From Gammaproteobacteria bacterium (GTDB lineage Bacteria; Gemmatimonadota; Gemmatimonadetes; Longimicrobiales; Gaopeijiaceae): DNA of 64,000 nt. The notes under the pieces were generated by a model. That model saw only the letters and a list, made by a program, of their open reading frames with translations, searched no databases and had not been told where the DNA came from. The stretch's first letter is position 1, and every line of letters starts with the position of its first letter. This document shows, piece after piece, positions 1 to 64,000 of the stretch. The DNA is taken from contig JAPPMM010000002.1 in NCBI GenBank assembly GCA_028819075.1, positions 1-64,000 on the forward strand, given 5' to 3'. A program made the position numbers and the translations under genes.

Positions 1-2
1 GC

Positions 3-464
3 CACCGCATCGGCGCAATACGCCACCTTCGGTGGCTCGACATCGACTTCGAGGGCTGGACCATCCGCTGGCGGGCCGAGCACGACAAGTCGGGGCACGA
101 GCACGTCACGCCCGCCACCGGCGAGGCGCTCGAAGTTCTGGAGGAGACGCGGAGGAAGAACCCCGGACCCGGGGAAGCTCCGGTGCTGCCCGCGCCCAAG
201 AATCCCTCGAAGTGCATGGGACCCGGGGTGGCCCGAGTATGGTGGGTCAGGGCCGAGAAGCTGGCGGGGCTGGAGCCCAAGCGGGGCAGGGGCTGGCACT
301 CGCTGCGGCGGAAGTTTGCCAGCGATCTCATGGATCAGCCGCTCAAGGTGCTCTGCGAACTCGGTGGCTGGAAGGAGGCCAGGACGGTCCTCCAGTGTTA
401 TCAGCAAGCCGACGAGGGACAGCTTCGGACGGCGCTGGAAAACCGCCGGAGGGCTCGCGCCTGA
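3..464 (+). CDS. Tyrosine recombinase/integrase, C-terminal part (5' end outside window)
   Basis: Site-specific recombinase of the phage integrase family; the open frame enters from the left edge, so only about 153 C-terminal residues are present. The first visible residues, HRIGAIRHLRW, fit the catalytic arginine region that follows a conserved Gly. HSLRR further on is the HxxR box, GGW fits the His/Trp position, and CYQQ supplies the nucleophilic tyrosine near the C-terminus. The catalytic C-terminal half therefore looks intact. The gene faces a truncated beta-propeller gene 41 bp downstream, which suggests that an integrated element ends here. No att repeat or tRNA target could be recognised. 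Family assignment is firm; whether it serves a phage, an island or an integron-like element cannot be told. Confidence 0.85.
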   Translation, partial: HRIGAIRHLRWLDIDFEGWTIRWRAEHDKSGHEHVTPATGEALEVLEETRRKNPGPGEAPVLPAPKNPSKCMGPGVARVWWVRAEKLAGLEPKRGRGWHSLRRKFASDLMDQPLKVLCELGGWKEARTVLQCYQQADEGQLRTALENRRRARA

Positions 465-505
465 GAGTTCGCGATCAGCGGGAACGAAACGGCGGGAGCC
501 GGACC

Positions 506-913
506 TTACGTTCCCGCAACTTCAATCACCTCAATCAGATGTGAATCCGTTGGACCTTGCCCGTCCGGCAAAACGTCCAGTTGGCGCGGGTTACCGAATT
601 CGCCGGGACCTCCACCGGTACGGCCGAATTGGCGCAGGAGGTTGCCAGCCGGATCGACGGCGACCACGCGGTGAGGCGAGTTCAGGAAGTACAGGTTCCC
701 GGCCTCGTCAAAGCCTGCGCCCTGAACGGTGTGCAGAAGCTCCCAGTCGGCGACCGCGCCGGCCGACCCGATGCGGTAGACCTCCGAGAGTTCCAAGGCC
801 AAGGTTCGATCCTCCCCCGGAAGCTCGACGGATTCCTGGGCATGACCATCTCCCGCGATGAACAGTGCCGCGAGGCACGCACCCATTTGCCGCAGCTTCA
901 CGCTTCGAACCAT
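506..913 (-). pseudogene. Truncated 6-bladed beta-propeller protein
   Basis: The reading frame starts with a signal peptide (cleavage near GHAQES) and follows closely the N-terminal third of the full-length beta-propeller protein at 20993-22225. Shared stretches include ELPGEDR/ELPAEDR, the YRIGS/YRVGS strand, GFDEAGNLYFL/GFDGAGNLYIL and LLRQF...GPGEFG. At about residue 115 the similarity stops and an unrelated tail runs to the stop, leaving 135 residues against about 400 in the paralogue. The lost end points towards the integrase fragment on the other strand, so the gene was probably cut by insertion or rearrangement at the element border. The family is of secreted NHL-like repeat proteins with no defined biochemical role. 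A short product could still be made and exported. Confidence 0.7.
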
Positions 914-969
914 GAATCTCCTCCAGGTAGCACGGCGATGCTACTCGTCTTCGGGCGACCCAACAAGTC

Positions 970-2346
970 CTAGCCCCTCACCCTCCGGAAGCGCCAGCCG
1001 TGCAGGATGCTCCCGTAGTGATTGAACGAGCGCCTCGCTTCGGCGTCGTCGAAGGGATAGTCCGCGCCGAGCTGTGTCGCGGCGGCAAGCCCGGTGACGA
1101 AACAGGTCTCCTGACTGTTGATCAGCGTATGCGCCCCACAATGCCAGGTCCGCCGACGCCCCTGGATCCTGCGGAATAACGGTACAAGCCATGCGACATG
1201 GCGCACGTCGTGCACGATGTGCTGGAACCACCACTTGCCGATGATCTTCCGACTATCGATTCTGCTGATGGGATTGTAGGTCACCAGGCAGGGCCGGTCG
1301 GACCGGCCGACCCACGGCTGCTGGTTGTGCATGATATACGTGATCTCATAGTTGTCGGGCCTGGCGCCATATTGCTCGATATGATTGCTCCGGGTCGTCA
1401 GGGGCTTCACTTCGTTATCCGGAAGGACAGACGCGTCGAAGTGGATGATGGTGTGGTTGTGAAGTTCGCTCTCGTAGCGCACCGACGAGAGAATGTAGCG
1501 CTCGAGCAGCGTGGGGTCGTCGAGCATCATCAGCGTCTGGTTCGCATTGCATGCGAAGATCACCTGGTCGAACGTCTCCCTGGCGCCGTTCTCGTCCTCG
1601 ACCACCACCTGCGACGGCCCGCGGTACACCTTTCGCACCGGCCGGTTGAGGTAGATGCGGTCCCGGACGTTCGCGGTCAGATGCTCGTAGATGCGCCGCG
1701 TCCCCTGGTCCCAGGTCTGCATGGGCGTGGCCGACTCGATGTCGAAAAACTCGAGGTACCGGGAAAAGAGCGCCGCGGGCATGTCGAACACGTTCGTCGC
1801 CATCAGGAAGTTGACGAACATCGGCTTCAGCACCTTGTACCTGAAGTCTCCGGAGAACCCGGCCAGGTTCAGGATCGTCCCCATGTTAACGTAGTTGAAG
1901 GGATTGAGGGCGTTCAGGAACTTCGACCGGGACCGGGTCAGCCAGCCGAACCGGTGCAGCCACCTGAGGATTCGCTGAAACCTGGCAATCTCGGGTTGCA
2001 GCTGCTCCCTGATGTCGGAGTCGAAATCGTGGGCGTAGATGCCGCCCCGGTATTTCACGCTGTAGCTGAATCGGGTGTCGATCAGCTCGATGCCGTACTC
2101 CTCCATCAGCAGCATGATGTGCCGGTATACCGACGGTATGCAGGCGGTGACGGAGATGTCGAAGGGAATGGAGCTGCCGTCGCGCTGGGGCATGTCCGCG
2201 GTGACCGCATTGCCGCCGATCCGGTCCCGGGCCTCATACAGCCGGAAGTCGAACCGGTCCGGGTGGCGGTCGAGGGCCCACGCGGCCGCGAGGCCCGATA
2301 CGCCTCCGCCGATGATGGCGATTCGCCGCGGGATCGTCCTGGTCAT
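970..2346 (-). CDS. FAD-dependent amine oxidase-like oxidoreductase
   Basis: A 458-residue flavoprotein of the NAD/FAD-binding amine-oxidase/protoporphyrinogen-oxidase type (COG2907-like). The N-terminus has the dinucleotide-binding Rossmann motif GGGVSGLAAAWAL, followed by an acidic residue ending strand 2 (LYEARDRIGGNA), the classic FAD ADP-binding fold plus the GG motif. There is no signal peptide, so it is probably cytoplasmic or peripheral to the membrane. Members of this group often sit beside cyclopropane-fatty-acid synthase and DUF1365 genes; none is present here, so the substrate is unknown. It begins one base after the stop of the upstream AAA ATPase gene, so the two are probably co-transcribed. 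Length is normal for the family. Confidence 0.8.
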   Translation of the reverse strand: MTRTIPRRIAIIGGGVSGLAAAWALDRHPDRFDFRLYEARDRIGGNAVTADMPQRDGSSIPFDISVTACIPSVYRHIMLLMEEYGIELIDTRFSYSVKYRGGIYAHDFDSDIREQLQPEIARFQRILRWLHRFGWLTRSRSKFLNALNPFNYVNMGTILNLAGFSGDFRYKVLKPMFVNFLMATNVFDMPAALFSRYLEFFDIESATPMQTWDQGTRRIYEHLTANVRDRIYLNRPVRKVYRGPSQVVVEDENGARETFDQVIFACNANQTLMMLDDPTLLERYILSSVRYESELHNHTIIHFDASVLPDNEVKPLTTRSNHIEQYGARPDNYEITYIMHNQQPWVGRSDRPCLVTYNPISRIDSRKIIGKWWFQHIVHDVRHVAWLVPLFRRIQGRRRTWHCGAHTLINSQETCFVTGLAAATQLGADYPFDDAEARRSFNHYGSILHGWRFRRVRG

Positions 2347-2347
2347 G

Positions 2348-3517
2348 CTATTCGCGAGGCGAGCCGTGCGGCAGCAACATCTCGGCGAGTCCGGCCGCGG
2401 GCACGGCCTCGATCCGACTGGCCAGCCGATAGCGGGACGTGCCGGCGTGGATCACGTCGAGACGGCCCAGGTTGAGCGTTTCCATCGCAGACCGCATGGA
2501 CCGGGTGAGCCGCGGAGCCTCGGAGCGCTTGATCTCGAAGCCGTGCCGGCGTGCGCCGTCGATCACCAGAAGATCGAGCTCCGCGCCCGCGTGCGTGGAC
2601 CAGTGGAAGCATCGATCGGGAGGCGCGCCCAGGAGGTGAGCGATCTGTTGAATGACAAACCCCTCCCAGGAAGCCCCGACTTTCGGGTGCGAGACGACAT
2701 CTGTCCGGCTGGTGAGGCCGAGCAGGGCGTGGAGGACGCCGGAGTCCGCGATGTAGACCTTGGGCGAACGAACCTGTCGCTTGCTGATGTTCTCGAACCA
2801 GGGCTGGAGTTGGCGGACGACGAAGACGGAGGTCAGGAGATCCAGGTAACGACGCACGGTGGTGTGGGCGACCCCGAAGGCGCGTCCAAACTCGGCGCCG
2901 TTCCAGATCTGCCCGTGCCAGTGCGCAAGCATCGTCCAGAAACGGCTGAGCGTCGGCGATGGAATGGTGTTTCCGAGCCCCGGCAGATCGCGGGAGAGCA
3001 GGGTGCGAACGAAGGCGTCCCGCCACCGGCGGCTTGCAGCCTCCGACTGCGCGAGATAGGAGCGCGGAAAGCCGCCCCGCAGCCAGAGGTTCTGCAGATC
3101 GTCGACCTCGGTCAGATTGAAGCCGTCGAGTTCGTGGAAGGCGACGCGGCCTGCAAGCGACTCCGATGTCTGGCGCAGCAGTTCCGGCGATGCGCTTCCG
3201 AGCACCAGAAAGCGGGCTGGCGGACCCGGACGATCGACGAGAACGCGCAGGAGTTCGAAGACGCCGGGAAGTCGGTGGATCTCGTCGAGGACCACGAGCC
3301 CCTGAAGTGGTCGCAGCTCCAGCCCGGGATCCGCGAGCCGCGCAAGGTCGGCGGGATCCTCGAGATCGAACCAGGAGACGGGATCGTGATGGGCCTCGGC
3401 CAGTTGCCGCGCCAGGGTGGTCTTGCCCACCTGGCGTGCCCCCAGCAAGGCGACGACCGGGAATTCGCGCAGCAACAGCCGTACGCGCGTCAGGTGATCC
3501 TCTCTGGCGATCATCAT
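2348..3517 (-). CDS. AAA ATPase with DUF4143 domain
   Basis: A 389-residue protein of the AAA_14/DUF4143 family. The Walker A motif GARQVGKTT is near residues 26-34 and a Walker B-like LVVLDEIH near 73-80; a GSAS sensor-like segment follows. A winged-helix-like middle and the DUF4143 C-terminal region (WEGFVIQQI, then HAGAELDLLVI and GFEIKRS) complete the fold. The C-terminal D/E-x-K arrangement resembles a nuclease-like core, as noted for this family, but activity is unproven. These ATPases are common, often in multiple copies, in bacteria and archaea from many habitats; their role is not established. It is the first gene of a likely two-gene unit with the flavoprotein 1 bp downstream. The start ATG is preceded by a second in-frame ATG, so the exact start could shift by one codon. 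Confidence 0.85.
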   Translation of the reverse strand: MMIAREDHLTRVRLLLREFPVVALLGARQVGKTTLARQLAEAHHDPVSWFDLEDPADLARLADPGLELRPLQGLVVLDEIHRLPGVFELLRVLVDRPGPPARFLVLGSASPELLRQTSESLAGRVAFHELDGFNLTEVDDLQNLWLRGGFPRSYLAQSEAASRRWRDAFVRTLLSRDLPGLGNTIPSPTLSRFWTMLAHWHGQIWNGAEFGRAFGVAHTTVRRYLDLLTSVFVVRQLQPWFENISKRQVRSPKVYIADSGVLHALLGLTSRTDVVSHPKVGASWEGFVIQQIAHLLGAPPDRCFHWSTHAGAELDLLVIDGARRHGFEIKRSEAPRLTRSMRSAMETLNLGRLDVIHAGTSRYRLASRIEAVPAAGLAEMLLPHGSPRE

Positions 3518-3645
3518 TATTGAAATCTGTGCGATGACCGTTCAGTTTGCAAGGAAAGAAGATGGGGGGTTCGCCGAGACCGTGACAGACTCGCTTCTCT
3601 GTTCCTATTCTTCATCTCTCTATCAGGTCTTCCGTCGCCAGGAGC

Positions 3646-5361
3646 ATGCCGATGACCACCGCCTCGCAATCTCTCCGCTTCCCGGCCGCAGCCGTCCTCC
3701 TCTCCTCGCTCGCCGCCTGCGCCGCCCCGGGCGATGAGGTCCGAAACACACAGGATAATACAGGTATCATACAGGATAGCATACAAGATGGCGGGACGAA
3801 CATACAGGATCTCGTGCACGGATACGCGGTGTTCCGGCTGGAAGCCGACCTCTCCCACCTGTCGGAGAACGACCGGGAGGTCGTGCGTCTGCTGATCGAG
3901 GCGTCCCGGCCCATGGACAACGTCTTCTGGATGCAGGCGTACGGCGACAGGGAGGAGGCGCTCGCGCTGGCGCAGGGCGACCAGGCTGCGCGCCGCTACA
4001 TCGAGATCAACTACGGGCCCTGGGACCGGCTGCGCGCCGACGATCCCTTCATCGCCGGGGTCGGCGCCAAGCCGGCGGGCGCGAACTTCTATCCCGCCGA
4101 CATGACGGCGGACGAGTTCGACGCCGCAGCCGCGGACAACGACGCGCTTCGCTCGCTCTACACGCTCGTGCGGCGGGACGGGGACGGTGCGTTGGTCGCG
4201 GTTCCGTATCACGAGGCCTTTGCGGAGCAACACGCGTCCGCCGCGGCGAAGCTGCGGGAGGCGGCCGAGCTTGCGAGCGACCCCGGCCTGGCGACGTACC
4301 TGCGCCTGCGCGCCGACGCCCTCGAATCCGACGACTACCAGCCGAGCGACATGGCGTGGCTGGACATGAAGGAGAACCCGATCGAGGTCGTGATCGGGCC
4401 GATCGAGACCTACGAGGACCTGCTCTTCGGCGCCAAGGCCGCCCACGAGGGCTTCGTCCTCATCAAGGACCTGGAGTGGAGCGAGAGGCTCGAGCGCTTC
4501 GCCGCGCTTCTCCCCAGCCTGCAGGAGAGCCTGCCGGTCGCCGACCGGTACAAGGCCGAGGCGCCGGGGACGGACTCGGATCTGAACGCGTACGACGCCG
4601 TCTACTACGCCGGAGACGCCAACGCCGGAGCCAAGACGATCGCGATCAACCTCCCGAACGATGAGGAGGTGCAGCTCGCCAAGGGCACCCGCCGGCTCCA
4701 GCTCAAGAACGCGATGCAGGCCAAGTTCGATGAGATCATGGTGCCGATCACGCGCGAGCTGATCGTCGAGGACCAGCAGGAGTACGTCGTCTTCGACGCC
4801 TTCTTCGGCAATACGATGTTCCACGAGGTGGCGCACGGCCTCGGCATCAAGAACATCATCACGGGGAAGGGGACGGTGCGGGAGGCCCTGCTCGAGCACG
4901 CCTCGCCGATGGAGGAAGGGAAGGCCGATGTGGTCGGCCTGCACATGGTGACCGAACTCCTCGAGCGGGGCGAGATCACGGAGCCCTCCGTCGAGCACCA
5001 CTACGTGACCTTCCTGGCGGGGATCTTCCGCTCGGTCCGCTTCGGCGCCGCGAGCGCCCACGGCCGAGCCAACATGGTGCGCTTCAACTACTTCCTGGAG
5101 CAGGGCGCCTTCACGCGCGAAGAGGACACCGGGAAATACCGCGTCGACTTTGCGGCGATGCGCGAGGCGGTGAGCGGCCTGAGCGAGTTGATCCTCACGC
5201 TCCAGGGGGACGGCGACTACGACGGAGTGGCGCAGCTCATGGACGAGAGGGGATTCGTGCCCGCCGAGCTGCAGGCCGATCTCGACCGGCTGGATTCGGC
5301 GGGAATCCCGCGCGACATCGTCTTCGAGCAGGGGATGAGCGTGCTGTTCGGGGGAGGGTAG
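3646..5361 (+). CDS. Lipoprotein Zn peptidase, M49 (dipeptidyl-peptidase III)-like
   Basis: A 571-residue exported hydrolase. A signal peptide ends in the lipobox LSSLAAC near residue 25, so it is probably lipid-anchored. Around residue 393 it has HEVAH, a HExxH zinc site, followed about 30 residues later by EEGKAD, matching the EExxAD segment that supplies the third zinc ligand in M49-like peptidases. Authentic eukaryotic DPP III has a HExxxH spacing, so this belongs to the shorter bacterial branch. The protein presumably removes dipeptides from peptides in the periplasm. Directly after the lipobox lies a linker of repeated QD units encoded by a degenerate DNA repeat. The S9 peptidase 75 bp downstream, same strand, suggests a peptide-scavenging pair. 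An alternative start is the second ATG, two codons in. Confidence 0.75.
   Translation: MPMTTASQSLRFPAAAVLLSSLAACAAPGDEVRNTQDNTGIIQDSIQDGGTNIQDLVHGYAVFRLEADLSHLSENDREVVRLLIEASRPMDNVFWMQAYGDREEALALAQGDQAARRYIEINYGPWDRLRADDPFIAGVGAKPAGANFYPADMTADEFDAAAADNDALRSLYTLVRRDGDGALVAVPYHEAFAEQHASAAAKLREAAELASDPGLATYLRLRADALESDDYQPSDMAWLDMKENPIEVVIGPIETYEDLLFGAKAAHEGFVLIKDLEWSERLERFAALLPSLQESLPVADRYKAEAPGTDSDLNAYDAVYYAGDANAGAKTIAINLPNDEEVQLAKGTRRLQLKNAMQAKFDEIMVPITRELIVEDQQEYVVFDAFFGNTMFHEVAHGLGIKNIITGKGTVREALLEHASPMEEGKADVVGLHMVTELLERGEITEPSVEHHYVTFLAGIFRSVRFGAASAHGRANMVRFNYFLEQGAFTREEDTGKYRVDFAAMREAVSGLSELILTLQGDGDYDGVAQLMDERGFVPAELQADLDRLDSAGIPRDIVFEQGMSVLFGGG
3748..3812 (+). repeat. Degenerate short repeat, consensus ATACAGGAT
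   Basis: Four imperfect copies of ATACAGGAT lie within about 65 bp, just after the lipobox codon of the M49-like gene, and encode the repeated I/T-Q-D residues of the linker. It is locally AT-rich inside a GC-rich gene. It may be a replication-slippage tract that lengthens the membrane tether; it could also be a chance low-complexity linker. Confidence 0.5.
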
Positions 5362-5436
5362 GGCGCAGCGGCACCCCAGGCGCTATGCTGGTTACCTGAA
5401 GCCGCGCGCGACTCGCACCACCCCAAGGAGACCCGC

Positions 5437-7491
5437 ATGACCACCCGCCGCCACTTCCGCACCGCCCCGGCGCTTCTCGCCCTCGCGATCACCCTCGCTC
5501 CGCCCGCCTCGTCCGCCGCGCAGCAGCCCAGCGGCCTCCTGGACATGGACACCTACATGGAGATGGAGTCGGTCGGCAGCCCGAGCATCTCGCCGGACGG
5601 CAACTACATCCTGTTCACGCGCGGGAGCGTGGACAAGATGAACGACCGCAACAAGAGCGAGCTGATGATCATGGATCTGTCCACCCGGCGGATCAGCGAG
5701 CTCGAGACCGGCAGCTTCGAGGTGTCGTCGCCGATCTGGTCGCCGGACGGCACGCGCATCGCCTTCCTGTCCGACAAGAGCGGGACGAACCAGATCCACG
5801 TCATGTGGCTCGACACGCGCGAGACCAAGCAGCTCACCAACCTCGACCGGGCCCCCGGCGGCATCCGCTGGTCGCCCGACGGGGCGCAGATCTCGTTTAC
5901 GAGCTTCATCCCGGAGACCGGATCGCCGCTGCCCATCACGATGCCCAGCTTCCCACCGGGCGCGAACCTGGCCGCGCCGGCGGTGGTGGAGGACCGCATC
6001 GCCTGGCAGCGCGACGGGACCGGGTATACGCGCAGGGGCAACACGCAGATCTTCATCGTCGATGCGGACCTGGGCGGCACCCCGCGCCAGATCACCTTCG
6101 GCGACACCTCGCACGGCAACCCGCGCTGGGCGCCGGACGGCACGAAGCTCTACTTCAGCGGCGACCTCATCCCCGAGGAGGGATATGAGCGCGGCAACTC
6201 CGAGGTTCACGCCATCGATCTCGCGACCCTCGAGATCACCACGCTGACGGACCGCCTCGGCCCCGACAACGGCCCCATCCCGTCGCCCGACGGGCGCATG
6301 ATCGCGTACACCGGCTACGACGAGAACGAGAACTACAGCAACCTGTCGCACCTCTATCTGATGGATGCGGACGGCTCGGGCAGCCGGATGCTCGCCGGCA
6401 ACCTCAAGAACTCCCCGAGCGGCGTCACCTGGGCGCCGGACGGGTCCGGCCTCTACTACACGCTGGGCGAGGAGGGCTCGTCCAACCTCCACTTCGTGTC
6501 CACGAGCGGTGACATCGAGAAGGTCACGGACGGTGTCCACTACATCTCCGGCGTCTCGATCGCGAACAACGGGCGCGCGGCCGCCATCAACTCGACCTTC
6601 TACCGCCCGAACTATTTGGTCACATTCGGCCTCGACGACGCGGATGAACTCGAGACCCTGGTCGACTACAACGAGGACGTGCTCGCCGGCATCACGCTCG
6701 GCGACGTCGAGGAGATCTGGACCGAGTCCGTCGACGGCTGGCCGGTGCAGGGCTGGCTCATGAAGCCGGCCAACTTCGATCCGGGGCGCGAGTACCCGCT
6801 GCTGCTGTGGATCCACGGCGGGCCGGTGTCGATGTACACCGTGCGGTGGAACTGGAACTGGCAGAACTTCGCGGCGGACGGCTATGCGGTGTTGTGGACG
6901 AACCCGCGCGGGAGCACCGGATACGGCCAGGACTTCGTGAACGGCATCAACTACCTGTATCCCGGCAACGATTTCCACGACCTCATGGCCGGCGTGGACG
7001 CCGCCATCGACCGCGGCTTCATCGACGAGGACAACATGTTCGTCACGGGGAGCAGCGGCGGCGGCGTCCTCACCGCCTGGACCGTGGGACACACCGACCG
7101 CTTCCGGGCCGCGGTGTCGCAGCGGCCGGTCATCAACTGGCACTCCTTCGTGGGGACGACCGACGGGTCGGGCTGGTACCGCCGCTTCCGCTCCTATCCG
7201 TGGGACGACCCGGTGGAGTATGCCGAGCGGTCACCGCTGCACTACGTCGGCAACGTCACCACGCCGACGATGCTCCTCTCGGGCGTCGAGGACCTGCGCA
7301 CCCCGATGCCGCAGGCCGAAGAGTTCTACCGCGCGCTGAAGGTGCTCGGCCAGGAGACGATGCACGTCAAGATTCCGGACGAGTACCACGGCTCACGCTC
7401 CGTGTCGCACCGGATCATGACGCAGCTCTACATCAAGGCGTGGTTCGACAAGTACCGGACAGGGGCGGTGACGCAGGAGGATGGCGGGTAG
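5437..7491 (+). CDS. Secreted S9 family peptidase (prolyl oligopeptidase type)
   Basis: A 684-residue serine peptidase with a Sec signal peptide (cleavage near SSAAQQ). The N-terminal two thirds carry repeated TolB/WD40-like beta-propeller blades (WSPDGT, WAPDGT, PSPDGR) that gate the active site. The C-terminal alpha/beta-hydrolase domain holds the nucleophile in GSSGGG (about residue 540), the acid in GVEDLRTP (about 616) and the histidine in YHGS (about 650). This is the dipeptidyl-peptidase IV/acylaminoacyl-peptidase branch, expected to cleave short peptides in the periplasm. It follows the M49-like lipoprotein gene by 75 bp on the same strand and may share its transcript. Length and motif order are normal for the family. 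Confidence 0.9.
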   Translation: MTTRRHFRTAPALLALAITLAPPASSAAQQPSGLLDMDTYMEMESVGSPSISPDGNYILFTRGSVDKMNDRNKSELMIMDLSTRRISELETGSFEVSSPIWSPDGTRIAFLSDKSGTNQIHVMWLDTRETKQLTNLDRAPGGIRWSPDGAQISFTSFIPETGSPLPITMPSFPPGANLAAPAVVEDRIAWQRDGTGYTRRGNTQIFIVDADLGGTPRQITFGDTSHGNPRWAPDGTKLYFSGDLIPEEGYERGNSEVHAIDLATLEITTLTDRLGPDNGPIPSPDGRMIAYTGYDENENYSNLSHLYLMDADGSGSRMLAGNLKNSPSGVTWAPDGSGLYYTLGEEGSSNLHFVSTSGDIEKVTDGVHYISGVSIANNGRAAAINSTFYRPNYLVTFGLDDADELETLVDYNEDVLAGITLGDVEEIWTESVDGWPVQGWLMKPANFDPGREYPLLLWIHGGPVSMYTVRWNWNWQNFAADGYAVLWTNPRGSTGYGQDFVNGINYLYPGNDFHDLMAGVDAAIDRGFIDEDNMFVTGSSGGGVLTAWTVGHTDRFRAAVSQRPVINWHSFVGTTDGSGWYRRFRSYPWDDPVEYAERSPLHYVGNVTTPTMLLSGVEDLRTPMPQAEEFYRALKVLGQETMHVKIPDEYHGSRSVSHRIMTQLYIKAWFDKYRTGAVTQEDGG

Positions 7492-7499
7492 ACGAAGTC

Positions 7500-7557
7500 G
7501 GCCCGGGGGCACGGATCCGGGCGAGCGCGCCCGGTGGATCGTGACACCCCCCGGGCC
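7500..7557. terminator. Possible bidirectional hairpin between convergent genes
   Basis: A perfect 10-bp inverted repeat, GGCCCGGGGG at 7500-7509 and its complement at 7548-7557, sits in the 72-bp gap between the convergent peptidase and amidohydrolase genes. There is no T-run on either side, and the loop is 38 bases, so it is at best a Rho-assisted or bidirectional stop. Confidence 0.4.
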
Positions 7558-7563
7558 GTCGGC

Positions 7564-10311
7564 TTACCGACCCCGGAACGCCTCCCACAGGCGGTCGTGC
7601 TTGTTCGCGCGGGGGTCCACCTCGAGTCCTCCGACCCACATGCGCTCGATCCGCGTGAGCGACTGCAGCGGGGATCCGTCCGTTACCAGCAGATCCGCCC
7701 GCTTGCCGGGTTCGATGCTCCCCATGAGGTCTTCGAGGCCCAGCGCCTCCGCCGGGCCCAGGGTCACCCCGCGCAGCGCGGCATCTTCCGGGAGCCCGAA
7801 GCCTACCGAAAGCGCCGCGTGATAGGGGAGGTTGCGGACGTCCGCATCGCTCGCCGTCGAGAACGAGACCGTGACGCCCGCCTGGTGCAGAAGCCCGGCG
7901 TTGCGGTAGCCTGACGTGACGGCGACGTCCCGGTCGGCGGGCGCCTGGAGAGTGCCCGTCAGGATCACGGGGATGTCGCGCGCGGCCAGCCCGGAGGCCA
8001 CGCGATAGGCCTCGCGGCCGCCCAGCACGACGGGGTCGATCGTCGGAAAGGCGTCCAGGAAGACGAACAGGGTGCGGATCTCCCAGGCCGTGTCCACCGA
8101 GAAGAAGACCGGCACCTCGCCGCGGAGCGCCGGCTGAAGCGCGTCGAGCAGGACGGCCTCGCCGCCCCAGTTGTTCGCCTCGAAGGGCGCGGTCGGGTCG
8201 TCGGAGGTCGATGGGTTCGCGCCGTAGGCGACGGCGCGCTCGAACAGGTCGACGAGGTCCTCCATGGCGCTGGCGTCGAGCCCCGGCTCCTCGTCGTCGT
8301 CGCCCTCGGGACCCGACGGCAGATCGACGATAAGGGACGCCTCAGGAGCCACGGCCACCTTCTCGAACGTGTCTCCGTCGTTGAGCTGGATGACCGATCC
8401 CGTACCCCGAACCACGCCGCCGCCCTGGGCGGTCTGAACCGTGGTGATGCCGTTGGCCCGCGCCACGTTCAGGCTGGGGTAGTAGGGGTTCACGGCTCCG
8501 AGCGCGCGGATGTGCGGGTTGTAGTCCCCGAGCTCGGCGATGTCGGTCGCCTGGCCGACCGCGCCGAACTCGAAGAGGCCGAGCGTGGTGAACGGGTCGA
8601 CCATGCCCGGATAGATGTGCCGCCCGGCCACCTCCACGCGCGCGGCATCGGCGGGAATCTGCACCTCGGACCGCGTTCCCACGGCCTCGATGGTCCCGCC
8701 CCGGATGAGCACCACCCCGTCGGGAATCGTCCCGCCCGACACCGTGTGAACCGTGCCGCCCACGAGGGCCGTGGCGGCTTCCTGGGCGGCAGGCGATGTT
8801 GGCGGCGTCTCTCCGTTCGCACCGTTTGCACCGGGCGCGATCCCGGCTCCCGAGTCCGGGCCATCGCCGGCGTCCGGGCCGTCACCGGGGGTCGAAGTCC
8901 GCGGCGTGGCCGGCGCCGCAACGAGATCCGTGACCGCTCGCACCGGCTCGCCCCGCGTCCTCTCCTCGTCATCCACATCGTAGTAGACGATGCCGTCCAC
9001 GATGGTCTTCTCGACGCGGCTGAACGAGTCGAAGGGCGATCCGTCGAGCAGCACGACATCGCCTTCCTTGCCTTCCTCCAGGCTTCCGACCCGGTCGTCC
9101 AGGTACATCATCTGCGCGGGAAAGAGCGTCAGCATCTGGAGCGCTTCCAGCTCGCTCACGCCCCCGTACTTCACCGGCTTCACGATCTCCCGGTGCATGA
9201 AGGGTTGGAGCGAGGGGATGTCGGAGTTGATCGCGGTGAGCACTCCGTGCTGGTGCATGATCGCGGCGTTGTGCGGAATCGACTCGTACGCCTCGAGCTT
9301 GTACTGCCACCAGTCGGAGAAGGTCGAGCCGGCGGCCCCGTGCTCCGCCATCTCGGTCGCGACCCGGTATCCCTCCATGACGTGAGTGAACACGTCGATC
9401 CTGAACCCGAATCGTTCCGCCACGCGGATGAGCATGAGGATCTCATCCCCGCGGTACGAGTGGGCGTGGATGCGGATGCGTCCCTCCATGATGTCGACCA
9501 GCGCTTCGAGGCGGAGGTCCCGGCGCGGGGGAACGGGGAACGCGCCCGGGTTCTCGCGGAAGCGATCCCACTCCGCCCGGTAGGCCTGCGCGGCGGTGAA
9601 CGCCTCGACGTAGATCGCCTCGACGCCCGGGCGGCTCATCGGAAACCGGGAATTGGCGCCTGGGGGAGCAGCCTTTCTGGTCACGTTTTCTCCGAGCGCG
9701 AACTTCACGAACCTGGGCGCTCCGGGGAGCAGCAACTGCTCCGTCGCGTCCATCCCCCAGCGCATCTTGATCACGGCGCTCTGGCCGCCGATCGGGTTCG
9801 AACTGCCGTGCATGATGCGGGCGGTCGTCACGCCGCCCGACAGCGCGCGGTAGATCCCGAAGTCCTCGGTCGTGAGCGCGTCCAGGACCTGCACCTCGGG
9901 TACGACGGGAGCGGTGCCCTCGTTGCCGGCGACCAGCGCGGTGTGCGAGTGCTCGTCCACGATGCCCGGCATCGCGGTGAGACCCGTCCCGTCGATCACG
10001 CGCACGCCTTCGGGCGCCGTGAGGTCGGCCCCGATGCCCTCGATGATCCCGTCCCGGACCAGGATCGAGACACCCTCGAGCACGGGGCCAGCCGCCGTGT
10101 GTAGTGCGTCGAGATTGCTGATGAACAGATCGCCCGTCGGGTAGCTGCCCGCGTCGGCGGGGAGCTGCACATCCCACTCCTGCGCCGCAGCCGGAGTCCC
10201 CGAGCAGAGGCCGATCGCCGCAACCAGGGCCGCGCGTGCCATCTTGCAAATAGTCATCGCGTGCCGAATGGTCATCGAGTGCCGAATATTCATCGTGTGC
10301 CGAATGCTCAT
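7564..10311 (-). CDS. Secreted double amidohydrolase, second barrel degenerate
   Basis: A 915-residue exported protein with two amidohydrolase (imidazolonepropionase-like) units in tandem. The first unit has the metal-binding HxH in DEHSH (residues 119-123), later histidines in IHAHSY and FTHVME, and an Asp in INSDIPS, so it can be active. The second unit, from about residue 515, repeats the fold (GGTVHTVSGG, then PGMVDPFTTLGL) but has PFT where the HxH should be, so it is probably non-catalytic. The signal peptide (LVAAIGLCSGTPAAAQ) is preceded by three six-residue repeats encoded by an 18-bp tandem repeat. ATGA overlap with the upstream amidohydrolase gene supports the start at 10311, although later in-frame ATGs, especially the one opening MARAALV, would give a more ordinary signal peptide. 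Substrate unknown. Confidence 0.8.
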   Translation of the reverse strand: MSIRHTMNIRHSMTIRHAMTICKMARAALVAAIGLCSGTPAAAQEWDVQLPADAGSYPTGDLFISNLDALHTAAGPVLEGVSILVRDGIIEGIGADLTAPEGVRVIDGTGLTAMPGIVDEHSHTALVAGNEGTAPVVPEVQVLDALTTEDFGIYRALSGGVTTARIMHGSSNPIGGQSAVIKMRWGMDATEQLLLPGAPRFVKFALGENVTRKAAPPGANSRFPMSRPGVEAIYVEAFTAAQAYRAEWDRFRENPGAFPVPPRRDLRLEALVDIMEGRIRIHAHSYRGDEILMLIRVAERFGFRIDVFTHVMEGYRVATEMAEHGAAGSTFSDWWQYKLEAYESIPHNAAIMHQHGVLTAINSDIPSLQPFMHREIVKPVKYGGVSELEALQMLTLFPAQMMYLDDRVGSLEEGKEGDVVLLDGSPFDSFSRVEKTIVDGIVYYDVDDEERTRGEPVRAVTDLVAAPATPRTSTPGDGPDAGDGPDSGAGIAPGANGANGETPPTSPAAQEAATALVGGTVHTVSGGTIPDGVVLIRGGTIEAVGTRSEVQIPADAARVEVAGRHIYPGMVDPFTTLGLFEFGAVGQATDIAELGDYNPHIRALGAVNPYYPSLNVARANGITTVQTAQGGGVVRGTGSVIQLNDGDTFEKVAVAPEASLIVDLPSGPEGDDDEEPGLDASAMEDLVDLFERAVAYGANPSTSDDPTAPFEANNWGGEAVLLDALQPALRGEVPVFFSVDTAWEIRTLFVFLDAFPTIDPVVLGGREAYRVASGLAARDIPVILTGTLQAPADRDVAVTSGYRNAGLLHQAGVTVSFSTASDADVRNLPYHAALSVGFGLPEDAALRGVTLGPAEALGLEDLMGSIEPGKRADLLVTDGSPLQSLTRIERMWVGGLEVDPRANKHDRLWEAFRGR

Positions 10312-10314
10312 CGC
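10261..10314 (-). repeat. 18-bp tandem repeat carrying start codons
   Basis: Three copies of an 18-bp unit (plus-strand form GTGCCGAAT-NN-TCATCGN) at 10261-10278, 10279-10296 and 10297-10314, with a decayed fourth copy at 10243-10260. Each unit holds an ATG on the minus strand, in frame, so the 915-residue amidohydrolase begins with MxIRHx three times. The first ATG overlaps the TGA of the upstream gene. Confidence 0.85.
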
Positions 10315-11945
10315 GCACCTCCCGGAGCCCGTCGGGCCGTCATCTGGAAATCTCCCATCGGACTCGATCCTGAACCGCTCATGCGATCGCCCTCGACATC
10401 GGCCTCGAACGACAGCTCCATCGACTGGCCGCCCGCCGCGACGACCAGGCGGAACGTGACTTCGTTGCCCGAAACCCGTCCGCCGCGCACCTCGGCGTCA
10501 CCGAACATGTCCGCGGCCGCGGTGCCCGAGAACTCGCTTCCTTCCTGCTCGAGCTCCATCTCCATGGGGACGGTCATCCCCTGCGCGTTCACCTCAACTT
10601 CCCAGGAGCCCGACACGTTGACCGTGGGAGCCTCGCCGCCCCCGGCGCCCGATCCGGGCCCGACCTCGTAGCTGCCCTCGACGAAGGTGTAGGCGATCTC
10701 GCTTCCCTCCTCGAGCAGCGGACCGGTCGCCAGAAGGAAGGTCGCAGGCCGGCCCTCGCCGACCTGGATGAGCGACCTCACACCCAGGATCTCGGCGGGA
10801 GCGGTGGTCATCGCCGCGACGGCCGTGTTCCGGGACAGCCCGTACTCAACGGCCTTGCGGGCCCCCTCGATGAGATTCGCGTCGCCCTCTCCGCTGGTCA
10901 GCGCGAACTGCACGCCTGCGGCCTCGAGCGCGGCGGCGTTGCCGTACAGCGCCTCAAGCTCGCGCTTCTCGCGGAAGGCCGCGGGTTCGAGCTCCTCCTC
11001 GCTCTCCGGATCCCATTCATCGGGTTCGCGAAAGTCCGTATCGATGAGGACGGGGACGCCTCGGTCGGCGAGTTCATCCGCGACCATCCACGCCTCGTCG
11101 CCCCCCACGATGATCGGCCGGAAGCCGATCTCGTCCGCGAGCCCGAGCACCCGGCGGATGTCCTCCGAATCCGCCGCGCGGAAAAACACGGGCGTCTCGC
11201 CCGCTGCCACATCGCGCAGCACCTCGTAGTCCGGATCCCAGGCGGGCATCGTCATGCCGGCGCGGCCATCCGCGAAGGCGCTCTCGAGGGTGGCCTGGCG
11301 CTCGGCGTCCAGGAACGCCTGCCGGATCGTCGCCATCACGCCCAGGAGCGTCGAGGGGTACACGCCCTGCGCCGTCTGGAGGCTCATCGAAAGCCCGGCA
11401 TCGGCGCGGGCGATCAACTCGCGCGAGGTCTCGGCGTCGACCCGATTCAACAGGACCGCGCTCCGCCCCGGGGCGATTCCGTCGCCGGCGTGCACCGCCG
11501 CGGCGACGATCCCGCGCCTTCGCTGCTCGCCCTGCGCGCCTCCGGTCGCCGTGACGTGGTCCGCAACGCGCCGGTACGGGGTTACGCGCTGAGCGATGCG
11601 CGTGGGCGCCCAGGACGGGGGTCCATCCTCCGGATCCTCGGGAAACTCGAACTCGCTCACGCCATCGGCGTCGACGAGCCCCGGGTAGAGATAGAGAGAG
11701 TCTCCCTCCAGCCGCTCCGCGTCCGCGGGAATCTCGAGTCCGGCGCCCATCGCCTCGATAAGCCCTCCTCGGACGATGACCGTGACGCCCGGCTCTTCCT
11801 GAAGGCCGGGTCCGACGACCGTCACGCCCTCGATCGCGTAGGCTGCGGGGGGCGGGACGCTTCTGTGCTGTGCCATAAGCGGCGTGACGCACAGCAGCGA
11901 TCCCGAGACGGCGATCGCAGCTATGCGAACTGGTGTCTTCATCAT
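10308..11945 (-). CDS. Secreted amidohydrolase-like protein lacking metal ligands
   Basis: A 545-residue exported protein with a signal peptide ending near TPLMAQ. Residues about 35-430 follow the amidohydrolase fold: VTVIVRGGLIEAMG, then YLYPGLVDADGV where active members have PGLVDxHxH, then a nucleotide-sugar-like mid region and GEGRPATFLL near the end of the barrel. The first metal-binding HxH is missing, so hydrolysis by the usual binuclear mechanism is unlikely. A C-terminal beta-rich domain of about 100 residues (GSWEVEVNAQG to the stop) resembles lipocalin-like domains found on such proteins. It overlaps the double amidohydrolase by ATGA; with that protein's inert second barrel, this suggests that one active and several structural barrels are made together, perhaps as a complex. 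Confidence 0.75.
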   Translation of the reverse strand: MMKTPVRIAAIAVSGSLLCVTPLMAQHRSVPPPAAYAIEGVTVVGPGLQEEPGVTVIVRGGLIEAMGAGLEIPADAERLEGDSLYLYPGLVDADGVSEFEFPEDPEDGPPSWAPTRIAQRVTPYRRVADHVTATGGAQGEQRRRGIVAAAVHAGDGIAPGRSAVLLNRVDAETSRELIARADAGLSMSLQTAQGVYPSTLLGVMATIRQAFLDAERQATLESAFADGRAGMTMPAWDPDYEVLRDVAAGETPVFFRAADSEDIRRVLGLADEIGFRPIIVGGDEAWMVADELADRGVPVLIDTDFREPDEWDPESEEELEPAAFREKRELEALYGNAAALEAAGVQFALTSGEGDANLIEGARKAVEYGLSRNTAVAAMTTAPAEILGVRSLIQVGEGRPATFLLATGPLLEEGSEIAYTFVEGSYEVGPGSGAGGGEAPTVNVSGSWEVEVNAQGMTVPMEMELEQEGSEFSGTAAADMFGDAEVRGGRVSGNEVTFRLVVAAGGQSMELSFEADVEGDRMSGSGSSPMGDFQMTARRAPGGAR

Positions 11946-12186
11946 GCCCGGCGGGTCTCCCTTTGCTTGTTCCGTCGCCAGCGCGTTCAGTCGCGAAGCG
12001 ATTCGTCAACTTGGCGATTCCTGGCCATGGCGAACCCTACTGCTCTTGCGGCGCAGGATGCAAGGGGCAGGATGCTGGCATATTGCAGGCGAATCCATTA
12101 CGTTACGCTGTCACAGACAGACTAACGACGCCGGCACGAGGTACGCTGACGATGCCGGCAACATGGCCAATGCACGCAGGGGACGC

Positions 12187-12600
12187 ATGGGCGTACTCAC
12201 CATCCGCAACGTGGACGACGATGTGATCGCCGCGTTAAAGGCACGGGCCAGGGCCAATCATCGCTCGCTCGAGGGGGAACTGCGCTATCTGCTCGAGCGC
12301 TCCGCAGCCCCGAGACCTGCGCTCGGCCTGGTGCGCGAACGGGCCCGGATGGCTGCCCGATACCGCGCGGATTCGACGGTTGCGACCACCGCGTCCGACG
12401 TCCGGCCCACCGTGGTCGGGGCGGTCGGGCCAGCTCCCGACACGGGCCTTGGCGTGGAACCCGACAGCGGAGAATGGATGGGGGCCATGAGCGACCTGGG
12501 CGAGATCGTGGGCGACATCGTGTCCCCGGCGATCGACCCCTCCGACTGGGCCGCGCTCCGCCCGGACATCGACGGGCCGAACGGTGTCGACAAGCCGTGA
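12187..12600 (+). CDS. FitA-like ribbon-helix-helix antitoxin
   Basis: A 137-residue protein whose N-terminus (MGVLTIRNVDDDVIAAL, then NHRSLEGELRYLLER) is the FitA/Arc-type ribbon-helix-helix that binds operator DNA as a dimer. The usual FitA is about 80 residues; here about 95 more residues with no recognised domain follow, presumably including the segment that wraps the toxin. The ATG at 12187 was chosen because the family begins right there; the frame is open much further upstream but without similarity. Its stop overlaps the GTG start of the PIN-domain toxin (GTGA), the coupling typical of a type II toxin-antitoxin pair. Autoregulation by the complex is expected from the family. Confidence 0.8.
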   Translation: MGVLTIRNVDDDVIAALKARARANHRSLEGELRYLLERSAAPRPALGLVRERARMAARYRADSTVATTASDVRPTVVGAVGPAPDTGLGVEPDSGEWMGAMSDLGEIVGDIVSPAIDPSDWAALRPDIDGPNGVDKP

Positions 12601-12992
12601 ATCTGCTTCTCGACACCCACATCTGGCTCTGGAGCCTGCTGGAGCCTGATCGGCTCTGCGGCCGGGCGCGCAACGAGCTGATCGACCCGGCGAACACCCT
12701 GGCGCTCTCGTCCGTGAGCATCTGGGAAGCGCTGGTGCTGGCCGATAAGGAACGCGTGCTGCTCCGCCCCGATCCCTGGAGCTGGATCCGTACCGCCCTG
12801 ACCGTCCGCCCCTTGCGCGAACTCCCCGTGACGTTCGACATCGCGCTGGGCAGCCGCACCGTCCGTCTCGGTCATGACGATCCCGCCGATCGCTTCATCG
12901 CGGCCACCGCCGTGGCGCACGGGCACACCCTGGTTACGGCGGGCGAGTCGCTCCTGCGGTGTCCCGACATCCGGGTGATGTCCGGCGCCTGA
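12597..12992 (+). CDS. PIN-domain toxin (VapC type)
   Basis: A 131-residue PIN-domain ribonuclease. The start is GTG inside the antitoxin stop codon. Motifs fit VapC: NLLLDTHIWLW holds the first catalytic Asp, SIWEAL the Glu, and DDPADRFIAATA the next acidic pair, all Mg-binding in the family. The THIWLW form is that of the COG3744 PIN subgroup. Expected action is cleavage of tRNA or other structured RNA when free of antitoxin. Complete and apparently functional. Confidence 0.88.
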   Translation: MNLLLDTHIWLWSLLEPDRLCGRARNELIDPANTLALSSVSIWEALVLADKERVLLRPDPWSWIRTALTVRPLRELPVTFDIALGSRTVRLGHDDPADRFIAATAVAHGHTLVTAGESLLRCPDIRVMSGA

Positions 12993-13004
12993 AGGCGATT
13001 GACT

Positions 13005-13358
13005 TTACCCCCCGCGGGTGCCGTTCGGGACCGGGTGCTCCGGGGTCAGCAGCGCCGGCCGGAGGCCATCCTCGTAGCCGACGTCGAAGAGCATTCCCTC
13101 CGAGACTTCCCCCATCATCTTCCTCGGCTCCAGGTTGACGATGAACAGCGCCTGCCGGCCTTCGATTTCGGTCGGATCCTCGCGCTCCTGTTTCATTCCC
13201 GCCAGGATCGTCCGCTTGTGGTCGCCGAAATCGACCCTGAGTCGAACGAGCTTGTGTGACCCTTCGACGTCGCCGACGTTCTGGATCGTGCCGACGCGGG
13301 CGTCAACCTGATTGACGACACCGATGTTGATGGTGGGCTTGACCCGTGCAGGCTTCAT
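13005..13358 (-). CDS. tRNA-binding (CsaA / MetG C-terminal-like) protein
   Basis: A 117-residue OB-fold protein of the EMAP-II/CsaA family. Diagnostic segments are VDARVGTIQNVGDVEG, VDFGDHKRTILAGM and the C-terminal HPVPNGTR. Related domains form the dimerising tail of methionyl-tRNA synthetase or stand alone as CsaA, a tRNA-binding protein with proposed chaperone activity. No methionyl-tRNA synthetase gene is adjacent. The ATG at 13358 gives the family length; the frame stays open upstream without similarity. It is divergent from the original start region of the saccharopine-dehydrogenase-like gene. Confidence 0.8.
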   Translation of the reverse strand: MKPARVKPTINIGVVNQVDARVGTIQNVGDVEGSHKLVRLRVDFGDHKRTILAGMKQEREDPTEIEGRQALFIVNLEPRKMMGEVSEGMLFDVGYEDGLRPALLTPEHPVPNGTRGG

Positions 13359-13512
13359 TTCCAGCAACCCGATCCCTCCCGTGGAGCGTTCTCCGGCCGC
13401 CTCGATTCGCGGCCGTTGGCCAGCCAAAAGTAGACGCGAACCCGGAAGCGTGGAAGCTTGAGCGAATGGAACGGAAGCTGATGATCTACGGTGCGACCGG
13501 GTGTCACAAGTG

Positions 13513-13541
13513 TTGACAACATGCACACGTTGGATGTTGAT
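13513..13541 (+). promoter_or_regulatory. Putative brnTA promoter
   Basis: A consensus -35 TTGACA at 13513-13518 is followed after 17 or 18 bp by GTTGAT/TTGATT. Transcription would begin close to the ATG at 13548, giving a nearly leaderless brnT mRNA. The only strong -35 lies just inside the cassette. Confidence 0.45.
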
Positions 13542-13547
13542 TGGATC

Positions 13548-13829
13548 ATGCCTCCCGACTTCGATTGGAACGTGGAGAAGAACGAGCGACTCGTCGAGCA
13601 ACGAGGCATCTCGTTCGAACGCATCGTTTCCGCCATCGAGCAGGGCGGTTTGGTGGATGTCCTGGAGCATCCAAATCAGGACCGGTACCGGGGCCAGATG
13701 ATCTACGTCGTCGACGTTGAGGAGTATCTCTACCTGGTACCGTTCGTTACCAGTGCGGACGGCACGCGTTTCTTGAAGACCATCATCCCCAGTCGAAAGG
13801 CGACGAGACACTACCGGAAGAGGCGATGA
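13548..13829 (+). CDS. brnT: BrnT-like toxin
   Basis: A 93-residue ribonuclease toxin of the BrnT family (RelE-like fold). The N-terminus PPDFDWNVEKNERLVEQRGISF matches the family pattern F-x-W-D-x-x-K-x-x-x-N-x-x-K-H-G-V-x-F, and RYRGQMIYVVDVEEY and the basic C-terminus (SRKATRHYRKRR) fit the catalytic face. The ATG at 13548 gives the usual size; an in-frame ATG at 13521 would add nine residues. The toxin gene comes first and overlaps brnA by ATGA, the normal order. It lies in the small cassette inserted between duplicated copies of the next gene's start. Confidence 0.82.
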   Translation: MPPDFDWNVEKNERLVEQRGISFERIVSAIEQGGLVDVLEHPNQDRYRGQMIYVVDVEEYLYLVPFVTSADGTRFLKTIIPSRKATRHYRKRR

Positions 13830-14107
13830 TCGTGAGTGACCAGTTGAACACCGAAGAGCGGGAGATCCTGGAGGCATTCGAACGAGGTGAATTGAGGCCC
13901 GCTCCGAGGGCGGATCGTGAGATGCAAATCGCGCCTCAAGCGGCCCGCAGTACCTTCAAGAAGACCCGAAGGGTCAACCTGCGGGTAACGGAACTCGACT
14001 TCTCCCGAGCCCACGCGAGGGCGCGCGAGGAGGGCATTCCCTATCAGACGCTGTTGTCGAGCGTCATCCACAAGTACCTGGCGGGACGGCTGGTAGAGAA
14101 GCGATAG
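13826..14107 (+). CDS. brnA: BrnA-like antitoxin
   Basis: A 93-residue CopG/ribbon-helix-helix antitoxin. The C-terminal half carries the DNA-binding fold (RRVNLRVTELDFSRAHARA, then GIPYQTLLSSVIHKYLAG). The pattern 'GIPYQTLLSSVIHKY' is typical of BrnA/COG5304 proteins. It overlaps brnT by four bases and stops directly before the ATG of the saccharopine-dehydrogenase-like gene, with no gap, so translation of that gene may now be coupled to the antitoxin. BrnA normally represses its own promoter. Confidence 0.82.
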   Translation: MIVSDQLNTEEREILEAFERGELRPAPRADREMQIAPQAARSTFKKTRRVNLRVTELDFSRAHARAREEGIPYQTLLSSVIHKYLAGRLVEKR

Positions 14108-15205
14108 ATGATGATCTACGGCGCGACCGGGTACACGGGCCGGCTGGTCGCGGCGGAAGCGGTCGAAGCCGGCGTGCGGCCCGTGCTTGCTGGCCGCGAT
14201 GCGGAAAAGCTCGGAGTTCTGGCCGATTCCTTGAGCGCCGCGGTGGACGGGGAGTCCCGGGGCTCGCCGCTCGAGACCCACGCGTTCGGCCTGGACGAGC
14301 CGGCGAGGATCGCCACGGCCCTGCGGGACATCGACGTGGTGCTGCACTGCGCCGGCCCCTTCTCCCGCACCGCGCTGCCGATGTTCGACGCCTGCGTCCG
14401 GACCGGTACGCACTACGTCGACATTACCGGCGAGATCAGCGTCTGCGAGGCGCTTGCGGCCCGGGATGCGGAGGCGCGAGAGGCAGGGGTCATGGCGCTG
14501 CCTGCGGCCGGCTTCGACGTCGTGCCGAGCGACTGCCTGATCGCCGATCTGGCCGCACGGCATCCCGACGCGCGCATCCTGCGGCTGGGCCTGTTCGTCC
14601 GTTCCGGAGCCTCGCGCGGCACGATGAAGACGGCGCTGGAGGGCGTAAACGCGATTCGCATCCGGCAAGGCGGCGTCATCACGCGGGTCGCCGCAGGCAG
14701 CCTGCGGCACGCGTTCGACTTCGGGCGCGGGCCGGCCGCAGCTCTCGTGACACCCTTGGCGGATGTCTCGACGGCCTGGTGGTCGACCGGCATCGAGAAC
14801 ATCGAGACCTACTATCGCGCCGGGAGAAGACTCCCGCAGCTCATGCGGTTGAGCCGGTGGTTCGGCTGGCTGCTGGCCGGGCGTACGGCCCAGGCCCTGC
14901 TGCGCAGCTGGATCGACCGTGGACCCGAGGGACCGAGCGACGCGCAACGCAGGACCAGCGAGGGGATCCTAGTCGCGGAGATCGAGGATGCCCGGGGCCG
15001 TCGCGCCGCCGCCCGCATGCGCGTTCCCGATCCTTACGGATTCACCGCGAAGACCCTGGTGGCTATGGGGGTGCGCGTGCTGGACGGCGACTTCAAGGCC
15101 GGATACCAGACACCGTCCTCGGCGTACGGCGCCGACTTCGTCCACGAGTTTGATGGCGTGGAGTGGGAGGTGCTGGCGTCCCCTAACGCGCCAGCCAGGT
15201 GCTGA
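14108..15205 (+). CDS. Saccharopine dehydrogenase-like NAD(P)-binding protein
   Basis: A 365-residue protein with an N-terminal Rossmann motif GATGYTGRL at residues 5-13, the LAGRD end of strand 2, and HCAGPFSR, typical of the saccharopine-dehydrogenase/trans-acting enoyl reductase family. The protein lacks most of the lysine-pathway enzyme's C-terminal domain signature, so lysine metabolism should not be assumed; lipid or polyketide reduction is an alternative. The first ATG follows immediately after the brnA stop. The codons MIYGATGYTG are shared with the repeat copy at 13479, showing that the native start was probably ATG 13466 before the cassette inserted. The 3' end overlaps the convergent solute-binding protein gene by 23 bp. 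Confidence 0.8.
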   Translation: MMIYGATGYTGRLVAAEAVEAGVRPVLAGRDAEKLGVLADSLSAAVDGESRGSPLETHAFGLDEPARIATALRDIDVVLHCAGPFSRTALPMFDACVRTGTHYVDITGEISVCEALAARDAEAREAGVMALPAAGFDVVPSDCLIADLAARHPDARILRLGLFVRSGASRGTMKTALEGVNAIRIRQGGVITRVAAGSLRHAFDFGRGPAAALVTPLADVSTAWWSTGIENIETYYRAGRRLPQLMRLSRWFGWLLAGRTAQALLRSWIDRGPEGPSDAQRRTSEGILVAEIEDARGRRAAARMRVPDPYGFTAKTLVAMGVRVLDGDFKAGYQTPSSAYGADFVHEFDGVEWEVLASPNAPARC

Positions 15206-16286
15206 AGCGTTCGTTCAGTTCGTCCTGATGGTCGACCCAGAAGGCCCAGTCGTAGCGCAGGGCGCGCGCGGCATTGGCGGGGCTCGCCGGCATGTGCGGC
15301 TCCATCTCGACACCGGTGGCCAAGTGGGTCGTCACCAATGGCATGCCGGACTTGCGGGTGGGTGAGTAGGAGATTCGGCGGCTGATCCGCGCGAGCGACT
15401 CGGCGCTGGTCGCGAGGCCCACGTAGCGCAGCGCCGCTTCGAGCCTCGGTGTGCCCCGGACGATCCCGATCTGGCCGAAGGCGAGCAGCTGGCCATCCCA
15501 GATGATCACGAACGGCTGGCCCTCCAGGACCTGCGCGTTGAAGATGCGCCCGTTGTACGCGGTGCTCATCACCACTTCGCCGTCGGCCAGCATCTGCGGC
15601 GGCTGGGCGCCGGCCTCCCACCAGATCACCTGGTCCTTGATCGTATCGAGCTTGCGGAAAGCGCGGTCGAGCCCTTCGGGCGTGCTCAGAGTCGGATAGA
15701 CCTGGTCGCGGGGCACGCCGTCGGCAAGCAGCGCAAACTCCAGATTCGCCTGCGCAAGACGCCGCATCCCGCGCCGGCCCGGAAACCTCTCCAGATCGAA
15801 GAAGTCGGCCATGCTCGCGGGCTTCTCGCCCGGGATAGTCTCCTCGTTGTAGACGATCACCGTGGACGCGTATAGGAAGGGGGCGCCGCAGACAGTCTGC
15901 GTCTCGGCAACGAAGTCCTCGGCTGCCGGCGTGCCATCGTAACCGGGAGGCAATGCGTCGATGTCGATCGGCTCGAGCAGCCCTTCGTCGCACGCCTGCA
16001 CCGCGTCGGCGATCTCCAGGCTGACGACGTCCCACTGGATGTTGCCGATGTCCACCTGGGCGCGGATTTCGGCGAGCCCGCCGTTGTACGCCCCGAGGTT
16101 GACGGGGATGCCGGTCGCCTCGGTGAAGGGGACGATGGTGGCCTCCTCGACGGCACGCCCGTAGGAACCACCCCACGACACGACGGTGATCGGCTCCGGC
16201 TGGTCCTGTCCGCACGCGGCGGCGGCGAGGATCACCGCGAAAGCCAGAATCAGTCTTGCGCGCAACTCGGGGCGTGAACGCTTCAT
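15183..16286 (-). CDS. ABC transporter solute-binding lipoprotein (PotD-like)
   Basis: A 367-residue periplasmic binding protein with a lipoprotein signal ending in LAAAAC. The mature part begins PITVVSWGGSYGRAVEEA, typical of family 1 binding proteins for polyamines and related compounds, and has the later segments GNIQWDVVSLE and ADGEVVMSTAYNGR. Family members feed an inner-membrane permease and ATPase, but no such genes are next to it, so it is an orphan or works with a remote transporter. ATG 16286 was chosen because the signal peptide starts there. The ligand (spermidine, putrescine or another small compound) cannot be decided from sequence alone. Confidence 0.85.
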   Translation of the reverse strand: MKRSRPELRARLILAFAVILAAAACGQDQPEPITVVSWGGSYGRAVEEATIVPFTEATGIPVNLGAYNGGLAEIRAQVDIGNIQWDVVSLEIADAVQACDEGLLEPIDIDALPPGYDGTPAAEDFVAETQTVCGAPFLYASTVIVYNEETIPGEKPASMADFFDLERFPGRRGMRRLAQANLEFALLADGVPRDQVYPTLSTPEGLDRAFRKLDTIKDQVIWWEAGAQPPQMLADGEVVMSTAYNGRIFNAQVLEGQPFVIIWDGQLLAFGQIGIVRGTPRLEAALRYVGLATSAESLARISRRISYSPTRKSGMPLVTTHLATGVEMEPHMPASPANAARALRYDWAFWVDHQDELNERFSTWLAR

Positions 16287-16338
16287 GGCTGTCTCCTGCC
16301 GGGGCGCGAGGACCCGGGGCCCGGGAGCAGAGTAGCGG

Positions 16339-16740
16339 TCACAGATCCGTGTGTCGGTTGCCGAGGCTGTCGATGATCGGACAATCCGGCCGGTGATCGC
16401 CCTTGCAGGCGCCGACGAGATGGGTGAGCTCGTCGTGCAGAGACTGCAGTTCCCGCCGTTTCTCCGCGACCTCCGCGAGCCGCGCCGCCGCAATGCGCTT
16501 GACGTCGGCGCTCGAGCGGTTTCGATCTTCGTAGAGGCCGAGCAGCTCCCTGCACTCGGCAATGGAGAACCCGAACTCCCTCGCCCGGCGGACGAACACG
16601 AGTTTCAACACCGAGCGGTCGTCGTAGGTCCTGTATCCAGCTCCGGTTCGCAGCGGCGCCGATACCAGCCCGATGTCCGCATAGTACCGGACCGTCTTCA
16701 CCGGCAATCCAGCAGCCTTCGCAGCGGCGGAAATCTTCAT
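16339..16740 (-). CDS. MerR family regulator, CueR-like
   Basis: A 133-residue transcription factor. The N-terminal winged helix ([23 protein letters not shown]) is the MerR DNA-binding domain, followed by a long dimerisation helix. The C-terminal metal loop has two cysteines separated by seven residues ([12 protein letters not shown]), the CueR pattern for linear Cu(I) binding; silver or gold would also be sensed by this class. It is divergent from a copper ATPase gene whose promoter has the 19-bp spacer that MerR proteins remodel. ATG 16740 gives the family length; in-frame upstream codons belong to a short tandem repeat. Confidence 0.85.
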
Positions 16741-16792
16741 CGCAGAGCCCCAAGCCTCCATCACAGAGCCCAAGCTTCCATCACAGGGCCCC
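16741..16792 (-). repeat. 20-bp tandem repeat in the cueR-like leader
   Basis: About 2.5 copies of a roughly 20-bp unit, minus-strand core CTGTGATGGA-GCTTGGG, lie directly upstream of the regulator start at 16740. Each copy contains an ATG; the one at 16761 is in frame with the gene, the one at 16781 is not. The repeat separates the regulator from the copA promoter. Confidence 0.65.
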
Positions 16793-16823
16793 TTGACTCT
16801 CCAGTTACTGGAAAGATTAGGAT
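16793..16823 (+). promoter_or_regulatory. MerR/CueR-type copA promoter with 19-bp spacer
   Basis: TTGACT at 16793-16798 and TAGGAT at 16818-16823 are separated by exactly 19 bp, 2 bp longer than a normal sigma-70 promoter, the hallmark of MerR-activated promoters. Between them sits a dyad: CTCTCCAGT (16797-16805) and ACTGGAAAG (16807-16815), nine-base arms with one mismatch around a single T. It points towards the copper ATPase gene. This is strong evidence of copper-inducible control by the divergent regulator. Confidence 0.85.
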
Positions 16824-16914
16824 GCCAGGCAAGGAACAGTCAACCGGCGCCGACGAGTTCAACCGTCCCTCGTGTTGGAGGAGGCACGTCGGGGCTGCAC
16901 AGGAGGATTGGCGA

Positions 16915-19044
<2,130 letters not shown>

Positions 19045-19052
19045 AGACTCCG

Positions 19053-19433
19053 CTACGCCGGTTCGGTGAAGGCGAGGTAGTATCCGTTCGGGTCCTGGAT
19101 CGCGAATTCCCGCATGCCGTATTCCATGACCTCGGGGCCCCACGCGAACCGGACGGCTTGCTCGAGCTCCCTCGCCAAAGCCATCACGTCGCGGGCTCGC
19201 ACGTAGAACGTGCCGCTGCACACGGGCTCGGCCGGTGTCCCGCGCGGCGGATCAGTGTAGAACTGCAGCGAGATGCCGTCACGGGTCACCTCACCCCAGA
19301 TCGGTGTCCCAGCGCGCGGATAGATGCCGGTGCGCGTGAACCCGAGTCGCTCGTAAAAGGCGATGGTCTCGTCCAGGTCCCTGACCAGTAGCGATGGTAC
19401 AAGCTGTGGTCCGAGCAGGGGCGGTTCGGTCAT
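19053..19433 (-). CDS. VOC/glyoxalase-fold protein (bleomycin-resistance-like)
   Basis: A 126-residue protein with the vicinal-oxygen-chelate fold: an N-terminal beta-alpha-beta unit (LVPSLLVRDLDETIAFYERLGF) and a second one ending in EFAIQDPNGYYLAFTEP. The C-terminal Glu/Tyr pattern is that of glyoxalase/bleomycin-resistance-like members, which bind metals or drugs. Substrate unknown. ATG 19433 is preferred over the ATG six bases upstream because the AGGAG site is then six bases away. It is convergent with copA, with 8 bp between the stops. Confidence 0.8.
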   Translation of the reverse strand: MTEPPLLGPQLVPSLLVRDLDETIAFYERLGFTRTGIYPRAGTPIWGEVTRDGISLQFYTDPPRGTPAEPVCSGTFYVRARDVMALARELEQAVRFAWGPEVMEYGMREFAIQDPNGYYLAFTEPA

Positions 19434-19585
19434 CGTCATCTCCTGGTTTGGTCTACGCGCCTTGAGTGTTCGCGGTAGGGAACGTATCAGACTGCATCGA
19501 ATAATATCCCCCCTACCTTGGTGCCGGTCGTGGCCGGTGCCGAAGGCACCCGCTTCCCGAAAACGGCGAGCAGCTGTAACGAAGT

Positions 19586-20374
19586 ATGACTCCGATGCGC
19601 ATCCGTAGCCTGGCTCTCTTCTGGCTGGCGGCCCTGGTCGTTGCCGGTTGCGACCTTCTCGGGCCCGAGTACATCGAGACCCGGGAGGTAACCGTGGGGC
19701 CCACGCTGGCCAAGTGCTACGGTGTGGGTCCGCAGTCGTGCATGGTGGTTGACGGCGGGTTGTTCTACGACGGGATCGAAGGATTCGACTACGAGCCCGG
19801 CTACGACTATCGCCTCCGCATCGGCAAGTACGATCCCTGGGGCGGGGGAGAACCGCCGCAGGATGCCGGCCGGTACGCCTATCGTCTGCTGGAGCAACTG
19901 GAGAAGACCGTCGCACCGTCCACCCCCGCTACCCTGTCGCTGGCTCCGACGCGGGTGACCTGCATCCAGGGTGACGACTTCTGCCTGGTGCTGGACGGCG
20001 AATTGTACGACGACATGATCACCAGCTTCGAATATGAGGCGGGCGATCACTATATCCTCGTTGCCAACAGGTATCGTGACGGCCGGTACCTGCTGAACGA
20101 GATTACTTCGAGAACCAGGGCAGCGGGCACGGAGGAGGAGATCACCATCGACCGCCACCGGGTGGAGTGCGGCGACGGCCATCCCGGATACTGCAAGGTC
20201 GTGGACGGCGCGCCCTTCCGGGGCGAGATCGTCGGCTTCCAGCCCGCGCACGACTACGACTATCGTCTGCGCGTCGACAGATTCGACATGTTTCCCGAAG
20301 ACGTGACCGGAGCGCCGTACATTCCGGCGTACGGGTACCGCTGGCTGGAGACGCTCGAACGTACGACCGGCTGA
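19586..20374 (+). CDS. Lipoprotein with three DUF4377-like repeats
   Basis: A 262-residue exported lipoprotein (lipobox LVVAGC). The mature part is three repeats of about 75 residues, each starting with a T/I-V-x-x-x-x-x-x-C strand, a second Cys-containing segment (QSCMVVDGG, DFCLVLDGE, GYCKVVDGA), an acidic turn, and an aromatic Y-x-Y/Y-I-L strand (GYDYRLRIG, DHYILVANR, DYDYRLRVD). This is the DUF4377 pattern, normally seen once or twice and often in lipoproteins; a disulfide per repeat is likely. Function unknown; DUF4377 often occurs with HslJ/META domains in stress-response lipoproteins. No operon partner is obvious. Confidence 0.7.
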   Translation: MTPMRIRSLALFWLAALVVAGCDLLGPEYIETREVTVGPTLAKCYGVGPQSCMVVDGGLFYDGIEGFDYEPGYDYRLRIGKYDPWGGGEPPQDAGRYAYRLLEQLEKTVAPSTPATLSLAPTRVTCIQGDDFCLVLDGELYDDMITSFEYEAGDHYILVANRYRDGRYLLNEITSRTRAAGTEEEITIDRHRVECGDGHPGYCKVVDGAPFRGEIVGFQPAHDYDYRLRVDRFDMFPEDVTGAPYIPAYGYRWLETLERTTG

Positions 20375-20417
20375 TTGTCGGTTGGAGGTGCGCAAATCGA
20401 AGCGATCGCCGCCCCAG

Positions 20418-20951
20418 CTATTCGGCGCCCCGCTCCTTCCACTCCACCGCGTGCGGCACTCCTTCGCTCGCCAGCTCTTCCAGGATGGCGCGCACCGCGT
20501 CCGCAAGGCGCTCGTCGAAGAGATGGGTGTGGTTGAGGTACCAGGCCACCCAACCCTCGCTGAGCAGGTGCTCCTTGAACGAGCGACGGTAGGACTCCCA
20601 CATCTTCTCTTCCATGGCTCCGGTCTCCCGCTGGTAGACCAGGTTCCCCATGTGGCGGAAGATCGCCGTCATATAGGAGGTCCAGCGCAACCGCTCCCCG
20701 GCCGTGAGTCGATCCGGGTCGTCGGCGGCGCGGGCGAGGAAATCGGCCAGTTCGGGGTCCCGGAAGACGTGCTCGAGCAGGCGGATGCTGTTCTCGACCA
20801 TCGAGTTGAAGGTTGCCGCGCGTACGCTCCTCGTGTGGCGCTGCGTCTGCTCGATGCCGAGCCTCATCCGGCGCGCGACCAGAAGCAGCGACGCCACGAC
20901 CCCCACGGCACCGATGAACTCGCCGAGGTTGCCGAGGGTGTCCAGGTTCAT
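20418..20951 (-). CDS. Membrane-anchored hypothetical protein
   Basis: A 177-residue protein of unknown function. Residues about 8-28 (LGEFIGAVGVVASLLLVARRMR) form a single transmembrane helix, followed by a mostly helical soluble part rich in Arg, Glu and aromatic residues (WTSYMTAIFRHMGNLVYQRETGAM). The helix followed by a long alpha-helical domain resembles small proteins often annotated DUF6082-like, but this is not certain. ATG 20951 starts right before the helix; the upstream extension of the frame has no membrane logic. It is followed 41 bp downstream, in the other direction of reading, by the beta-propeller gene on the same strand, which starts far upstream, so they do not obviously share an operon. 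Confidence 0.6.
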   Translation of the reverse strand: MNLDTLGNLGEFIGAVGVVASLLLVARRMRLGIEQTQRHTRSVRAATFNSMVENSIRLLEHVFRDPELADFLARAADDPDRLTAGERLRWTSYMTAIFRHMGNLVYQRETGAMEEKMWESYRRSFKEHLLSEGWVAWYLNHTHLFDERLADAVRAILEELASEGVPHAVEWKERGAE

Positions 20952-20992
20952 TGGGGAAGCGTCAACGAGGCGTGGTGGTGAGTGGGGTTGAA

Positions 20993-22225
20993 TCAGCGCA
21001 TCCCTTCCGGCAGGCGCCTCACTGCCACATAGGGCACATCCAGGTCGTCCGTTTCCACGAAGGCGACGAGGCCGTCGGGACCGAAGGCGGAAGGCATCGC
21101 GGTGGAGCCGGGCGGGAAGGTGCCCAGGTAGCGTCCGTCCGACGAAATGAGGTCGATGCGGGTGCCCTCCGTGTTTCCGTCGCCCCGGTGAAGGACCCAG
21201 ATGGTGCCTTCCCAACTCGTGGTCAGGTCGACGACTACGGGGATCTCATCGAAGAACTCCATCGCCTCGATCTGGCCGCGGCGCATTTCTCTCATTTGCT
21301 GTTGAAACGAGTTGCCGCCGCGAACGGGCGCGAGTGCTTCCAGGCGCCGCTCGATCTCAGCGGCCCTGATGCGGCCCGTCGCCGGGCGGGGTTGGAACGG
21401 ACGGGTCAGGATCCGTGTCACGAGGCCGCCCGGCACGGCAGACTTGATCGCATACGTGGAAGAGTCGGTGTACACGAACGCTCCGCTGGGCAGCACGCCC
21501 GCCCTGAGCACCGGCCTGAATCCCTCCGCATTACCGGGGGGCCGCCACCCCGCGGCAACCGAGTCGATGCGGACCTCGTCGCCACTCAGATCATAGCTCA
21601 GGACATGCCGGAACGAGGGTTCCGACGACTCGTCGCCCGGATCGGCGGTCATTCTCAGATAGCGGACCTCGGATGTCGCGAGGACTCGATCCATTCCCGG
21701 GAAGACCTGAATGCCGCCAATCATCGCAGCGCTCATCTGCGCACCTGGAAACCGGGCCATGCGTTCGAATTGGCCGTCGGCATCAAAGAGGGTGAATCCC
21801 ATTTGTCCCAGGTCGTAGACGGTCACGCGCCCATCCCGCATGACCGTGAACTGCAGCATTGGCGCGGTGTCGCTTCCAAACTCTCCGGGGCCTTGTCCTT
21901 CTCGCATGAACTGGCGCAACAGGTTGGCTTGCAGGTCGACGACGTTGATCCGCACCGCCTCGGTGTCGAGGATGTAGAGGTTGCCGGCACCGTCGAAGCC
22001 GACCCCCGCGACGCGGCCGAAGGTGTCCCAGCCGTCCCCATCCAACGAGCCCACCCGGTAGATGTCCTCGAAGTCGGCGACGAGGGGCCGGTCTTCGGCC
22101 GGGAGTTCGATTACTTCCTGGGCGGCAAGTGGGTGGGCGAGCCCTGTGAGTATCGCGAGGGACAGCGTGGCCAATGCGACGGCCGTCGCATAACTCGTCC
22201 GCTCCTGCGTCATCTTCCCAGCCAT
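20993..22225 (-). CDS. Secreted 6-bladed beta-propeller protein
   Basis: A 410-residue exported protein. A signal peptide (LATLSLAILTGLAHPLAAQ) precedes six blades of NHL-like repeats, with GAGNLYILD, LLRQFMREGQGPGEFG and SSDGRYLGTF marking individual blades. Such proteins are found in many copies in Gemmatimonadota-like genomes and are annotated only as 6-bladed beta-propeller proteins. They probably mediate binding rather than catalysis. It is the complete counterpart of the truncated gene at 506-913 and a paralogue of 25737-26906 and 30350-31435. A second Met four codons in could be the start. Downstream of an ATP-grasp gene on the same strand by 39 bp. Confidence 0.75.
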   Translation of the reverse strand: MAGKMTQERTSYATAVALATLSLAILTGLAHPLAAQEVIELPAEDRPLVADFEDIYRVGSLDGDGWDTFGRVAGVGFDGAGNLYILDTEAVRINVVDLQANLLRQFMREGQGPGEFGSDTAPMLQFTVMRDGRVTVYDLGQMGFTLFDADGQFERMARFPGAQMSAAMIGGIQVFPGMDRVLATSEVRYLRMTADPGDESSEPSFRHVLSYDLSGDEVRIDSVAAGWRPPGNAEGFRPVLRAGVLPSGAFVYTDSSTYAIKSAVPGGLVTRILTRPFQPRPATGRIRAAEIERRLEALAPVRGGNSFQQQMREMRRGQIEAMEFFDEIPVVVDLTTSWEGTIWVLHRGDGNTEGTRIDLISSDGRYLGTFPPGSTAMPSAFGPDGLVAFVETDDLDVPYVAVRRLPEGMR

Positions 22226-22264
22226 CGTTCGTCTCCTGTGGCGTTGCGGCTACGGCATCCCTCG

Positions 22265-23251
22265 CTAACACGCGATGCGCTGCGGCCGAAGGTCCGGCAT
22301 CGCCACCCTGCGTACATACCGGGCCACCGTGCGCATGCCATCGACTCCGATCCGGGCGCCGAACGCCTGATTGTAGTTGGTTGTGCCGTTGATGTCATAC
22401 GTGTAGCGGTTGCCGCGGGCATCCTCCACGAATTCGATTCCGGCGATCTCGATCCCCTCCTCGATGCAGAGCCGGATGTACCTCTGGACCAACGGGTCGC
22501 CGGCCGCGATCGGCGAGGGGCTGAAGAGGTCGGCAGCATCCGTGCCGCCCGCACCCGTCCAGAAGCTCTCGCGGTTCGGAGGCATCGGATTGCAGGCATC
22601 CGAGGGGCAGAGTTCGAACCCCCCGGCCGTGGAACTCCGCATCGCGAACACGAAGCGGCTGCCAACGATCTCCACCCTCGTGATGAATGGTTCGGGTGCC
22701 GGGATGTACTGCTGCAGGATCACCCGGGCGCCGGGCCCGGCGTCGAAGCTCCTGTCGTCGAGATGTTCTTCGAGCTTCCCGGGGTCCTGGAAGAGCCGGA
22801 TGCCCAATCCCTTGCCCCCCTGATCGTGCTTGGAGATGAACGGGCCGTCGAAGGTTGCGGCCGCTTCGCGCACATGCTCCTTCCCGACGGCCAGCACCGT
22901 CCGCGGCGTCCTGATCCCGTGTCGCCGCAGGACGAGGTCCTGGCGAAGCTTGCTCATCTCCAGCTCGAAGGCGCCCAGCCCGTTGATCACTCGACGGCCG
23001 TGGGACTCCAGCCAGAACAGGAGCTGGCGAGCCAGCTCCACCGTGTGGACGTGACCCCGGGTGTGCGAGGACGGGCTGATGCGGTTCATCCAGATGCCCT
23101 CTGGAGGAGGCGCCGACGGGTCGACGATCCCCTCGTTCACGTGCACGAGGCGGACGCGGAAGCCTTCGCTCTCGAGGGCCTCCTGGAGTGGCGGGATCCA
23201 AACAATATTCTCGTAGAGGATATTTATTGTCGGTAGCACAGGGCTGATCAT
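22265..23251 (-). CDS. ATP-grasp ligase (RimK-like)
   Basis: A 328-residue ATP-grasp enzyme. The central ATP-grasp region has LRQDLVLRRHGIRTPRTVLAV and the glycine-rich loop PFISKHDQGGKGLGIRLF, and the metal site near the C-terminus is IEFVEDARGNRYTYDINGTTNYN, with the expected E and DxN residues. RimK/LysX-type enzymes join an amino acid or peptide to a carboxylate using ATP; the substrate is unknown. The gene is preceded by a minus-strand intrinsic terminator and a 32-codon cysteine-rich open frame, suggesting either an attenuated leader or a peptide substrate. The beta-propeller gene follows by 39 bp. ATG 23251 is the first in-frame Met with similarity directly after it. Confidence 0.82.
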   Translation of the reverse strand: MISPVLPTINILYENIVWIPPLQEALESEGFRVRLVHVNEGIVDPSAPPPEGIWMNRISPSSHTRGHVHTVELARQLLFWLESHGRRVINGLGAFELEMSKLRQDLVLRRHGIRTPRTVLAVGKEHVREAAATFDGPFISKHDQGGKGLGIRLFQDPGKLEEHLDDRSFDAGPGARVILQQYIPAPEPFITRVEIVGSRFVFAMRSSTAGGFELCPSDACNPMPPNRESFWTGAGGTDAADLFSPSPIAAGDPLVQRYIRLCIEEGIEIAGIEFVEDARGNRYTYDINGTTNYNQAFGARIGVDGMRTVARYVRRVAMPDLRPQRIAC

Positions 23252-23299
23252 GGTTCTCTCTGAGGTTTGGGCAGGGTCGAACGGCGGATCGGGAGCACG

Positions 23300-23331
23300 A
23301 AAAAACCGCCCGGATCGGCTGACCGGGGCGG
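23300..23331 (-). terminator. Intrinsic terminator upstream of the ATP-grasp gene
   Basis: Read on the minus strand, CCGCCCCGG and CCGGGCGG form a GC stem (one bulge) around a 9-base loop, followed at once by six T residues. It lies 49 bp before the ATP-grasp start and 34 bp after the stop of a small cysteine-rich open frame on the same strand. It can end transcripts from the XRE gene side or act as an attenuator. Confidence 0.75.
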
Positions 23332-23364
23332 CTCGGAAGCGGCTTGAGCTCGGGACTCAGCGCG

Positions 23365-23463
23365 TCAACACACCCGGATCCAGGCGGAACATGGACACGA
23401 GCACCTACAGGGGCAGGTCGCTCCGCGAGCGCGGGGGGATCGGATGTCGGTTGCGTGGATCAT
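23365..23463 (-). CDS. Small cysteine-rich open frame (possible leader peptide or precursor)
   Basis: A 32-codon frame, ATG to TGA, with six cysteines, five of them in the segment TCPCRCSCPC, plus a final Cys. It lies on the ATP-grasp strand, 33 bp before an intrinsic terminator that in turn precedes the ATP-grasp start. The upstream bases show no clear Shine-Dalgarno site, and the peptide is too short to judge by composition alone. If translated it could be an attenuation leader reading Cys availability or a precursor modified by the ATP-grasp enzyme. If not, it is a chance frame. Stated as a candidate only. Confidence 0.25.
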   Translation of the reverse strand: MIHATDIRSPRARGATCPCRCSCPCSAWIRVC

Positions 23464-23560
23464 GGCGAGGGAAGATGTCGGAAACCGGTTTGGGGGACAA
23501 GCGCGGCCGGTCAGCGGTCTCAGCCAAGGCGATCCACGGTTGGCCTTTGGTGCGAATCAC

Positions 23561-23872
23561 TCACCCGCCGAGAGCCCGCAAAACTGCTTCGGGCTCGCGG
23601 TCGATGACCGTGAGCAGGACGCGGGCTGCGCGGTCGGGCACCCGCCGTCCCTGTTCCCATTCCTGAACGGCCCGTACATGGAGGCCGAAACTGTCGGCGA
23701 ACCTCTGGCGGCTCAGCTTCATCCGCTTGCGCAGCGCCAGGATGTGCTCGGGGGCCGGGTCGTCGACGATTCGGCAGGGAAGGGGTCTGGTGCCACGCAC
23801 ATGGGCGAGCACTTCGCCGAGGGCTCCCTCCAGCTCGTGTCCCAAATCGGTTCGCTGGCTAGTCATCGGCAT
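23561..23872 (-). CDS. XRE family antitoxin-like regulator (orphan)
   Basis: A 103-residue protein with a C-terminal helix-turn-helix: HILALRKRMKLSRQRFADSFGL, then HVRAVQEWEQGRRVPD, the pattern of HigA/NadS antitoxins where helix 3 starts with the xxWExGxRxP motif. It probably binds DNA and silences its own promoter. ATG 23872 is preceded by a good GGAGG site. The expected HigB-type toxin gene should sit next to it; none is recognisable in the 180 bp upstream, so the pair appears broken. Neighbour on the opposite side is the HicBA pair. Confidence 0.75.
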   Translation of the reverse strand: MPMTSQRTDLGHELEGALGEVLAHVRGTRPLPCRIVDDPAPEHILALRKRMKLSRQRFADSFGLHVRAVQEWEQGRRVPDRAARVLLTVIDREPEAVLRALGG

Positions 23873-24051
23873 CGCTCCTCCTTCTTGATCGCGGCAACGA
23901 GTCACGAAGAGCATAAGGTGCGGCAATGCCGTATCCAGAGCAACAGCACTCTGGGGCCATGGCGGTCCGGTTGCTGGAATCTGCGAACCCCCCCACCTTC
24001 GACGGGTTACAAGACCCGCTGCAGCCGGGACAGCTTGAAGGGAGATTTGAG

Positions 24052-24273
24052 ATGAAGAGGCACTTGACGGCGATCGTCGAACGTGAAGGCAACGGGTACG
24101 TAGCTTTATGCCCGGAGGTGGATGTTGCCAGCCAGGGAGACTCCGTGGCCGAGGCGCGCGCGAATCTCCAGGAAGCAATCACGCTCTTCCTCGAAACGGC
24201 GTCCCCCGAAGAGATCGAAAGACGCTGGCGCAGCGAAGTCTATGTGACCCAGGTCGAGGTCGCGGTTGGGTAG
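24052..24273 (+). CDS. hicB: HicB-like antitoxin
   Basis: A 73-residue protein with the partial RNase H-like HicB fold: RHLTAIVEREGNGYVALCPE, then DVASQGDSVAEARANLQEAI. This is the short form, lacking a separate DNA-binding domain. ATG 24052 starts the similarity; the frame runs further upstream without similarity. The stop overlaps hicA by 8 bp. HicB first, HicA second is the less common order but well known. It neutralises HicA by binding it. Confidence 0.8.
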   Translation: MKRHLTAIVEREGNGYVALCPEVDVASQGDSVAEARANLQEAITLFLETASPEEIERRWRSEVYVTQVEVAVG

Positions 24274-24484
24274 GCTGCGTGTTCTTTCCGGTCGCGATGT
24301 CTGCCGGATTCTTGCTTCTCACGGCTTCCTCGAGGTCCGACGACGAGGCAGCCATATCGTGATGCAGAAACTCGAAGAGACGGGAACCGTCACTGTGCCG
24401 ATCCCGGATCACCGCGAGTTACGCACCGGCACGCTGAGATCGATCATCAGGCAGTCCGGGCTGTCCCGTTCGGAATTCGAGTGA
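24266..24484 (+). CDS. hicA: HicA-like mRNA interferase toxin
   Basis: A 72-residue double-stranded-RNA-binding-like toxin. RDVCRILASHGFLEVRRRGSH carries the catalytic His in the G-S-H motif, and VPIPDHRELRTGTLRSIIRQ completes the fold. The start is TTG at 24266, the first position that gives the family length, inside the last codons of hicB, so translation is coupled. HicA cleaves mRNA and tmRNA in other bacteria. Intact. Confidence 0.85.
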   Translation: MGRLRVLSGRDVCRILASHGFLEVRRRGSHIVMQKLEETGTVTVPIPDHRELRTGTLRSIIRQSGLSRSEFE

Positions 24485-24546
24485 CGGCGTCGGTTGCATG
24501 GCACTCGGGCCGTCCGCACCCGCTCGGACGTCTGGATGGGGTGGCT

Positions 24547-25188
24547 TCACGGAAGAATCAGCGGCCCCAGCCACAGGACCCATAAAGGACCACCCACGGC
24601 CACGCTGCCCACCAGCGTCGGGACGACGATCCGGATCCTCCGGCCTCGGGGAATCGCTGTTACGAGGAACCAGTATCCCAGCACGAGACAGGTGAGACCG
24701 AGCAGAAGGAGAAGGGTCTCGGGGATCCCCGTGAGGGCCGCCAACCAACCCTCGTCCGTGTTCGATGGGAACGGCAGCCGACCGCGGAGCTTCGAGACCA
24801 GGATCGGAATCGCTCCCAGCCAGCGCAGCGGGGTCACGAGCCCGACTCCGAGAACCACTGAGAGCGGGCCTGGGCCGAAACGGCGGACCGCAAGCACGCA
24901 GGCGATGACCGTCAGGTAGGTGACGATCACTCCCGCGGCCACGCCGACCGCCACCTGCCACGGTTGAACGATCGCCGCCGCCGCCTCCACGTCCCCCGCC
25001 CGCACGAGCCTGCCGAACTCCCCGGAACCGGACCAGCTGGCAGAGCCGTACCGCAGGACCGGATCGGGGAATCGGAACGCGACGAACGCCGCGAAGTGCC
25101 CGAGTTCGTGTACCAGCACCGCGATGGGGAAGGCGATCGCGCCGCCGCTGACGCTGGTCAGCCATTTGCCGGATCGTAGCCAACTCAT
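24547..25188 (-). CDS. Integral membrane M50-like zinc protease
   Basis: A 213-residue membrane protein. HELGH at residues 27-31, in the first hydrophobic helix, is the zinc site typical of M50/site-2 protease-like families, and about five further hydrophobic segments follow (AVGVAAGVIVTYLTVIACVL, LLLLLGLTCLVLGYWFLV). The third zinc ligand motif LDG/NxxPxxxxDG of classical site-2 proteases is not evident, so it is an outlying member or a related protein of the same hydrophobic-HELGH type. No substrate or regulator gene is adjacent. Topology is clear; catalytic activity is inferred. Confidence 0.7.
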   Translation of the reverse strand: MSWLRSGKWLTSVSGGAIAFPIAVLVHELGHFAAFVAFRFPDPVLRYGSASWSGSGEFGRLVRAGDVEAAAAIVQPWQVAVGVAAGVIVTYLTVIACVLAVRRFGPGPLSVVLGVGLVTPLRWLGAIPILVSKLRGRLPFPSNTDEGWLAALTGIPETLLLLLGLTCLVLGYWFLVTAIPRGRRIRIVVPTLVGSVAVGGPLWVLWLGPLILP

Positions 25189-25406
25189 CGGATCACTAGG
25201 GGTTGGTGGTTTCGTCAGAAGGTCGCCCTCCGACCTCCGAACGTGTATCCCACCGCGTCCGTCATTCGGTGGTGATCGGATCGTTGATTTCGTCTGCGCT
25301 TGGGCGATGGATGGACCTGTTTCTACGGCACCAGGATCCCGGCGTGCATCGTGGTCATCGACAAGCGGAACGGTATGCGCCCATGCCTACCGAATCACGG
25401 CCACCA

Positions 25407-25709
25407 TCAGAACGGGAAGCGGCAGCGGAACGGCAACCAGCAGTGCTCGTCCCACCAGTCGTAGCCTTCGTCCGTCTTGAGGTCGAGCCCCTCGGGTGCT
25501 GCCCCATCTGGCGCGAAGGCCTCGGTGACCAGCTTGCCGAACGGAGAATTGGGGTTGGCGTCATCACCGCTGAACGACACGTCAACGTGCCGGTAGGGCG
25601 TGCTGACGATGTCCAGGATCTCCCGGGCGGTCAGCCCCGTCCTGGCGCGAACTGCGCCGAGGGCGACCGCGGTGTCCGCTATGGCGTACCCTGCGTTGTG
25701 ATTCCCCAT
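25407..25709 (-). CDS. Hypothetical protein
   Basis: A 100-residue protein without recognised domains. The start ATG 25709 has a very strong GGGAGG site six to eight bases upstream, the main reason to call it. The N-terminus GNHNAGYAIADTAVALGAVRARTGLTAREI looks helical and soluble, followed by a DVSFSGDDANPNSPF segment and an aromatic tail ending WWDEHCWLPFRCRFPF. It sits between the M50-like gene and a beta-propeller gene on the same strand. About 215 bp upstream of the M50 gene region (25189-25406) hold no gene. Confidence 0.5.
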   Translation of the reverse strand: MGNHNAGYAIADTAVALGAVRARTGLTAREILDIVSTPYRHVDVSFSGDDANPNSPFGKLVTEAFAPDGAAPEGLDLKTDEGYDWWDEHCWLPFRCRFPF

Positions 25710-25736
25710 CACGCCCCTCCCTTCACTCACTTCAGG

Positions 25737-26906
25737 TTACCGATTCTCCACGAACGCGTGCACCGCGACCCGCTGGACATCCACGTCATCCAGTGTTCGT
25801 ACCAGCGCCCAGTCCCGGCCGATGTCCAGCAGGAGCGTGCGGGGAGGCAGCACGAGCGTACGGATCCATGTGCCATCCGCGGCGAAGGCGAACCACTCAC
25901 TTGGCTCTCCCGGGCGAACGTAGTCGTGCACCCATAGTACGCCGTCGTCTCCGATCATGAGTCTGTCGTAAGCGGGAAAGACATCGGGCACGTTCTCGCT
26001 TTCCCATGCCCACCGGCGCTCGAAGCGTGCGCGCCAGTCGGGATTGCCGCCACGCCGGTAGCTTCCCTCAAGCGCGTCACGGTATCGGTCGACATCCCTC
26101 TGCGTCACGTTCAGATCCGGCCCCTGCCAGCGGATCCGCCGAATCGTCTCGCCCGTCCACCCAATCAGTTCCACCTCGTAGTCCTCGCTGCTTCCAAGCC
26201 AGATGCCCTCATTGGCCGCAGTAATCGCTACGCTGTGCTCCCAGATGCTTCCGGGCATGGCGCTCCCGGGTCCGAGATATCTCCTTTCCGAGCCCGGGAT
26301 CCGCTGGCGCACCGTGGTGGCGGCAGTGTCGCCCAACTCCACCCAGCCAAGCGTCATCAACTGACGGTAGAGTTCTTCGGACGCGAGGCCCTCGATGGTT
26401 TGGTCGCTGTCTCCCGTGAAGCCCAGGCGCCCGTTCGGTGCGCACCCAAACCGCCGGATCGGCAGTCCGTTGTACAACAGACGGTAGTCGTCGACGAGAT
26501 CCCCTTCGTCGTTGAACACGGAGACTCGTTGGGTCCAGATGTCGTAGACGACGATCCGGTCCGCGCTCACGCACCCGTGGACGATCTGGACGTTCTCGAA
26601 TTCCCCTGGACCTTCGCCTTCGCGGCCGCGGCTCCACAGATGTTCGCCGTCCGCGCCGAAACGCTGGATACGGAAGTTCATCCGGTCGGACACTACCAAG
26701 CTGCCATCGGCGAGCAGCGAGCCAGCGTTGATTTCGCCGAAGAGGTATTCGTCAGGCCCGTCGAGCATCCCGACAGACAGCACTGGATCGGCCGACAGGC
26801 GCACTTCAGCGGCGGGTCGCGACTGAATGGACTGCGCGCCGATGAACTGACTTGCCGTGGCCAGTGCCAGTGCCGACAAGGCGGCTGCCAGAACGAGAAA
26901 CCTCAT
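25737..26906 (-). CDS. Secreted 6-bladed beta-propeller protein
   Basis: A 389-residue exported protein with signal peptide (LAAALSALALATASQFIGAQ). Blade repeats are visible as DGSLVVSDRMNFRIQRFGADG, GREGEGPGEFENVQIVHG and GDDGVLWVHDYVRPG. It is a paralogue of 20993-22225 and 30350-31435, divergent in sequence but the same fold. ATG 26906 is chosen because the signal peptide starts there. Function unknown; probably ligand binding at the cell surface. The 5' side abuts the gene relics at 27.0-27.8 kb. Confidence 0.72.
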   Translation of the reverse strand: MRFLVLAAALSALALATASQFIGAQSIQSRPAAEVRLSADPVLSVGMLDGPDEYLFGEINAGSLLADGSLVVSDRMNFRIQRFGADGEHLWSRGREGEGPGEFENVQIVHGCVSADRIVVYDIWTQRVSVFNDEGDLVDDYRLLYNGLPIRRFGCAPNGRLGFTGDSDQTIEGLASEELYRQLMTLGWVELGDTAATTVRQRIPGSERRYLGPGSAMPGSIWEHSVAITAANEGIWLGSSEDYEVELIGWTGETIRRIRWQGPDLNVTQRDVDRYRDALEGSYRRGGNPDWRARFERRWAWESENVPDVFPAYDRLMIGDDGVLWVHDYVRPGEPSEWFAFAADGTWIRTLVLPPRTLLLDIGRDWALVRTLDDVDVQRVAVHAFVENR

Positions 26907-27010
26907 TGCGACGACTCCGCGTGCTCGGAAGACCTGGGAAGTTGCCAATCGTAAGGCGCAGGGGTCCGGGCCACAACTCGGACGCGCTGGACTGCCGAGA
27001 CGCTTTCGAG

Positions 27011-27541
27011 TCACGTTGTCCCCATTCGCTCCGCCGCCTCGATGAACCGGCCACGGATGTCGGCCGCAACCTCCTTGACCTGCCGTGGGGCACGAATCTG
27101 ATTGCCTGCGTGTTCCTCAAGGGCGACGACGAGAGGCCAAAGGTCGGCGGACCTGGCGGTATCGTCGGCGAAGACAGCCAGCAGATCACGGGGCGAGATT
27201 CCGGCTCCGACCAATGCCGGCACCAGGCGTAGCATTTCGTGTATCGTCGCTTCGTGGTCTGACGGGGAGGCAGCGTAGGCGACCCGGAACTGCCCGATCG
27301 AGGCTCGATGTTCGGCTCGAACCGCCAAAGCCAGAGCCCTCGCGCCGGCGATGCGACACTTGAGCCACGCGACCCAGGGCACTCCAAGGAACTCTTCGCT
27401 GTCGTTCGTCCAGAGGCGGGCGATGTCTTCCAGTTGGCGGCAACTATCGAGCGCTTCGTCGGCAAGACCGATCTCAGCCTGCGCCATGCACTTGTAGCTC
27501 AGGGCAACGGCCGTGTGCCGTCCGATTCCTCGACGAAGCAC
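27011..27541 (-). pseudogene. C-terminal fragment of a TPR-like protein
   Basis: The frame encodes helix-turn-helix pairs like those of tetratricopeptide or related solenoid proteins (LSYKCMAQAEIGLADEALDSC, VAYAASPSDHEATIHEMLRL). The open frame extends a little upstream (to a stop at 27608) with solenoid-like codons, then meets an unrelated amine-oxidase fragment at about 27600, so the N-terminus has been lost. It could be the end of a TPR-containing cyclase, kinase or regulator; identity unknown. A short product from GTG 27541 is possible. Confidence 0.5.
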
Positions 27542-27600
27542 CTCCGACTCCGCTGCCTCGACAGTCGCCCGAGCATGGTCGATGCCACGCGGATGTCGAC

Positions 27601-27752
27601 ACGACCATTACCATGACTCGGGTGGCCTCGAAGGTCGCACCGGCGGCCGTCGTCAGGACGATGTCCGTCCCCCCGTAGTCGACCTCCGTCACCGCTTCCA
27701 GGAACCGGATGTCCAAGCCATCCGCCAGAACGTCGGCGACCTGCCCGTATCC
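27601..27752 (-). pseudogene. Fragment of a flavin amine oxidase
   Basis: About 50 residues, GYGQVADVLADGLDIRFLEA then VDYGGTDIVLTTAAGATFEA, match the region of FAD-dependent monoamine oxidases where a strand of V-T-T-A-x-G precedes an A-x-x-V-I/V-x-V strand. The upstream codons are interrupted by a stop and the downstream codons run directly into the TPR-like fragment. It is a relic with both ends missing and no start. Confidence 0.55.
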
Positions 27753-27839
27753 GGAGGAAGGTGCGACGAGTCAGCGCGGCGGACGAGGCGTGGACACGGC
27801 GTTCATGCGGAATGTCGGGCAAAGCGAAACGGTGACTTG

Positions 27840-28532
27840 TCATGTCCGCTTCCAGATTGCCTCCCACTGGACCCAGCGGCCCGCTTCCGGGGGCGTGCGC
27901 ACCGCAACGTCCTCACGAGGTTCAGCCAGGAGAGCAAAACCATCGCGGGTCAAGGCCAATAGTTCGTCGCGCGCATAGAAGTGGACGGGGAGACCGCGCT
28001 TGGGACCGGCTTCGTACAAGACCGTGAACCCGCCAAGTTCATTCCGTTCGATGACGGTGTGCGGCCACCGCACCTGAGTCGACGCGGCATTGACGCGAAG
28101 GAAGAAGAGGCCACCGAGGGACAGCAGCGACCTGACTCGCGAAAAGTACTTGGACACGTCGGCAGCTACGCCATGCTGAAGCACCTGAATGGCGATCACG
28201 TAGCCGAAGCGGTGCTGGCTGGCGAACTCCCGGAAGTCGGCGCAGATCAGTCGCGCGGGCTTCGCAGACTCTCGGGCGGCCAGTTGGCGAAGCGCTTCGG
28301 CCGAAAGATCGAGACCGAAGAGCCGCAGTCCCGACCTCGCGAGCGGAAGGTAGTTGCGACCGTTTCCGCACCCTATGTAGAGCCCCTTACTCTCGGCGAG
28401 CGAGCTGGCGCGCAGCGTGGCGAGGATCTCTGCCGTGAAGGGGAGGGGAGGCTCGTCGGCGTATCGGCCCTGGCGATACTCCGTGTCCCAGCGAGCCGAG
28501 ACCAGAGATCGATTCGTCTTGATCGTGGTCAC
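27840..28532 (-). CDS. Class I SAM-dependent methyltransferase (TehB-like)
   Basis: A 230-residue methyltransferase. Motif I is YIGCGNGRNYLPLAR and motif II is FGLDLSAEAL, where the Asp binds the SAM ribose; motif IV-like AIQVLQHG follows. The GTG at 28532 starts the similarity; the frame continues upstream without it. Substrate unknown; TehB-like enzymes methylate small molecules, sometimes oxyanions. It is 17 bp downstream of a small broken gene on the same strand. Confidence 0.8.
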   Translation of the reverse strand: MTTIKTNRSLVSARWDTEYRQGRYADEPPLPFTAEILATLRASSLAESKGLYIGCGNGRNYLPLARSGLRLFGLDLSAEALRQLAARESAKPARLICADFREFASQHRFGYVIAIQVLQHGVAADVSKYFSRVRSLLSLGGLFFLRVNAASTQVRWPHTVIERNELGGFTVLYEAGPKRGLPVHFYARDELLALTRDGFALLAEPREDVAVRTPPEAGRWVQWEAIWKRT

Positions 28533-28549
28533 CCGATGCGACAGTTGGC

Positions 28550-28855
28550 TCACGCCGCCCGCACCCGCTCGATGAACTCTTCGCCGGTACGGCATTCCAG
28601 CGACGCGCCGCTCACCTTGTCGATGTCTTCGGAGTCGGAGAACTCCGCAAACAGCTTGGACAAACGCCCGGCCGTCTCCTCACCGAATCTTCGGGTCGCC
28701 AGTTGGCCCAGAACCTGCCGGGCGCCCTCCCGCGCTCCCCGGTCGAACAACTCATCCAGACTGCGCTCGAATTTGCCCACCACCACCTCCCCACGTTCTA
28801 GGTTTGCCTGATCCAATAGCACGCACGGATCGTCCCGCCTTCGACCATTCACCAC
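28550..28855 (-). pseudogene. C-terminal remnant of an Rpn/DUF4351-like protein
   Basis: The frame ends with GAREGARQVLGQLATRRFGE, LSKLFAEFSDSEDIDKV and LECRTGEEFIERVRAA, the helical C-terminus seen on Rpn-family and DUF4351 nucleases related to PD-(D/E)XK transposase-like proteins. The expected N-terminal nuclease domain is missing. Upstream to about 29176 the sequence holds scraps in two frames (for example VVLSIQSGLRPGGL and LLRYRGEGPW) that look like a decayed remainder. GTG 28855 could start a short product. Assignment is moderate because the C-terminus is not a strong signature. Confidence 0.45.
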
Positions 28856-29152
28856 TAGCTGCGGATCGTTCCGGGAACCGCAGCGGAGCCGACGGGGAAG
28901 GCTGCTCTCCACGAGACCAGGCGGAAGCGTCCTGATTCCGACCGGTGAAAGAGGTCGCCCACCCAAGTTGGGCCGCTCCAGGGTCCCTCGCCGCGGTAAC
29001 GCAACAGCCTGATTTCGACGGCCTGAGCAATCCGTCTCATACCGCCATGTATTCGCCCAGCCAGCGATCCGATACTTACCGGCGGCACCGGGCTCACAGC
29101 CTCGCACGATGCCGCTCTGCCGCCAAGCGAGCCCCCCTGGCCGGAGTCCGGA

Positions 29153-30337
29153 TTGGATCGAAAGGACGACAGGCATCTCCTGCTGCTCTCACAGCCATTC
29201 GACTTCGAACGCCTCGTCGAGTTGTGTCGGCACACGCATGAGGAGACGCGGCGTTCGGCTGCCCGCGCCGTGGATCGCTCGCTGGTCGTGCGGAATTGGC
29301 TGTTCGGATGGTACATCGTGGAGTACGAGCAGAGGGGCGCAGACCGGGCCGAGTACGGCGCGCAGGCGCTCAGGAAGCTCTCGGCGGCGCTGCAGGAGAG
29401 GATCGGACGGGGGTTCTCCGTGCGATACCTGAGGCAGTTCCGGCGTTTCTACGTGGAGTTCAAGGAGGTCGTGCCGGAGTTCGAGAAGCGGCGGACGGCG
29501 TTTTCCGTTTCCGTCACCGAGAAGATTCGGCAGACACTGTTTTCCGAATTGCCCGTTTCGCATGGCGAGGAGTCAGGGGCTTCAGTGCCCGTCCTCCTTC
29601 TGCAGCGGTTCCCGCTCGGCTGGTCCCACTACGTCACCCTGCTGTCGGTAACCGACCCCGAAGCCCGCCGTTTCTACGAGATCGAGGCCGCGGACAACGG
29701 CTGGAGCGTCCGCGAACTCAAACGGCAGCTGGACAGCTCCCTGTACGAGCGGCTCGCGCTCAGCCGCGACAAGCACGAGGTTCGCCGTCTCGCCCGCGAG
29801 GGACAGGTCGTCGAAAAGGCGTCGGACCTGATCAAGGATCCGGTGGTGCTGGAGTTCCTCGGTCTGGAGGAGACGCCTGCGTATTCCGAGAGCGACCTGG
29901 AGATCGCCATCATCGACCGGCTCCAACAGTTCCTGCTGGAGCTTGGCAAGGGCTTCCTGTTCGAGGCGCGCCAGAAGCGCTTCAGCTTCGATGACAGTCA
30001 CTTCTTCGTCGATCTCGTATTCTACAACCGCCTGCTGCGCTGCTACGTGCTGATCGACCTCAAGACCGGGAAGCTGACCCATCAGGATCTCGGCCAGATG
30101 CAGATGTACGTGACCTACTTCGACCGCTACGTGAAGACCGATGACGAGCTGCCGACCGTCGGGATCCTGCTCTGCGACCGGACAAACGACGCCGTGGTTG
30201 AGCTGACGCTCCCCGAGGACGCCAACATCTACGCGTCGAAGTACCAGCTGTATCTGCCGTCGAGAGACGAGCTTGCCGATCAGGTGGCGAGAGTTCGGCG
30301 GGAGATTGAGGGGTGGGGAGGTAGGGGGGATGGATGA
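29153..30337 (+). CDS. DUF1016 (YhcG-type) nuclease-like protein
   Basis: A 394-residue protein with the N-terminal DUF1016 domain (RNWLFGWYIVEYEQRG, then RGFSVRYLRQFRRFY) and a C-terminal PD-(D/E)XK core: DSHFFVDLVFYNRLLRCYVLIDLKTG with the D, acidic and D-x-K residues. This is the YhcG/PDDEXK_nuclease family, often found next to restriction-modification systems and mobile DNA. TTG 29153 is the likely start, about 30 bases before the first conserved segment; no ATG fits. Full length for the family. It lies at the border between relics and the defence-type island. Confidence 0.85.
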   Translation: MDRKDDRHLLLLSQPFDFERLVELCRHTHEETRRSAARAVDRSLVVRNWLFGWYIVEYEQRGADRAEYGAQALRKLSAALQERIGRGFSVRYLRQFRRFYVEFKEVVPEFEKRRTAFSVSVTEKIRQTLFSELPVSHGEESGASVPVLLLQRFPLGWSHYVTLLSVTDPEARRFYEIEAADNGWSVRELKRQLDSSLYERLALSRDKHEVRRLAREGQVVEKASDLIKDPVVLEFLGLEETPAYSESDLEIAIIDRLQQFLLELGKGFLFEARQKRFSFDDSHFFVDLVFYNRLLRCYVLIDLKTGKLTHQDLGQMQMYVTYFDRYVKTDDELPTVGILLCDRTNDAVVELTLPEDANIYASKYQLYLPSRDELADQVARVRREIEGWGGRGDG

Positions 30338-30349
30338 CGCAGCAGTTCC

Positions 30350-31435
30350 TCACCGGTTCCATCTGGCTCGAAATCTCGAAACTCGTGTCTCATCTACCGA
30401 CTCGCCGCCAAGAAAGAACAGCGTTTCGTCATCGCCCCCGACCAGGCGGCCCGGAACCGCGGTGTAGACGTTCCGCAGATTCAGATCGGCATCATACTCG
30501 GCAAGCAACGACACGCCGTTTTCTCCCGAACTCCTGTACTGTCTGTACACACTGCCCCCGACGTACGCGGCGCCGATGGTCATGGTCGCTCGTTCGATCC
30601 ATTCGCGCGTTGCCTGATCCATGGCAACCGGCTCGTCGCGCGGCAGCAACTGCGACCATAGAGGCGGCTCCGACGCCTGCGTGCAGATGTGAGCGCCGGT
30701 CTCGGAGAACAGATGAACGGCGGGTGTCACATCGAGCCCCAGGGCCAGCGAGCCGCCCGGTAAGGAGACCGCCCAAACACCATCGACGATCATCCGGGTA
30801 TCGAAGAGGAGTTGGTCGGCGGGAAGGAACGATTCCGAGCTGGTTCCGTCAAGGGAATAGATCCTGGCCATGTCATTCCCTTCCCCCGGCGTGGTGACCA
30901 TCCCTCCGATGAGAAAGGCGGATTCATCAATGGCCACCACAGTTCTTGGGTCCAGTTGGTCGCCTAGCGGGAACGTACTCAGGACCTCGCCCGTCGTGTC
31001 GAAGAGCGTCGCGAGCACTCTGCCGGCATCAAGGGTCAGGATCCGGTCGTCCGACAGGAATACGGCACCCATGAGAGCCGTGAACTCGCCAGGACCCTCG
31101 CCTTCACCCCCGATCACCTGGACGATACGCCCTTCGCTGTCGGCAACCTTCAGGTCGAGACTGCGGCTGTCTGTCAGAAGGAGTTGGCCGGACGGCGAAA
31201 CACTCAGCGTCCTGATGGACAGCACGGCGGTGGGGCCGGTAGCGCCGAACACCAGAGGCTCAAGCTGGGTGAACGCGCCTGCGAAGTTCCGTGTGGCGAC
31301 GTCTGCAGGATGGGGACCGCATTGCAGGCCGGTCGCGGTTTGCGGCTCCTGGTCGCAGTTGAACGAGAGTAACGCGGCAACCAGCAGCGACAAGGGCCTG
31401 GCCCGGGCGTAGCCACGGGAATCCGGGTCGATCAT
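30350..31435 (-). CDS. Secreted 6-bladed beta-propeller protein (possible lipoprotein)
   Basis: A 361-residue exported protein; the signal ends in SLLVAALLSFNC, a possible lipobox. Blade repeats include SVSPSGQLLLTDSRSLDLKV and GGEGEGPGEFTALMGAV, in line with the paralogues at 20993 and 25737. ATG 31435 starts at the signal peptide; the frame runs further upstream through sequence that belongs to a relic on the other strand. The 3' end is convergent with the DUF1016 gene, with 12 bp between the stops. Confidence 0.65.
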   Translation of the reverse strand: MIDPDSRGYARARPLSLLVAALLSFNCDQEPQTATGLQCGPHPADVATRNFAGAFTQLEPLVFGATGPTAVLSIRTLSVSPSGQLLLTDSRSLDLKVADSEGRIVQVIGGEGEGPGEFTALMGAVFLSDDRILTLDAGRVLATLFDTTGEVLSTFPLGDQLDPRTVVAIDESAFLIGGMVTTPGEGNDMARIYSLDGTSSESFLPADQLLFDTRMIVDGVWAVSLPGGSLALGLDVTPAVHLFSETGAHICTQASEPPLWSQLLPRDEPVAMDQATREWIERATMTIGAAYVGGSVYRQYRSSGENGVSLLAEYDADLNLRNVYTAVPGRLVGGDDETLFFLGGESVDETRVSRFRARWNR

Positions 31436-31601
31436 GGTTCGTTGAGTCCTCATGGTTGAAAGCGGACCGATGTCTTCGACCAAGGCAATTCCTTCGATGC
31501 CTCTCGCCGCCCCATCGGTTGCCCAGACGTTGCGCTGCGCAAGATGGCCGCGTTTCTCGACCGGGACTTCCGAAGGATCGAAACCTACCTGAAGTACGCC
31601 C

Positions 31602-31653
31602 CGCGACATCTACGTCGGGTTGTTCGGGCGGAACTACGGCAGTGAGGATGCCG
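31602..31653 (+). pseudogene. Relic resembling a DUF4062/RecG-like protein
   Basis: The codons read RDIYVGLFGRNYGSEDAG, close to the conserved segment (D-x-Y-x-G-L-F-G-x-x-Y-G-x-E-D-A) of DUF4062-containing helicase-like proteins. The frame upstream is shifted and the downstream part runs into unrelated residues. The rest of 31436-31846 holds no gene that I can recognise. Confidence 0.35.
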
Positions 31654-31846
31654 GGCCGGCGCGCATGAATCTACGGCCGCTGACGACCCAACCACCCGGA
31701 AACGAGGAAAGAGTCTCCTTGGCATCAAACAAGAGTAATACCGTGCCGGTTGGCACGGTTTGCCGTTCCCGCCGGTAGGACAACTGACAGCCAGCAACGG
31801 GCCGGAACGTCGACCCAACCGACGGTGGCCGAATGGGAGGTGTGCG

Positions 31847-32491
31847 ATGATCGAAGATATCAGGGGTGCTGCAAGCGGATTCGGGGTGCGCTGGACCGTT
31901 CTCTGCGGGCTCGGCCTGGCGGGCGGGCTGGCCGTCGGCTTGGGCCTGGCAGCACCGGTCGAGGCGGTCGTGGGCATGATGTTGGTGACGCCCGTCATCC
32001 TGGCGTTGGCCGGCTCGATGTTCGGCGCCGCCCAGTGGCTGGCCCTGGGAAGGAACCCGCGGTTGGGCGCGTCATGGGTCGCGACCTCGGGTATCGGCCT
32101 CGGTATCGGCATGACCATCGGCATCGTGTTGGTCGAGATGCTCGGCCAGGCATTGGCCGACGAGCCAATGCGCCTGCAGGCGCTCGACATGCTCGGCCGA
32201 CTCGGCGGGTTGACGTTCGTCGGGGCATTCGCCGGCCTGGGGCTGGGCGCGGCGCAGTGGCTGACGCTTCGTCCCGCGGCGCCGATGGCTCGCCGGTGGA
32301 TAGTCTTGTGCGTCGCCGGATTCGGCGCCGGACTACCCGCCGGCAGTTTGGCCGCGGAGCTCGTGGGGGGGCTCCAGAGCCCGGTCGGTTTCGCCGCTTT
32401 CCTGGGAGTCGCCGGATTGACACTGGGAGTGTTCACGGCCAGGGGCGGGGCGGCGATTGCCGCCGGACTCACGCCTCGACGCGCAGACTGA
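31847..32491 (+). CDS. Glycine-rich multipass membrane protein with internal duplication
   Basis: A 214-residue membrane protein with about six hydrophobic, glycine-rich helices. The two halves repeat: each has a G-x-x-x-G helix ending in GAAQWL-x-L (SMFGAAQWLALGR and LGLGAAQWLTLRP), suggesting an ancient duplication. ATG 31847 is preceded by GGGAGG at about nine bases. No known family or transport signature; it may be a small channel or a structural membrane protein. It is followed by the HD-domain gene on the same strand by 140 bp. Confidence 0.6.
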   Translation: MIEDIRGAASGFGVRWTVLCGLGLAGGLAVGLGLAAPVEAVVGMMLVTPVILALAGSMFGAAQWLALGRNPRLGASWVATSGIGLGIGMTIGIVLVEMLGQALADEPMRLQALDMLGRLGGLTFVGAFAGLGLGAAQWLTLRPAAPMARRWIVLCVAGFGAGLPAGSLAAELVGGLQSPVGFAAFLGVAGLTLGVFTARGGAAIAAGLTPRRAD

Positions 32492-32631
32492 ACCGGCGGC
32501 GCGGCTCCTGACGCGGGTAATCCAGCCCGATCCGGTCTCGACCATTCTGGTGAGCGCCCACCGCAATGGCGGGCTGGATGGACGTTCGGTGCCGTCGTTT
32601 GGCTTATGGCTTACTCTGCAGCAGGGGCGTG

Positions 32632-33204
32632 ATGACGAAAAGCGATCGATCCGGGCTTCTCGAGGACGCCATCCAGGTCGCGCTCGACAACCACCGAGGT
32701 GAAACCGACCAGGACGGCGAGGTCTTTGTCCGGCACCCGCTCCGCGTGATGGAGAACGTTCCGGAGGACGCGCGGGTGGTCGCTGTCCTGCATGACGTGG
32801 TCGAGGATGGAGGGTCGATCGACGCGGTGCGCGCGAGGCTGACCGTGGAAGAGCTCCAAGCTCTCAACCTGCTCACGCGGAAGGCCTCGGATCCCTATGA
32901 CACCTATATCGAGCGGATTGCAACGTCCGAGAACCGGATCGCGGTTTGGGTGAAGCGGGCCGATTTGACCGATAACCTGAGGCCTTGCCAGAACTGTCCG
33001 GAACACCTCCGGCCGAAGTACGCGAAATCACTCGAGCGGCTCGGCCAGCTGGATGAATTCGACAACGACGAGGAACGACCGCTTGACGGATCGTCACCGG
33101 TGGCGAGGCATCCAACGAGGGCGGCGGACGCTGCCTCGGCAGACGGCGGAAAGGATAAACCTTGGCGGACGCAGTGGCCATGTTGGACGGCGGAGTCTAC
33201 CTGA
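32632..33204 (+). CDS. HD-domain protein, RelA/SpoT hydrolase-like
   Basis: A 190-residue protein of the HD phosphohydrolase superfamily. The N-terminal helix region VRHPLRVMENV has the first His, VVAVLHDVVEDGG has the HD pair, and NRIAVWVKRADLTDNL holds the distal Asp, the pattern of the RelA/SpoT hydrolase domain. No synthetase domain is present, so it may be a small alarmone hydrolase or act on another nucleotide. ATG 32632 begins the match; GTG three bases earlier is an alternative. The C-terminus after residue 150 is low complexity and Lys/Asp-rich. Confidence 0.75.
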   Translation: MTKSDRSGLLEDAIQVALDNHRGETDQDGEVFVRHPLRVMENVPEDARVVAVLHDVVEDGGSIDAVRARLTVEELQALNLLTRKASDPYDTYIERIATSENRIAVWVKRADLTDNLRPCQNCPEHLRPKYAKSLERLGQLDEFDNDEERPLDGSSPVARHPTRAADAASADGGKDKPWRTQWPCWTAEST

Positions 33205-33665
33205 ATGCCGGGATGAAGAGCGGAGAGACTCCTGCTCCACATCGCGTTGACGCGCCTATGGCGAGAGTTCGGGCAATCGTCGCCGGTCGGTGGAGGATCT
33301 GACCCCCGGATCTTGAACATCCCACTGTGTGGAGTTGACCTCCGCCCTTCCACGCAGGGTAGGCGACGGGCTTGCTCCGGCGCAACGCAAGGTCCTGCCG
33401 TGCGGCAGTTTGAGGTTGGATTACGAAATAATCTCCTGATTCAGGTGAGAAGGGCGGATCGGACACCCCAAACGCCCGGAGCTACACAATTCCGAGCTGT
33501 GCGCGACTTGCAAATCCTCTTGATATCGCTCTGACGTTCTCCGGGCGACTCTAGCGTAACGCAAACGCAACGCCTAGCATTGGATCCTGCCAAGCACAAC
33601 GCAGGTCCGGGACCGGTGCTGCGGGATCGGGTCGCTGGACCCAATAATGCGCCGAGAGGCCGGCC
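33205..33665. other. Intergenic stretch without recognised feature
   Basis: 461 bp without a credible gene, RNA or repeat. The sequence is less GC-rich around 33420-33540 (a GATTACGAAATAATC-like patch), which could hold the promoter for the metzincin gene, but no clear -35/-10 pair stands out. Confidence 0.5.
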
Positions 33666-36410
33666 ATGTCCCGTCCCACTCTCCTCATTGTGTTCCTCGC
33701 GTCCTTGGGACTGCTGGTCGCGGGGTGCAAAGGAGAGTACGACCCGACCCTGCCTCCGGAAGGCGCAACGACCCTTGCGGTCACACCGGAGACCCATGAA
33801 CAGGCGGCGTTGGGTGCGACGGTCCAACTCACTGATCGTGAAATCCTGGAGATCTTCTATCACGCCACGGACGGGCCGAACTGGGCCAACAGCACCAATT
33901 GGTTGACGGATGCCCCTCTCGGGGAGTGGTACGGCGTTAAGACCGATGAGCAAGGCCGGGTCCAGAGGCTGCGCATCGGCTGGAACAACCTCTCTGGCTC
34001 CATCCCACCAGAACTGGGCGACCTATCGCACCTGACACAGCTACGCATCCGTGCAAACGATCTTTCGGGCGGCCCGATTCCACCCGAGCTTGGCAACCTC
34101 GCCAACCTGACAGAGTTGTGGCTCAACGGCCTCTCCAGCCCAATCCCGGCTGAACTCGGCAACCTCGCCAATCTGACGGACTTGTCCCTGAGGGGCCTGT
34201 CAGGCCGGATTCCACCCGAGCTTGGCAACCTGTCACGCTTGACGTGGCTGGACCTCGTAGGAAACGATCTCTCGGACGGCCCAATTCCCCCCGAACTTGG
34301 ACGCCTGTCGAACCTGACGCGTTTGCGCCTGAGTGGCTTTTGGGATTCGATCCCGTCCGAAATCAGCAACCTTGCCAACCTGAGAGAGTTGCGGCTCGGC
34401 CGGCTGACTGACTCGATCCCATCCGAGTTGGGCAATCTGTCGAGCCTGACAGACTTGTTTCTCAACGGAATGACCGGCCCAATCCCGCCTGAACTCGGCA
34501 ACCTCGCCAGCCTCAGGAGGCTTTGGCTTCAGGAGAACCACTTCTCCAGTCCGCTTCCTCCCGAGTTGGGCAACCTCGGCAACCTGCATACCCTGTATAT
34601 CCAAGCGAACGATCTGAAGGGTCCGATTCCGCCCGAACTCGGCAGCCTCACCAAACTGGAGACCCTGTGGCTTGAGGACAACGATCTGTCCGGGCCGGTG
34701 CCCGCTAATCTGAGCGGGATGTCAGACCTGCGCCATCTGGTCCTCACCGACAACCCGGGAATGGCCGGACCTCTGCCGGTCGAGATCACCGAGATACGCT
34801 GGCTTCAGACGCTCATGGCCGGGGGCACAGGTCTGTGCGCCCCAGCAGATCCTGGCTTTCGTAGATGGCTGCGGGCACGTGAGTCAAGCAGGATCAAGCC
34901 CTGCACTAACGGAAACTCGTCCGCGTACCTCGTACAAGCCATCCAGTCCCGGGAGTTCCCCGTCCCGCTGGTCGCGGGAAAGAGAGCGATGCTACGTGTG
35001 TTTCCCACCGCGACGCAGATCACCGACGTAGGCATTCCAAGTGTCGAAGCCCACTTCTTCCATGAAGGTCGCAAGACCTTCGTGATGTACATTCCGGGCA
35101 AGTCCGAGCCAATCCCCATGCGGGTGGATGAGGACTCCTTTGCCAAGTCTGCCAACGCTGAGATTCCGGGTGACATCATCCAACCCGGCCTCGAAATGGT
35201 GATCGAGATCGATCCCGACGGGACACTTGATTCGGAGCTTCTGGCGGCAACACGGATTCCTGAGACGGGGCGCTTGCCCGTCGAGGTACATGACATGGCC
35301 CTCTTCGACCTTAGGCTCATCCCGTTTGTATGGACCGAGACCCACGATTCCTCGAGGGTGGAACTGATCAGGGCCATCGCGGCCGATCCTGAGAATCACG
35401 AGACGCTCCGACCCGCCCGAACGTTGTTGCCGATTGGTGACATCAGGGTGACCGCCCATGAGCCCGTCCTGAGTTCAAGTAGCGACGCCCAAAGCCTGCT
35501 TCGCGAGACGATTGCCATTCGCTCCATGGAATCGGGCGAGGAGGGGGTCAGGTCCAGATACTACATGGGCATCCTGCCCCCGGGGTATTCGGGATACTCT
35601 TCTGGAGTCGCGTTGCTCGGCGGCAAGGAGAGCGTCTCCTCAGCCAATCCGCACACGATTGCGCACGAGCTCGGCCACAACCTGAGCTTGGGCCACGCGG
35701 CATGCGGTAGAGGTGCCGGGGGGCTCGACGCTGGGTATCCCTACCCTGACGGAAAGATCGGCGCTCGGGGCTACGACTTCGGTAGCGGCACGGTCGTGCC
35801 CCCTTCCCACAAGGATTTGATGTCTTATTGCGGTCCAACCTGGATCAGCGACTACCATTTCACGAAGGCGCTCTACAACCGCCCGAGCACCACGATTGAT
35901 GCGGTGACGGCGTCTGCCCCCTCTGCTACTGCAACCAAGTCCATCCTCCTGTGGGGAGGAACCGACGCCGACGGAGTGCCGTTTCTTGAGCCCACCTTCC
36001 TGGTTGATGCGCAACCCGCGCTGCCCACCGCTGGAGGCGCGTACCGCATCAGCGGCCGGGCTGGAGCCGATGGGACTGAGTTGTTCTCCTTCACCTTCGA
36101 CATGCCTGAGATCTCCGATGGCGATGGTGGCTCCAGCTTCGCGTTCGTGTTGCCCAGGCAGGACGCGTGGGAGGGCGATCTTGGCAGTATCACCCTCGCC
36201 GGGCCCGTAGGATCGTTCACGCTGGACAGAGACACCGACATGCCCATGACGATTCTGCGCGACCGGCGAACTGGGCAGGTGAGGGGGTTCCTGCGCGATC
36301 CACCACCCTCGACTCAAGCCGCTGCGGATGCGACGGATTCGGTCAGCCGCTCGACCGGGCTGGAGATGCTGTTCAGCCGTGGGATTCCAAGCCGAGAGGC
36401 TTGGCACTAA
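33666..36410 (+). CDS. Lipoprotein: plant-type leucine-rich repeats fused to a metzincin protease
   Basis: A 914-residue exported protein with lipobox LLVAGC (Cys about 20), so it is probably anchored at the cell surface. An N-terminal segment with FYHATDGPNWANSTNW, the conserved cap of plant-type LRR proteins, precedes about 13 repeats of the form IPPELGNLxxLTxLxL (residues about 85-400). After a linker comes a zinc protease: HELGHNLSLGH near residue 670 gives three His ligands (HExxHxxxxxH), with the Met-turn DLMSYCG about 50 residues later, a metzincin signature. The Gly usual at position 8 of the long motif is Ser here. The C-terminal 200 residues are beta-rich. It could be a surface protease guided by the LRR domain; a role in recognition of other cells is inferred. 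Confidence 0.8.
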   Translation: MSRPTLLIVFLASLGLLVAGCKGEYDPTLPPEGATTLAVTPETHEQAALGATVQLTDREILEIFYHATDGPNWANSTNWLTDAPLGEWYGVKTDEQGRVQRLRIGWNNLSGSIPPELGDLSHLTQLRIRANDLSGGPIPPELGNLANLTELWLNGLSSPIPAELGNLANLTDLSLRGLSGRIPPELGNLSRLTWLDLVGNDLSDGPIPPELGRLSNLTRLRLSGFWDSIPSEISNLANLRELRLGRLTDSIPSELGNLSSLTDLFLNGMTGPIPPELGNLASLRRLWLQENHFSSPLPPELGNLGNLHTLYIQANDLKGPIPPELGSLTKLETLWLEDNDLSGPVPANLSGMSDLRHLVLTDNPGMAGPLPVEITEIRWLQTLMAGGTGLCAPADPGFRRWLRARESSRIKPCTNGNSSAYLVQAIQSREFPVPLVAGKRAMLRVFPTATQITDVGIPSVEAHFFHEGRKTFVMYIPGKSEPIPMRVDEDSFAKSANAEIPGDIIQPGLEMVIEIDPDGTLDSELLAATRIPETGRLPVEVHDMALFDLRLIPFVWTETHDSSRVELIRAIAADPENHETLRPARTLLPIGDIRVTAHEPVLSSSSDAQSLLRETIAIRSMESGEEGVRSRYYMGILPPGYSGYSSGVALLGGKESVSSANPHTIAHELGHNLSLGHAACGRGAGGLDAGYPYPDGKIGARGYDFGSGTVVPPSHKDLMSYCGPTWISDYHFTKALYNRPSTTIDAVTASAPSATATKSILLWGGTDADGVPFLEPTFLVDAQPALPTAGGAYRISGRAGADGTELFSFTFDMPEISDGDGGSSFAFVLPRQDAWEGDLGSITLAGPVGSFTLDRDTDMPMTILRDRRTGQVRGFLRDPPPSTQAAADATDSVSRSTGLEMLFSRGIPSREAWH

Positions 36411-36538
36411 CGCCGAACAGGGAAATGCGGGTGCCCCGGTGGCCACCGAGGACACCCGCCAGAAACCCAACTGTTGTAGAACGGTAGTCATCCGACAGGT
36501 TGGCTGGAGAAGGCACCGGACCGGAGGGATGAGCGCAC

Positions 36539-37511
36539 ATGGGTAAGACCAACCTTGGCCGCCTAGAACCTGTTGCACTGCGCGAGGTTTGGCCAAATGA
36601 AGAGAAGGACTTCACTCCTTGGCTGGCAGAGCAGGAAAACCTGGGGATCCTAGCTGACGCCTTGGGAATGTCCTTGGAGTTTGTAGCGCGAGAGGAAAAG
36701 GTGGGTCCGTATTCGGCCGATGTCCTCTGCCGGGATCCGAGCGACCAGACCATGGTGGTGGTGGAGAATCAGCTGGGCCAGACGGATCACGACCACCTGG
36801 GCAAACTTCTGACCTATGCCTCCCATTTCAACGCCCGGGTGGTGGTGTGGGTCGCCAGAACATTCACGGATCAGCACCGAGCCGCGCTGGACTGGCTCAA
36901 CGAAGTGTCCGAAACCGGTACTCGGTTCTTCGGTCTGGAGATCGAGCTTTGGCGAATCGGGGAATCGGCACCGGCGCCGAAGCTCAACGTCGTCACCAGG
37001 CCGAACGACTGGACGAAGGAGGGTGTGGATAAGGGAGCGCTGACGGACACCCAACGGATTCAACTTCGCTTCTGGGAGGGCTTCGCGGAGTTCGTCTCCC
37101 GAAAGGGCAAGATCGTAACCAAGACTCACGCGCCTCGGCCTCAGAGCTGGCTGGGAGTGGCCGGAGTCGGACGGGGCGGCTTCTTCCTGTACGGTGTCAT
37201 GTCCACATGGACGGAGGCTGGCGGTCACGAACTGAGGGCGGAACTACAAATCACCGGTTCAAGAAAGCGATCACTACTTCGATCTGCTGCACGTCGACCG
37301 ACAGGTAATCGAGAAAGAGCACGAGTTCGATGAAGCGCTGGAATGGTACAATCCCACCGGTGTCCAGCAGCGGAGGGTCTACTGGCGTCTCGCGACCGAC
37401 TTTGGGGATCCTGACCAGCGTATCGAGCAGTACCGCTGGCTCCTTGCCAGGGTGGAAGCGCTCCACGCCATCCTCGCGCCTCGAGTCAAGGCGCTTCCGA
37501 TGCCGGACTAG
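36539..37511 (+). pseudogene. DUF4268-domain nuclease-like gene, frameshifted
   Basis: The N-terminal frame reads a PD-(D/E)XK-like core (VGPYSADVLC, then MVVVENQLGQTDHDHLGKLL, where E-x-Q is typical), which occurs before DUF4268. Near 37250 the frame shifts by one, and the DUF4268 C-terminus continues in the next frame: DHYFDLLHVDRQVIEKEHEF and QRIEQYRWLLARVEALHAIL up to a stop at 37511. Without the shift the product would be about 324 residues, the family length. It could be an assembly error, a real inactivation, or rarely programmed shifting. It lies 226 bp upstream of the type I restriction genes, a usual place for DUF4268 proteins. Confidence 0.72.
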
Positions 37512-37737
37512 CCAGCGGCTCGGAAGGCGCTCTCTGTAGAACTCCCCATGAACCCCACTTGGGTACCGTCCGGCTTGCGTGCGACGGCCGATTGGCCAAG
37601 AATCAGCCGGCCACTAGCCGAGTGGGTCTCGCGGTGGAGCAATACCAGCGACTGAAGCCGATCGAGGCCGCTGAGACGGGCTAGGAGACGGAGGAACGGA
37701 AGGTGACACCGAACGGAACGGAAGACTGCTGAGCGGA

Positions 37738-40098
37738 ATGGACAAGCGAGGCCTCTCGGAACGCGACATCTGCACGAAGTTCATCACTCCCGCCCTCCGC
37801 GGGGCCGGATGGGACGAGATGTCACAGCTTCGCGAGGAGGTAACGTTCACTGCTGGCCGCATCGTGGTGCGCGGCAAGCTGGTGACGCGCCGCAGGCGGA
37901 AACGGGCCGACTACATCCTCTCCGTCAAGCCGAACATCCCGGTCGCGGTGATCGAGGCCAAGGATAACAACCACGGCGTCGGCGACGGCATGCAGCAGGC
38001 GCTGGACTACGCTGAGACGCTGCACATCCCCTTCGCGTTCTCCTCGAACGGCGACGGCTTCGTATTCCACGACCGCACGGGAGGCAGCAACCCCATTGAG
38101 ACCAACTTGACGCTCGATGGTTTTCCATCGCCGGACCATCTGTGGGAGCGCTACCGGACCTGGAAGGGACTTACGCCGGAAGCCGAGGACACCGTACTAC
38201 AGGACTACTTCGAGGACGGCGGCGGCAAGACACCGCGCTACTACCAGGTCAACGCCGTGAACGCGGCCGTCGAGGCCATCGCCAAGGGGCAGAACCGCAT
38301 CTTGCTGGTCATGGCCACGGGCACGGGCAAGACGTTCACCGCTTTCCAGATCATCTGGCGGCTGTGGAAGGCAGGACGTAAGAAGCGCATCCTGTTCCTT
38401 GCCGACCGGAACGTCCTCGTCGACCAGACGATGGCGAACGACTTCCGGCCGTTCGGGGGCGCGATGACCAAACTGTCGCGCCGCATCGACACCTCCTACG
38501 AGGTCTACCTCGGCCTCTATCAAGCGATCACCGGGCCCGAGGAGCACCAGAAGGCCGACAAGAAGCTCTCGCCCGGCTTCTTCGACCTGATCGTGATCGA
38601 CGAGTGCCACCGGGGCAGTGCCGCAGCCGATTCAGCGTGGCGTGAGATCCTCAAGTACTTCTCCGCCGCGACGCAGATCGGGCTCACCGCCACGCCGAAG
38701 GAGACCAAGTACGTCTCGAACATCGCCTACTTCGGGAAACCCGTGTTCTCCTACTCCCTGAAGCAGGGAATCAGCGATGGATTTCTCGCGCCCTACAAGG
38801 TGGTCAAGGTTCACATCGACCGGGACATCGAAGGCTGGCGTCCCACAAAGGGCCAGCTTGCCCGCGATGGCAAGCCGGTGGATGATCGCAACTACACCGT
38901 CAGAGAGTTCGACCGCACGCTGGTCATCGACGGTCGCACCAAGGCAGTTGCGGAGAAGATCACGGCGTTCCTGCGGGAGAGCGGCGACCGCTTCCAGAAA
39001 GCCATCATCTTCTGCGTCGATCAGGAGCACGCCGCCCGGATGCGCCAAGCACTGGTCAACGAGAATGCGGATCTCGTCCAACGGAACGCTCGGTACGTCA
39101 TGCGGATCACGGGCGAAGACGAGACCGGAAAGAACCAACTCGGGAACTTCATCGACCCGGAATCGCCCTACCCAGTCCTCGTCACCACGTCGCGGCTGCT
39201 ATCGACCGGCGTGGATGTCCAAACGTGCCGACTGATCGTGATCGACCGGGTGGTCGGAACGATGACCGAGTTCAAGCAGATCGTCGGCCGGGGCACCCGC
39301 GTGCACGAGGACACGGGAAAGTTCTACTTCACGCTCATCGACTTCCGGAAGGCCTCCAGTCTTTTTGCGGATCCCGGATTCGACGGCGAGCCGGAGCAGA
39401 TCTACGAGCCCGGACCAAACGATCCCGTTCTCCCGCCCGATCCGCCACCGAATGGGCCGAACGGACCCGGCAACGGCGAGATCATTGATGGCCCCGATCC
39501 GCCTCGACCACTCCCTCCGAAGACCGGCCCGCAGGAGAAGATCTATGTCGATGGCATCGAAGCCACCGTTGTCGCCGAGCGGGTCGAGTATCTCGACGGG
39601 AAGGGCAAACTCATCACGGAAACGCTCCGCGACTTCACACGCCGGGCGCTGCGGAAGCGTTTCGCAGGCCTTGATGACTTCCTGAATCGTTGGAACGGCG
39701 AGGAGCGCAAGCAGGCGATCATCGACGAGATGGAGTCCGAGGGCCTTCGGTTGGACGTGATCGTCGAGGAGCTGGGGAACGATCTCGACCCCTTCGATCT
39801 CATCTGTCATGTCGCTTTCGACGCCCCACCGCTGACCCGCCGCGAGCGGGCCGCGAACGTTAGGAAACGGGGCGTGTTCACCAAGTACGCGGGTAAAGCC
39901 CGTGCGGTGCTCGATGCGCTGCTCGACAAGTACGCCGACGAGGGCGTCCTCAATCTGGACGACGCGAAAGTGCTCCGGATACCGCCGCTCGACAGCCTTG
40001 GCACGCCGCTCGAACTTGTTCGCGCCTTCGGTGGCAAACCGGGCTTCGAGCGGGCCGTCCACCATCTTCAATCCGAACTCTACCGGGAGAGCGCCTGA
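37738..40098 (+). CDS. hsdR: Type I restriction enzyme, R subunit
   Basis: A 786-residue motor-nuclease subunit of the EcoEI-like type. The N-terminal nuclease part has ADYILSVKPNIPVAVIEAKD with the D and E-x-K residues. The helicase part follows: Walker A ATGTGKTFT (about residue 200), DECHRG Walker B (about 287), GLTATP, and VTTSRLLSTGVDVQ and QIVGRGTR as motifs V/VI. The C-terminal EcoEI_R_C-like region ends near the stop. It cuts unmodified DNA after translocation. It is the first gene of hsdR-M-S, with hsdM beginning 4 bp later. Length and motifs look intact. Confidence 0.93.
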   Translation: MDKRGLSERDICTKFITPALRGAGWDEMSQLREEVTFTAGRIVVRGKLVTRRRRKRADYILSVKPNIPVAVIEAKDNNHGVGDGMQQALDYAETLHIPFAFSSNGDGFVFHDRTGGSNPIETNLTLDGFPSPDHLWERYRTWKGLTPEAEDTVLQDYFEDGGGKTPRYYQVNAVNAAVEAIAKGQNRILLVMATGTGKTFTAFQIIWRLWKAGRKKRILFLADRNVLVDQTMANDFRPFGGAMTKLSRRIDTSYEVYLGLYQAITGPEEHQKADKKLSPGFFDLIVIDECHRGSAAADSAWREILKYFSAATQIGLTATPKETKYVSNIAYFGKPVFSYSLKQGISDGFLAPYKVVKVHIDRDIEGWRPTKGQLARDGKPVDDRNYTVREFDRTLVIDGRTKAVAEKITAFLRESGDRFQKAIIFCVDQEHAARMRQALVNENADLVQRNARYVMRITGEDETGKNQLGNFIDPESPYPVLVTTSRLLSTGVDVQTCRLIVIDRVVGTMTEFKQIVGRGTRVHEDTGKFYFTLIDFRKASSLFADPGFDGEPEQIYEPGPNDPVLPPDPPPNGPNGPGNGEIIDGPDPPRPLPPKTGPQEKIYVDGIEATVVAERVEYLDGKGKLITETLRDFTRRALRKRFAGLDDFLNRWNGEERKQAIIDEMESEGLRLDVIVEELGNDLDPFDLICHVAFDAPPLTRRERAANVRKRGVFTKYAGKARAVLDALLDKYADEGVLNLDDAKVLRIPPLDSLGTPLELVRAFGGKPGFERAVHHLQSELYRESA

Positions 40099-40101
40099 GA
40101 G

Positions 40102-41277
40102 ATGGCCGTCGGCACGCTCGTCAAGTCCATTCAGAACATCATGCGCCAGGATGTGGGCGTCGATGGCGACGCCCAACGCATGAGCCAATTGTGCTGGATG
40201 TTCTTCCTCAAGATCATCGACGACCAGGACCAGGAACTCGAGACCTTCACGGACGGCTACCGCTCGCCGGTCCCGCCCCCTTTGCGGTGGCGGAACTGGG
40301 CCGCCGATCCGGAGGGCATCACGGGTGATGATCTCCTCGATTTCGTCAACGGCGACCTCTTTCCCCGCCTCAAGGAACTCCCGGCCCGGTCCGGCCCTCG
40401 CGCGACTGTCGTGCGTGATGTGTTCGCTGACGCCTACAACTACATGAAGTCGGGCCAGCTGCTGCGGCAGATCATCAACAAGATCAATGGGATCGACTTC
40501 AACAACCTCGCCGACCGGCAGCACTTCGGCGACATCTACGAACAGATGCTCAACGACCTGCAATCGGCCGGCAACGCGGGCGAATACTACACGCCGCGCG
40601 CCGTAACCTCGTTCATGGCTCGGATGATCGACCCCAAGCCGGGTGAGACCGTTCTCGATCCGGCGTGCGGCACTGGAGGGTTTCTGACCTGCGCCATCCG
40701 CCACATGATCGACCATCATGTGAAGCGCCCGGAGGACCGGGCGCAGATGCAGGCCTCCCTGCGCGCGGTTGAGAAGAAGCCGCTGCCGCACATGCTCGCC
40801 GTCACCAACATGCTGCTGCACGGAATCGAGGACCCGTCGTTCCTGAGACACGACAACACGTTGGCCCGACCCTACGTCTCGTGGGGGCGCGATGATCGCG
40901 TGGATATCGTGCTCACCAATCCGCCGTTCGGCGGCAAGGAGGCGGACGGCATCGAGGCGAACTTTCCGCCGCACTTCCGGACGCGCGAGACGGCGGATCT
41001 GTTCTTGGCACTCATCATCCGACTACTCAAGCCGGGAGGCCGGGCCGCAGTGGTCCTTCCCGATGGCTCCCTGTTTGGCGAGGGCGTCAAGACCCGACTG
41101 AAACAGCACCTGATGGAGGAGTGCAACCTCCACACCATCGTGCGCCTGCCCAACTCCGTGTTCCGCCCCTACGCCTCGATCGGGACGAACCTGCTTTTCT
41201 TCGAAAAAGGGGAACCGACGAGGGAAGTCTGGTTCTGGGAGCATCTCGTGCCGGAGGGTCAGAGGCGTATTCCATGA
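40102..41277 (+). CDS. hsdM: Type I restriction system methylase, M subunit, main part
   Basis: A 391-residue N6-adenine methylase. The helical HsdM_N domain (residues 1-135) is followed by the SAM motif VLDPACGTGGF near residue 192 and the catalytic NPPFGG (N/D-P-P-F) near 272. The protein ends in VPEGQRRIP, where related HsdM proteins continue AYSMTKPI. That continuation is present in the next frame, so a one-base deletion near 41262 has cut the last 95 residues from the main frame. The stop overlaps the ATG of the second piece (ATGA), so both parts may be made separately. Confidence 0.9.
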   Translation: MAVGTLVKSIQNIMRQDVGVDGDAQRMSQLCWMFFLKIIDDQDQELETFTDGYRSPVPPPLRWRNWAADPEGITGDDLLDFVNGDLFPRLKELPARSGPRATVVRDVFADAYNYMKSGQLLRQIINKINGIDFNNLADRQHFGDIYEQMLNDLQSAGNAGEYYTPRAVTSFMARMIDPKPGETVLDPACGTGGFLTCAIRHMIDHHVKRPEDRAQMQASLRAVEKKPLPHMLAVTNMLLHGIEDPSFLRHDNTLARPYVSWGRDDRVDIVLTNPPFGGKEADGIEANFPPHFRTRETADLFLALIIRLLKPGGRAAVVLPDGSLFGEGVKTRLKQHLMEECNLHTIVRLPNSVFRPYASIGTNLLFFEKGEPTREVWFWEHLVPEGQRRIP

Positions 41278-41552
41278 CACGGCCGATTCGGGTGGAGCAT
41301 CTCAACGACTGCGCCGAGTGGTGGGGCGGAGCAGAGCGCGAGGGCCGAGAGGAGGGTGGCCGCGCTTGGAGGGTTACCGCCGACGAGGTCAAGGCGCGCG
41401 GCTACAACCTCGACATCAAGAATCCTCATACCGTGGAAGCGGATCTAGGCGATCCCGAGGCGCTTCTGGTGAGACTGAACAGTGCCGAAGCCGAGGTGGT
41501 CTCGGTTCGAGACCAGTTGAAGGAGATCCTTGCCGACGCGCTACTTCGATGA
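41274..41552 (+). CDS. C-terminal part of HsdM in a separate frame
   Basis: A 92-residue piece, MTRPIRVEHLNDCAEWWGG then RAWRVTADEVKARGYNLDIKNPHT and VSVRDQLKEILADALL, matches the C-terminus of HsdM, which contacts HsdS. Its ATG at 41274 overlaps the stop of the main part by ATGA, and its own stop overlaps hsdS by ATGA. If translated by coupling, the two parts could form a split methylase; otherwise the M subunit lacks its C-terminal helix. A missing base in assembly is the dull alternative. Confidence 0.8.
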   Translation: MTRPIRVEHLNDCAEWWGGAEREGREEGGRAWRVTADEVKARGYNLDIKNPHTVEADLGDPEALLVRLNSAEAEVVSVRDQLKEILADALLR

Positions 41553-43351
41553 ACGCCGAGCGGCTCCTCGTACTCTACGACCGCGTGGTGGACGCGCCGG
41601 ACGCCATCGACCGCATGCGCCGGTTCGTGCTTGATCTAGCCGTGCGGGGAAAGCTGGTGGAACAGGATCCGGCGGATGAACCGGCGTCGAAACTGCTGAA
41701 GCGGATCGCTGCCGAAAAGGCGCGGCGGACAAACGCAGCCAGGACGCGCAGGAAGAAGGCTGTTCATCCGCAGATGGCTCCCGCACCATTCGATTTGCCT
41801 CGCACATGGTGTTGGGCCTCATTGGGGGCCGTGTTTCATTACGATGCCGGAACGAAGTGTGATCCAAAGGCGCTCGACACGTCAGCTTGGCTCCTGGAGC
41901 TGCGAGACATCGAGAAAGGAACGGGTCGTCTCTTGAACCGCGTGCGAACGAGTGAGCGCGAGTCGAAGAGTACCAAGTCACGGTTCTTACCTGGCGATGT
42001 TCTCTACGGAAAGCTCCGCCCCTACCTGAATAAAGTGATTGTCGCTGATGAGACGGGCTACTCGACAACCGAAATCGTAGCCATCCGTCCGTATCTTCAA
42101 CTGTCTTCGGAATACTGCGCACTCGCACTGCGTCGCCCTGATTTCGTGGACTACGTCACGCGGCTTGGGCAAGGGACGAAGATGCCACGACTGCGCACCA
42201 AGGATGCCGTCGTCGCGCCATTCCCGCTCCCGCCGCTCGCCGAGCAGCGCCGCATTGTTGCGAAGGTAGACGAGCTTTTCGCCCTCTGCGACCGGTTGGA
42301 CGAAGCCCACGCCGCGCGCGAGGACACCCGCGACCGGCTCACCAACGCCAGCTTGGCCCGCCTGACCGCTCCCGCCACCGACGCAGCGGCATTTCGGGGT
42401 CACGCGCGGTTTGCCGTCCATGCCCTTCCCGCGCTGACCGCGCGCGCCGATCAGGTCAAGCACCTGCGGCAGACCATCCTCCGCCTCGCCGTGGGGGGGA
42501 AGCTCGTAAAGCAGGACTCGGCGGATGAGCCGGCCTCGGAGTTGCTGAAGCAGATCGCGGCAAAGAAGGCGCGGCTGTTGAAGGCTCGCAAGATCAGAAA
42601 ACGAATACTCACAGGATCGCTGTCGCCTCCCGCGGCCGCCGTCGGACTACCAAGTGGGTGGATAGCCGCAAGGTTGTCGGATGTCGTGGTTGGATTGCAG
42701 ACCGGACCGTTCGGCAGCTCACTCCACAAGAGCGACTACAAGATGGGCGGGACACCCGTCGTCAACCCCGCTTCAATACGCAATGGGAAGATCGTGCCGG
42801 TGGAAAAGATGGCCGTCGGGACCGACACCTTGGAGAGACTTGCCAACTTCAAGCTCCGTGCTGGGGACATCGTGATGGGCCGCCGGGGTGAAATGGGACG
42901 ATGTGCGGTAGTGGCTGAGGACGAGGATGGCTGGCTCTGTGGGACGGGAAGCTTGATCCTCCGTCTTTCGGACAGCGTTTGCGCAGATTACCTCGCCATG
43001 CTCATCGGATCACCCGATGTTCGGGAATACCTCCAAGGTTCTTCCGTCGGCACAACAATGCGGAACCTGAACCAATCCATCCTGTTGGCGATGAGCATCG
43101 GCCTGCCGCCCCTCGCCGAGCAGCGCCGCATCGTCGCCAAGGTCGATGCCCTCATGGCGCTGTGCGACCAGTTGGAGGCCGAGGTCCGTGGTGCCGATGG
43201 CATACGCAGTAGCCTACTCGACTCCCTTCTGCATGAGTCGCTAGCCTCCCAGGAAGCCAGCATCAATGGAACGGCCGGCGGCGGTGCGAGGGTTCGGGCA
43301 TCGCCCGCAATCAGCGATCCGGCTGGCAGAATCGGCGTTCGCCATCGCTGA
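41549..43351 (+). CDS. hsdS: Type I restriction system specificity subunit
   Basis: A 600-residue specificity protein with two target-recognition domains separated by conserved helices. The repeats MRRFVLDLAVRGKLVEQD and LRQTILRLAVGGKLVKQD are the conserved N-terminal and central helices; PLPPLAEQRRIVAKVDELFA and GLPPLAEQRRIVAKVDALMA end each TRD. TRD1 spans about residues 80-225 and TRD2 about 370-515. The near-identical repeats offer sites for recombination that would swap specificities. It overlaps the C-terminal HsdM part by ATGA. Specific sequence recognised unknown. Confidence 0.92.
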   Translation: MNAERLLVLYDRVVDAPDAIDRMRRFVLDLAVRGKLVEQDPADEPASKLLKRIAAEKARRTNAARTRRKKAVHPQMAPAPFDLPRTWCWASLGAVFHYDAGTKCDPKALDTSAWLLELRDIEKGTGRLLNRVRTSERESKSTKSRFLPGDVLYGKLRPYLNKVIVADETGYSTTEIVAIRPYLQLSSEYCALALRRPDFVDYVTRLGQGTKMPRLRTKDAVVAPFPLPPLAEQRRIVAKVDELFALCDRLDEAHAAREDTRDRLTNASLARLTAPATDAAAFRGHARFAVHALPALTARADQVKHLRQTILRLAVGGKLVKQDSADEPASELLKQIAAKKARLLKARKIRKRILTGSLSPPAAAVGLPSGWIAARLSDVVVGLQTGPFGSSLHKSDYKMGGTPVVNPASIRNGKIVPVEKMAVGTDTLERLANFKLRAGDIVMGRRGEMGRCAVVAEDEDGWLCGTGSLILRLSDSVCADYLAMLIGSPDVREYLQGSSVGTTMRNLNQSILLAMSIGLPPLAEQRRIVAKVDALMALCDQLEAEVRGADGIRSSLLDSLLHESLASQEASINGTAGGGARVRASPAISDPAGRIGVRHR

Positions 43352-43425
43352 CATGCACCAACTGAGAGCCGGATGCGGGCATTCGCCCGTGACGGTTCTT
43401 CCTGCCACCGTTCTTCGTCCCGCCC

Positions 43426-46400
43426 CTAACGTCGCTTCCTACCCTTCCGCTTTCTCCTCCCCCTCTTCTTCTTCTTGGATTTCTTCTTCTTTCCCTTCTC
43501 GATCAATTTTCTTCGGGGGTCCAACGCCTTGATTCGCAAGTTCCTGTAATTGATTCCGAGAATGCCACATGCGCTCTGACGTTCTTCATAATCCATAACA
43601 AACAGATGCATGTGTCTAATGACAAGATACTGAAGCACTCCATGAGCAATTGGATTATCCTCGAGCGCATCATCTATTCGCCGCAAGTGTTGTTTTGGAA
43701 ATCCGTCTCCATAATCCAACCGCATACCGAACACCGTCAGCTCCGAGACAGGAGAATCCAATTCATCCGCTACGCGCTGAATAGTCGGACTTGGATGAAT
43801 CCAGTTCGGATCACCCAACGCATCCACGATGCGTCTCACCGCGCTATACGACACCAAACGCGTCAACCCGGCAACGGATCGTTGCGCATTTCGAAGTGCT
43901 TCTCCGTACCCACCTGGCCATCTCCCTCCCATCTGTTGCGCCATAAAATCAACAACGATCGGCTCATAGTTGCCCTTCAGGAGCGTCAGAATCTCCGTTA
44001 ACGCTCGCAGCGCCACCTCATAAGCCGCCCGAGCGATCTCCCGTTTTCTCGAAGCGTCAATCGACGCCGGGAAGTTCTTCAGTACCTGTCCGAGAATTTG
44101 AGTAGTTCTAAACGCCGCGCCTAGTTCACGAATTTTCTCCTGCCCAACAGCATACTCATCCCCGTATTCGAGTTCACCTCCTTCGTCGGTGTCCACTCCA
44201 TCCAACACCTCTCGATCCTTCTGTTCAAGAACGCGTCGACGTAGTTCTCGAATATCCCCAACATCCCGAAACTCGGCCTTGGCCAAGTCCGATCTGTCTC
44301 CTTCTAGGAACTGGAGCTCCGCGCGATTTAGGGCAGCGACGGGGCTTCCCTTACATATCTCTCGCGCACACCGTAGCATTTCGTCGAGAATAACTGAATT
44401 CTCCGATAAATGGGCGAGAAATAGAAAAATGTTGGCGTTTCTCTCCTCATATATCGTGTCCGCTAGGTGGGCGACGCATTTCTTTGCCCAATCCTGCTGC
44501 AAGTTTTTAGTTATGTGAAGAGCCGCAAAATAGTAAAAGCAATAATCGTATCTAAATTCGACTCGTCCCTGAAACCCTATCAGCAATCGGCTATCCTTCA
44601 ACATCTTGACCAGCTGTTCAAAGGTGATCGGCAGCTCGTATTTTGTCGTAAACGTCATATATAGCTCACGGAATCGCTCTTCGGATATACCCATATCTTC
44701 CGAACGAAGTATCTCATATGCTAGACGGGCGAGGAATGACGTCTTGATTGAATAGGCGATCTTGTCAGAAGTTAGTGCCAGTGCGTTCTTGATGAACAGC
44801 TCGTAATAGTGGGCGTTGATACTGGCTCGGAGATCGACGGGGCCGACGCTGTCGCTCGCCTGCAAAATACCTAGAATGTAAACCGGATACGAGGGTATTA
44901 AATTGTGGCCAATCACAGTATTGATCGTACGCGTTCGTTGTTCAATCTCCTTAACGAGCGCGGCGGCGTCAATATGGCTGTCCTTGAGAGCCACCCATCG
45001 TTCAACCAACTCTGCACGTCGTTGGAAGCCAAGAGGTTGGATCCGAAAGTGAGCCGCGTCTTCGCGATCTTCCAAGAGAATCCGGCGACGGTCGTCGTCA
45101 ATGCTCTTGAGTTCTTGAGACATCGCATCCGCGAAAAGATATACGCGACCGAAGATGTCGGTCAGGCACGAGATCAGATCGTCAACGGCGATGTGGCCGT
45201 CAGATAGTTTGTCGTAATCATCGACGATGATGGCCCGTTGATCAACGTCGAGCTGGTGATAGGCATCAACCTTGGTGCTGCCGTACTGACGTGAGACAAT
45301 TGTCGAGACGGCGTGAACGACGTCGTCAGGGGATTGGATGGTGCGATGGGCGCGGTCACGGCCGGACATGTAGACGGGAACAACATCGGACGCGAGCAGA
45401 TCGACAACTAATTGCTTGGCGAGGGTCGTTTTGCCTGACGCATCGTCACCGGTGATCAAGACAATGCGCTCGTCGGCCAGGTGGGACGGCATGGCTTCGG
45501 CGCCGATCAGATTCCCGGAGGCGGTTTCGCGAAGTTGGATCTTCCGAACGTGAGGATAAGTGAAGACGTCAGACCGTATCAAGGTGCCAGCGACGGGATG
45601 TTGTACCTGGAGGCCAAGATCGTCCAAGAAGCGGAGAAAATCGTCGGTAAATACGAAATGTTTGCGCTTTCTCGCTCGATTGACCTGCATGTCGGTCATA
45701 GGAGGGCTGAGAGTGTCAGGTATGTAACAATTAGTATCGCGGTCCCAAATTAGGGTCCACAATTGCTGGGTGCGATGTGCGAGGTCGATTGTGATGAGAT
45801 TGAAACCAGTGGAGTTGGTGTCGGAGGCCTGGAGGGCGATGCCCTCGATGTACTGGACCCGTTCGCCAGTGATCTTAGATATCAGACGGTGGTCGGGAAC
45901 ATGTTCATGGCCGGTGATGACAATGTCGGCGTGTTGCTCGATATGAGCAGTCAGAAGGCGGGCGTTGCCAGACTTCATCCAGTTGTAGGGATGGTGAAGC
46001 ATGGCGATCACGAGATCATGCGACCCCGGGGGCTGGGCGGGGAAATGGGATTGGGGTACGAACAGGCTTCCCTGAATCTCGTTACGAGAAGAACACCACG
46101 CGGTGTTTAGGCACATCACCAAGATGGATTTGTCGCGGACTGGAAAATTGTAATGCCAGGCGATTGGGGAATCGACGACGGTTGGCGGGCACCATGCGTC
46201 GCGTTGCTCGAAGAAACTGGCAAGAGGTTGAGTTATCGCGACAAGTACGTCATCCTGTAGCGCTTCTTCGTCTCCATTCACGGCGTTGAGCAATGTTTGG
46301 CGAATAGTAGTCGGGTCGGAAAAATCGCAATCGTGGTTGCCCGGGATGGCAGAGATGTAAACATCCGCGGCGGTTGCCTCCGTTAGAAGCTGCTGGAGTT

Positions 46401-46599
46401 GCTGGACGAGAGAGAATGCGTCTAGTAGTTCGTCTTCAACGCCGGAGTATGACAGATCCCCCGAGACGGCGAGGAGGATTCCGCTACAAGTTTGAGTGCG
46501 AGAGGCAATAGCTCTCGCGAGCAAGGGAGTACGGGCAAGGATTGGATCGGTATTCGACCGGATGTGGAAGTCAGTTAGATGAACAACAGCGAAGGTCAC
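43426..46599 (-). CDS. Calcineurin-like phosphoesterase fused to a STAND-like NTPase, with basic tail
   Basis: A 1057-residue protein. Residues 1-300 form a metallophosphoesterase with all metal motifs: DFH (10-12), GDLSYSG (about 47), GNHDCD (about 86), HHPYNW (about 202) and GHEHVPDH (about 233). Around 375 a P-loop NTPase begins: GDDASGKTTL Walker A, RAIIVDDYDKL as Walker B (about 455), then a helical sensor region and an all-helical repeat-like C-terminal half. The last 24 residues are almost all Lys/Arg/Gly/Ser. GTG 46599 is preceded by a GGAGA site. The base composition is visibly less GC-rich than its neighbours. It is convergent with the type I restriction genes. Architecture fits STAND/NACHT-type immune proteins with a phosphoesterase effector; target and trigger are unknown. 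Confidence 0.8.
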   Translation of the reverse strand: MTFAVVHLTDFHIRSNTDPILARTPLLARAIASRTQTCSGILLAVSGDLSYSGVEDELLDAFSLVQQLQQLLTEATAADVYISAIPGNHDCDFSDPTTIRQTLLNAVNGDEEALQDDVLVAITQPLASFFEQRDAWCPPTVVDSPIAWHYNFPVRDKSILVMCLNTAWCSSRNEIQGSLFVPQSHFPAQPPGSHDLVIAMLHHPYNWMKSGNARLLTAHIEQHADIVITGHEHVPDHRLISKITGERVQYIEGIALQASDTNSTGFNLITIDLAHRTQQLWTLIWDRDTNCYIPDTLSPPMTDMQVNRARKRKHFVFTDDFLRFLDDLGLQVQHPVAGTLIRSDVFTYPHVRKIQLRETASGNLIGAEAMPSHLADERIVLITGDDASGKTTLAKQLVVDLLASDVVPVYMSGRDRAHRTIQSPDDVVHAVSTIVSRQYGSTKVDAYHQLDVDQRAIIVDDYDKLSDGHIAVDDLISCLTDIFGRVYLFADAMSQELKSIDDDRRRILLEDREDAAHFRIQPLGFQRRAELVERWVALKDSHIDAAALVKEIEQRTRTINTVIGHNLIPSYPVYILGILQASDSVGPVDLRASINAHYYELFIKNALALTSDKIAYSIKTSFLARLAYEILRSEDMGISEERFRELYMTFTTKYELPITFEQLVKMLKDSRLLIGFQGRVEFRYDYCFYYFAALHITKNLQQDWAKKCVAHLADTIYEERNANIFLFLAHLSENSVILDEMLRCAREICKGSPVAALNRAELQFLEGDRSDLAKAEFRDVGDIRELRRRVLEQKDREVLDGVDTDEGGELEYGDEYAVGQEKIRELGAAFRTTQILGQVLKNFPASIDASRKREIARAAYEVALRALTEILTLLKGNYEPIVVDFMAQQMGGRWPGGYGEALRNAQRSVAGLTRLVSYSAVRRIVDALGDPNWIHPSPTIQRVADELDSPVSELTVFGMRLDYGDGFPKQHLRRIDDALEDNPIAHGVLQYLVIRHMHLFVMDYEERQSACGILGINYRNLRIKALDPRRKLIEKGKKKKSKKKKRGRRKRKGRKRR

Positions 46600-46980
46600 G
46601 GAAAGTCTCCATTGTTCCTATTGGTGACGAAATGCTGGAAGGCTAGCGAGGACTGGATACAAACGTAACGCGACAAAGGGACGGAGACGGAGGTCGCATC
46701 TGGCGGTTGAGGGTTCTTGGCAAAGCGAAATGTGCGACGGATACTACGTTAAGGGTGTCGGGCATTTCAGAGATTGGTGGCTGGCGGGCAGCTTGGATTT
46801 CCGATGCGACTACTCGAAGGCCGGAAGGGATGAGCCTCAGGGAAAGCACAGGGGCGGCCGCATTTCCGGCCAGCGGCGTTTCGGTCCTTTGCTCGCGACC
46901 GTGACAGCGAAGACGGCGGCTCCACGTTCGTCGCTGAGGACTGCGCGAGGAGATATCGGGTACGGGCACGCATTCCCCCC
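46600..46980. other. Intergenic stretch upstream of the phosphoesterase-NTPase gene
   Basis: 381 bp without a credible gene. It must hold the promoter of the divergent-type minus-strand gene ending at 46599, but no clear -35/-10 pair is visible. The GC content rises from left to right, marking the right border of the AT-richer block. Confidence 0.5.
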
Positions 46981-49347
46981 TCACTTCGCCACCCCCCTCT
47001 CCCTCAGAATCTCCCACACACGGTCGGGTCTGATCGGAATCTCCACATGCGTCACCCCTAGGTGCGCCAGCGCATCCACCACCGCATTCGCAATCGCCGG
47101 CGGCGCCCCCACCGTAGCCGACTCCCCAACCCCCTTCGCCCCCAGCGGATGATGCGGCGAGGGCGTCACCGTATGCCCCGTCTCCCACGCCGGCGTCTCC
47201 ACCGCGGTCGGCACCAGGTAGTCCATGAACGAGCCGGCCAGGTTGTTGCCGTCTTCGTCGTAAGGAATCTCCTCATACAGCGCAGGTCCGATCCCCTGGG
47301 TCAGCCCCCCATGGATCTGGCCCTGGACGATCATCGGGTTGATGATGTTCCCGCAGTCATCCACCGCCACGAATCGCCGCACGGTCACCTCGCCCGTGCC
47401 GCGTTCGATGTCCACGACGCAGATGTAGGTGCCGAAGGGGAAGGTGAGGTTGGGCGGGTCGTAGTAGTTGGTTGCCTCCAGCCCGGGCTCCATCCCCGCG
47501 GGCATGTTGGTGTAGGCGGCGAAGGCGCAGTCCTGGATGGACACCGACTTGTCGGGCGCGCCCTTCACCGAGAAGGTGCCGGGCTCCCAGTCCAGGTCCT
47601 CTTCGCTCACCTCGAGCAGGTGCGCGGCGATCTTCGCGGCCTTGTCGCGGATCTGGCGGGCGGCCATCGCGCCCGCGGCGCCCGCGGTCGGGGTCGAGCG
47701 GCTGGCGTACGTGCCCAGCCCGTAGGGGGCGGTGTCGGTGTCGCCCTCCTCCACCTGCACGTGCGCGGCCGGGAGGCCCAGCTCCTCGGCGATGATCTGC
47801 GCGTAGGTGGTCTCGTGGCCCTGGCCCTGCGACTTGGTGCCGAAGCGGGCGATCGCCTTGCCGGTCGGGTGCACGCGCACCTCGGCCGAATCGAACATCT
47901 TGATGCCCAGGATGTCGAAGTCCTTCGACGGGCCGGCGCCCAGCACCTCGGTGAAGCTGCACACGCCGATCCCCATCAGCTCGCCGCGCGCGCGCTTCTC
48001 GGCCTGCTCGGCGCGCAGCTCGTCGTAGCCGATCATCTCCTTCGCCTTGTCCATCGCGGCCTGGTAGTCGCCGCTGTCATACTCCCAGCCGAGCGGTGAC
48101 TGGTAGGGGAAGGCCTCCTTGGGGATGAAGTTCTCCTCGCGCAGTTGCGCCGGATCCTTGCCGACCTTGTGGGCCAGCGTGTCGACCACCCGCTCCATGC
48201 AGTGCACGGCCTCGGTCACGCGGAACGAGCAGCGGTACGCGACGCCTCCCGGCGGCTTGTTGGTGTAGACCGCGTCGACCTCGGCGTACGCCTGCTCCAT
48301 GTCGTAGGACCCGGTGCAGATCGAGAAGAGGCCCGCCGGCCACTTCGACGGCGCGGCCTGGGCGTCGGAGTACCCATGGTCCGCGATCGTCTTGATGCGC
48401 AGCGCCCGGATCTTGCCGTCGGCGTTGGCCGCGATCTCGGCGTCCATGTGATAGTCGCGCGCGAAGGAGTCGGCCTGGAGGTTCTCCATCCTGTCCTCGA
48501 TCCATTTCACCGGCTTGCCCAGCACCACCGACGCCGCGATGGCGACCACGTAGCCGGGGTAGACCGGGACCTTGCCGCCGAAGCCGCCCCCGATGTCGGG
48601 GCTCACCACGCGGATCTTCTCCTCGGAGAGCCCCACGTGGCCCGCCACCAGTGCGAGCACGGTGCGGATGGCGTGCGGCGCCTGGGTGGTCATGTAGACC
48701 GTCAGGTGCCCCTCGACCGGGTTGAAGTCGGCGAGGCAGCCGCAGGTCTCGATGGACGCCACGTGGATGCGCGGCACGTGCATCTTCTCGCGCACCACGA
48801 CATCGGCTTCATCGAAGATCCGGTCCGTGGCCTCCTTGTCGCCCGCCTCCCAGTGCCAGATGTGGTTGTCGGTCTTGCCTTCCTTGTCGGTGCGGAGCAC
48901 GGGCGCGTCGTCCTCGAGCGCCTTGAAGGGGTCGATGACCGGCTTCATGGGCTCGTAGTCGACCTCGACCGCGGCCACGCCGTCGGCGGCCGCGTAGCGC
49001 GAGGTGGCGATCACCCCGGCCACCTCCTGCGCCTGGTACATCACGGTGTCCGTGGGGAGCACCATCTGGGTGTCCGACATGAGGGTCGGCATCCAGTGCA
49101 GACCGTACGCCTCCAGGTCCTTGCCCGTGAGCACCGCGAGCACGCCGGGAATCTCGAGCGCCTTCGAGGAGTCGATGTTCTTGATTTTGCCGTAGGCGAT
49201 GGGGCTCCGGACGATGTCCAGCCACAGCATCCCCGGCAGCGTGAAGTCGTCGATGTAGTTGCCCTTGCCCTGCAGGAAGCGCGGGTCCTCCTTGCGCTTC
49301 ATGGAGTGGCCCATGCCGCAGATCTTGGCGGATGTTCTCGGTGCCAT
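46981..49347 (-). CDS. coxL: Aerobic CO dehydrogenase large subunit, form I
   Basis: A 788-residue molybdopterin subunit. The active-site loop reads AYRCSFR (residues about 370-376), whose Cys binds copper in the Mo-Cu cluster; this motif separates form I, true CO dehydrogenases, from form II relatives (AYRGAGR). GGGFGGK and the C-terminal GVGESATVG, with the catalytic Glu, are also present. Reaction: CO + H2O to CO2, with electrons passed to the FeS and FAD subunits. ATG 49347 was chosen because the similarity begins there; the stop of coxS overlaps its first base. Last gene of the operon. Confidence 0.95.
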   Translation of the reverse strand: MAPRTSAKICGMGHSMKRKEDPRFLQGKGNYIDDFTLPGMLWLDIVRSPIAYGKIKNIDSSKALEIPGVLAVLTGKDLEAYGLHWMPTLMSDTQMVLPTDTVMYQAQEVAGVIATSRYAAADGVAAVEVDYEPMKPVIDPFKALEDDAPVLRTDKEGKTDNHIWHWEAGDKEATDRIFDEADVVVREKMHVPRIHVASIETCGCLADFNPVEGHLTVYMTTQAPHAIRTVLALVAGHVGLSEEKIRVVSPDIGGGFGGKVPVYPGYVVAIAASVVLGKPVKWIEDRMENLQADSFARDYHMDAEIAANADGKIRALRIKTIADHGYSDAQAAPSKWPAGLFSICTGSYDMEQAYAEVDAVYTNKPPGGVAYRCSFRVTEAVHCMERVVDTLAHKVGKDPAQLREENFIPKEAFPYQSPLGWEYDSGDYQAAMDKAKEMIGYDELRAEQAEKRARGELMGIGVCSFTEVLGAGPSKDFDILGIKMFDSAEVRVHPTGKAIARFGTKSQGQGHETTYAQIIAEELGLPAAHVQVEEGDTDTAPYGLGTYASRSTPTAGAAGAMAARQIRDKAAKIAAHLLEVSEEDLDWEPGTFSVKGAPDKSVSIQDCAFAAYTNMPAGMEPGLEATNYYDPPNLTFPFGTYICVVDIERGTGEVTVRRFVAVDDCGNIINPMIVQGQIHGGLTQGIGPALYEEIPYDEDGNNLAGSFMDYLVPTAVETPAWETGHTVTPSPHHPLGAKGVGESATVGAPPAIANAVVDALAHLGVTHVEIPIRPDRVWEILRERGVAK

Positions 49348-49826
49348 CAGTCGCCCTCCCCCGTCTTCGCGGCGGCGTACTCGACCGCCTTGACGATGTT
49401 CACGTATCCGGTGCAGCGGCAGAGATTCCCGGAGATGGCCTCGCGGATCTCGGCTTCGCTGGGGTTCGGATTGCTTTCGAGCAGCGCGGTCCCGGTCATG
49501 AGCATGCCGGGGGTGCAGAAGCCGCACTGGAGGCCGTGCTCCTCCTGGAAGCCCTCCTGCAGCGGGGTCATGCCGTCGGCGCCCGCGAGCCCTTCCACGG
49601 TGCCGATCTCGGCCCCGTCGGCCTGGACGGCCAGCACGGTGCACGACTTCACGGGCACGCCGCCCATCAGCACGGTGCACGCGCCGCAGTGCGTGGTGTC
49701 GCAGCCGATGTGGGTGCCGGTGAGCGCGAGGTCGTCGCGGATCAGGTGCACGAGCAGAAGCCGCGAGTCGACGGCGGCCGCGTGGGCCTCGCCGTTCACG
49801 GTGACGTTGATGTTGTGTGTGGCCAT
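49347..49826 (-). CDS. coxS: CO dehydrogenase small (2Fe-2S) subunit
   Basis: A 159-residue iron-sulfur subunit. The N-terminal ferredoxin-like cluster is bound by [11 protein letters not shown] plus a later Cys (VKSCTV), and the C-terminal four-helix cluster by QCGFCTPGM and NLCRCTGY. These carry electrons from the molybdenum site to FAD. The ATG 49826 starts at a normal position ([12 protein letters not shown]). The stop overlaps the coxL start, and coxM ends 4 bp upstream. Confidence 0.94.
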
Positions 49827-49830
49827 CGCT

Positions 49831-50697
49831 TTATCCTCCTGCGCGCGCGAGCGCCCTGCGGATGGCACGGGCGGTGAGCACGCGGGCCATGTTCTGCTTG
49901 TATTCGATGGAACCGCGCCGGTCGGGGATGGGCTCGGTGGCGTCGGCGGCGGCCTGGGAGGCGGCGGCGATGACGTCGTCGGTGGGAGCCGCGCCCTTGA
50001 GCGCGTCCTCCGCGGCGGTCGCGCGGATGGGGGCGATGCCCAGGTTGGTGAGCCCGATGCCCGCGCTCGCCACGGTACCGTCGTCGGCCAGCGAGAGCTG
50101 AACGGCGGATCCGGCCACGGCGTAGTCGCCCACCTTGCGCTCGAGCTTGACGTAGGCGCCGCCGCTGTTGGGGGCGGGCGCCGGGATGCGGATTTCGGTC
50201 AGGATCTCATCCTCTCCGAGCGCCGTCATGAAGAGCCCGAAGAAGAACTCGCCGATGTCGATGGTGCGCGCGCCGTCCGGTCCCGTGGCCACCACCTGGG
50301 CGCCGAGCGCCAGCATGGTCGCGGGATGGTCGTTGGCGGGGTCGCCGTGCGCGATGTTGCCGCAGATGGTGGCGCGGTTCCGCACCAGCGGGTCGGCGAT
50401 CACCTTCGCGGTGTCGAGCAGGATGGGATAGCGCTCCGCCACCACTGCCGACTGCTCCAGTTGTGTCTCGGTGACCAGCGCGCCGATGCGCAGGAAACCG
50501 TCCTCTTCCGCGAGCGTGTCGAGGCCCGGAATGCGGCCGATGTCCACGATGTTCGCCGGCGACGCCAGGCGCAGCTTCAGCATCGGCAGCAGGCTCTGTC
50601 CGCCCGACATCACCTTCGGGTCGTCGAGGGAGCCGAGCAGCCCCAGCGCCTCGTCCAGCGAGCCGGGGGCGTGATAGTCGAACTGCGGGGGAATCAT
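49831..50697 (-). CDS. coxM: CO dehydrogenase medium (FAD) subunit
   Basis: A 288-residue FAD-binding subunit. [18 protein letters not shown] and [18 protein letters not shown] are the two FAD-pyrophosphate loops typical of CoxM/XdhB proteins; the end follows the CODH_medium C-terminal domain. Electrons leave the enzyme here to the quinone pool or a partner. Order coxM-S-L is the usual form I order. It follows coxG by 22 bp. Confidence 0.93.
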
Positions 50698-50719
50698 GTC
50701 TCAGCTCTCCTCTGCCGGT

Positions 50720-51163
50720 TCAGGCAAGTGCTTTGGTGAGGTTTCCCACAAACTCCTGTAGCATCTTCTTCGACACGACCTGGATCATGCCGCGTCCCAT
50801 CTGGGCCAGAATTCCGGTCACAACGACATCGGAATCGATCGTCACCTCGGTGCGCGCGTCGCCGTGCGCGACCACTTGGCTGGTCATGGTCATCTCGGCG
50901 GTGCCCATGCCGCGCTTGCCCCGGCCGCGGGCGCGCACCTGCACGGACCGCTCGCTCTCGTCCAACTGGAAGGATACGGTCCCGTCGTATGCCACCGCGA
51001 GGGGTCCGACCTTCACGAACATCCCGCCCGAGTAGGTGTTGTCGTCGATCATGTCGCCCATCTTCGCGCCGGGGAGCAGGTCCGCGACCTGGTCGGGGTC
51101 GGAGAGCAGCGCCCAGACGTCGGCCGCGGGCGCGTCGATGGTGAAGCCGTCCTGGATTTTCAT
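50720..51163 (-). CDS. coxG: CoxG-like SRPBCC protein
   Basis: A 147-residue protein of the SRPBCC/START-like fold, with DGFTIDAPAADVWALLSDPDQVADLLPGA at the start and the KKMLQEFVGNL helix at the end. CoxG helps anchor CO dehydrogenase to the inner face of the membrane in studied bacteria and may bind a quinone. ATG 51163 begins the similarity. Between CoxE and coxM. Confidence 0.88.
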   Translation of the reverse strand: MKIQDGFTIDAPAADVWALLSDPDQVADLLPGAKMGDMIDDNTYSGGMFVKVGPLAVAYDGTVSFQLDESERSVQVRARGRGKRGMGTAEMTMTSQVVAHGDARTEVTIDSDVVVTGILAQMGRGMIQVVSKKMLQEFVGNLTKALA

Positions 51164-51240
51164 GCGGGTTATTTCTCCGGTTATTCCGGTTACTCGGTCA
51201 TTTCCGTTAGTCTCGCGATTCCGGGATCGTCGCGCATCGT

Positions 51241-52410
51241 CTAGCGCTCGATCATCGGCAGGATGGCTTCCAGCGCCTCCAGGTTGTGGGCGGGCACGAG
51301 GCGGTCCACGTGCGGCAGCGCCGCCTGCATGCCCTTCGCCTCCGGACGGTAGCGCGGGTCGCCCATGAGCGGGTTGAGCCAGATGATCCGGCGGGCGCGC
51401 CGGCGGATGGCCAGCAGGGCCGTCTCGAGCGACTCCGTGTCGCCCCGGTCGAGCCCGTCGCTCAGGATCAACACCGTGGTATCGCTTCGCACGGTGTGCC
51501 GCAGGTGGTGGTCGACGAAGGCGAGCAGGCACTCGCCGATGCGGGTCCCGCCGGACCAGTCACGCACGTTGCGGGCGAGCCGCTCCAGGGTGCCGGCCAC
51601 GTCGCCCGTCCGGAGCCACGGGGTGAGGCGCGTGAGCGAGGTGTTGAAGGCGAAGATCTCGGTGCGGCGCGTGACCTTGCGCAGCGCGAAGACGAAGGCG
51701 AGCAGGAAGCGCGAGCAGGCGTCCATCGACCCGCTGGTGTCGCACAGGACTACCAGGCTGGGGAGCTCGACCGCCCGCGCGCGGCGCGCCAGCTCGACCA
51801 GTTCGCCGCCGTGGGCCAGCGAGCGGCGGAAACTCCGGCGCACGTCCACCACCGGCCCGCGCTCCGATGGCACCAGCCGGCGGCTCGGCCGGGTGGCGAT
51901 GCGGCGCGCGAGGCGTTCGAGCAGACGCTCCATGTCGCGGAGATCGTCCGGGGTGCACTCGTCGAAGACCTTCTTGCGCAGGAGCGCGCGCGGGCTGTAG
52001 CCGGGGAGGTCGCCGTCGGCGTCGGGCGCCTCCGCGTCGCCCCGGCCGGTCCGTTCGTCCAGTTCGCGGCGGATCCGCGCCAGCGGCGCCTCGGTGTTCT
52101 CGTCGCCTCGCCAGCGGCGGGGGGTGCGGGGGGCGTTCCGGGCGTGGGCGGGGCGGGGGAGGGCGGCGCGGCGCCAGCTCTCGTCGAACAGGCGGTCGAA
52201 CTCCGCCCACCAGCGGCGCGGGATCCTGAGCGCGCTGCGGAGTGCCAGCCGCACCTCTTCCGGGTCGCCGATGTCGACGAAGCGGAGGGCCGCGGTGCCG
52301 TCGATCTCATCGCGGAGGCCGACGGGCACGCCGGCGTGGCGAAGTTCGCCGGAGAAGCGAGCCAGATGGGCGACGAGTTCTCGCTCCGGGGCCGGGGCCG
52401 CGGCGGGCAT
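51241..52410 (-). CDS. coxE: CoxE-like von Willebrand factor A protein
   Basis: A 389-residue protein with a C-terminal VWA domain; the MIDAS motif is DTSGSMD (residues about 236-242), followed by TRIGECL with the Thr and ILSDGLDRGD with the Asp. The N-terminal half is a helical Arg-rich domain. CoxE works with the AAA ATPase CoxD in maturing the copper-molybdenum centre. ATG 52410 gives the family length; the frame runs upstream without similarity. Followed by coxG after 77 bp. Confidence 0.88.
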   Translation of the reverse strand: MPAAAPAPERELVAHLARFSGELRHAGVPVGLRDEIDGTAALRFVDIGDPEEVRLALRSALRIPRRWWAEFDRLFDESWRRAALPRPAHARNAPRTPRRWRGDENTEAPLARIRRELDERTGRGDAEAPDADGDLPGYSPRALLRKKVFDECTPDDLRDMERLLERLARRIATRPSRRLVPSERGPVVDVRRSFRRSLAHGGELVELARRARAVELPSLVVLCDTSGSMDACSRFLLAFVFALRKVTRRTEIFAFNTSLTRLTPWLRTGDVAGTLERLARNVRDWSGGTRIGECLLAFVDHHLRHTVRSDTTVLILSDGLDRGDTESLETALLAIRRRARRIIWLNPLMGDPRYRPEAKGMQAALPHVDRLVPAHNLEALEAILPMIER

Positions 52411-52447
52411 CAGCGGAGCCCTTGGCGAGCTGGCGCGGCCGCGCGCA

Positions 52448-53344
52448 TCAGCCGGCCCCGGCGCCCGCAAGCAGGGTCTCGACGTCCTCCGCGTGGAGCA
52501 GGCTGATGTCGTGCCGATCCTTCACGAGGCAGCCCAGCGTCTCGGAGACGATCTCGGCGTCGAGGTGATCCTGATGCAGCGTGACCAGGGCGCGCGCCCA
52601 GTCGAGCGTTTCGGCCACGCCGGGGGGCTTCATGAGACGCCGCGCGCGCAGCCCCTGCACGACGTGCGTGATCTGGGCGGCGAGCGCGTCGGATATCCCA
52701 GGCACCTTGGCGCGGATGATTTCGACCTCCTTGCCGAAGGTCGGGTGCTCGATGTAGAGGTAGAGGCAGCGCCGCCGCAGTGCGTCGCCGATCTCGCGGC
52801 TCCGGTTCGAGGTGAGCACGACGAGCGGCCGGTGGGTTGCGCGGATGGTGCCCAGTTCGGGGATGGTCACCTGGAAGTCGGAGAGCACCTCGAGCAGGAA
52901 GGCCTCGAACCCCTCGTCGGCCCGGTCGATTTCGTCGATGAGCAGGACGGGGGGCGTGTCGCGCGTGATGGCGCGCAGCAGCGGCCGCTCGAGCAGGTAG
53001 CGGCGCCCGAAGATGACGCCTTCAAGGTGGTCGTCGCGGGTGTCGGGGGCGTCCTCCGCCTCACCACTCCCCATGCGCAGGCGGAGCAACTGCTTCTGGT
53101 AGTTCCACTCGTAGAGCGCGGTGTTGACGTCGAGCCCCTCGTAGCACTGAAGCCGGATGAGTTCGGTCTGCATGAGGGTAGCCATGACCTTGGCGATCTC
53201 GGTCTTGCCGACCCCCGCGTCGCCTTCGACCAGAAGCGGCTTTTCCATCGCGCGCGCCAGGTGGACGGCGGTGACGATGGATGGCTCGGCGATGTAGTCC
53301 GCCCGGCGCATCGCCTCCTGCAGCGCGCGGATCTCGGGTCTCAC
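52448..53344 (-). CDS. coxD: CoxD-like MoxR-type AAA ATPase
   Basis: A 298-residue ATPase. GDAGVGKTEIA is the Walker A motif (about residues 41-51), LLIDEIDRADEGFEAFLLE holds Walker B and the arginine-rich second region, and TSNRSREIGDALRRRC has sensor 1 and the arginine finger. CoxD is an AAA chaperone needed to insert sulfur and copper into the active site. GTG 53344 overlaps the stop of the XdhC-YHS gene (GTGA). Confidence 0.9.
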   Translation of the reverse strand: MRPEIRALQEAMRRADYIAEPSIVTAVHLARAMEKPLLVEGDAGVGKTEIAKVMATLMQTELIRLQCYEGLDVNTALYEWNYQKQLLRLRMGSGEAEDAPDTRDDHLEGVIFGRRYLLERPLLRAITRDTPPVLLIDEIDRADEGFEAFLLEVLSDFQVTIPELGTIRATHRPLVVLTSNRSREIGDALRRRCLYLYIEHPTFGKEVEIIRAKVPGISDALAAQITHVVQGLRARRLMKPPGVAETLDWARALVTLHQDHLDAEIVSETLGCLVKDRHDISLLHAEDVETLLAGAGAG

Positions 53345-54489
53345 GCCGGACCCGTCGCGGGGTTGGAGGCGAAAACCTCCGGGGTCGACTCGAAGAGGCC
53401 GCGGCAGCCCTCGCAGCAGAAGTGGAGGGTCTTGCCGTCGTGGACTGCCGAGGGGGACCCTGCGACCGGCACCGTCATCCCGCACACGGGGTCGGTAGCC
53501 CAGGCGGCCGCGGAGGTCGCGTCGGAGTCGCCGGACGCGCCGCCACCGCCGGCCAGATCCGAGCGCGCAACGTTTTCTGGTGCGCGGCCCGAAGCATCCG
53601 TCGCGGTAGTGCCCGTGTCACCGCTCTCCACATCCGAACGCGCAACGTTTTTCGGTGCGCCGCCCGCGCCGCCCGATCCGGCCGCCCCACCCCCGCTCGC
53701 CCGCCGGACCTCTCCCACGATCTCCGCCAGAATGCTCACCGCGATCTCTTCGGGCTGCTCGGCGCCCAGGTCGAGGCCGGCGGGCCCGCGGATGCGGCCG
53801 ATCGCGTCATCGCCGAGCCCGAGACCCGACAGCACCGCGCGCACGCTCCGCATCCGCCGCGGGGACGCCACCACGCCCAGGTAGTCGGGCGCGGCGCCTG
53901 CGAGCGACGCGAGCGTCCGCTCGTCCTCGCGGCCCATGGTGGCCACCACCGCGAAAAACCGCGTTCCGGGAGAACGGGACGCGAGCATCCCCACCCAGCC
54001 GGCGAGGTTCTTGGCGCGCTCGTCGGCGATGTCGGCCAGTTCCTCGCTGATGGCCTCATTGGCGGACGCGGTCGCTACCGTCCGGTACCCCATCGCGCCC
54101 CCCAGCCTGAGCAGGGCGAGCGCCACGGGCGAGTCACCCGCCACCAGCAGGACGGGCGCCGGCAACACGGGGTTGATGTGCACTTCCACTTTTCCTCCGC
54201 TCGCGCAGGACATGGATACCCTCACCAGATCGTCGGGCCGCTCCTCGTCGGCCCCGAATGCCAGCAGCCGGGGCTCCCCCAGTCGGAGCGCCTCCAGGGC
54301 ATGCCGGATCACCTCCGAGCGGGTGCAGCTCCCGCCGATCCATCCGTGCATGGTTCCCTCGGGGTCGATCAGCGCCGCGTTGCCCGGCTTGCCGGAGGTG
54401 GGGCGCTCGCTCCTTACCACGGTGGCCAGCGCGAACGGGCGCCGCTCGCGTTCCATTCGGGCCGCCAGGCGCAGCAGGTCGCCGGTCAA
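53341..54489 (-). CDS. XdhC/CoxF-like protein fused to a YHS domain
   Basis: A 382-residue protein. Residues 1-115 match the XdhC N-terminus (ATVVRSERPTSGKPGNAALI, then GWIGGSCTRSEV), and 120-250 the XdhC Rossmann domain (GRTFFAVV-like, then DYLGVVASPRRM). A Gly/Ala/Ser/Asp linker with two copies of an AP-x-NVARSD segment leads to a C-terminal YHS domain: DPVCGMTVPV, HDGKTLHFCCEGC, FESTPEVFA, with the metal-binding Cys residues. XdhC proteins load the sulfurated molybdenum cofactor into their enzyme; YHS binds metals. In this operon a role in copper handling for the Mo-Cu site is plausible but inferred. Overlaps both neighbours by four bases. Confidence 0.85.
   Translation of the reverse strand: MTGDLLRLAARMERERRPFALATVVRSERPTSGKPGNAALIDPEGTMHGWIGGSCTRSEVIRHALEALRLGEPRLLAFGADEERPDDLVRVSMSCASGGKVEVHINPVLPAPVLLVAGDSPVALALLRLGGAMGYRTVATASANEAISEELADIADERAKNLAGWVGMLASRSPGTRFFAVVATMGREDERTLASLAGAAPDYLGVVASPRRMRSVRAVLSGLGLGDDAIGRIRGPAGLDLGAEQPEEIAVSILAEIVGEVRRASGGGAAGSGGAGGAPKNVARSDVESGDTGTTATDASGRAPENVARSDLAGGGGASGDSDATSAAAWATDPVCGMTVPVAGSPSAVHDGKTLHFCCEGCRGLFESTPEVFASNPATGPA
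53557..53660 (-). repeat. 29-bp palindrome-like repeat, two in-frame copies
   Basis: Two copies, at 53557-53585 and 53632-53660, match in 26 of 29 bases and lie 75 bp apart, so both keep the reading frame and encode AP-K/E-NVARSD in the XdhC-YHS linker. Each copy ends in GCGC or GTGCGC-like bases that could pair, giving a weak palindrome. It may be a mobile intragenic palindrome. Confidence 0.7.
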
Positions 54490-55175
54490 TTTCGCTCACC
54501 CGGGGTAGGGCCCGCCGCCGCCTCCGCGTCCGCCGCCGCCCCCGCGCCCCCCTCCTCCCTGGCGCCCCCCTCGGCGCGCGCGAGTTCCTCGACCACGGCC
54601 GCGTAGTCTTCCGGGCGGTCGAGGTCGCGCAACCGGCCCGCCGGCCACTCGACCTGCACGGCCCGGTCGTAGTGGCGGCGCACCACCTCCCGCCCGCACC
54701 CGGCGCGCATGCGGGTCACCTCGGGGAAGAGCACCCGGTCGTAGAGCATCGGGGGCGCGTTCACCTCGCCGCCGTATCGGGACACTACCAGTGGCGGCGC
54801 CTCCGCAGTGTAGCGCTCCACCAGCGTGCGCAGCATGCGCGCGGTCACGAACGGCATGTCTGCGAGCATGATCACGGCGGCGTCGCACGCGCCCGCGACC
54901 CCGGCGACACCCGAAGCCGCCGAGGTCTGGATGCCCGCACGGTGGTTGGCGTTGAATACAGGCGTACAGTCGAGATCCGCGATCTCCCGCTCGATCCGCT
55001 CGCGCGCGTGCCCCGTGACCACCACCACCGGGTCCAGACCGGCCTCCCTCGAGATCCGCACCGCGCGCCGGACCAGCGCCTCGCCCGCCACCTCAAGCAG
55101 AAGCTTGTTCCGACCCATGCGGGTCGAAGAACCGGCTGCGAGAACGATGCCCGCTACACTTCGTCCGTTGCCCAC
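54486..55175 (-). CDS. MocA/MobA-like molybdopterin nucleotidyltransferase
   Basis: A 229-residue nucleotidyltransferase with the signature LAAGSSTRMGRNKLLL at residues 12-27, the NTP-binding loop, and AVIMLADMPFVT with the metal-binding DMP motif. MocA adds CMP to molybdopterin, giving the dinucleotide form used by CO dehydrogenase. First gene of the operon. The C-terminal 30 residues are Ala/Gly/Glu-rich. Overlaps the XdhC-YHS gene by ATGA. Confidence 0.9.
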   Translation of the reverse strand: MGNGRSVAGIVLAAGSSTRMGRNKLLLEVAGEALVRRAVRISREAGLDPVVVVTGHARERIEREIADLDCTPVFNANHRAGIQTSAASGVAGVAGACDAAVIMLADMPFVTARMLRTLVERYTAEAPPLVVSRYGGEVNAPPMLYDRVLFPEVTRMRAGCGREVVRRHYDRAVQVEWPAGRLRDLDRPEDYAAVVEELARAEGGAREEGGAGAAADAEAAAGPTPGERN

Positions 55176-55232
55176 CTGAGTCCCGGTGTCTCCGGCCCTT
55201 TGCGCTTTGCTGGAGTGACGCGTCCCGTCCGC

Positions 55233-55994
55233 CTACGGCGACAGGCTGAAACCGAAGACGAGAAACGCGCGGTCGGGATCCGCCCCGAGAGGCTCCCCGT
55301 GGTGATCCATGTCCCGTTCGAGGCGGTTCGCGTTGACGATATACGAGACGGTCACGGGCACCGCAAAGTCATCGGTGATGACCAGATCCTTGCTGGCCGA
55401 TACGCCCAGATTCACGAACGCGGTTCCCTCGGTCCCGTAGAACTGGCTTTCGCCGGCCACCATCCCCGCCGTCAGGCTCATCTCGACGTCCTCGAAGGCC
55501 GACACGGGAACGCTGGCTTCCAGGTACAGGGAATTGTCGTGGTCGTTCCGCGACATCCTTCCGGCAAAGAGCGTCAGCGGGAAGCTCTCCGGCCCGGTGA
55601 AGGAAGCCGACAACTCGAGTATGTGGGCATCCGTGACGAAGAAGCCGTCGGCCGCGGGGGCCGGGAAGTAGTAGTCCGTGAACCCGAACGAGAACGAAGA
55701 GCCGTTCGAGGCCGCAACGGTATACGTGGCCCAGAGGTCGACCTCGTTGGCGCCGGCTCCGGAGGCGGAGATGGAAGTGGAGCCCCAGACGCCCCCCTCC
55801 AGGCCTCCGAAACCGAGGGTCAGCGCGGGCTGCACGGACATCGATTCCCCGAAGTCGGTGCCGCGCCAGACGTAGCGGCTGACGACATCGGCGCCGATGG
55901 AGGCGGACTGGCCCTGAACCGGGCCTGCAAACGAGAGAATCAGGGCAATGGTGAGCGTCGAGAACAGGACGCGTGCGCTACGGGTCGCAAACAT
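55233..55994 (-). CDS. TorF family outer-membrane beta-barrel protein
   Basis: A 253-residue exported protein. The signal peptide ends near GPVQGQSA; the rest alternates beta-strands of the TorF type (DVVSRYVWRGTDFGESMSVQP, then GVWGSTSISASG and YYFPAPAADGF). TorF proteins are predicted outer-membrane porins of unknown cargo. ATG 55994 is preceded by a GGGGGAAA site. Near the CO dehydrogenase operon but read separately. Confidence 0.75.
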   Translation of the reverse strand: MFATRSARVLFSTLTIALILSFAGPVQGQSASIGADVVSRYVWRGTDFGESMSVQPALTLGFGGLEGGVWGSTSISASGAGANEVDLWATYTVAASNGSSFSFGFTDYYFPAPAADGFFVTDAHILELSASFTGPESFPLTLFAGRMSRNDHDNSLYLEASVPVSAFEDVEMSLTAGMVAGESQFYGTEGTAFVNLGVSASKDLVITDDFAVPVTVSYIVNANRLERDMDHHGEPLGADPDRAFLVFGFSLSP

Positions 55995-56035
55995 ATTTCC
56001 CCCTTGATGACATTTATGGTCGCTGGTTGAATTCC

Positions 56036-56908
56036 TCACTGCTCCATCCCGTCCTGCCCGTCCCGGACCACCTCCACGCGCGCGGCGAGGGCCGAGTTGG
56101 CGGATCCGCGAAAGACGCCCCGCACCGGGGGTACGTCGGCGTAGTCCCTGCCTACCGCGGCGCGCACATGGCGCTCATCGCAGTCGCAGTTGTTGGCGGG
56201 ATCGAAACCGCGCCATCCCGACCCGGGCAACCAGCATTCCACCCAGGCATGGCTTTCGTTGGTTGAAGTCAGATCGCCGTGGGGCCCGAGATAACCCGAG
56301 ACGTAGCGGGTGGGGACTCCCCAGCCGCGAAGGACGGAGATCATGACGTGGGCATAGTCCTGACACACGCCCCGGCCGGTCTCCAGAATGTGCTCGATGG
56401 GCGAGTCGGCCGCGGTGATGCCGGGTGAGAACTCGAAGGCCTCGTAGATTCGCGCCAGCAGGGCGCGAATGCTCCCCATGACATCGTCTCTCTTCTCGAT
56501 GCCGCGCGCCGACACGAATTGTCCCAGGGCCGCGGACGACGGCTGCGCGAAGCGGCTCGGCTGCAGCATGAGCCAGAGCTCCGGCGCCCGGATCTCGGAC
56601 GCGAGCGCCTCCCACGAGCCAGGTCCCGGGTCGCCGGGAACCGCTTCGGGGGGCGAGACCTCCACGCGGGAGCGGGCGACGATCCGGAGTGCGCGGTGGT
56701 GGCCCGGCCGGTCGAAGAAGTGGCCGCGGTTTCCGAAGGGCCCCCTGAACTCGAACACGGCTCCGCCGGGGTCGGTTTCGATGGAGAAGCTGCGCAGTTG
56801 CTGGCGGCGATCCCGGACCGGAGACAGGAAGAGGGTCATGACGGATCCGCGCACCGGAGCGTCGTAGCGGAACTCGAGCTCGTGCCGGATGCGGTAGCGC
56901 GCGCTCAC
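56036..56908 (-). CDS. Transglutaminase-like peptidase
   Basis: A 290-residue transglutaminase-fold protein. The N-terminus YRIRHELEFRYDAPVRGSVM is the bacterial transglutaminase N-region; GRGVCQDYAHVM holds the catalytic Cys, NESHAWVECWLPG the His, and GFDPANN the Asp. These act as amidases rather than transferases. GTG 56908 overlaps the stop of the alpha-E gene (GTGA). Part of a conserved three-gene unit. Confidence 0.88.
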   Translation of the reverse strand: MSARYRIRHELEFRYDAPVRGSVMTLFLSPVRDRRQQLRSFSIETDPGGAVFEFRGPFGNRGHFFDRPGHHRALRIVARSRVEVSPPEAVPGDPGPGSWEALASEIRAPELWLMLQPSRFAQPSSAALGQFVSARGIEKRDDVMGSIRALLARIYEAFEFSPGITAADSPIEHILETGRGVCQDYAHVMISVLRGWGVPTRYVSGYLGPHGDLTSTNESHAWVECWLPGSGWRGFDPANNCDCDERHVRAAVGRDYADVPPVRGVFRGSANSALAARVEVVRDGQDGMEQ

Positions 56909-57882
56909 GACGGCAGCCCGGCTTCCACGGGGTAGTCGAAGTACGTCGACACGGTGATGCCGTGGAGCGCCCGGCTGTCCTTCAGCAGCGCCTCGAACGA
57001 CCCTCCATCCCCTTCGGCATCGTTCTCGCTTGCGGGGTCCGTTTCCACGGTTGCGGACAGGCGCAGCACCATGCGGTGGGGAGCCGCCAGGGGATAGCGC
57101 GCGCCCCTCGGGTCGATGCCCGCAAGAAGCCGCTCGATGCGATGCACCGCGAAGCACAGCGACTGGGGCAACTCCGGGTTGCGGGCCAGAAACGCCAGCG
57201 CCGGTCCCCGGCGGATCACCATGGAGTGGGTGCGGCAGTAGAACTCATGGGCCGCGCAGACCCGCAGGAGCCCCGCCCACGACAGCGAGGGCGCGTCGCC
57301 GGGAGCCTGGCCGATGCGGTCCCAGGCGTCCAGCAGGGCCGCCTGGTGCTGAAGACGTTCGACGAATTGTCCGAGCTCCAGGAAGCGCCATGCGTCGTCG
57401 CGGGGCATGCGGGCTTCCACCACCCCCGCCAGCAGCCGCAGCCGGTCGATCGCCTCGCCCGCCAGCGCAGCCGGTCCGGTTGCCCAGGCGGCGGGGAAGT
57501 CGCAGTCGCGAAGCCAGAAGAAGCCCTGGTTGAGACAGGTCCAGACCCGGACCGGGAGCCAGGGCCGGAGCTGCTTGGCGTTGTCCCGCGCCGTGGTCCA
57601 GCAGCGGATGATGGAGTCGGGGTTGGTGGTCTCCTCGACCAGGCTCGCGGCGAGCGTATAGGCGTCGGCGAGCAGGAACGATTCGGCTTCGTCGGTGACG
57701 GTGGGGGTGATGGGCGCCGACTGTCCGAGGGCACGGTAGATCACCCTCCAGCCCACCGCCAGCTCGCCGGCGGGAGTGTCGACGAGGCGCGCAAGCTGAT
57801 ACCGGAGCAGCCGGGCGGTGTGCTCGGCACGCTCGAAGTAGCGCCCCATCCAGTAGAAGTCCGCTGCGGCCCGGGCGAGCAT
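56905..57882 (-). CDS. Alpha-E domain protein
   Basis: A 325-residue helical protein starting with LARAAADFYWMGRYFERAEHTARLLR, the conserved signature of alpha-E domain proteins. The family has a helical bundle with conserved Glu and Arg residues; its activity is unknown, but it always travels with a circularly permuted ATP-grasp enzyme and a transglutaminase, suggesting a peptide-synthesis unit. Overlaps both neighbours. Confidence 0.88.
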   Translation of the reverse strand: MLARAAADFYWMGRYFERAEHTARLLRYQLARLVDTPAGELAVGWRVIYRALGQSAPITPTVTDEAESFLLADAYTLAASLVEETTNPDSIIRCWTTARDNAKQLRPWLPVRVWTCLNQGFFWLRDCDFPAAWATGPAALAGEAIDRLRLLAGVVEARMPRDDAWRFLELGQFVERLQHQAALLDAWDRIGQAPGDAPSLSWAGLLRVCAAHEFYCRTHSMVIRRGPALAFLARNPELPQSLCFAVHRIERLLAGIDPRGARYPLAAPHRMVLRLSATVETDPASENDAEGDGGSFEALLKDSRALHGITVSTYFDYPVEAGLPS

Positions 57883-59402
57883 CAGTCGGGCACCTGGCCG
57901 TCACGCAGAACCCAGAGGTCCTTGCAGCCCCCGCCCTGGCTGGAGTTCACCACCAGCCCGCCCCTCCGGAGCGCCACCCGGCAGAGGCCGCCGGGAGCGA
58001 TCCAGGTGTCGGAGCGGCCCCGCAGCACGAACGGGCGGACATCCACGTGGCGCGGTTCCAGATTGCCTTCCACGAAGCACATCGCCCTCGACAGATCGAG
58101 CACCGGCTGGGAAATGAAGTTGTCCGGGTGGCTGCGCAGGCGGGCCGCGTACCTGTCGCGCTCGGCGGCCGTGGAATGCGGTCCGACCAGCATTCCGTAT
58201 CCGCCCGATCCGCCCACCTCCTTGACCACCAGCCGCTCGAGGTTGTCCAGGGTGTATGCGAGCCCCTCGCGCGTGCGGCACAGGTGGGTTTCGACGTTGG
58301 CCAGGATGGGCTCTTCGTCGAGGAAGTAGCGAATGAGGTCCGGCACGTAGGCGTAGACCGCCTTGTCGTCGGCGACGCCGGTGCCCGGGGCGTTGGCGAT
58401 CACCACGTTGCCCGCCCGGTACGCGTGGAAGAGGCCTGGAACCCCCAGCAGCGAGTCGGAGCGGAAGGTGACCGGATCCAGGAAGTCGTCGTCCACGCGC
58501 CGGTAGATGACGTCTATGCGCCTGAGCCCCGTGACGGTGCGGGCGTACACGATGCCGTCGTGCACCACCAGGTCCCGCCCCTCCACCAGGTCGGCGCCCA
58601 TCTCCCCGGCCAGGAAGGCGTGCTCGTAGTAGGCGGAGTTGTAGCGGCCCGGGGAGAGCACCGCCACCCGGGGCGTGCCCGCCCAGGATCCCAGCGATGC
58701 CAGGGTGGCGTAGAGCTGTTCGGGATAGCGGGCGATCTCGCGCACGTTGTGCGCCCGGTACAGCCGCGGAAACGCCTGTTTCATGGCGACGCGGCAGGCC
58801 AGCATGTACGAGACCCCGGAGGGAACCCGCAGATTGTCCTCGAGCACCGCGAAGCCCGCATGGGTTCGCACCACATCGGTGCCGCAGACCGAGACGTAGA
58901 TGTCGTTGGGAACCTGCAGGCCCCGCATCTCGACGCGGTACTGGGGACACCCCAGCACCAGGTCGGGAGGCACGATCCCGTCACGCAGCGACCGGCCGTC
59001 GTGGTAGATGTCCCTGAGGAAGAGGTTGAGCGCGGTCAGCCGCTGCCTGAGGCCCCGGTCGATGTGGTCCCATTCGTCGGCCGTGAGCAGACGGGGAACG
59101 CAGTCGATGGGGATGATCTGCTCCGAGGCCTCGTCCGCGCCGATGACGGTAAAGGTGATCCCCTCGTGGATGAAGCGGCGCGCAACGCCTTCCTGAAGCT
59201 GCGCCAGATCCTCCGGCGACGCCCTCGAAAGCGCCGTGCCCAGACGCCGCGATACGCCGCGCAGGGTGCCGTCCTGGCGGAACATCTCGTCGTAGAAGCG
59301 TGCGTCGACCTCGTAGCGCGCGAACCCCCCCGACCCGGCCACTCCGGGCTGGGACACGTCAGGGTACGCGCGGTCGAAGGATGCGTGCCGGGACGCAGTC
59401 AA
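57882..59402 (-). CDS. Circularly permuted ATP-grasp type 2 protein
   Basis: A 506-residue protein with the permuted ATP-grasp order: RGLQVPNDIYVSVCGTDVV, then GAVLEDNLRVPSGVSYML-type residues (VLEDNLRVPSG) and NLERLVVKEVGGSGGYGM with the nucleotide Lys loop, and MCFVEGNLEPRHVDVRPF near the end. The type is predicted to make a peptide bond on an unknown substrate, together with the alpha-E and transglutaminase partners downstream. ATG 59402 begins the unit; alpha-E follows with a one-base overlap. Confidence 0.88.
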   Translation of the reverse strand: MTASRHASFDRAYPDVSQPGVAGSGGFARYEVDARFYDEMFRQDGTLRGVSRRLGTALSRASPEDLAQLQEGVARRFIHEGITFTVIGADEASEQIIPIDCVPRLLTADEWDHIDRGLRQRLTALNLFLRDIYHDGRSLRDGIVPPDLVLGCPQYRVEMRGLQVPNDIYVSVCGTDVVRTHAGFAVLEDNLRVPSGVSYMLACRVAMKQAFPRLYRAHNVREIARYPEQLYATLASLGSWAGTPRVAVLSPGRYNSAYYEHAFLAGEMGADLVEGRDLVVHDGIVYARTVTGLRRIDVIYRRVDDDFLDPVTFRSDSLLGVPGLFHAYRAGNVVIANAPGTGVADDKAVYAYVPDLIRYFLDEEPILANVETHLCRTREGLAYTLDNLERLVVKEVGGSGGYGMLVGPHSTAAERDRYAARLRSHPDNFISQPVLDLSRAMCFVEGNLEPRHVDVRPFVLRGRSDTWIAPGGLCRVALRRGGLVVNSSQGGGCKDLWVLRDGQVPD

Positions 59403-59435
59403 GGTTCCGTTGTGCTCCTGTTGGCCGTACGTGGG

Positions 59436-60848
59436 CTAGGGATCGCGGTAGTCCTGACCCTCGTCCGGATCCACCATGAGCACGAACTCGGGATAGGCTT
59501 CCAGCCCCAGTTCGGCGGCATCCTGTCCCAGCTCCTCCACGGTGCGCGACACGCGGACGCCCATGGTCTTCTCAAGGATCGTCCACACCACGAAGGAGAC
59601 CCCGAAGACGAACGCCCCCACGCTCACGACGCCGAGCAACTGAACGCCCAGGTTGGCTCCGGCGGCGATCGAGGTGGCCAGCGTGCCCCAGACGCCCGCG
59701 AAGAGGTGCGCGGGGACGGCGCCGACCACGTCGTCGATCCGCCGCTGCTCCAGGAACTTGAGACCCAGGGTGCACACGACCGCGCCGACGGCGCCGATGA
59801 AGACGGCCCAGCGGGCGTCGACGATGTCGGGCCCCGCCGTGATGGCGACCAGGCCCGCGAGGGCGCCGTTCAGGCCCGCGAACAGGTCGATCCGGCCGAG
59901 AATGGGCCGGGAGACCGCGAGCGCGGTGACCACGCCGGCGGCGGCCGCCAGGTTGGTGTTCACCAGGATGTTGCTCATGGCCAGGGCGTTGACCGCGCCG
60001 TCGAGGGCGAGCTGCGAACCGCCGTTGAAGCCGAACCAGCCCAGCCAGAGGATGAACACGCCCAGGGTGACGGCAGGGATATTGGAGGGCGACATGACCT
60101 TGACCGTGCCGTCCTTGCGGAACCTGCCCCAGCGCGGCCCCACCACCAGGGCGCCGGCCAGCGCGGCCCAGCCCCCGGTGGAGTGCACCAGAGTTGACCC
60201 GGCGAAGTCCTGGAAGCCCCTCTCGGCGAGCCAGCCACCGCCCCAGTGCCAGGAGCCGATGACCGGGTAGATGAAGGCCGTCAGTATCGCGGTGAAGGCG
60301 AAGAAGGCCCACATGTTGACGCGCTCCGCGAGCGCCCCGGAGACGATCGAGGCCGTGGTCGCCACGAAGACCATCTGGAAGAACCAGTCCGAGGTGACCG
60401 CGTAGCCGTTTTCGACCACGGCGGGCAGCGCGCTCTCGTCGCCTCCGAGCAGCGCGATCTCGTCCGCCGACGGGCCGTAGAACAGGTCGATGGACCCGAT
60501 GAAGCCGCTCACGTCGACATACATCAGGCCGTAGCCGACGAAGTAGTAGGTGAGTCCGGCGATCGCGTAGATGCCGATGTTCTTGAGACAGATCATCGAT
60601 GCGTTCTTGGACCGCACGGTACCGGATTCCAGCATCGTGAAGCCGGCGCACATCCACATCACGAGCGCGCCCCAGATCAGGAACGAGAAGGTGTTGAGGA
60701 CGTAGCTCATATCCGCTCCGGACTCCTGCGCGAAGGCGGGCGCGGGAACGAGCAGGAGGACGGCCGCGAACAGGCCGGCGAGTGCCCCTATGCGACCGAT
60801 CCGGGTTCGAAGGGTGAGGGTGGTTGTGCTGAGTGGACGAGAGCGCAT
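59436..60848 (-). CDS. amt: Ammonium transporter
   Basis: A 470-residue Amt/Rh-family channel with a signal peptide (LLLVPAPAFAQ) and 11 expected helices. Signature WHWGGGWLAERGFQDFAGSTLVHSTGGW carries the D-F-A-G-S and first pore His; FILWLGWFGFNGGS and HLFAGVWGTL provide the later pore residues. It moves NH4+ into the cell. The usual PII gene (glnK) is not adjacent. ATG 60848 begins the signal peptide. Glutamine synthetase lies 2.4 kb further right. Confidence 0.9.
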   Translation of the reverse strand: MRSRPLSTTTLTLRTRIGRIGALAGLFAAVLLLVPAPAFAQESGADMSYVLNTFSFLIWGALVMWMCAGFTMLESGTVRSKNASMICLKNIGIYAIAGLTYYFVGYGLMYVDVSGFIGSIDLFYGPSADEIALLGGDESALPAVVENGYAVTSDWFFQMVFVATTASIVSGALAERVNMWAFFAFTAILTAFIYPVIGSWHWGGGWLAERGFQDFAGSTLVHSTGGWAALAGALVVGPRWGRFRKDGTVKVMSPSNIPAVTLGVFILWLGWFGFNGGSQLALDGAVNALAMSNILVNTNLAAAAGVVTALAVSRPILGRIDLFAGLNGALAGLVAITAGPDIVDARWAVFIGAVGAVVCTLGLKFLEQRRIDDVVGAVPAHLFAGVWGTLATSIAAGANLGVQLLGVVSVGAFVFGVSFVVWTILEKTMGVRVSRTVEELGQDAAELGLEAYPEFVLMVDPDEGQDYRDP

Positions 60849-61059
60849 GGTTTCTCCGGTGGTGATATGGTTGTGTCGCGGTCGGCCCGGTTTTGTCGCA
60901 TCCATCAACGAAAACGTCGCATTTGCCGACTGATATGGCCGGCGCCCATCGCTTCACGACCGATCCATCATGGAATGCGTCATTATCTGTGTCGGTTTCC
61001 CGTTCCGCAAGCTGCCCGCAGGATCATCCCGGCAGGGCCCCGAAGCTGGCTTCCGCACC

Positions 61060-61117
61060 GGCCACGCCGCGCTTTGCTGCACGGGCCACCGCCGCGCTTT
61101 GCACACAGGCCACGCCG
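61060..61117. repeat. 24-bp tandem repeat upstream of dusB
   Basis: Two full units of 23-24 bp (GGCCACGCCGCGCTTTGCTG and a near copy, at 61060-61082 and 61084-61106) and a partial third at 61108-61117, in the 288-bp gap between the divergent amt and dusB genes. No promoter elements were resolved in this gap. Confidence 0.6.
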
Positions 61118-61136
61118 AAGTGATATCTTTGCGTCC

Positions 61137-62132
61137 ATGAGATTCCCCTACCTTCCCGAAGCCCCCGGCGGCTACGTCCCTCTCTTCCTCGCGCCCCAGG
61201 CCGGAGTGAGCGAGTCGCCCTTCCGGCGACTGTGCCGGCGTTTCGGCGCGGACGTGGTGGTGACGGAGTTCGTGAGTGCGGAGGGCATCTGCCATGGGAA
61301 CGAGCGCACGCGCGCGTACCTGCGTTTCGAGGAGGAGGAGCGGCCCATCGGGGTGCAGATCTTCGGCGCCCGCCCCGAGAGGATGGCGGAGGCTGCGGCG
61401 CTGGTTTCGGACGTGTACCGGCCCGACTTCGTCGACATCAATTTCGGGTGCCCGGTAAAGAAGGTCGTGAAGCGCAATGGCGGCTCGGGCTGCCTGCGCG
61501 ATCTGGGGCTGGTCGAGCGCATCGTGCGCGCGGTGGTGCGCGCGACGCCGCTGCCCGTCACGACCAAGATCCGGAGCGGCTTCGACGAGAAGACGCGCGA
61601 TCCGGTCACCATCGGCCTGCGCTGCCAGGACGCGGGCGCGGCCGTGGTCACGCTGCATCCGCGCACCAGGGCGGACATGTATTCCGGCCACGCGCGCTGG
61701 CACGAGATCGCGGCCCTGGTCGATGCGCTGGACGTCCCGGTCGTGGGCAACGGCGACATCAAGACCGGGGAAGACGCGCGCCGCATGCAGGAGGAGACCG
61801 GGTGCGCCGGGGTCATGATCGCGCGTGCTTCCCACGGGAGCCCGTGGGTGTTCGCGGGAGCCCGCGCCGCCCTCGACGGCCGGAGCCTGCCCCCGCTCCC
61901 GGACCCCGCCGAGCGCCTGGCCGTCTGCCTCGAGCACGCGCAGAACGCGGTGGACTTCGAGCGGAATCACAAGAAGGCGGTCATCGAATTCCGCAAGCAC
62001 ATGGGGTGGTACACGAAGGGGCTGCCCAACGGGCGCCAGCTCCGCACCCGGCTCTTCAGCCTGACCACCCTCGAGGAAACACGGGAAGTGCTGAAGTGCT
62101 ATCTTGAACGCGAGCTTGCGAGCGCCGCCTGA
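61137..62132 (+). CDS. dusB: tRNA-dihydrouridine synthase, DusB-like
   Basis: A 331-residue FMN enzyme that reduces uridines in tRNA. FLAPQAGVSESPFRRLCRRFGA starts the TIM barrel, NFGCPVKKVVKRNGGSGCLRD holds the catalytic Cys, VTTKIRSGF the FMN Lys, and LHPRTR and GNGDIKT the remaining FMN contacts. ATG 61137 begins the similarity. Housekeeping; next is the tmRNA gene. Confidence 0.92.
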   Translation: MRFPYLPEAPGGYVPLFLAPQAGVSESPFRRLCRRFGADVVVTEFVSAEGICHGNERTRAYLRFEEEERPIGVQIFGARPERMAEAAALVSDVYRPDFVDINFGCPVKKVVKRNGGSGCLRDLGLVERIVRAVVRATPLPVTTKIRSGFDEKTRDPVTIGLRCQDAGAAVVTLHPRTRADMYSGHARWHEIAALVDALDVPVVGNGDIKTGEDARRMQEETGCAGVMIARASHGSPWVFAGARAALDGRSLPPLPDPAERLAVCLEHAQNAVDFERNHKKAVIEFRKHMGWYTKGLPNGRQLRTRLFSLTTLEETREVLKCYLERELASAA

Positions 62133-62215
62133 GCGCGGCGGACGCGAGCAATCGGCGACCACAAGAGCAAAGGAGAACGTGCAACGGACTTTGAGCCGTC
62201 TGCACCGGACCGTAC

Positions 62216-62568
62216 GGGGGCGTAACGGCTTCGACGTGTTTGGTGAACGCGGGGTAGCGTGCCGAGGTCCGGGAAGCCTCGTAAAAAACCCGGAATCAAC
62301 ACAATTGCCAACAATCACATGGCACTGGCTGCCTGAGTTTTCTCACAGCCCGTCTCCTGGCCGGCCCGCCCAAGGCAGGCCTCCGAGGCGTCGACAAGTT
62401 GGGCTGGCCCGCGGCGATGCCGTCGCACCGCGGGTGAGACATTCGACGGCTAGTCGGGGAGCCGGCGGGTCGCTGGCCGCTCACCCGATGAAGCCCAACA
62501 GCGATCTACGCACGTAGAAGCTTCGCCGGACCCACTCGCGGACGCGGGTTCGACTCCCGCCGCCTCCA
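62216..62568 (+). ncRNA. ssrA: Transfer-messenger RNA (tmRNA)
   Basis: 353 bases with the two ends of a tmRNA: 5' GGGGGCG...TAACGGCTTCGAC and 3' GGGTTCGACTCCC...CGCCTCC, whose seven-base acceptor stem pairs (62216-62222 with 62561-62567, one G-U). The discriminator A is at 62568 and CCA is not encoded. Pseudoknot 1 is visible as CGAGG-TCCGGG with CCTCG and CCCGGA at 62266-62297. The tag frame ends ...AACAATCACATGGCACTGGCTGCCTGA; with a GCC resume codon the tag is ANNHMALAA. It frees stalled ribosomes. Directly before lspA. Confidence 0.93.
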
Positions 62569-62588
62569 TCCCCCACCTTCCCAGGCAC

Positions 62589-63179
62589 GTGAACATCAAA
62601 CTCCGCATTCTCGCCGCCATTCTTCCGGCGGTTCTCCTGCTCGACGTCATCACCAAGCGCTGGGCGCTGACCGCCCTCGGCGGCGGACGCCGGATGGAGA
62701 TCCTCGACGGCCTCGTTCCGCTGACCCTGGCCTTCAACCGGGGGGCGGCCTTCGGCATCTCCATCGGCAACGATCCGCGCTGGTTCTTCATTCCGGTGAC
62801 GATCCTGGCCATGGGGCTGCTGGCCGTGCTCTTCATCCAGAGCGAGAGCGGGGACCGGGTGAAGGTGGTGTCGATCGCGCTCATCCTCTCCGGCGCGCTC
62901 GGCAACCTGGTGGACCGGGTGCGCTGGGATCGCGGGGTGGTGGATTTCATCGGTCCGATCGACCTGGGCTTCATGCACTGGCCGATCTTCAACGTGGCCG
63001 ATTCCGCGATCACCTGCGGCGCGGTCCTGCTCGGCATCTCGTTCTGGCGCGAAGAGCGCACGCGCGCACGCGAGACCGCGGCCGGCCCGGAAGAGCCCGG
63101 CTCCGCCGAGCCGGAGCCGGGCCTTCCGGCCAGGTCGGAGGACGCCTCCGCCACCACGGAAACGACCCCCGGCGGCTGA
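62589..63179 (+). CDS. lspA: Lipoprotein signal peptidase
   Basis: A 196-residue membrane aspartyl protease with four helices. DVITKRW (first helix), FNRGAAFG, NLVDRVRW with the first catalytic Asp and FNVADSAI with the second are all present. It removes signal peptides of the lipoproteins, several of which are encoded in this window. The start is GTG 62589. A charged, disordered 45-residue tail is longer than usual. Confidence 0.93.
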   Translation: MNIKLRILAAILPAVLLLDVITKRWALTALGGGRRMEILDGLVPLTLAFNRGAAFGISIGNDPRWFFIPVTILAMGLLAVLFIQSESGDRVKVVSIALILSGALGNLVDRVRWDRGVVDFIGPIDLGFMHWPIFNVADSAITCGAVLLGISFWREERTRARETAAGPEEPGSAEPEPGLPARSEDASATTETTPGG

Positions 63180-63271
63180 GGGTCCGTCCGGACCCGTGAC
63201 CACCGGGGGTCGATACCCGGCTTCTTTCCTGCCCGGATTGCCAGTCCGGCTTCGCGGGCAGCCCAGTCGCT

Positions 63272-64000
63272 CTACAGCACCAGGTGCTTCTTCAGGTCGA
63301 GCTGCGAGACGTGCAGGCGGAAGACGTCCGCCTCCTCCATCTTGGTCTCGATGAGCTTGCGGTGCACGTCCTCGCCCAGGGCGTCCTTGAGGAAGTCGCT
63401 GAACTGGCCGACGCGCGCGGCTTCGAACAGGTCGTGGGGCAGGGCGTCGATGCCCATCTGCTCCCGCCACTTCGCGGATAGATGGTAGATGTCCACCGTC
63501 ACCGGATCCGGGCAGGGCAGCGCGTTCTCCACGCCCTCGAGGCCGGCGGCGAGCATCACCGAGAAGGCCAGGTAGGGGTTGCAGGTGGGATCCGGGAAGC
63601 GCACCTCGATGCGGGTAGCGACCTCCTTGCCGGGCTTGTACATCGGGATGCGGATGGCCGCCGACCGGTTGCGCTCGGCCCAGGCGATGTAGACGGGCGC
63701 TTCGTAGCCGGGCACCAGGCGCCGGTAGGAGTTGTGGGTCGGGTTGGTGACCAGCGCGATCTCGCGCGAGTGCTTCAGCACCCCGGCGATGAAGTGCTTG
63801 GCCATGGCGCTCAGATGGTGCTCGTCGGTGCCGTCGTAGAAGGCGTTCTGGCCGCCCTTGAAGAGCGACAGGTGGGTATGCATGCCGCTCCCGTTCTCTC
63901 CCGCGAGGGGCTTGGGCATGAAGGTTGCGAACGCCCCGCAGCGGCGCGCGATCTCCTTGACCAGGTACTTGTAGGTCTGGAGGCTGTCCGCCATCTGCAG
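63272..64000 (-). CDS. glnA: Glutamine synthetase, type I, C-terminal part (5' end outside window)
   Basis: About 243 C-terminal residues; the frame is open to the right edge. FMPKPLAGENGSGMHTHLS is the glutamate/ammonia-site signature, TNPTHNSYRRLVPGYEAP and RNRSAAIRIP bind ATP and glutamate, and RFPDPTCNPYLAFSVML the conserved C-terminal block. The adenylylation-site Tyr of GSI-beta (NLYDLP) is not in the usual place: the segment reads VTVDIYHL, close to the expected position but not the consensus, so the class is uncertain. A 63180-63195 GC hairpin separates it from lspA. Confidence 0.93.
   Translation of the reverse strand: MQMADSLQTYKYLVKEIARRCGAFATFMPKPLAGENGSGMHTHLSLFKGGQNAFYDGTDEHHLSAMAKHFIAGVLKHSREIALVTNPTHNSYRRLVPGYEAPVYIAWAERNRSAAIRIPMYKPGKEVATRIEVRFPDPTCNPYLAFSVMLAAGLEGVENALPCPDPVTVDIYHLSAKWREQMGIDALPHDLFEAARVGQFSDFLKDALGEDVHRKLIETKMEEADVFRLHVSQLDLKKHLVL

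Follow-up and report, generated by a model that had tools for sequence, protein, structure and literature searches.

How chromosomal toxin-antitoxin (TA) pairs relocate without a transposase is unsettled; reviews note their mobility and give no route. The question is raised here by a 64,000-nucleotide stretch of DNA (the window) from a sponge-associated bacterium, in which a BrnT-like toxin gene and a CopG-type antitoxin gene (brnTA) are enclosed by two direct repeats at the start of a saccharopine-dehydrogenase-like gene. We put at roughly 75% the probability that, in the lineage that includes the window and a related genome, G002, a brnTA unit entered the dehydrogenase gene at its start, with about 22-24 bp of the target duplicated and the gene thereby regenerated.

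The two repeats, TGATGATCTACGGTGCGACCGGGT and TGATGATCTACGGCGCGACCGGGT (Table 1), are identical at 23 of 24 positions, which confirmed the one-mismatch 24-bp pair described in the first-pass annotation, and at 25 of 27 when extended three bases leftward. Their direct-repeat score is 20; the best scores in 150 dinucleotide-shuffled versions of the stretch averaged 8.9 and peaked at 14. The left copy lies in a short open reading frame that opens at ATG 13466 and ends at a TGA in the first bases of the cassette (TGTTGACA), bearing out the earlier interpretation of this copy as an interrupted gene start, and the right copy does begin the intact gene, at ATG 14108 or 14111. An assembly artefact was ruled out as the source of this structure, because G000:C2 and G059:C122, from two assemblies of the species, both show it and its right junction, antitoxin-TAG-ATG-dehydrogenase, is also found in G002 (contigs L028 and L102), a sixth other species of the genus, whose contig starts inside the antitoxin gene.

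Table 1. Features of the brnTA insertion and of the empty hicAB target in the window
Feature	Position	Strand	Remarks
Cut-off dehydrogenase start	13466..13516	+	16-codon ORF MERKLMIYGATGCHKC*; homologous to intact starts in L026, L027, L033
Left target-duplication copy	13479..13502	+	22 bp to 13500; 24 bp with final GT
8 nt GTCACAAG	13503..13510		Between left repeat and conserved unit
Conserved left edge, TGTTGACA...	13511..13547	+	Presumed promoter/operator with leaderless start
BrnT-like toxin gene	13548..13829	+	93 aa; PF04365 match
CopG/RHH-type antitoxin gene (brnA-like)	13826..14107	+	93 aa; 4-nt overlap with brnT
Intact saccharopine-dehydrogenase-like gene	14108..15205	+	Start regenerated as MMIYGATG; PF03435 E=5.8e-13
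Right target-duplication copy	14109..14132	+	Within intact dehydrogenase gene
Single (empty) hicAB target copy	15183..15204	+	22 bp

The empty site predicted by the first-pass annotation, with one repeat copy, an ATG start and no cassette, was found in five other species of the genus: G007 (contig L026), G008 (L027), G009 (L033), G005 (L029) and G001 (L031). In these genomes the gene starts at an upstream ATG and reads MERKL, MKRKL or MRERKL before continuing into MIYGATGYTG. The window aligns with G007 and G008 as far as 13500 and then again from 14106 or 14098, the two matches overlapping by 25-33 nt in the relative, which is the signature of insertion with target duplication; G009 gave the same break and overlap with a shorter upstream match (13387-13500). 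Window sequence thus matches both sides of the site in these three genomes, and only about 32 nt upstream of the site are alignable in G005 and G001. The dehydrogenase of G003 also contains a single copy, with no ATG at the equivalent position. Because cassette-free genomes carry the repeat as dehydrogenase coding sequence, the repeat is duplicated host coding sequence and a target rather than a part of the cassette.

Insertion with a target duplication, as first proposed, therefore stands; as to its length, 22 bp fits the alignments better than the proposed 24 bp. The alignment of the window to the empty sites stops at 13500. After GACCGG, G002 and the empty genomes read CTAC or ATAC and the window GTAC (the right copy continues GGCTAC in G002 and GGGTAC in the window), and the left copy reads GTGTC. 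Since the final GT is found only in the window, our best reading from the sequences is a duplication of 22 bp (13479-13500 and 14109-14130), with 24 bp as the upper reading, and the matching final GT of the two repeats is probably due to chance or to a later change. The GTCACAAG segment is absent from the empty sites and from other copies of brnTA.

Precise loss of brnTA in G007 and G008, instead of a gain in the lineage to which the window and G002 belong, is possible. A tree based on up to six loci grouped G007 with G008 (98.8/98) but did not resolve the window and G002, and the root inside the group formed by all four had low support (12.5/49). Quartet site patterns (44:32:26) favoured a split of the window and G002 from G007 and G008, which matches which genomes hold which cassette. 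A local rearrangement, in which tandem duplication placed the gene start against an upstream brnTA and deletions then removed the first brnTA and the spacer, we consider quite improbable. In G001 (L031 3892-3950), 59 bp of brnT survive as a remnant (88% identity) about 40 bp before the start of the intact dehydrogenase, which is what such a history might leave behind, but three events are needed, one of which must be base-exact where the antitoxin stop meets the gene, G007, G008 and G009 showed no trace of brnTA immediately upstream, and the second cassette described below is left unexplained.

The inserted cassette has the properties of a discrete unit. When the toxin protein and the cassette DNA were searched against 121 genomes of the family and 295 of the class, full-length brnTA was found in G005, G070, G078, G076, G033 and G073 and in four genomes of another family, at different loci with unrelated flanks and never more than once per genome in the genomes searched, several of which contained remnants only. 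Nucleotide similarity among the copies starts at TGTTGACA (13510-13512; five bases further out in G148 and G232) and ends at the antitoxin stop or within a few bases of it (16 bases short in G033). Across nine copies, mean pairwise identity rises at the left edge from 0.27 outside to 0.94 in the first 8 nt, and drops from 0.81 to approximately 0.26 just beyond the antitoxin stop codon. The cassette is thus a promoter-to-stop unit with sharp bounds, about 597 nt long and with a presumed promoter, although such ends are functional limits and alone are no proof of exact element ends. A -35-like TTGACA is located at 13513-13518; since a consensus scan of the left edge gave no complete sigma-70 promoter, we infer the promoter from conservation. 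A search for repeat-flanked brnTA at other loci, suggested by the first-pass annotation, came back empty: no convincing flanking repeats were found within 150 nt of the other full-length copies, which fits a repeat derived from the target and not one that travels with the cassette.

The toxin matched PF04365 over 75 of 77 positions with E=2.5e-6; its 28.1 bits fall short of the 34.5 set as the curated cut-off, and all seven toxin members scanned gave matches to the same family (E down to 2.1e-7), so that we describe the predicted protein as BrnT-like, short of formal PF04365 membership. Matches of the antitoxin to PF12441 were weak (six of seven copies), with E=0.004 and 18.3 bits in the window, under the curated cut-off of 28. 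Ratios of dN/dS were 0.09-0.19 for the toxin and 0.08-0.14 for the antitoxin. ATG 13548 is the sole candidate toxin start kept in all full-length copies, and the starts at ATG 13521 and GTG 13491, which are not, were rejected. Inspection of the insert and an inverted-pair search of its ends found no transposase, recombinase or terminal inverted repeats; the insert holds the two TA genes only, and the earlier statement that no transposase is present was borne out. Because cassette divergence follows that of the host gene (85.7% against G005, with 84% for the dehydrogenase), distant horizontal transfer was rejected and brnTA more likely moved within the lineage.

A different TA pair, hicAB, is present at the 3' end of the dehydrogenase gene in the sister species G007 and G008. 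It consists of a HicB-type antitoxin gene, which scores above the curated cut-off of PF05534 (57.2 bits against 21), and a small partner gene with no Pfam match. On either side of the cassette lies a 22-bp repeat, CTAACGCGCCAGCCAGGTGCTG, exact in G008 and carrying two changes in G007, and the target is single-copy in the window, G002 and G001. This target doubles as the 3' end of a convergent substrate-binding-protein gene; after insertion, the dehydrogenase stop is kept by the left copy and the stop of the convergent gene by the right copy. Like brnTA, hicAB occurs at unrelated loci elsewhere as a promoter-to-stop unit, and the fresh insertion includes approximately 98 nt of extra sequence upstream of that unit, so the segment that moved was not exactly the conserved unit. 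No terminal inverted repeats, transposase or recombinase were found in the hicAB insert by inspection. In G008 (L104 9600-10190) the partner gene has been internally deleted, from 104 to 52 aa, and the antitoxin gene is intact.

Two enzyme-driven explanations may be weighed against this pair of cases. Many integrases leave direct repeats around an insert and regenerate gene ends, and the brnTA insert shares these features, so the repeats could be read as the attL and attR of a circular cassette integrated site-specifically in an integron- or phage-like manner. We regard this as highly improbable: the targets TGATGATCTACGGCGCGACCGG and CTAACGCGCCAGCCAGGTGCTG are unrelated, the edges of other brnTA copies contain neither core, and the inserts contain no recombinase. 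Alternatively, the cassettes may be non-autonomous elements mobilized in trans by a transposase with a long stagger. Two unrelated TA cassettes whose duplications can both be read as exactly 22 bp would suit such an enzyme, and some IS1202-family elements duplicate 16-28 bp, but those elements have terminal inverted repeats and a transposase (PMC10132070), whereas the inserts here have neither terminal inverted repeats nor a common end sequence, and the extra donor flank in the hicAB insert is also difficult to accommodate. Mobilization in trans therefore seems unlikely to us, and insertion of a unit that brings no enzyme of its own is preferred.

About 1.06 Mb of sequence from the genus, in eight contig sets, was compared pairwise for indels of 250-4000 nt. 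The brnTA indel between the window and G007 was recovered at 605-608 nt with a duplication of 22-25 bp, and brnTA and hicAB, each compared with several empty genomes, were the only indels with a convincing duplication of at least 15 bp. Several other indels carry TA-like genes without a duplication. That the duplication-flanked cases total two, and that older brnTA copies lack a duplication, we count against the reading of insertion with duplication. Other candidates were rejected. A 1.2-kb indel in G008 (138727-139909) gave an alignment overlap of 17 bp against G009, which shrank to 1-2 bp when G007 and G001 were used, and the empty site in G061 for the brnTA of G078 proved to be a messy replacement of an intergenic stretch with no duplication. 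In G033 an exact 24-bp direct repeat, 1414 nt apart (L052 1167-2604, copies at 1167 and 2581), surrounds a beta-propeller-like gene, but it is probably no target duplication of that gene, since relatives with the gene indicate that the second copy belongs to a separate extra stretch. A repeat of about 87 bp at gene starts in G001, G002 and G007 (L231-L233) is better explained by a change of gene order involving two genes with similar starts. At this last locus (L231 400-1550) a porin-like gene is located beside a gene with a similar start, over approximately 67-110 bp, in G001, G002, G007 and G009; gene order differs in G005, possibly reflecting a start rearrangement.

Since neither a transposase nor terminal inverted repeats were found, we infer the mechanism of insertion. 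In the lineage that gave rise to the window and G002, a brnTA unit of about 597 nt, with some 9 extra bases, would have been inserted among the dehydrogenase's first dozen codons, leaving the left target copy as the 16-codon remnant and allowing the ATG of the right copy to restart the gene. A unit without a transposase may have gained entry at a staggered break or when repair switched templates, and such insertions might survive because addiction opposes loss of the cassette and the duplication spares neighbouring genes. TA pairs may therefore move without carrying a transposase. That the TA cassettes here share one enzyme-less mechanism with a near-constant 22-bp duplication, and would therefore insert into gene ends or overlapping convergent genes without breaking them, is a doubtful but tenable extension.

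The dehydrogenase stayed intact because the insertion copied about 22-24 bases of its target, and the in-frame ATG of the right copy allowed the gene to be regenerated immediately behind the antitoxin gene, the brnA TAG (14105-14107) abutting ATG 14108. Its dN/dS between the window and G002 is 0.18, and the gene is still under purifying selection. Transcription and translation of the dehydrogenase would now continue from brnTA, and the dependence on the cassette promoter and on coupled translation from brnA put forward in the first-pass annotation is plausible from this arrangement; transcription by read-through from upstream of the cassette is also possible. At its other end, the window gene has lost the stop codon of its relatives and is 9 codons longer (15170-15205), the added part being antisense to where the convergent substrate-binding-protein gene ends.

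The closest mode on record is the insertion of restriction-modification (RM) systems with long target duplication, reportedly first described by Nobusato et al. in 2000. These duplications are of the order of 100 bp (PMC3874152; PMC3031569). The cases here resemble RM insertions in that a selfish pair of genes with addictive properties, not carried by any known mobile element, has a long direct target duplication around it, recognized by comparison with related genomes in which the site is single-copy and the unit absent. Unlike RM insertions, these cases involve type II TA cassettes, and their duplications, of 22-24 and 22 bp, are shorter, although they exceed those usual for transposons. The predicted brnTA genes are organized like type II BrnT/CopG-type modules, with the toxin first, overlapping genes, and small ribonuclease-toxin-like and RHH-type proteins, but their PF04365 and PF12441 scores fall under the curated cut-offs of the filed families. 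Small promoter-bearing units that relocate are also found as TA-bearing integron cassettes; unlike these, the inserts lack an integrase gene and their two targets are unrelated coding sequences, each of them duplicated. The absence of terminal inverted repeats at the insert ends likewise distinguishes them from DDE transposons and MITEs. TA systems have been termed highly mobile in review (PMC2654758), and we found no report of TA cassettes inserting with such duplications in the literature searched, a claim of novelty that is limited because subscription journals were thinly covered. Two recent insertions of unrelated TA families into one gene, with matching empty sites in closely related genomes, tie TA mobility to the mode proposed for RM systems and illustrate that insertion into coding sequence can spare a gene when the duplication restores the gene end. 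They also provide a searchable signature for well-sampled genera, namely repeats of 20-30 bp around a promoter-to-stop unit.

The region around the dehydrogenase looks like a hot spot for TA genes. A VapBC-type pair (FitA-like RHH and PIN domain; 12400-12992 in the window) is located on the upstream side of the dehydrogenase in the window, G007, G008 and G001 and downstream in G005, G003 and G009. Farther along, G003, G005, G009 and G004 hold brnTA or a remnant at the locus matching window 23500-24270, where the window and G007 have what looks by eye like an XRE-type regulator gene, with a HicB-like gene behind it in the window. The brnTA-bearing locus and the window have the upstream flank (22301-23519) in common, and an ancestral brnTA locus beside it was considered; that idea lost ground because the G009 sequence there is much closer to G003 and G005 than to the window, a pattern suggestive of recombination between species. 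The public titles of these contigs conflict, with L026, L027, L028 and L032 set against L029, L030, L031 and L033 under the names Gammaproteobacteria, Gemmatimonadetes and BD2-11 clade, and the genomes are closely related.
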